From IMG/VR virus record IMGVR_UViG_3300036820_000649, positions 1 through 22,192 of that record: a stretch of 22,192 bases of DNA; one strand, given 5' to 3'. Origin of the DNA: a virus. Made by a program: the position numbers and the translations under genes. This document shows, piece after piece, positions 1 to 22,192 of the stretch; positions within the stretch are counted from its first letter, which is position 1; the number at the start of each line of letters is the position of its first letter. The notes beneath the pieces were generated by a model. That model made no database searches and was not told the DNA's origin. It saw only the letters and a program-made list of their open reading frames with translations.

Positions 1-33
1 CGGTACGCCTGGGGCAACAAACGCGACGCTCAT
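1..33 (-). CDS. Start of a further tail/fibre-region gene, cut by the window edge
   Basis: An ATG at 33-31 overlaps the TAA stop (35-33) of the fibronectin-domain fibre gene as TAATG, and the frame stays open for the 11 codons left in the window (MSVAFVAPGVP). The stop/start overlap matches the junction style used throughout this gene cluster, so a continuing gene is likely. The product cannot be identified from 11 residues. By position it should be another fibre, fibre chaperone or lysis-region gene. Confidence 0.5.
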   Translation of the reverse strand, partial: MSVAFVAPGVP

Positions 34-1901
34 TACGTCACCGTAAATGGCGTCGGCAGGACGGTCGGGTCACTGCCATCCAGTCCTTCGGCCCATGCAT
101 ACCAAGTCCCGGAGGCGGCAGGGATCGTCACATATGCGCCCCACAGATCGGAATTGACGTACGTGCCGGCGATCCAATTGACCGGCGGTATTGTTGACGA
201 ATTGGAAAATCCGAACTGGATCGGCGCGGTTGACGGTGTGACATGGGCGTTCACGCCAATTGAACCATTGCCCGCGGTGTAGGATCCACCCGGGATCATG
301 TTCCAGGTGATTCCGCTGACGGATGTCCCGGACGACAGCGTGCTCTGCTGCACTGTGGCGGACGGGCCTCCTGAACCAGCCGCGTTGCATGCTGTCACAC
401 GGAAGCCATAGGTAGAGCTGGCGGAGAGACCTGTCACCGTCTCGGTCAGTGCGGACACGCTGGAAGCAAAGGTGGTCCACGGTGAAGAACCGACTAAGCA
501 ATAATCGACTGTATACGTAAATGGGGTGGTCCCACTGGTGGGAGCAGACCAGGTCAGTGTCAGGGCACTGCTGGTGGCGCCGCCTGCCGCCAGCCCGGTC
601 ACCTGGCCAGGCGCAAGTCCGGTTGCCACACCGGTCGTTCCGGTAACAATGCTTGACGCCGGGGCATTACCGGCCGCGTTACCCGCAATCACTGAGAAGT
701 CATATGCAGTGGACGCTTGCAGACCCGTGATCGCGAAGGTCGTAGCCAACCCAGCGGCATCGGAATTCGACCAGGTGGTCGTGCCACTGAGGCGATATTG
801 CACGGTGTACCCTGACACCGCCCCACCCGTGGACGGCGGCGACCAGTTCAACACGACAGTCGTGTTCGTTACGGCACCTATGGAAGGGTTCGCGGCAGCG
901 CCTGGGGCAACCAGGGTGGTTGACGTTGCGCCCGACGACATCGACGCGTAGGCCACGTTGCCTGCCGAGTAGGAAATGCCCTGAATGATACAGGATTGGT
1001 TTGGCAAGAGCGAAGATGTACCGGTCGATGTCATGATGCCCGTGCCAAGAGTGACACCTGATCCGCTCAGGTTCACGACTGAGCAGGCAAAACCCGCGCC
1101 CATATTGGCAAATATGGGGGTCAATACGACCGGCTGACTGCACACCAGGATCCGACCGTTGTGGACCGTCGTATCGAGATTTGTGTTGGTGGTTATTTCG
1201 ATGACGGGCGCCTTGTACGATGGCAAATTGAGCCCTATCCACGTCCAGATCGCCGCGAAGGTTTGCCGCACCATCGTACTGCTTCCCTGAGCGACCCAGG
1301 TCATATCGCTGGCGGATACGGTCGCGGCAGGCTGCGCTTCATCAATGGTCTGACCGTCAAGGAAATTCTGATAGCTGATGACGTGATCGCTTCCACCTTG
1401 GCTGATGCCAACCAGGTCGCCTTGCGAGATCGTGGTCACGGCAGGCAGCGCGGTGATGCTGTAAGATCCGCTTATGGCTGCACCACTGCCAGTCGCCGCC
1501 GATATGGTTCCCAAAGGGTCGATTTGGATATTTGCCCCGGCGGAGAACAAGCCTCGCAAGAGCGACAGCTCCAGCAGTCTGGGTGATCCACCGGAGGACA
1601 GAACAGCCTGGTCCGTCGGCTGCAAGGTGCTCTCGATTGGGAAGCTCGCGTGATCCCCTCCGGTGGCATCCAGAGAGCTACCCTGAAGTACCAGGCCAAT
1701 TCCGGCCACGATGGGCTCTGGCCCTCCTGGTCCCAGACTGACGCGTCCCAGCAAGGTGCCGGTCGGCGCTTGTATGGCTGGTTGTGTGGTCGCCAGCAAT
1801 GTGCTGACGCTCACCGATTGCGCCGCACCGGCGTGGCTGAGTGGTATTTCGTCCGCTGGGTCCACCTGACCGAGTGCAGGAAGCTGACCGATGGTTGGCA
1901 T
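33..1901 (-). CDS. Tail fibre with two fibronectin type III domains (622 aa)
   Basis: Probable receptor-facing tail fibre. The first 200 or so residues follow the same plan as the N-terminus of the fibre gene just upstream (MPTI start, GTLLGRVS/GSLLGRIS motif, then an S-x-LP...GD...GG...Y..F module), so both probably attach to the baseplate or adaptor in the same way. Residues about 330-425 and 430-525 are two fibronectin type III domains, recognisable from the L.W..P strands, YTV(Q/D)Y, the TGL..ST.Y.F.V.A.NAAG ends and the proline-rich linkers. The last 90 residues form an unknown beta-rich tip. ATG at 1901 is chosen because GAGG lies about 6 nt upstream and MPTI matches the paralogue. Fibronectin domains in phage virions are thought to bind cell-surface carbohydrate. 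The exact receptor role is inferred. Confidence 0.85.
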   Translation of the reverse strand: MPTIGQLPALGQVDPADEIPLSHAGAAQSVSVSTLLATTQPAIQAPTGTLLGRVSLGPGGPEPIVAGIGLVLQGSSLDATGGDHASFPIESTLQPTDQAVLSSGGSPRLLELSLLRGLFSAGANIQIDPLGTISAATGSGAAISGSYSITALPAVTTISQGDLVGISQGGSDHVISYQNFLDGQTIDEAQPAATVSASDMTWVAQGSSTMVRQTFAAIWTWIGLNLPSYKAPVIEITTNTNLDTTVHNGRILVCSQPVVLTPIFANMGAGFACSVVNLSGSGVTLGTGIMTSTGTSSLLPNQSCIIQGISYSAGNVAYASMSSGATSTTLVAPGAAANPSIGAVTNTTVVLNWSPPSTGGAVSGYTVQYRLSGTTTWSNSDAAGLATTFAITGLQASTAYDFSVIAGNAAGNAPASSIVTGTTGVATGLAPGQVTGLAAGGATSSALTLTWSAPTSGTTPFTYTVDYCLVGSSPWTTFASSVSALTETVTGLSASSTYGFRVTACNAAGSGGPSATVQQSTLSSGTSVSGITWNMIPGGSYTAGNGSIGVNAHVTPSTAPIQFGFSNSSTIPPVNWIAGTYVNSDLWGAYVTIPAASGTWYAWAEGLDGSDPTVLPTPFTVT

Positions 1902-1949
1902 TTAAACCTCGAACGAAAGGCGATTGATTGAATCCGTGAACGGAATGTC

Positions 1950-4685
1950 TCAGGCAGCAACCGCGGTCCCACCCATGACGGATGTCCATTGACCACTGCT
2001 GCCCGCCACCGCCAGAACCCCGGTGCCACTGCCGGCAGCCTCGCCGACCTTTCGTCCATTGGTGACGTACGCCATGGCTCCAACGGACGCGCTTGGCAAC
2101 GCGGCCACGGTATAAGTGGGAAGATTGATTGGACCGCCAGTGACTGTAAGGCCACTCCGTGCGGACAGGGCACCAGAAGCGACGGTCAATCCGCCGTTCA
2201 TTGTGACCAGACTTTGAAAAGTGCTCGCGTTGTTAAATGTGGACGTACTTGTCACCGTAACGGGCCCGGCCAGATACGTCGTACCGCCCGCTGTCAGGTT
2301 ATTAGGCGTATAGAGATTGCCTGAGACAGTCAGATTGCCCTGCAATTGCGCCGCGCTCGAAGTGCTGCTCCAGAAAAGCACCGTGCCACTATTGTGGTCG
2401 AGCAGCAATCCGCCATCCGCGAGGATCTGGCTCGTCATGTGCAGGGCGCTGACGCTTGTGTCATAAAAGGCGTTGATCGTGCCTCCGTAATCGAACGCAA
2501 TCTGCTGGCCCGTGGCCATCCATATCGTTCGGCTATAGTTGGTAACGACCATGCCTGAGGCGCCGTTTGCCGTAGGGACGGCTGACGAGAAGGTCAGTGT
2601 TCCCGATGTGAGGCCTGGGCCGTCAAAGCTGTATCCGGTTTGCGTATACGTTCCGGTTCCGATTTTTATCTGCGCCGTATTGCTTGAGGAAACAGGAGAG
2701 CCATACACCCCAGCAGACGTGAATGGCAGCACATTGGTGACATGAACCGTGGTGCTTGGGCTTGTCAGGCTGGTCGTGATTGTGGGGGCGGCTTTTGCCG
2801 TACCGTTGGGGAATGCATTACGCGTGTCGATGACGGCGATCGAATAGTTACCCTGAAGATTCGCCATCCATTTGAACTGCCCTGTCGGGCTGGTGCTGGT
2901 GAGAATGCCGTATGCCCATTCAAGCGGATAGCCCCCGGAGGCGAGAGGCACCGCTTCATTGACGATGAGCTGCAGGCCAAAGCGACCGTTTGCGTCATCG
3001 ACATTGTTAGCCTGCAAATCTGACTCGTTCGCCGTAATGGAATTGGTGATTGACGAAGGCAGATTTGTCGTATCGACCGTGGGCAGCCAAAGCGCCCACA
3101 GTTCGGCCATCTGTCGCCCGGTTGGCACCCCGCCGGGGGGCAGACTTCTTGTCGGCGCGGATTGAACCGAAACATGCTGGGCCGCAACAGGCGATACATT
3201 GAGAGGTCGCAGCGCACTGGAGTTAAGATAGCTGACCAGTGAGTAAACCTCGGCCGACGTTCCATCAGCGGCGCTGCCACCCGAGTTCAGAACGCTGCCA
3301 ACGGTGGTGGTCAAAAGCAAATTGGCGTTGGAATATGGCGCTCCGCCAGACATTGCCACAGTCAGCGCGGAGCTGAGGAGAGGACTATCACCGACACTTG
3401 ACTGCGCCCGGCTGGCCACCAGCATGGACGGGACAGATGATCCGGTAAATGACTGCGCCAGAGACAACGGTCCGCCTGTTGTTCCACCAGAACCGACCAG
3501 CTTGGTATCGACATACGACTTCGTGGCAGCCTGAAGGCTGGCAGTGGGTGCGGCAGCGAGCGTCAAGAGACCTGTCATGGTCCCGCCCGACAAAGGCAAC
3601 GCCCCGGCGACCGCGGAATCAACGTACTGCTTAGGTGTGACCTGAAGGGCGCTGGTCGGATTGCCCGGAAGGGTGATGGCTCCGCTCACCACTCCACCAG
3701 CCAACGGCAGCGCCGTCGCGACTTGCGAATCCACATAGTGCTTCGATGCGGCCTGCAGTGACGCGGAAGGGTCCGAAGCAAGAATGAGCGCGCCTGTAAG
3801 TGTGCCTCCCGCCTTTGGCAGGTTCGTAGACGTCTGCGTATCGACGTACTCCTTGGTCGTGGCTTGTAGAGGAGCAGACGGATCGCTGGCCAGGATCAAC
3901 GGGCCGGTCAGCGTATCGCCGGCGCGTAGCACACGTGTGTCGACATACTCCTTGGTGGCAGCTTGAAGCGGAACGGTCGGGTCGCTGGCCAGAGTCAATG
4001 GACCGGTCAGCGTATCGCCGGCGCGGAGCACACGCGTGTCGACATACTCCTTGGTGGCCGCCTGCAGTGGAGCGGATGGATCGCCTGCCAAGGTCAAAGA
4101 CCCTGTCAGCGTATCGCCCGCACGCAGCACTCGTGTGTCGACGTACTCCTTGGTCGCCGCCTGCAGTGCGGTTGATGGATCCGCGGCCAGCGTCAGTGGA
4201 CCCGTCAGTGCCCCACCGGACTTGGGTAGTGTACTCGCGGCATAGTCCGACAATTTCTGCTGCTGTGTGGCACCTGTCGGAGTCACTACCAGTTGAGAAG
4301 CACTCAGATTGGGAACATTTGGTAGGCCAGCCATGAACTGGGCATAAGTCACTGCGACGTTACCGCCGGATTGCCCGAGCGCCACACTATCGCCTACTGC
4401 CGGTACGTTCCCAGAAGGCAATGACGAAATCTGGAACGGGCTTGCACTTGCCGACAACGTACCGGCCGTCAGAGTCAGATTGGCGCCGATACCGATCTGT
4501 TCGGGTTCGCCCGCGCCCGCGCTTATCCGACCCAACAATGAACCTGTTGCCACGGATATCTGCGGCTGAGTACCTGATACAATCTGCGCGCGGGTAATTT
4601 TCCGAGCAATACCGCTTTGGCTGGCCATCAGCTCGTCGGTATCAGAAGCGGCCGTTGCCGCCGCCAGCTGGTCTATCGTTGGCAT
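1950..4685 (-). CDS. Long tail fibre with tandem YVD repeats (911 aa)
   Basis: Major tail fibre. Residues 1-140 are the N-terminal module shared with the downstream fibre (MPTI start, GSLLGRIS). Residues about 150-396 hold seven tandem copies of a fibre repeat of the form GDTLTGPLTLA.DP..PLQAATKEYVD. Four copies are spaced 33 residues apart and three 37-38 residues apart. The rest is a Ser/Thr/Gly-rich beta domain ending in a compact C-terminal cap (AMAYVTNGRKVGE and a GTGV motif) of the kind found at the tips of trimeric fibres. The start is placed at ATG 4685, not at the GTG at 4727, because MPTI matches the paralogue. Its Shine-Dalgarno (GGAG) is rather far, about 12 nt. The repeat shaft and tip indicate adsorption. 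The receptor is unknown. Confidence 0.88.
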   Translation of the reverse strand: MPTIDQLAAATAASDTDELMASQSGIARKITRAQIVSGTQPQISVATGSLLGRISAGAGEPEQIGIGANLTLTAGTLSASASPFQISSLPSGNVPAVGDSVALGQSGGNVAVTYAQFMAGLPNVPNLSASQLVVTPTGATQQQKLSDYAASTLPKSGGALTGPLTLAADPSTALQAATKEYVDTRVLRAGDTLTGSLTLAGDPSAPLQAATKEYVDTRVLRAGDTLTGPLTLASDPTVPLQAATKEYVDTRVLRAGDTLTGPLILASDPSAPLQATTKEYVDTQTSTNLPKAGGTLTGALILASDPSASLQAASKHYVDSQVATALPLAGGVVSGAITLPGNPTSALQVTPKQYVDSAVAGALPLSGGTMTGLLTLAAAPTASLQAATKSYVDTKLVGSGGTTGGPLSLAQSFTGSSVPSMLVASRAQSSVGDSPLLSSALTVAMSGGAPYSNANLLLTTTVGSVLNSGGSAADGTSAEVYSLVSYLNSSALRPLNVSPVAAQHVSVQSAPTRSLPPGGVPTGRQMAELWALWLPTVDTTNLPSSITNSITANESDLQANNVDDANGRFGLQLIVNEAVPLASGGYPLEWAYGILTSTSPTGQFKWMANLQGNYSIAVIDTRNAFPNGTAKAAPTITTSLTSPSTTVHVTNVLPFTSAGVYGSPVSSSNTAQIKIGTGTYTQTGYSFDGPGLTSGTLTFSSAVPTANGASGMVVTNYSRTIWMATGQQIAFDYGGTINAFYDTSVSALHMTSQILADGGLLLDHNSGTVLFWSSTSSAAQLQGNLTVSGNLYTPNNLTAGGTTYLAGPVTVTSTSTFNNASTFQSLVTMNGGLTVASGALSARSGLTVTGGPINLPTYTVAALPSASVGAMAYVTNGRKVGEAAGSGTGVLAVAGSSGQWTSVMGGTAVAA
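3490..4240 (-). repeat. Tandem coding repeats in the fibre shaft (99 bp unit, then 111-114 bp units)
   Basis: Seven in-frame repeats, each ending in a YVD codon run, lie near 4137, 4038, 3939, 3840, 3730, 3619 and 3505. The first four are spaced exactly 99 bp apart and are highly similar at DNA level (the forward-strand string tcgacatactccttggt recurs with few changes). The last three are spaced 111-114 bp and have diverged more. The pattern fits recent unit duplication in the fibre shaft. It is coding sequence, not a CRISPR array. Confidence 0.9.
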
Positions 4686-4790
4686 AATACGAAGCTGCTC
4701 CGGACAGTGTAGTATGTGAGAGACCACGACAAAATAATGTGGCGGATATTGCGACCAAATCGGACGCAGACCACTCGCATCAAATCAAGC
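4686..4790 (-). other. 105-bp non-coding gap before the long fibre gene
   Basis: This is the longest stretch without a supported gene. It is more AT-rich than its surroundings. A TACACT hexamer preceded by TTGTCG with a 15-nt gap could be a weak promoter, but the spacing is short of the usual 17 and the match is poor. A 35-codon frame (4780-4673) runs through it into the fibre gene out of frame and does not look like a protein. No terminator-like hairpin with a T-run was seen. Confidence 0.35.
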
Positions 4791-5273
4791 CTACGGAACG
4801 AGGATCGGGTTACCATTTTGATCCGTTACGACGGAGCCGGTATCGGTATCAAGCGCACCAGCAGGTACGTAGGGCGTTGACAGATACAAAACGGGAAGAA
4901 GTATACTTCGTTGCAGCGTGCGACCACTGACCGTACTGATCAATACTGTAATGGTGTATACAGTATTGGTCTGTCCTGCGGTTAGCCAGAATACGGCCCG
5001 AGGACCATCTGCAGTCACACTTGTTACGGTAAGGTCACCTGGATTGTTCGGTGAGACGGTCACGTCGAGCGTTGCGATAGAATCGCCGAAATTGCCGATG
5101 ACGGCCGGCGAAATATCCAGTTGATAGTCCAACGTATCGCCCGGATCCTTAGTCGGCCAGTTCAGCAACGGCGGCGATACCGCCGTTGAACCACGAGGCA
5201 CAGGAACGAAGCTATCGATCACAACCGATCGCGCGCTGCTTGGCTTCCAAACGTGAGTTGCAGGTGTGGCCAT
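4791..5273 (-). CDS. Phage fibre-tail adaptor-like protein (160 aa)
   Basis: A single beta-sandwich protein. The central part (LDYQLDISPAVIGNFGDSI...VTVSPNNPGDLTV...VFWLTAGQTNTVYTITV) has the strand pattern of Ig-like phage proteins usually annotated as fibre-tail adaptors. Its position between baseplate/tip proteins and the two large fibres suits a connector that seats fibres on the baseplate. Start ATG 5273 is preferred over the adjacent TTG at 5276: the ATG overlaps the TGA of the 39-codon gene upstream (TGATG) and has GAGG about 6 nt before it. Family assignment rests on fold pattern and context, so moderate confidence; a stand-alone minor tail protein is the alternative. Confidence 0.65.
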   Translation of the reverse strand: MATPATHVWKPSSARSVVIDSFVPVPRGSTAVSPPLLNWPTKDPGDTLDYQLDISPAVIGNFGDSIATLDVTVSPNNPGDLTVTSVTADGPRAVFWLTAGQTNTVYTITVLISTVSGRTLQRSILLPVLYLSTPYVPAGALDTDTGSVVTDQNGNPILVP

Positions 5274-5392
5274 CAAAACCTCGCCGCTTGCACTACTTGT
5301 TGATTCAATTCAGGTGACATCGGATTCATTTCGTTCTTCGTACAGACGCGAACCCGATTCCTACTGTCTATGACCTCAGGCAGGCTCACCAT
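5273..5392 (-). CDS. Small conserved-looking phage protein between fibre genes (39 aa)
   Basis: A short frame that exactly fills what would otherwise be a 112-bp gap. Its ATG (5392-5390) overlaps the last codons of the glycine-rich fibre gene, and its TGA (5275-5273) overlaps the ATG of the adaptor gene as TGATG, so both ends are coupled. The product begins MVSLPEVIDSRNRVRV and ends QQVVQAARF, with an acidic/polar middle and no membrane segment. No strong Shine-Dalgarno precedes it, as expected for a reinitiating gene. It could be a fibre assembly factor or simply a translational link to the adaptor. I do not recognise a family. Confidence 0.6.
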   Translation of the reverse strand: MVSLPEVIDSRNRVRVCTKNEMNPMSPELNQQVVQAARF

Positions 5393-6639
5393 CTGACAAC
5401 GATAAGGCCCCCCGCGCCCGCCGCGCCGTTGTAGGGCGTTGCACTGTTCGCACCGGTGCCGGCACCCGCAGCCCCTCCGCCGGGGAAGTTCCCAGCCACA
5501 CCAAATGTGCCACTGTTCTGTGCGCCACCCATGGGGGCCGCACCACCAAGGCCACCTTGGTTCATGAGCCCTGCCTGTCCGGAGGAGCCGGAGATGTTGA
5601 CATCGCCCCCGACGCCGATACCACCCGGAGTGGCGCCATTCAGGGGATTAGAGACCGTCGCCATTGAATTAAGGTTTCCGCCCGTTGCACTGACATACGT
5701 CCCAAAGCTCGTGGTGCCGCCTGCTGTCGGTGCACCACCAGACGCAGTGCCGCCGATGCCGCCGCTTGCGACCGTCACGGTGACGGTCTGCCCGGGCGTG
5801 AGATTTCCGACGCGCTTTCGCGCATAGCCTCCGCCTGCTCCGCCACCGCTCGGAACGGTGCTGTACGATGCGTACGAACCCGCACCGCCCCCCCAAAGTT
5901 CAACCTCCACCTGCGTCACACCCGCCGGCACAACATAGGTTCCGGTTGCCGTGAACGTCTGAACGCCGGAGGCGAAGCCAGGTCGCAGTTGCGGAAGCTT
6001 CCATGTGAGGAACGGCGCGGTAGAATATACTGTGATGCTACTTTGTGTGACCGAGGTCTGACCGTAGTTCACCGTTAGGACATAGAGACCGACCCATCCG
6101 GCATCCACGGCAGGTGTCTGCTGCTGCCCGGCAACGGCCGGCGCACCTGCCTTCAGCTCCAACTGCACCCTCTGTATGCGCTGTGTGTTTTGAGCGGTGC
6201 CAGAATTGGCCGGTCCGGTATAAGGCTGCGATGGGTTGGCGGCATTGTAATACGGCAACACGATCGGATTGACATCGCTCTCCAGGAATGACGCTTCAAT
6301 GAGATAATTGGTTGACTGACCTGATATAGTCGGCGCGACAAACGTGAATGTGGTCGGCACGACGTTGATGCCCATTTTCACCAACGGGCTCGCCGTGTTT
6401 GCCGGCAACGAGCCATAGCCCATCATATCGATCACGTTGAGCTGGGTCAGACTACCTGGTCCAACAGTCACGGTCATCGACGCTGGCGCGGTCGGCATAC
6501 AGGCAAGGCCATCCACAATCGCACCCTGCCCCAACACGACCTGGGCCAAGTATCCAATGGCGATCATGGAATTGAGATTCGCCGAAAGCAGGTCAGTATC
6601 CAGCGGAATGCCGCCAGGATACACAATGCCTCTATCCAT
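5386..6639 (-). CDS. Tail fibre/tip protein with a C-terminal glycine-rich domain (417 aa)
   Basis: Receptor-proximal tail protein. The N-terminal part (MDRGIVYPGG.PLDTDLL) resembles phage tail proteins that carry an upstream attachment domain followed by a beta-rich body. From about residue 230 a bridging strand set (QTFTATGTYVVPAGVTQVEV) leads into a glycine-rich domain (WGGGAG, GGGAGGGYARK, then many GG/GGxGG runs) to the end (GLIVVRW). This architecture matches the glycine-rich domain family of phage tips; similar polyglycine layers form the adhesin gp38 of some T-even phages. Start ATG 6639 is supported by GGAG about 7 nt upstream; the frame is open further upstream but overlaps the preceding gene. 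Receptor binding is inferred. Confidence 0.8.
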   Translation of the reverse strand: MDRGIVYPGGIPLDTDLLSANLNSMIAIGYLAQVVLGQGAIVDGLACMPTAPASMTVTVGPGSLTQLNVIDMMGYGSLPANTASPLVKMGINVVPTTFTFVAPTISGQSTNYLIEASFLESDVNPIVLPYYNAANPSQPYTGPANSGTAQNTQRIQRVQLELKAGAPAVAGQQQTPAVDAGWVGLYVLTVNYGQTSVTQSSITVYSTAPFLTWKLPQLRPGFASGVQTFTATGTYVVPAGVTQVEVELWGGGAGSYASYSTVPSGGGAGGGYARKRVGNLTPGQTVTVTVASGGIGGTASGGAPTAGGTTSFGTYVSATGGNLNSMATVSNPLNGATPGGIGVGGDVNISGSSGQAGLMNQGGLGGAAPMGGAQNSGTFGVAGNFPGGGAAGAGTGANSATPYNGAAGAGGLIVVRW

Positions 6640-6659
6640 GAAACTCTCCGTACCAAATT

Positions 6660-7334
6660 TCAGTTGGTAATTTGCGTCCAGCCGATAGTGGCCGCCGGCA
6701 TCACGCTCGACACCACCTGGTAGATATCCGCGTCGGTGACTTGAGCCTGTACCATGTTCAATGTGGCGTACTCGACTGCGCCCACGCAGTAACCGCCGGC
6801 GGACGCACCCCATCCGGCAACGTCACTGACGCCACCACCAGCGGGCCGGTAGGCCGTGATGAAACACTGGAATGGCAGTTCTTGGCTGCCCCAGCCCCCG
6901 CCGGTACCGTAGCCGACACCGCCACCGCTTCCGCCCGCCGAGCCGTATCCGCCTGTATCGGTGGCGCGCGCCGGTTCGAATACAGCGGGTTGGCGACCGG
7001 TGAGTTCGGTTAGCGCGATGATAACGGCATTTCGTGTTCCACGTTCGCGGAATATCTCAGCCTTGATGCGAACGCGGTACGCATCGTCAGATTCTTCGCT
7101 GCGTCGGCAGAGGCCACCACCGAAGAAATCGAACGCGATTATGTCGAGCCATATATCCGTTGCGTTACCGATGCGGCATTGCAATTTCACATATTGAAGC
7201 AGGCTGTATATCCAGGCCCATGCATCAGCCAGGCCACTCAACACACTGTCAAGCACCGGCGTCTCGTCCGCGAACCAGCAACGTGGCAAAACCGTCCTGA
7301 GGCGCCCCATGAAATCCGCTTGATCGCCCGTCAT
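6660..7334 (-). CDS. Baseplate/tail protein I-like (224 aa)
   Basis: Probable counterpart of P2 gpI / Mu gp48, the small baseplate wedge protein that follows gpJ. The N-terminal half is helical and contains an AYRVRIKAEIFRERGTR stretch followed by TELTGRQPAVFEP, a pattern typical of this group. Residues about 125-150 are a glycine-rich linker (GGYGSAGGSGGGVGYGTGGG), followed by LPFQCFITAYRP and a C-terminal beta part. The ATG at 7334 lies one base after the TGA of the baseplate J gene (TGATATG), consistent with coupling. The position directly after J and before fibres supports the call; the family call itself is by pattern, not by search. Confidence 0.72.
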   Translation of the reverse strand: MTGDQADFMGRLRTVLPRCWFADETPVLDSVLSGLADAWAWIYSLLQYVKLQCRIGNATDIWLDIIAFDFFGGGLCRRSEESDDAYRVRIKAEIFRERGTRNAVIIALTELTGRQPAVFEPARATDTGGYGSAGGSGGGVGYGTGGGWGSQELPFQCFITAYRPAGGGVSDVAGWGASAGGYCVGAVEYATLNMVQAQVTDADIYQVVSSVMPAATIGWTQITN

Positions 7335-7335
7335 A

Positions 7336-8460
7336 TCAATTCACCGAAATGGTACCGGATTTGATCACGCCTGCTGCGCCCGGTACGAGATCGGCCGCTT
7401 CGCCATTAATCTGCGGAAATGTCACATTTGTGATCGACGTGCTGGTGTCGTAGGCGATCTGCGCGATGCGCGTTATGGGTAATGCCTGCCCGATCGGCAG
7501 AGCGTTGATGAAACTCGTGAGTGCCGCCGCGACGGGCCCCAGTAGCTGCGGCTTCTGCGCGGATGCCGTCACTGATATCATCAGAGAGATATTCGCCTGA
7601 ATGACGCTCGGAGGCTGAACTGAAAACGTGGAGCCAATTGGCCTGACGGCATCCACGGCACCGTAGACGGTCGCAATCAAGGTTGGGGGCGGATATCCGG
7701 TGCCATCATCCACGGTAACGACGAAGTTTCCGAGCTGCGTGTTCCCAGTCGGGGCAATGTTCTGAACGACCGTGAAATCCAAATTTTGTTGAACACTGGA
7801 TATGGCGTATTGGATGGCAGTTATGGTGGCGCGGGCGCGGCTCGAAATATAATTGGCAAAACGCGCACGAAACGCAGCGTCAGTCTCTGCATCGGCGCCG
7901 TTCTGAGTCGGCGCCGCATTTGTGACCAGATCCACACCCGGAATTGCCGTGGCCAGCAGCGTTATTGACCCGGCCAGCACATTGCCCGCGCTTCCTGCCA
8001 CCTGTGCCGCAATCGGAACAGTCAGCGCGCTCTGTCCGGCCGCGATTGTGTAGCCATTCAGCGTCGCGGTCCACGCGGCATTGGTTGTGTCAATCGTTAC
8101 ACTAAAGGTCTGCACGCCATCCGTTGTCTTGACCAGTGCCCCGGAGGGCACGACTGCGGATACCGTCGTGGCATATCGGGAGAACGTTACCATGCCAACT
8201 GCCGGAACGGCGGGAAGGCGGATGAGCGACATATCCGCCATCCAACTGTCGAGGTCTGGTCCGTTGCTCGTAGCCGCACGGGTTGTCTGAAGCACCAGCA
8301 GAATAAGCCATTGCATCCACAAGGCAACGGAAGCGTTCGCTTCCAGGATGGCTCGAAGCACAGACCCGACGGTCAGATCAATCAGTGTCGTCGCCGCCGA
8401 TTGCACGGCCGCGGCCATGTTCTGAACGAGCGTTGCAAAGGTCTGGAGCGGAAGTTGCAT
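7336..8460 (-). CDS. Baseplate J family protein (374 aa)
   Basis: Baseplate wedge protein equivalent to P2 gpJ / Mu gp47. The N-terminal helices (about 1-70) are followed by LDSWMADMSLIRLPA, which is the usual signature in which the first beta region starts with the removal of incompatible monomers. Next come VVPSGALVKTTDG and the V.AQVAGSAGNVLAGSI...IPGVDLVTN stretch, the core motif of the family, then AETDAAFRARFANYISS and the C-terminal part containing DGTGYPPP and RIAQIAYDT. Length (374) is in the normal range. ATG 8460 follows the TAG of the gp25-like gene after 3 nt. It joins the hub-spike complex to the fibre-bearing rim. Confidence 0.93.
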   Translation of the reverse strand: MQLPLQTFATLVQNMAAAVQSAATTLIDLTVGSVLRAILEANASVALWMQWLILLVLQTTRAATSNGPDLDSWMADMSLIRLPAVPAVGMVTFSRYATTVSAVVPSGALVKTTDGVQTFSVTIDTTNAAWTATLNGYTIAAGQSALTVPIAAQVAGSAGNVLAGSITLLATAIPGVDLVTNAAPTQNGADAETDAAFRARFANYISSRARATITAIQYAISSVQQNLDFTVVQNIAPTGNTQLGNFVVTVDDGTGYPPPTLIATVYGAVDAVRPIGSTFSVQPPSVIQANISLMISVTASAQKPQLLGPVAAALTSFINALPIGQALPITRIAQIAYDTSTSITNVTFPQINGEAADLVPGAAGVIKSGTISVN

Positions 8461-8463
8461 GAA

Positions 8464-8841
8464 CTAGCTACCCACCGAGAATGACAACGTCTGGGTCCCA
8501 CCACTCAACGCGTCAGTGTACTGGATTTGCACATAGATCGTGCCGGTACTTCCGCCGGGCGAGACCTGCACCTGGATCACCGGCTCGGGTGATCGGGCGA
8601 CGGCAGATTCTTTGAATATTTGACTACGAATGACTGCCTTGATGTAGAGTTCGTTTGCCGGTTGTCCAACGAACTGTGCCAACCCCGCACCGTAACCCAG
8701 CTGCCAGATGTAATCTCCCGGGTTCGTCAGCAGACGCCGAATAACGCGCTGCTGTGTGCCGACGGCTCCCGAGGAGGTTGCTATGTCACCTGTGGCCGAC
8801 ACCGCGAGATCAGCGCCCCAGATGAGAGATACGTCGCCCAT
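8464..8841 (-). CDS. Baseplate wedge protein, gpW/gp25-like (125 aa)
   Basis: Small wedge protein of the gp25 family (P2 gpW, T4 gp25), with lysozyme-like fold that anchors the sheath to the baseplate. The visible signature is DLAVSATGDIATSSGAVGTQQRVIRRLLTNPGDYIW followed by GYGAGLAQFVG and SQIFKESAV, the usual order of acidic/hydrophobic strand, RV.RRLLT-PG.Y and the helix. Length is typical. It sits between the spike gene and baseplate J, exactly as in P2. ATG 8841 lies 6 nt after the upstream TGA (8850-8848), with only a weak GGA as Shine-Dalgarno. Confidence 0.9.
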   Translation of the reverse strand: MGDVSLIWGADLAVSATGDIATSSGAVGTQQRVIRRLLTNPGDYIWQLGYGAGLAQFVGQPANELYIKAVIRSQIFKESAVARSPEPVIQVQVSPGGSTGTIYVQIQYTDALSGGTQTLSFSVGS

Positions 8842-8847
8842 TCGTCG

Positions 8848-9363
8848 TCAATCCGTTGGAGAGGGAGTCGATGTTGTCCCGCCACGTGAATCGATATGTG
8901 TGTGGGCATTGTAGTGGTCTCGAAGACCTGAAAGGGGACCGTGCTGATCATATATGTCGCCGTTCACGTGCACGTCTCCACTGATCTGGATTGTGCCGTC
9001 GTTCTGCAGCTTGATGAAGCTGCCGGAGCTATGAACAAGCCATAGTTCCCCAACAGGCGCAGCTGGTGGAGATTGTGCATTGCTGAAGGCGCTGCCAACG
9101 ATCACACCGTGTTCGGCTCTACCTTCTTGAGCCAGAACCATGACCTGATCGCCGGGAGCTGGCAAACATACCATGCCCCATCCGGCGCCGACCCAGGGAG
9201 ACAGGATCGGCAGCCACCCGCTCAAGACCCCTTCGGGTTGCAACGTGACCCGCGCTGTCGCGGTGAGATTATTGACAGATGTAACGATCGCAAATCGAGG
9301 TTGACCACCACCGTGATCCAAAGCGCTCGCGTGCGCCTTTATGACGTTCAGAAATCTGTCCAT
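8848..9363 (-). CDS. Baseplate spike protein, gpV-like (171 aa)
   Basis: Central tail spike that punctures the outer membrane. Residues about 20-95 form the OB-fold typical of phage_base_V proteins (FAIVTSVN...VTLQPEGVLSGWLPI...WGMVCLPAPGDQVMVLAQEG...GVIVGSAFS). A short triple-beta-helix follows (IQISGDVHVNGDIYDQ), and the tip contains NAHTH, the HxH motif that binds an iron atom at the apex of P2 gpV-type spikes. An extra 15 or so residues follow that motif. The frame is open to 9450, but ATG 9363 gives a protein that starts cleanly after the upstream TAA (9388-9386); the longer start would overlap gpD. Context gpD-gpV-gpW supports the call. Confidence 0.9.
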   Translation of the reverse strand: MDRFLNVIKAHASALDHGGGQPRFAIVTSVNNLTATARVTLQPEGVLSGWLPILSPWVGAGWGMVCLPAPGDQVMVLAQEGRAEHGVIVGSAFSNAQSPPAAPVGELWLVHSSGSFIKLQNDGTIQISGDVHVNGDIYDQHGPLSGLRDHYNAHTHIDSRGGTTSTPSPTD

Positions 9364-9385
9364 GGTGAATTCGCCGACCTCAGCT

Positions 9386-10450
9386 TTATGAACTGATGGG
9401 ATCCTGTCCCGGACTCGCCGCTTGTGCTCGGATGCGCTGAGTGAACCCACCCTTTGAACTCATTCGCCGATCGATCGATTCAATCTGGTACACCTGGTCG
9501 AATTCTGTACTTGTCCCAATGAGTGCGAATGTGGAGGCCGCGGTCAGTTGCAACTCTCCGGGCAAAAGTGCCTCGATTGTGCACTCATGCGCGGTCAGTT
9601 CCGACAGCTTCTCTTGAGCAAAGTTGAGAGCCTGGGTCGGCGTCAGATTCGGGTAGACGTAGACATAGCGCCGAGCCAGATCACCTGCTCCGGTCTCCGC
9701 ACCGCTCTGCGCGTTGCTTTGCACAGATTGCACGAACGCGTTCTTTTGATAGGAATTCCAGCTCTTGACAGTAACCTCGATATCTCCTGCCAAGGAGAGG
9801 TGCCTTTCAAGAGAAAGACTGATGCAATCGGCAGGAGTAATTATGCAAGGCGCCGTGGCAGATGGTATCAGCGAACCAAAATTCAGCGTCGCTCCGGTGA
9901 CCGACAATGCAAACCCCTCATTCCGGGCGAGCGATGCAAGCAGATCCCAGTCGGTAGTCGTTGAGGTGTACTGATCCAGAGTAATCCTGTCGTGTTCACT
10001 CTGATAGTACCGCCCCACGAGCGTGCTTGTGGGGGTGACGTTCGGACTTAGACCGTGCCGTTGGGCTATCGTTGTTGCAATCTCGCTTGATGTTTGGTTG
10101 GAGAATGTTGTTTGAGTATGCGCCTCAATTAACTTCGCGGAAAGATCGCGGCCCGTAATTCGGAGTATCCCGCCGATGGGATCAATGACAGCCGTGTCCA
10201 CAACGCCCGTGATCATACTATTGAAGCTCATTGCATCGAGGCTCATGAGGATTTCAATTTGCACGCCAGTCTGGCTGGCCCAGAATGCGGCGTCATATGG
10301 CGTGCCTACGGCCAACGCGATCTTTGCGTCAAACCTGTCGGCACAAAGATGGCTGTTTGTCGACACCTCCGCTTCGATAAGACCCGGCACCAGGCAGCCA
10401 TTCACAAGGACGCGAGATGTCGGCCTGCGCGGGAGCAGCATAGGTATCAT
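9386..10450 (-). CDS. Baseplate hub protein, gpD-like (late control D family) (354 aa)
   Basis: Tail hub that caps the tube and carries the spike, related to P2 gpD and T4 gp27. Visible features are the N-terminal barrel (VLVNGCLVPGLIEAEVSTNSHLCADRF), the GVVDTAVIDPIGGILRITGRDLSAKL stretch, the S.EIATTIAQRHGL motif, the D.WDLLASLARNEGF segment and the C-terminal RRYVYVYPNL...AQEKLSEL...VYQIESIDRRMS segment, all in the order usual for the family. The ATG overlaps the TGA of the LysM gene as ATGA. Despite the family name it is structural here; no regulator role is implied. Its slightly lower GC than the neighbours is an impression only. Confidence 0.9.
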   Translation of the reverse strand: MIPMLLPRRPTSRVLVNGCLVPGLIEAEVSTNSHLCADRFDAKIALAVGTPYDAAFWASQTGVQIEILMSLDAMSFNSMITGVVDTAVIDPIGGILRITGRDLSAKLIEAHTQTTFSNQTSSEIATTIAQRHGLSPNVTPTSTLVGRYYQSEHDRITLDQYTSTTTDWDLLASLARNEGFALSVTGATLNFGSLIPSATAPCIITPADCISLSLERHLSLAGDIEVTVKSWNSYQKNAFVQSVQSNAQSGAETGAGDLARRYVYVYPNLTPTQALNFAQEKLSELTAHECTIEALLPGELQLTAASTFALIGTSTEFDQVYQIESIDRRMSSKGGFTQRIRAQAASPGQDPISS

Positions 10451-10629
10451 TGCGAGGCGATGCCGCCGCCGCTATAGACAATCAGATCGGGTATCAGAAG
10501 TGAGACCGGTCCCGATATGACTGGATCGAGAATATCGTTCAGTTGTGCGATCCGTATCCACTGTGTCGCATCGCCCAGCTGCTGAGCAGCAAGCTGAAAC
10601 AGATTCCCACCAACAACTGTAAGTGTCAT
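10447..10629 (-). CDS. LysM-domain tail protein, gpX-like (60 aa)
   Basis: Short protein consisting of one LysM-type fold (VVGGNLFQLAAQQLGDATQWIRIAQLNDILDP...LLIPDLI), as in P2 gpX, placed between gpU and gpD in the same order as P2. In tails this domain is thought to seat the hub on the tube or to contact peptidoglycan during assembly or entry. ATG 10629 directly follows a GTG codon at 10632, and either could start translation. The nearby AAGG is too close to the ATG to be an ideal Shine-Dalgarno, so coupling to gpU termination (TGA 10637-10635) is likely. Confidence 0.82.
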   Translation of the reverse strand: MTLTVVGGNLFQLAAQQLGDATQWIRIAQLNDILDPVISGPVSLLIPDLIVYSGGGIASQ

Positions 10630-10634
10630 CACCT

Positions 10635-11375
10635 TCAGGTACTCACATTTGCCAGATTACGCGCGGCTCTGCCGAAATAGGACCGAGCGGTCACCGCTGC
10701 ACTCAACTGACCAGCGGTTGAAACCGCCGCATTCAGGATCGGGATCGCAGGGATAGGCCCTCCTGCCGTCACAACCGTTGCGCCGGAGAGCGCAACCGAA
10801 GCAGCGCCTGTCGCATTATCCAAGCTCGAGTTGGTCTGAGCCAAAGCCACCGTGGCTGCCGAATAGGCGGATGTACCCAGCGTGGTGGCATTGGGCTGAT
10901 CGAGCAATGCGGACGTTCCCGACACATCTACGCCCGCTGTGGCCGTGTACACCTCCGCACTTGCGACATCTCCCAGCACGCTCTCCGCGGCCGACGCAAT
11001 TGCCTCGATAAGAGCGCTGGCTTCATCCCGCAGAACCGCGCAGGTCATCCGATACGGAATCCACCAGCCAGTCCTGTAGTCCGCCTCAAACCGCCTGATC
11101 ACGACCGAGTAGAGGAAGACATCCCAACACAGGGGATATATCTCTCCCGACACGCGCATCTCATCAAGTACGCGCGCCCGCAGCGTCGCGTCTGGACCAG
11201 AAAAGCTTCCGGAAAATGATATGTCCGCGTCGTCGCGTCCGAGGGCATCTATCACCTTTGTTCCATCGGACAGATAATGGATCGCGAGACGCTGGGTACC
11301 TCCAAAATTGATTCTGGCCGGCACCTCAAAATCCTGGAATTCGACCGGCCCAAGAATGAGTACCGCACCTGACAG
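10635..11375 (-). CDS. Tail protein gpU-like, apparent non-AUG start (246 aa)
   Basis: Baseplate/tail completion protein of the P2 gpU kind: a strand-rich N-terminal half (VLILGPVEFQDFEVPARI, then LGRDDADISFSGSFSG, which mirrors the gpU DD.I.LSG motif, then CWDVFLY and YRMTCAVLRDE), followed by an Ala/Ser/Thr-rich helical tail from about residue 125. The first ATG/GTG/TTG in frame is GTG 11324, which would remove the first beta strand. Reading upstream the frame stays open and coding-like back to CTG 11375-11373 (LSGAVLILGP...), 13 nt after the tape-measure TAG, with a purine-rich GGCGGGA before it. ATT at 11357 is a second candidate. GTG 11324 stays possible. The gene identity is more certain than the start. 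Confidence 0.78.
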   Translation of the reverse strand: MSGAVLILGPVEFQDFEVPARINFGGTQRLAIHYLSDGTKVIDALGRDDADISFSGSFSGPDATLRARVLDEMRVSGEIYPLCWDVFLYSVVIRRFEADYRTGWWIPYRMTCAVLRDEASALIEAIASAAESVLGDVASAEVYTATAGVDVSGTSALLDQPNATTLGTSAYSAATVALAQTNSSLDNATGAASVALSGATVVTAGGPIPAIPILNAAVSTAGQLSAAVTARSYFGRAARNLANVST

Positions 11376-11388
11376 TTTATCGTCCCGC

Positions 11389-12375
11389 CTACGTTCCGAT
11401 TGGTGCGCCTGGCCAAGTAGCCGTCAGGCGAGGATCAAACCCTGTTATGCCAGCTCTTGGGCGGTCCATGGATCTTGTGAGATGGTCCACGATCCATCTT
11501 CCGAGCAGTGTGCCGTCCAGATACACGTCTCCCTGCAAGGGCGCCCCCTGAGATTCCGCAGGCGGGGGCACAGACGATGGGAGAACAGGGAATACGGCAG
11601 TCGACTGGGTCGCCGGCGATGGCGAATGCGCGGCCTCAAACGCCGTCGGCGTCTGCTTCGCCGGCGAACGCGGCGCACTCATTGCAGCCAATCCGTGGGA
11701 ATCTTGCTCTTTATCCGAACCGGAATTGTCCGCAGACCCGACAGGTTGTCTCGGTGGCTGTGGCTCCACCATCGGTGCGACATTGGCCGACCGATCCATT
11801 CCCTTCGAAGGTATTGGTCCCACGGCGAGACGGGACGACGAGGGATCAGATCGTGAAAGCCAGGTTTGCACTCGATCCAACACGCGAGCAGGCGAGACAG
11901 CCGTTCGATCGAATTCGGCGTTGCCAGCGGCACTGACAACACCCGGCGACGACGCAGGCGAAACGGAAAGTGAGGTCTTCAATCTCTGCGCGGGTGCAGT
12001 TGCCGATTGGCCTGTTGCTCCAGATCTTGATAATGCGGACACGTCGCCTTGAGCCCCGGGTCCAAGTTGAATGAATGGACCAGCATGTCCTTGGTTATTC
12101 GACAGACGAGCGTCCTCTGCGGCCGGTGGGCTTGCCAATCGGACGTGCGCATTGCCGGGTAAGCTTACTGGCGACCAGGGAAGGCCCGGGGCGGCTTGTC
12201 GCGGGATCGACCCGACCTTCATCTGATCGGCGATCTGGCGAAGTTGCTTCAATCCCGTCGCGCTGTTGTCAATCGCGCGGTTTAGCGTACCGAAATCCTG
12301 GCAGATGGAGGCCAATCCCTCAGACACGCCGTTGTCCAAGGCGAGTGCGATACCGACGGTATAGGGGTCAGCCAT
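11389..12375 (-). CDS. Short tape-measure protein candidate (328 aa)
   Basis: Sits where the tape measure belongs: after the tail chaperones and before gpU-gpX-gpD. Residues 1-55 form a helical N-terminus (MADPYTVGIALALDNGV.EGLA.I...F..LN.AI) typical of tail length proteins. The last 50 residues include PLQGDVYLDGTLLGRWIVDHL, a beta/helix cap common at tape-measure C-termini. The centre (about 60-270) is Pro/Ala/Ser/Gly-rich and low in hydrophobic residues, not the long coiled coil or membrane segments expected. At 328 residues it is far shorter than most myovirus tape measures. It is either a genuine mini tape measure for a very short tail or a degenerate/other assembly protein. ATG 12375 follows TAG after 3 nt. 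Confidence 0.7.
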   Translation of the reverse strand: MADPYTVGIALALDNGVSEGLASICQDFGTLNRAIDNSATGLKQLRQIADQMKVGSIPRQAAPGLPWSPVSLPGNAHVRLASPPAAEDARLSNNQGHAGPFIQLGPGAQGDVSALSRSGATGQSATAPAQRLKTSLSVSPASSPGVVSAAGNAEFDRTAVSPARVLDRVQTWLSRSDPSSSRLAVGPIPSKGMDRSANVAPMVEPQPPRQPVGSADNSGSDKEQDSHGLAAMSAPRSPAKQTPTAFEAAHSPSPATQSTAVFPVLPSSVPPPAESQGAPLQGDVYLDGTLLGRWIVDHLTRSMDRPRAGITGFDPRLTATWPGAPIGT

Positions 12376-12378
12376 GAT

Positions 12379-12741
12379 CTAGCTTTCGGACAATAGCCGC
12401 GCGAATGCTTCCGCAATTCTCTCCGCAAGGACTGGACCCAACCGATCCGTGGCCAGATCCGAAGGCGATGGTGTCGATAGCGCCGGTGTACCCCTGTCCA
12501 GATCAAGGCCTCTGGCTTGTCGTAATCCATCCAGACCGCGATTTCGTGCGGATCGGTCTACGGCGGTCGGAAGTTGGGCGTCCTCGAAATCTTGGGTCAC
12601 GAGTCCTTCACCGGGGATGCTCGGACTGGCCTCAGCCAGATTGGTGTCGGCGAACCCTATGAGAGCCTCCTGCACTATCGCCTCGACGTCCATGCGTTCA
12701 AGCTGAGTGCGGAGCTGCCGCAATCCATCGACACGGATCAC
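12379..12741 (-). CDS. Hypothetical tail-assembly region protein (120 aa)
   Basis: I do not recognise a family. It lies between the frameshifted tail chaperone and the tape measure. Residues 1-30 look helical (VDGLRQLRTQLERMDVEAIVQ), followed by a polar, Asp/Pro/Arg-rich middle that repeats a GLRQ motif (DGLRQLRT and DGLRQARG), and an amphipathic C-terminal helix (LAERIAEAFARLLSES). GTG at 12741 is chosen as start because it overlaps the TGA that ends the frameshift extension (GTGA) and has GGAGG about 8 nt upstream; the longer start at 12756 would lie inside the preceding product. It could be a tape-measure partner or an accessory chaperone. Confidence 0.7.
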   Translation of the reverse strand: MIRVDGLRQLRTQLERMDVEAIVQEALIGFADTNLAEASPSIPGEGLVTQDFEDAQLPTAVDRSARNRGLDGLRQARGLDLDRGTPALSTPSPSDLATDRLGPVLAERIAEAFARLLSES

Positions 12742-13255
12742 GGCCCTTCCCTCCACTTCAAGACGCTCCAGTCAAAATCGCGACCGTCGATCGTGCCGAG
12801 CGCAACGATCCAGGCCAGTCGTTCGTCGGGTGGCAAGCTGAAAGCGACGTCGAATGGCACCCCGTTCCTGACCAGGAACAGACAGTCGATCAGGTCAGGG
12901 TGCCTACTCAGTTTCCCGCGGAGGTCGCCATCTCTGATGGATCCGGCTGGATTCCAGCCCCAAGAGCATCCGCGGCGGCGGCAATGCCCGCGTCGCCCAG
13001 TCGCGACACCATGGCTTCAATGTGCTGCTCGCAGGTCGCGGGGGGCACAGGCACATCATCGAGTGCGACGACCGAGCAGGCCAGCATAGCCATGCCGAGC
13101 CACGGCTGGTTCTGGGCCAGGTAAGGGCCCGCTGCCTTAAACAAGCGAAGCTTGTCGAGCGCCGTCATCCGGCGAAACGTGAGGCGCCGCCCATTCGTAT
13201 CTGTAACTGTCCACGCTGTGGTGGCCACCGCAACGATGGCTTCCGATGGGGTCAT
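12738..13255 (-). CDS. Tail assembly chaperone, -1 frameshift fusion (172 aa)
   Basis: Longer product made if ribosomes slip back one base on GGGAAAC (12917-12911) just before the TGA of the short chaperone. After the slip the frame reads CTG (12911-12909) and stays open for 57 codons: LSRHPDLIDCLFLVRNG, VPFDVAFSLPPDERLAW, then a tail ending KWREGP and TGA 12740-12738. The extension is well formed (hydrophobic helix, PPDERLAW, DFDW) and reads like a T-type domain of lambda G/GT or the P2 E/E' pair. The two products usually coat the tape measure before the tube grows. There is no independent ATG start for the second frame. Frameshifting itself is predicted. Confidence 0.75.
12908..12917 (-). 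promoter_or_regulatory. Programmed -1 ribosomal frameshift site GGGAAAC followed by TGA
   Basis: The heptamer GGGAAAC occupies 12917-12911 on the minus strand and is phased as G GGA AAC with the chaperone frame, directly before the TGA stop. It fits the X XXY YYZ rule and is close to the GGGAAAG site of lambda G-T. The -1 frame is open from the heptamer to 12738. Confidence 0.8.
12908..13255 (-). CDS. Tail assembly chaperone, short form (115 aa)
   Basis: Lies between tail tube and tape measure, the invariant position for the lambda G / P2 E type chaperone. The protein (MTPSEAIVAVATTAWTV..., FRRMTALDKLRLFKAAGP, AMLACSVVALDDVPVPPAT, ending SAGN) is mostly helical after a small N-terminal strand set; the FRRMTALDKLRLFK stretch is characteristic of this group in alphaproteobacterial phages. 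ATG 13255 is used because it overlaps the tail tube TGA (TGATG) and has GGAG upstream; the open frame reaching 13321 would overlap the tube gene. The stop TGA (12910-12908) sits right on the slippery site. It acts in the cytoplasm and is absent from the finished virion. Confidence 0.82.
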   Translation of the reverse strand: MTPSEAIVAVATTAWTVTDTNGRRLTFRRMTALDKLRLFKAAGPYLAQNQPWLGMAMLACSVVALDDVPVPPATCEQHIEAMVSRLGDAGIAAAADALGAGIQPDPSEMATSAGN

Positions 13256-13683
13256 CAGATCCGTCTCCGCCGCGCCGCGAAGAACTCCAGCTTCTGCTTG
13301 ACAGCGCTGTCGCCCTTCCATTGACCCGCATTCACAAGTTTGAATACGACACCGTCATATTCATAGGTCGATGTTGATCCGTCCGTTTCCGATACATACT
13401 GATACATGAACCCAGCCGGCACAACATTTCCACTGTAATACTGCAGTTCCGCGCTGGCGATAAAGTCGTCAACGGTCGAGTCACCGCGCTCAATCTCGAA
13501 ACTGCCTTCCCAGCCTTTGGGGATTTCCGTCCCCATCAGGGTCCCATCCAGCCGGTCTACCCGAACCGATTGGGTCAATTGTCGCGACTCGAAGCCAGTG
13601 ACATGCGTCAAATCAACACGACCCGCCGGCCCCATCACAACGAGCTGGGTATCGCGACCGATCGAGAAATTGGTTAGCGCCAC
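13255..13683 (-). CDS. Tail tube protein (142 aa)
   Basis: Inner tube subunit of a contractile tail. The compact beta-barrel pattern is visible: TQLVVMGPAGRVDLTHVTGFESRQ, then GTLMGTEIPKGWEGSFEIERG, VDDFIASAELQYYSG, QYVSETDGSTSTYEYDGVVFKLVNAG and a basic C-terminus (FFAARRRRI). Tube subunits with the G.EIPKGW.GSFE motif follow the sheath in many alphaproteobacterial myophages. The start is GTG at 13683 with AAGGAG about 8 nt before it, overlapping the sheath TAA (13698-13696). The gene ends at TGA 13257-13255, which overlaps the chaperone start. Confidence 0.88.
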   Translation of the reverse strand: MALTNFSIGRDTQLVVMGPAGRVDLTHVTGFESRQLTQSVRVDRLDGTLMGTEIPKGWEGSFEIERGDSTVDDFIASAELQYYSGNVVPAGFMYQYVSETDGSTSTYEYDGVVFKLVNAGQWKGDSAVKQKLEFFAARRRRI

Positions 13684-13695
13684 GATACAATCTCC

Positions 13696-15258
13696 TTATG
13701 AAGGCTGGCCACTTGGCAGGGTTTGGACAGACACTTGAACGGTTTGCCCTCCCTCAATATTGACAATGAATTTCTCGTTGATCGCCTGATACTGAACCTG
13801 TGCATCGGACTGAACGTATCCGAGCCCGGTCCGGCTTGATGGGTTATTCGAGGTGTCACAGATGACGCTGAACGGCAGACTTCCGTCCACGCTACCGAGC
13901 AGCCCCTGATTGAACATGTTCTGCAGGAAGGAGAGTTGAGTCGCTCGGATTTGCTGGAACAGGTTTGCGTTGATGACCTGCCCCACATACAGCCCCATCC
14001 CCGCGGCCAGCGTCGCCGCGATGTAATTGGTCAACCTTGTGTAGTTGTCGCCGTTCGTCGACGGGTTCGATGACGAATTATGCCCACCGCGAACACCCCA
14101 GTAATTTCCACCCGGCTGCGGGTTCGCAATCACATCGATACCCGCCCCAAGCAGCACCGCAAGATCCGCCAGCGAATAGGATGTCGCCTGCCCGGAACCA
14201 GGAGCGCCTGACTTCTGACTGCCGATGACCCCGTACAGCGGCTTGTTCAGACTCGACTGTTCCGGTGACAGATTGGCCAATCGGCCCGCGGCGAAGCCCT
14301 GGGGAGAGACCAGTCGTACAGTATTGTTGACACTGTCAGACCACCACAACCAGTCGCCAAACATCAGCTTGGCCGCATAGCTGTCCAGGCCCGCCTGTTG
14401 CATCGTGTTGACCGCGTTCTGAATAGTGTCCCCCGCCGGACCGGTCAGGATCATATAGACGCCTTCCTGCAGGCCGAACGCCGCCTGCGTGGTCCACTGA
14501 GTCGCATCGTCAGCGTCGGCCAGCAGCGCGATGCCGCAGCCCTGGCCACGCAATGCATACATTCCAGCACGCGGAAGCGTATCGCTACCGACCAACTGGC
14601 TGGCGGCGACGCTGCTCGCACCATCAGTGCCTGGGGTGCTGGTGCCGAGCGTGACGGAAAAGGCCGCCGGCACCGCGGTTGCACCACCACTGCTGGCAAT
14701 CACGAACTGCGAAGGACCACGCTGAATGCCCTGACCGGTATTGACCGCGGCTGCCAGCGCCGTCCAGAACGTCGCGCCCGTGCCTCCGATGTTGTCGTAG
14801 ACCTCGGGCATCAGGCCCGGCAGAGCGACCGTCAGACGCCATGTATTCGGCTGCGATCCAGGATTCAGCGCGAGTGCCAGGTTGTTTCCCAGCGAACCAG
14901 TGTAGAGTGCGGTGAACGTAAACGTCGTCCCGAGAACCAAAGTCTGTGCGGCCGTGTCAGTTCCATCAGACACACGAATGCATCGAAAATTCTGTGCGCC
15001 CTGCTGCACCGAGACAGCAACCTGGGTGCCCATGTCATATTTCCGCGCCATCACGGGTCCAAAATTCTGCGCGTAATCAGCCATGGTTGCGACAATGACG
15101 GGCTGAGCGACGGGCCCCCAGGACGCCGTCCCGACAGCGCCGACGACATTTGTCGGGACGCCATTCAACACCAGGTTCTGTGGCGGAACGATCTGGACGT
15201 ACAGGTCTGGTACGACGAGCGCCGTCGTGTTCAAACTGCCTTGCTGAACAATCGGCAT
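13696..15258 (-). CDS. Contractile tail sheath protein (520 aa)
   Basis: Sheath subunit of a contractile tail, which defines this as a myovirus-type tail. The start ATG 15258 has AGGAGG about 9 nt upstream. The N-terminus (MPIVQQGSLNTTALVVPDLYVQI.PP) and GAVGTASWGPVAQPVIVATMADYAQNFGP are the family beginning; FRCIRVSDGTDTAAQ and the central beta domain follow, then the C-terminal conserved region: INANLFQQIRATQLSFLQNMFNQGLLG and the closing VQYQAINEKFIVNIE...QTVQVSVQT. The C-terminal part forms the inner ring bound to the tube. The frame extends to 15381 but those 41 extra residues are Arg-rich and lack family character. The length is typical. Confidence 0.93.
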   Translation of the reverse strand: MPIVQQGSLNTTALVVPDLYVQIVPPQNLVLNGVPTNVVGAVGTASWGPVAQPVIVATMADYAQNFGPVMARKYDMGTQVAVSVQQGAQNFRCIRVSDGTDTAAQTLVLGTTFTFTALYTGSLGNNLALALNPGSQPNTWRLTVALPGLMPEVYDNIGGTGATFWTALAAAVNTGQGIQRGPSQFVIASSGGATAVPAAFSVTLGTSTPGTDGASSVAASQLVGSDTLPRAGMYALRGQGCGIALLADADDATQWTTQAAFGLQEGVYMILTGPAGDTIQNAVNTMQQAGLDSYAAKLMFGDWLWWSDSVNNTVRLVSPQGFAAGRLANLSPEQSSLNKPLYGVIGSQKSGAPGSGQATSYSLADLAVLLGAGIDVIANPQPGGNYWGVRGGHNSSSNPSTNGDNYTRLTNYIAATLAAGMGLYVGQVINANLFQQIRATQLSFLQNMFNQGLLGSVDGSLPFSVICDTSNNPSSRTGLGYVQSDAQVQYQAINEKFIVNIEGGQTVQVSVQTLPSGQPS

Positions 15259-15262
15259 GGAC

Positions 15263-15412
15263 CTAGCCCTCCTTGCTCGGCGAAGGCTGAACCCGCACGA
15301 CAGCGTGGGCGTGCTCTCCGGCCAATACCTGGGCGATCTTCGTCGGATCAGTGATGATGTCGCCTCGCGCGAAGCCACCAAATGGCATCACGACGACCAA
15401 ATGCATATCCAT
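15263..15412 (-). CDS. Small protein between tail terminator and sheath (49 aa)
   Basis: Too short for many gene callers but well supported. ATG 15412 lies 14 nt after the previous TGA, with GGAG about 7 nt before it, and TAG (15265-15263) sits inside the sheath Shine-Dalgarno region. The product begins MDMHLVVVMPFGGFARGD, continues IITDPTKIAQVLAGEHAHAV and ends PSPSKEG. The strand-rich start plus the DP.KI..VLAGEH segment look like a folded mini-domain. Mu and related phages have a small gene at the same place before the sheath, but I do not claim homology. Function is unknown; sheath assembly is the contextual guess. Confidence 0.72.
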   Translation of the reverse strand: MDMHLVVVMPFGGFARGDIITDPTKIAQVLAGEHAHAVVRVQPSPSKEG

Positions 15413-15426
15413 GTCTTCTCCGAATG

Positions 15427-16245
15427 TCAGACTGTGAAATCTGCCGCATTAATCAGGAGGTCACCGAACAGCATCGCGGGCTGCGACGCTGTCAGCATGG
15501 TGGGATATTCAACGCGATAGAGAAGATCGCGGCGGTACAGCAGTGCGTTTTCAGACTGATCGAGTACGGCCGTTCCGTAATAGGTCATCCTGGCCAACGA
15601 TCCATCGGGGAGAGAAATGAATGGAACCTGTGCCAGGCTGATGTCTATCGCAGTGGCGGAAACGTCGCGCGTCGCTGGTGTCGGACACCAGCACGTAACG
15701 CGAAAATTGAGCTCCTGTCGGCGTATTTCCTGTTGAGCCGTGGCGTCTGCAACCACACGTGCCTGCAAGATACCGACATTTGGTATAGTCAATGTGCTGC
15801 CAGATACCGTAACGATCGTGGTCGCGCGAATCGACTCGGCCAAATTGGCAGCCACTAGAGCCGGGCTGTCGCCGACCTGCGTGCGATAGCTATATCCTTG
15901 GCCAGAGATGAGGATGCCCGCGACCTGCCCCAAATCGGCAGCCCCACCAAATGTGACGTTCGCGCCTGACACGGTCACTGTCAGCGTTGGCTGAACAGGT
16001 TGGACAGACCACACTGGGGCATAACGCGTTGTCGTCCGCGCATGAGCGGTAATGCCGTGGACAGGAAAAATCGTGACATTGATCAGCCCTGCTGCCAGAT
16101 CTGCGTTCAGGGCAGATGCATTCGGCCATCCGCGATAGACACGACAGTCGGGGCCAGGCACGCTCGGTGCTCCGGTACCGTTCGGATACAGAGCGGCTGC
16201 GGCCAGCGAGACCAAAGCGGTTTCAACGTCCGATTCGTCCGCCAT
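15427..16245 (-). CDS. Probable tail terminator/tail completion protein (272 aa)
   Basis: Candidate tail terminator, based on position directly before the sheath and on two flanking parts: an N-terminal helix/strand segment (ESDVETALVSLAAAALYPNG, RVYRGWPNASALNADLAAG) and a C-terminal segment (LNFRVTCWCPTPATRDVSATAIDIS, then LLYRRDLLYRVEYPT) resembling tail-terminator folds. Between them, residues about 75-165, is an inserted beta-rich part (LTVTVSGANVTFGGAADLGQ, GILISGQGYSYRTQVGD, VSGSTLTIPN), perhaps surface exposed. ATG 16245 overlaps the previous TGA as TGATG. The frame is open to 16278 but that start would lie inside the previous gene. Placement in the neck is inferred. Confidence 0.6.
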   Translation of the reverse strand: MADESDVETALVSLAAAALYPNGTGAPSVPGPDCRVYRGWPNASALNADLAAGLINVTIFPVHGITAHARTTTRYAPVWSVQPVQPTLTVTVSGANVTFGGAADLGQVAGILISGQGYSYRTQVGDSPALVAANLAESIRATTIVTVSGSTLTIPNVGILQARVVADATAQQEIRRQELNFRVTCWCPTPATRDVSATAIDISLAQVPFISLPDGSLARMTYYGTAVLDQSENALLYRRDLLYRVEYPTMLTASQPAMLFGDLLINAADFTV

Positions 16246-16889
16246 CAGGTTGTCGCCTGTTTCACACTCAACCGCCAACCGAGATCCGACAGCTCAGCCG
16301 CCGCGACCACGGCGTTGCGCCCAAGGTCATCGGTCATGATGTCGGCCAACTGCAACGTGACGCCCGGGATCGCTGGCAGCAGAACCGTCCAGTATGGGAC
16401 GGACGCATCGCTGGGAAGATCTGCTGTCGGAGTACCGCCTCCTGACGCGCCGATGATGTTGGCAGGCCAGTTGTTGAGCAGTGGAGTGTTAGTGGCCGCG
16501 GTGGTTCCACCATAAGTATTCACGCCGCTGCTAGACGGTGCTGCCGGACGTGCAAGCGACACAACCCGCGTGGCGCGTACACAAAGGACGGGCAACAATG
16601 CCTGCTGGGCAGCAACAAACCACGTGCCGCCAGCCTGCACGAGATAATCGCCAACGCGTGTATAGGCCGCATCGAACAAGCCTTGCCACAGAGCAGCGCC
16701 GTATCCGTTGGCCCGCGTGAACGAGCCATCGGGGGGCGTAAACACCGCGTGGAGCCGTAGGTACCGGTTCACCGGGTCCAGCGGATCCAGTGGCCCTCGC
16801 GGCCGATACGCGTCGGTGGACTGTCCCAAAGATCTCGCGGCCACATTAAGGCCCCAGCGAACACGGTCCTGCAGGCGCACGGCGTCCAT
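16245..16889 (-). CDS. Neck/head-completion protein candidate (214 aa)
   Basis: I do not recognise a family. It is the second gene after the decoration-like protein and the last before the tail terminator candidate, a place normally held by head-tail connector or stopper proteins. The N-terminus (MDAVRLQDRVRWGLN) is helical, then an aromatic-rich middle (GYGAALWQGLFDAAYTRVGDYLVQAGGTWFVAAQQ) that resembles the GDYL...TWFVA strand pairs of stopper proteins, a loop rich in Ala/Pro/Ser, and a C-terminal strand set (VTLQLADIMTDDLGR...LSDLGWRLSVKQ). ATG 16889 follows the TGA (16892-16890) with no spacer. Confidence 0.55.
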   Translation of the reverse strand: MDAVRLQDRVRWGLNVAARSLGQSTDAYRPRGPLDPLDPVNRYLRLHAVFTPPDGSFTRANGYGAALWQGLFDAAYTRVGDYLVQAGGTWFVAAQQALLPVLCVRATRVVSLARPAAPSSSGVNTYGGTTAATNTPLLNNWPANIIGASGGGTPTADLPSDASVPYWTVLLPAIPGVTLQLADIMTDDLGRNAVVAAAELSDLGWRLSVKQATT

Positions 16890-17267
16890 TCACACCACCA
16901 GACTGATACCGCCATCGGTCAGCGCAGGACCCGCTGGCAGACCCAGGAAACCGCACAGGCGGCGACGCCAATCATCAAACAGCCGGATGCGATCCCGTGT
17001 CTCGTCGTGATTGTGGGTCCACACCGCGGCCTGTTCGGTGTCGAGGTTCTCCGCGGAGCGAGGCACTGCCGCCTCGAGTCCCCGCAGCGTGATCAGATAA
17101 CGGGAAACGACAGCGGTTTCCGCGTCCGACAGGTTGTTCATGCGAAATTCCAGCAACCCATACACTTGGTAGAAGCGCCATGTTTGGAAGCCGACTGGCG
17201 CCGCCCCATAAGCCGGATAACCGCAGAACCTGCGGATGTCCGTCTTGTCTGCGTCAGTGAATGACAT
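16890..17267 (-). CDS. Head-tail adaptor candidate (125 aa)
   Basis: Small, mainly helical protein (SFTDADKTDIRRFCGYPAYG at the start, DAETAVVSRYLITLRGLEAAVPRS, IRLFDDWRRRLCGFLGLPAG near the end). Size, helical content and position two genes after the major capsid suit the adaptor that binds the portal ring, but sequence alone does not prove it. The start ATG 17267 overlaps the previous TGA as TGATG; an adjacent GTG at 17270 is the alternative. No clear Shine-Dalgarno, so coupling is likely. Confidence 0.6.
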   Translation of the reverse strand: MSFTDADKTDIRRFCGYPAYGAAPVGFQTWRFYQVYGLLEFRMNNLSDAETAVVSRYLITLRGLEAAVPRSAENLDTEQAAVWTHNHDETRDRIRLFDDWRRRLCGFLGLPAGPALTDGGISLVV

Positions 17268-17575
17268 CACAGGAACGAGCCGTCACCACGCGTGAACAGC
17301 ACCGCGCCGCTGCCCGATGCCAGCAAAGCGGCCGCGTAACAGATTAGGCTGTTGACGGCCAAAATCGCCCGCGTATTCGGAAGAACCGGCATATCGGCCG
17401 ACGAAGCAGCGACTGACGGATCGGCACCAAACCGCACATAGGCGAGTGCGCTTGTGGTGTTGGTAGCAACGACCGTATCCCCTCCCCCCGCCAACTGCAC
17501 GCTGGCGGAGGTCGTGGTTGCATTGATCGACACCGTCCCGGTGGGACGGAATGGGGTAACAGATCCGATCGCCAT
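17267..17575 (-). CDS. Small beta-rich head protein, decoration-like (102 aa)
   Basis: Short protein following the major capsid. It is strand-rich with Thr/Ser/Ala repeats (TVSINATTTSASVQLAGGGDTVVATNTTSALAYVRFGAD...VLPNTRAILAVNS), which resembles capsid decoration or fibre-head proteins that appear in this position in many alphaproteobacterial phages. No signal peptide, no clear membrane segment. The Shine-Dalgarno (GGGAAG) is distant from ATG 17575. Decoration is a guess from position and composition. Confidence 0.6.
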   Translation of the reverse strand: MAIGSVTPFRPTGTVSINATTTSASVQLAGGGDTVVATNTTSALAYVRFGADPSVAASSADMPVLPNTRAILAVNSLICYAAALLASGSGAVLFTRGDGSFL

Positions 17576-17596
17576 GACTGTGCTACTTCCCGTCGC

Positions 17597-18919
17597 TCAA
17601 CCGATGTGCTCGACCATGACCGCACGCTTGAAGGCAGCGTTGGTCGCGGTGGGAATAGTGGTCGAGTTGGTGGTGGTGTCCGACGGCGCGCAATAGCCGC
17701 CGATCCAATACCAGGACTGCGCAATGATCTGCTGCAAGCGGTCGATCGGCTCACGCGTGACCATGGCGATCCCGTCCACCATCGAGACAATCGAGTCGGC
17801 CGGCGCCACGTCGTGCGCTGCCATGCCGGCGAAGGCTCCTTCGATGAGCGCCCCCTGACCGCAAATAATCGGGCGGCGAATAAGCAAGCCAGCGAGAGTC
17901 GGGTGTGACTGCACGAACGCCTCGGTCGTGGGCATGAAGCGCAAGCCGAGAAAATCGTTGGTCAACCCTTTGCGGAACACCTGGTTCGCGGAGGTCGCGC
18001 CCTGGAACAACTGCTTGAAGTCGGGATCGGCGAACAACTGGCGTGCCGACACCGGGTCGAGATAGCAGTTATAGGCACCATCAATATCGGGCACCGCATT
18101 GATGCGCAGCTTCGACACCGCATCCAGCAGGTTGGACATCGTCAGCGTGTCGCCTGCCAGCAGAGCGGAGGTTGCACTTCGCTGAGACGGTCGAACAATG
18201 ACGGACGCGTTGGCGGCAACGACCGCGTTGCCGGCAGTGCCATCACTCACGATGACATTACCGGAGAACGTCAACACGCCCGAAACACCGCTCGGCGCTG
18301 TCGATACGTTGGTGGTATCAGCGGTGGCCGCGACCAACGTGTATGCGTCGGCGCCAACGGTTACCGTCAGCGGATTGCTGCTGCTCACCAGCTGCTGCAC
18401 ACCATTCACGAATGCCATCTGAAATCCGCGAATATCGTCGACCGCCACAGCCGGACCCGCGCTCGTCAGCGTTGTTCGAACGCGCGTGTTGCCGCCAAAA
18501 TAGGAGTTGAACAATGCGTTGCGAGCCAGCTCATCCAGGCTGCGCGCCGCCTGCTCCCCGTTCACATAGGCGTTCTGCAGGAACTGGGAGGCAATACCGA
18601 CGCGGCTGGTGACCATGTTCAGATCAGTCGTCGCCGCGTAATGATTGATCGTGATGGTGTATTGCTCGACACCCCAGTTCGTGGGTGACAAACCGTTGTC
18701 GAAGTTCGTGTTGGTGGCCGGGGCCAGGGGCGTGGTTACGCTCGGCTTGAGACCGGCACGGGTCTTGGTCAGCGTCTCGCCGATACCCACGGCAATCTGC
18801 GCGCGATCGGCGCAGGCACGATACCCGAGCCGTGAGCGGAGCGCCTGCATGAATTCACGCTCCAGGAAGCCTTGCTGAATGATCTGCTGCAAGGCGGCAG
18901 GAAAATTTTGAATGCCCAT
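17597..18919 (-). CDS. Major capsid protein with an inserted beta-rich domain (440 aa)
   Basis: HK97-fold coat protein, by position after the scaffold and by pattern: an N-terminal arm with Q-rich helix (FPAALQQIIQQGFLEREFMQALRS), a conserved capsid core (VEQYTITINHYAATTDLNMV, AYVNGEQAARSLDELARNALFNSYFGG), and a C-terminal block (LLDAVSKLRINAVPDIDGAYNCYLDPVSARQLFADPDF...LGLRFMPTTEAF, closing with REPIDRLQQIIAQSWYWIGGYC) similar to N4 gp56-type coat proteins. Residues about 182-248 form an extra beta-rich stretch (LTVTVGADAYTLVAATADTT...GVLTFSGNVIVSDGTAGNAVV) interrupting the core, probably an outward I-domain. GAGG lies about 10 nt before ATG 18919. Confidence 0.85.
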   Translation of the reverse strand: MGIQNFPAALQQIIQQGFLEREFMQALRSRLGYRACADRAQIAVGIGETLTKTRAGLKPSVTTPLAPATNTNFDNGLSPTNWGVEQYTITINHYAATTDLNMVTSRVGIASQFLQNAYVNGEQAARSLDELARNALFNSYFGGNTRVRTTLTSAGPAVAVDDIRGFQMAFVNGVQQLVSSSNPLTVTVGADAYTLVAATADTTNVSTAPSGVSGVLTFSGNVIVSDGTAGNAVVAANASVIVRPSQRSATSALLAGDTLTMSNLLDAVSKLRINAVPDIDGAYNCYLDPVSARQLFADPDFKQLFQGATSANQVFRKGLTNDFLGLRFMPTTEAFVQSHPTLAGLLIRRPIICGQGALIEGAFAGMAAHDVAPADSIVSMVDGIAMVTREPIDRLQQIIAQSWYWIGGYCAPSDTTTNSTTIPTATNAAFKRAVMVEHIG

Positions 18920-18954
18920 CTACAGGAATCCCTCAATCAATTGATGTGAATGGC

Positions 18955-18968
18955 GCCGAACCGTCGGC
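18955..18968 (-). other. Small hairpin between scaffold and capsid genes
   Basis: In the 69-bp gap before the capsid gene the minus strand contains GCCGA-CGGT-TCGGC, a perfect 5-bp stem with a 4-nt loop. No T-run follows, so it is not a classical terminator. It could tune capsid versus scaffold yield, or be chance. Confidence 0.3.
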
Positions 18969-18988
18969 TCGACGCAGTCGCGGCGCGC

Positions 18989-19399
18989 TCAGTCCCGGTT
19001 CCGCAGCAGGGCCTCGCGGGCCGCGCGATATTCGGCGTCGGTCATTTCGGTCGCGAGTTTTTGGCGCGGCGGATGCGCGGGAGGTGGCATCGATGCACTG
19101 GAAGACGAGCCCCCGCCAAACAGCCAAGGCTTGGCCTTTTTCAGATGGAGCATGAGATCGTACGCGCCCTCGACTTCGCCTTCGGACGTCAACTTGACCT
19201 TTGTCGTGTCGATAAGCTTCAAGCCATCCAAGTCGACCATGCCGGCGCGTACCGCTTCGGCCTTCAGCTCCGCCTTGATCAGGCGCGATTCCGCGAGAAG
19301 TTGCACCTCGCTGAGCTGACGTTCCAGTGCTTCCGCACGGGCCCGTAGATCGGACAGTTGATCGTCTGCCGTCGTCGGCGCGACCGTATCGTCTGACAT
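18989..19399 (-). CDS. Capsid scaffold protein, GP20-like (136 aa)
   Basis: Internal scaffold for procapsid assembly. Residues 12-50 form a charged coiled coil (DLRARAEALERQLSEVQ, then SRLIKAELKAEAVRAG), followed by VDLDGLKLIDTTKVKL and LMLHLKKAKPWLF (residues 82-94), the order seen in phage GP20-type scaffolds, where a helical segment precedes a K.P.LF motif. A Ser/Pro linker and a basic C-terminal helix (TDAEYRAAREALLRNRD) complete it. The helix is the likely capsid-binding end. ATG 19399 overlaps the portal TAA (TAATG). It is small for a scaffold and lies directly between portal and coat. Confidence 0.75.
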   Translation of the reverse strand: MSDDTVAPTTADDQLSDLRARAEALERQLSEVQLLAESRLIKAELKAEAVRAGMVDLDGLKLIDTTKVKLTSEGEVEGAYDLMLHLKKAKPWLFGGGSSSSASMPPPAHPPRQKLATEMTDAEYRAAREALLRNRD

Positions 19400-20817
19400 T
19401 AAGCCTCCGAATTGTTCTGCAAATCGTTGTCAATCCGCGCCAGCTCCGCGGACACATCTTCTATGTCGTAGGTATCGGCGATGGCCTTCACCGCCGTTTC
19501 GCGACTGATCTGTGCCGCTGCCGCAAGAGTTGAAAGTGTCTGGGCATCTTTCTGCCGGTCGTCGGCGGTTGCCGGATACCAATGCGGCCACTTCAGGGTC
19601 AGGCGCGCCGTTGGATCGAGGTCCGCGATCGGTTGTCCCATCACACTCAGCGGATAAAGCTCAGCCGCCCGCAGGACCATTCGGGCCATGCTGAGCAGCG
19701 CCCCTTCGCCGTAACTGATGCGTAGATTATCAGCGAGCCAGATCAGGCCCTGGTTCATCAGTTCGAGCGCACGACCGGACTGTGCCGCCGTGAGACGATC
19801 CGCGTTCGCACGATTGCCGTGCACGCTTTCCAGTGCCATTTCGCGCAGCGTGCGCACGTAATCGATCACCGCGGCCGACGCCGTGCCACCAATCTCCAGC
19901 AGCTTTGCATCGCCGTTTTCACTCACGACGAGGGCGTTGCCGGCGCCCTTGATGATCTCGGTGTCGGTGGTCGCCGGCTCCTTGATCAGTAGCGTGGGGT
20001 CGCTGCTGTATTTCAGGCCGCGGCCGGCCTGGCTGAGCTGATAGTCGATTTCAATCTGCGTTTCGATCGCGGCTCGGAATGTGCAAGCACCATCAATGGG
20101 ATCGCCGGTCGCTGACGCCCCAGGAAGGTTCCGGATCCATACCAACGGGACGAACCCCAGCCCGTGATGCACGCTCCGAGCCTCATCGACCACCGGATTT
20201 TCCGGCTGCGAAACCAGGCTCGGATCGTACCAAATCTCATCCTGCGCATCCCAGCGCCGCATGAACCAGTAGTCGGAATCGAGCTGCGCGATTTCATAGC
20301 CGCTCGTTGCCAGGATAGACCCAGGGACCTTGTACTTCTCGGTCACACTGACAAGTGTATCTGGCGACGTTGTGTCCCAGGCCGGGGTCAGGAACACCGT
20401 GTCGATGACGTCGAAGAAGACGCGGCCCCGCAGCACGCGCAAGAGAATGGCAACAGATCCAATGGCACCACGCAAGGCCGCATCGACCATCACCTGGTTG
20501 AGTCGCGATTCCTTGACGATGTCCACGAGAACAGCTGCAACATCGCGGTCCGCTGAATCGATCGTGGGGAAATGCCCCTCGCTGAACAGCAGAGACACGC
20601 TGTCTTCGACAACCACACGACAAAGAGCGTATCGCACGCTCGGGCGCCGGTTGCGCAGTGGGATGTATTCGCCCCCTGCGGTTCTCTCCTCATGAAACTG
20701 GTAGGGCAAGACGTCGTAGAATGTACCGTTCAAGACCCGACGCAGGATATCCAGCGCGCGCGTGCGCGGCGAATAGTCGATGTCCCGAGGGATCAAATTA
20801 CAGATGGTGTCGAACAT
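19399..20817 (-). CDS. Portal protein, SPP1 gp6-like (472 aa)
   Basis: Dodecameric channel at the capsid vertex through which the terminase pumps DNA. The order of elements matches SPP1 gp6-type portals: an N-terminal segment with YRPR-like arginines (RALDILRRVLNGTFYD), a stem region (VVVEDSVSLLFSEGHFPTI), a clip domain (FFDVIDTVFLTPAWDTTSPDTLVSVTEKYKV, YWFMRRWDAQDEIWY), and a C-terminal helix set with LTAAQSGRALELMNQGLIWLADNLR near residues 340-365, the family hallmark. Length is normal. ATG 20817 lies 46 nt after the terminase TAA (20866-20864), with only a loose GGAA as Shine-Dalgarno. Confidence 0.88.
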   Translation of the reverse strand: MFDTICNLIPRDIDYSPRTRALDILRRVLNGTFYDVLPYQFHEERTAGGEYIPLRNRRPSVRYALCRVVVEDSVSLLFSEGHFPTIDSADRDVAAVLVDIVKESRLNQVMVDAALRGAIGSVAILLRVLRGRVFFDVIDTVFLTPAWDTTSPDTLVSVTEKYKVPGSILATSGYEIAQLDSDYWFMRRWDAQDEIWYDPSLVSQPENPVVDEARSVHHGLGFVPLVWIRNLPGASATGDPIDGACTFRAAIETQIEIDYQLSQAGRGLKYSSDPTLLIKEPATTDTEIIKGAGNALVVSENGDAKLLEIGGTASAAVIDYVRTLREMALESVHGNRANADRLTAAQSGRALELMNQGLIWLADNLRISYGEGALLSMARMVLRAAELYPLSVMGQPIADLDPTARLTLKWPHWYPATADDRQKDAQTLSTLAAAAQISRETAVKAIADTYDIEDVSAELARIDNDLQNNSEA

Positions 20818-20863
20818 TGCGTTCCAATCGCAACCATTCAGATGGTTGGTGCGTAACGGTCGA

Positions 20864-22192
20864 TTAGCGGGAAAGGAATGGCAGGTTGAGATGGCGCGCC
20901 GGGGCGTCCGTGCTGGTCAGCATCGAAAACGCCCGCGACAGCGCATCCACTTGATCGTCCTTGCGACTGTTCGGAAAATCTCGGAGTTCCTCGAGAAAGG
21001 TATGATTCCACGTGGCACGCACGACGCAGAAGTTCCGTGCCTCGATCTGCGAGGCTACCGGCATCACGCGCGTTGTCTTCGCCCCGGTTTCAGGCGACGA
21101 TTTGACACGATAACCGCGGAGTACGTTGGAGAGAAAGGCAATCTGCGTCTTGCCTGCCTGACCTGGGTCTTCGGGCAAGCCGACCGGAACCGCAATGCCG
21201 TCCCGCCTGGCCGTCGCGGCAATCGTTTCGGTCACCTCGTGCGGACTGCCACGCACCCTCACCACGTCAAGAACCACATATCGACCCTGCGGTTCAGCCT
21301 GCAGTTTGATTCCGACCGTCCAATCCGGGTCGCTACTGCCGTCTGCGACCGTCGCCGCGAGGTCCCAGGCTCGCACGGTGTGCCCCGAATTCAAGGCCGG
21401 CGGATCATCCAACGTGTCGATGCAATTCGTGCGAATAATACCACCATTCGTTGGCTTCGGAGCTTGCTGGAACATGGCATTCCAAACACGCTCGCCAACC
21501 GAAGTACGCTTCCGTTCCAGATTCGATTCGCTCTCCCACTCAGGCCACAGCGGCGTATCGTCGTCGCGGCCGAGTGGATCATCCGCTTCCGCCAACGCGG
21601 GCAGTCGAAGGATACGCCACTGAGTGGCCTCGCGTTCCTGTAACCGCCCGGCGATGTCGTCCTCGTGCCAACGTGTCATCACCAAAACGACACGACCGCC
21701 TGGCTTCAGGCGAGTCATCAGCTCGGACCGATACCAGTTCCACAGTCCCTCGCGCAGCCGGGCATTGCTGACGTCCGACACTGTCTTGATCGGATCGTCG
21801 ATCAGCGCCAGATCGGCCCGGTGTCCGGTGATCGGTCCATGCACACCCGAGGCGAAGTATTCGCCACGATCGCTGGTTTGCCAGCGCCCGCTCGCGCGGT
21901 TACCGAGGGCCAGGTCATACCCCAGGCGGACGGCCTGATCGGCCACCAGATTGCGGGCCTGGCGTCCGAAATGATCGGCCAGACTGGCAGTATGTGACAC
22001 CATAATAATGGAACTGGCTGGATGCTGGGTAAACCACCAGACAGGAAAGTATATTGAACTATAGATCGATTTTGCTGAACCAGGCGGCATCAGGATCATC
22101 AGCCGATCGATTGTGCCATCGCTGATTGCCTGTAATTGTTCCAGGAGCAGTTGGTGGTGTGGTGCGGGCTTCCGGCCCTCGAGATGCAGCAT
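20864..22192 (-). CDS. Terminase large subunit (442 aa visible, N-terminus probably missing)
   Basis: DNA-packaging motor ATPase and nuclease. Visible motifs in order: adenine-side HH (12-13), Walker A MPPGSAKS (35-42), Walker B LALIDD (128-133), the coupling-type VMTRWHEDD (171-179), then an RNase H-like nuclease with AWDLAAT (D277), VVLDVVR (D309) and KDDQVDALSRAF (411-422). The ATG falls exactly on the window edge, and related enzymes have tens of residues before the HH motif, so this Met may be internal and the gene probably starts outside the window. The 46-nt spacer to the portal is the largest in the head module. Confidence 0.93.
   Translation of the reverse strand: MLHLEGRKPAPHHQLLLEQLQAISDGTIDRLMILMPPGSAKSIYSSIYFPVWWFTQHPASSIIMVSHTASLADHFGRQARNLVADQAVRLGYDLALGNRASGRWQTSDRGEYFASGVHGPITGHRADLALIDDPIKTVSDVSNARLREGLWNWYRSELMTRLKPGGRVVLVMTRWHEDDIAGRLQEREATQWRILRLPALAEADDPLGRDDDTPLWPEWESESNLERKRTSVGERVWNAMFQQAPKPTNGGIIRTNCIDTLDDPPALNSGHTVRAWDLAATVADGSSDPDWTVGIKLQAEPQGRYVVLDVVRVRGSPHEVTETIAATARRDGIAVPVGLPEDPGQAGKTQIAFLSNVLRGYRVKSSPETGAKTTRVMPVASQIEARNFCVVRATWNHTFLEELRDFPNSRKDDQVDALSRAFSMLTSTDAPARHLNLPFLSR

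Follow-up and report, generated by a model that had tools for sequence, protein, structure and literature searches.

Related frameshift systems

The G/GT-type frameshift of long-tailed phages was reportedly described by Xu, Hendrix and Duda in 2004. In phage lambda, G and T bind the tape measure protein and the tail tube, respectively; −1 slippage on Escherichia coli ribosomes is weaker at A_AAC than at A_AAG (reviewed in PMC5009743). The Caulobacter phages phiCbK and Colossus carry the heptamers AAAAAAC and GGGAAAC, respectively (PMC3556154). In Burkholderia phage KL1 (gp18/gp19), GGGAAAC lies directly before the TGA of the chaperone gene and a −1 product is predicted (PMC3483164).

The locus described here lies in a 22,192-nt viral record (IMG/VR IMGVR_UViG_3300036820_000649), which was analysed over its whole length and is referred to as the window. 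Its heptamer is placed as in KL1, but the KL1 chaperone has 142 residues, its −1 extension is about twice as long and there is no evident similarity between the proteins. KL1 also differs downstream of the heptamer, where the predicted fold is weak (−7.8 kcal/mol) and the GGCACCC/GGGTGCC stem of the window is absent. phiCbK and Colossus, likened here by their published heptamers, are phages of alphaproteobacteria that use the same two heptamers as the window and its relatives, but they are siphophages with very long tails. Unlike lambda and the G/GT sites of long-tailed phages, the window has a heptamer that ends in C (an Asn codon) and abuts the stop codon, an extension of only ~57 residues, and a conserved hairpin 6 nt downstream.

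The relatives found in bacterial genomes are mostly Acetobacteraceae metagenome-assembled genomes (MAGs); among annotated phages, the Komagataeibacter phages phiKX1 and phiKX2 are the sole relatives. A tblastn search of annotated phages with the window's chaperone returned nothing; phiKX1 was reached via the protein at the tail tube position. ORFs 580 and 590 of phiKX1 (BCZ76063.1, BCZ76064.1) form a homologous locus with A AAA AAC TGA, a hairpin and an extension of the type LSRHP...GVPWDVA, although the chaperone is 27% identical to that of the window. The locus (L082; LC644975.1, 4429–4970) is deposited as two hypothetical proteins, with the fusion not annotated. Its A AAA AAC TGA and conserved −1 frame indicate that the two would be made as one frameshift fusion. 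The literature collection searched contained no paper on a frameshift of this phage group.

Organization of the chaperone locus

The 0 frame of the chaperone gene ends in GCG (12919–12917), GGA (12916–12914), AAC (12913–12911) and TGA (12910–12908) on the minus strand, in the sequence, phase and position given by the original prediction (Table 1). The −1 frame is entered with the CTG at 12911, reads CTG AGT AGG CAC ... and closes at the stop codon 12740–12738, which overlaps the next gene in a GTGA at 12741–12738. Overlaps of the ATGA, GTGA or TTGA type occur at the end of the extension in many relatives. The 57 codons and the fusion length of 172 residues (115 + 57) put forward in the original prediction also hold. 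GGGAAAC occurs three times in the window versus 2.3 times expected by chance, so the heptamer alone is no evidence for a frameshift and the case rests on comparison with homologues. Readthrough of the in-frame TGA was considered and rejected because the 0 frame of the window closes again 5 codons on.

Table 1. Features of the chaperone locus, with positions in the window
Feature	Position	Strand	Description
Tail sheath protein	13699..15306	−	PHROG 23, E 2e-45
Upstream neighbour, tail tube protein position	13255..13683	−	PHROG 12993
0-frame ORF, probable tail assembly chaperone (G-like)	12908..13255	−	ATG start, 115 aa
Putative slippery heptamer	12911..12917	−	G GGA AAC, followed immediately by TGA (12910–12908)
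Heptamer–hairpin spacer	12905..12910	−	6 nt, TGAGTA, includes the stop codon; spacing constant
Hairpin 5′ arm (putative stimulatory)	12896..12904	−	GGCACCCTG
Hairpin 3′ arm	12856..12864	−	CGGGGTGCC
−1 frame extension (putatively T-like)	12738..12911	−	57 codons + stop
Next ORF	12379..12741	−	GTG start, GTGA overlap with the extension stop

Identity of the chaperone and genomic context

Profile, fold and gene order agree in assigning the 0-frame protein as a tail assembly chaperone, and they lend moderate support to the identity first proposed for it. All 22 aligned family members match PHROG 20383, a family of unknown function, and 10 of the 22 match PHROG 508, ‘tail assembly chaperone’ (best E 6e-4). 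The top PDB match found by Foldseek for an AlphaFold2 model of the protein (pLDDT 82.6) is the HK97 tail assembly chaperone (2ob9; probability 0.69, E 0.21); the remaining PDB matches, among the matches listed, have probabilities of 0.12 or less. The BFVD matches include named tail assembly chaperones. A sequence search of solved structures gave no match, Pfam gave nothing useful for the chaperone or the extension, and the extension has no match in PHROG.

The gene order is terminase, portal, major head protein, tail sheath, tube-position protein and chaperone, followed by baseplate and fibre genes. This places the chaperone gene after the genes of the major tail proteins and ahead of the tape measure region, as in G/GT-type loci; the tube role of 13255–13683 is assigned from its place between the sheath and the chaperone. 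The gene content of the 22-kb record indicates a contractile-tailed phage, and the best reading is an Acetobacteraceae-type myophage.

No tape measure protein was recognised by profile in the window. The ORF at the tape measure position (11389–12375) encodes 328 residues, without a convincing match to any profile of tape measure proteins. ORFs at this position have roughly 250–420 residues in many relatives and 742 in phiKX1. The short ORF may reflect either a short tail or a different kind of tape measure. The small ORF that separates it from the chaperone gene (12379–12741) has no family match, and in four relatives (L003, L013, L072 and L084) a single ORF of ~300–390 residues replaces both.

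Conservation of the heptamer and the extension

Homologous loci were collected by protein searches and scored with the extension peptide as the only anchor, leaving the DNA free. Of the 131 distinct loci, 130 have a correctly phased slippery heptamer, 99 with GGGAAAC and 31 with AAAAAAC. The one exception (L067) has GGGAAC through a 1-nt deletion that breaks the relation between the frames, and either a faulty assembly or a defective gene would seem to account for it; this is the single case of an extension that persists beside a lost heptamer. Loci that the peptide filter missed were also checked, and GGGAAAC is kept wherever the sequence reaches far enough. A match in Micromonospora (L090) was rejected as a false relative.

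The heptamer switches as a block: GCG GGA AAC alternates with GCA AAA AAC, and even the silent third position of the Ala codon changes along with it. Its last base is always C, though AAT (Asn) and TTG (Leu) would be silent in the two frames. A DNA pattern in which the first three bases of the heptamer were left open retrieved 94 additional loci, and all 94 have GGG or AAA there. Eight of the 131 rows have TCG, TTA, TCA or TGT in place of the abutting stop codon and terminate later; since these rows still keep the heptamer and the extension, the presence of the heptamer is not a by-product of the stop. The placement and conservation of the heptamer are far beyond chance.

The extension is under purifying selection as protein in the −1 frame only: pN/pS is 0.24 in this frame (0.29 for codons 20–50) versus 1.5 and 2.0 in the other frames (range 1.4–2.0), and none of 103 rows has a −1 stop. 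That both the heptamer and the −1 frame are conserved in relatives bears out the check proposed with the original prediction. Two outcomes named there as counter-evidence, a second gene with a start of its own and heptamer loss beside an open extension, were also examined, and both results favour the prediction. The locus would be a G/GT-type programmed −1 frameshift, a reading to which we give a probability of about 95% on comparative sequence grounds.

Three further observations concern the extension and its locus. The extension of L276 has a 1-nt deletion that scrambles the C-terminus after GGGGTGCC. A further chaperone subfamily (L301 and several genomes of the pattern scan) has an extension of the type LSRHPALIEVAALVGNGVP and shares the heptamer and the hairpin, and some genomes contain two different copies.

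A conserved hairpin downstream of the heptamer

The comparison also brought out an RNA hairpin that had no place in the original prediction. Its 9-bp stem starts 6 nt past the heptamer and pairs 12904–12896 with 12864–12856 (GGCACCC(C/T)G with CGGGGTGCC); the apical part, 31 nt long, forms additional structure in many relatives. The predicted folding energy of the window sequence is −32 kcal/mol versus −17.7 for dinucleotide shuffles (MFE z −4.7), and under silent codon resampling the comparison is −29.3 versus −13.9 (z −4.1). At least 6 of the 9 stem pairs are contained in the MFE structure of 118 of 125 rows. Across an alignment of 24 rows, the stem register gives pairing in 90.7% of cells; with the stem slid, the figure is 38–51%.

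The synonymous sites of the hairpin arms are frozen to bases compatible with pairing. Among the 103 GGGAAAC rows, Gly17 is GGG and Val18 is GTG in all 103, Arg3 is encoded only by CGG or AGG, Pro5 only by CCC or CCT, and His4 by CAC in 101. In the same rows, Gly39, Gly43, Val22, Val36, Pro19 and Pro27 of the extension use all four codons. Changes on both sides of a pair (compensatory changes) are confined to three upper-stem pairs, and the lower stem shows conservation and G–U changes; RNAalifold finds this lower stem, without covariation support. Two small lineages (L262/L263 and L272–L275) keep the heptamer and the extension and lack the canonical stem, so the hairpin is not universal, and RNAalifold run over all rows retains only part of the stem for this reason.

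Among 299 genomes belonging to the same order as an Acetobacteraceae MAG, 55 contain the heptamer–hairpin pattern, always with a length of 59 nt, and none contains a reversed control pattern. The search pattern contains the hairpin, and these counts therefore show breadth rather than independent proof; loci found by the hairpin pattern were used only for the free heptamer bases and left out as evidence for the hairpin. Rfam has no match to any described family, even at E 1. The strongest hairpin of those folded belongs to L261, in which a near-perfect predicted stem of ~24 bp (−38.6 kcal/mol) directly follows the heptamer.

A stable, conserved structure a few nucleotides past the heptamer is the arrangement of −1 programmed frameshift sites with a 3′ stimulatory structure, and the hairpin probably promotes the slip. 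The codons of its arms could instead be frozen by another cause, such as the binding of a protein or an RNA, or some other constraint at the nucleotide level, with the frameshift itself still real. The arms do encode conserved residues (RHP and GVP), and the two lineages without the stem would fit such a constraint. The silent variants that are allowed are, however, just those that keep the pairing, and the constant 6-nt spacing from the heptamer and the compensatory changes of the upper stem argue in the same direction. We consider a constraint unrelated to frameshifting unlikely.

Translation of the extension

The extension was originally described as having no start codon of its own. Taken literally this does not hold: start-type codons are present, notably a GTG at 12860–12858 (codon 18) with AGGA 5 nt upstream. 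None of them is conserved among the relatives, however, as is the case in G/GT-type frameshifts. These codons allow a highly improbable reading in which the extension forms a small gene by itself and has its own start, used through coupling or by reinitiation downstream of the TGA. It draws on the in-frame GTG, found at codon 18 in 66 of 66 near relatives, on the Shine–Dalgarno-like AGGA of the window and on the annotation of phiKX1 as two genes. Yet the GTG is replaced by ATT or ATA in L262/L263 and L272–L275 with the frame still open and is therefore not a required start, and its invariance elsewhere is equally explained by hairpin pairing. The start annotated in phiKX1, an ATG at extension codon 7, is likewise not conserved and corresponds to CTG or TTT in relatives. 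Codons 1–17, ahead of the GTG, are conserved as protein, and a separate gene would leave the heptamer unexplained.

Joining of the frames by transcriptional rather than ribosomal slippage is very improbable. The 31 rows with AAAAAAC do provide a run of six A, but GGGAAAC, in which only three A follow one another, is found in the window and in 98 other rows, and the X XXY YYZ form, its phase and the downstream hairpin fit ribosomal slippage. A −1 frame that has decayed or is open only by chance, next to a coincidental heptamer, might be suggested by the chance-level frequency of GGGAAAC in the window. This reading is refuted by the conserved heptamer, frame and length and by the pN/pS of 0.24, and has a negligible probability.

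Proposed mechanism

In the G/GT-type reading, most ribosomes would read GGA AAC and stop at the TGA, releasing the 115-residue chaperone (G). In a minority, the tRNAs in the P and A sites would move back by one base on G-GGA-AAC and pair anew with GGG and AAA. The slip would be aided by the hairpin, whose stem starts 6 nt downstream, and the slipped ribosomes would read CTG AGT AGG and on through the 57 codons to give the 172-residue fusion (GT). An upstream Shine–Dalgarno-like stimulator of the kind in dnaX was sought and none was seen; the upstream positions vary freely in relatives. Counting against this reading is the lower slippage of A_AAC sites, compared with A_AAG, on E. coli ribosomes. 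If the roles are like those in lambda, G, the abundant part, would coat the tape measure protein, and recruitment of the tail tube protein would fall to the rarer T part; a fixed, minor ratio of GT to G would then matter. We infer the slippage, its rate, the stimulating role of the hairpin and the function of T from sequence; selection acts on the silent sites of both the heptamer and the hairpin.

It seems probable that these elements make up a previously undescribed frameshift cassette, widely conserved in phages and prophages of the Acetobacteraceae type. The cassette would consist of XXXAAAC, a 6-nt spacer that holds the stop codon and a protein-coding hairpin within a fixed 59-nt span, maintained across chaperones that are ~25–30% identical. 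Slippage in this cassette may be adapted to tRNA-Asn (AAC throughout, with the doubly silent AAT not used) and be combined with a strong hairpin, whereas E. coli favours AAG sites.

Implications for tail assembly genes

The kind of frameshift is already known and the general picture of phage tail assembly is unchanged. The window locus is a new, strongly supported case, and the conserved hairpin is its less ordinary feature; we regard this combination as new because KL1 lacks the hairpin, Rfam lacks the element and no paper on a frameshift in this group was found in the literature searched. What is added here is comparative proof from more than 100 related sequences together with the conserved RNA hairpin. 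The analysis gives PHROG 20383 a likely function as a tail assembly chaperone, and it shows that in deposited phage genomes, phiKX1 among them, what would be one product is divided between two genes. It also provides a conserved RNA element for the study of slippage at A_AAC by alphaproteobacterial ribosomes.
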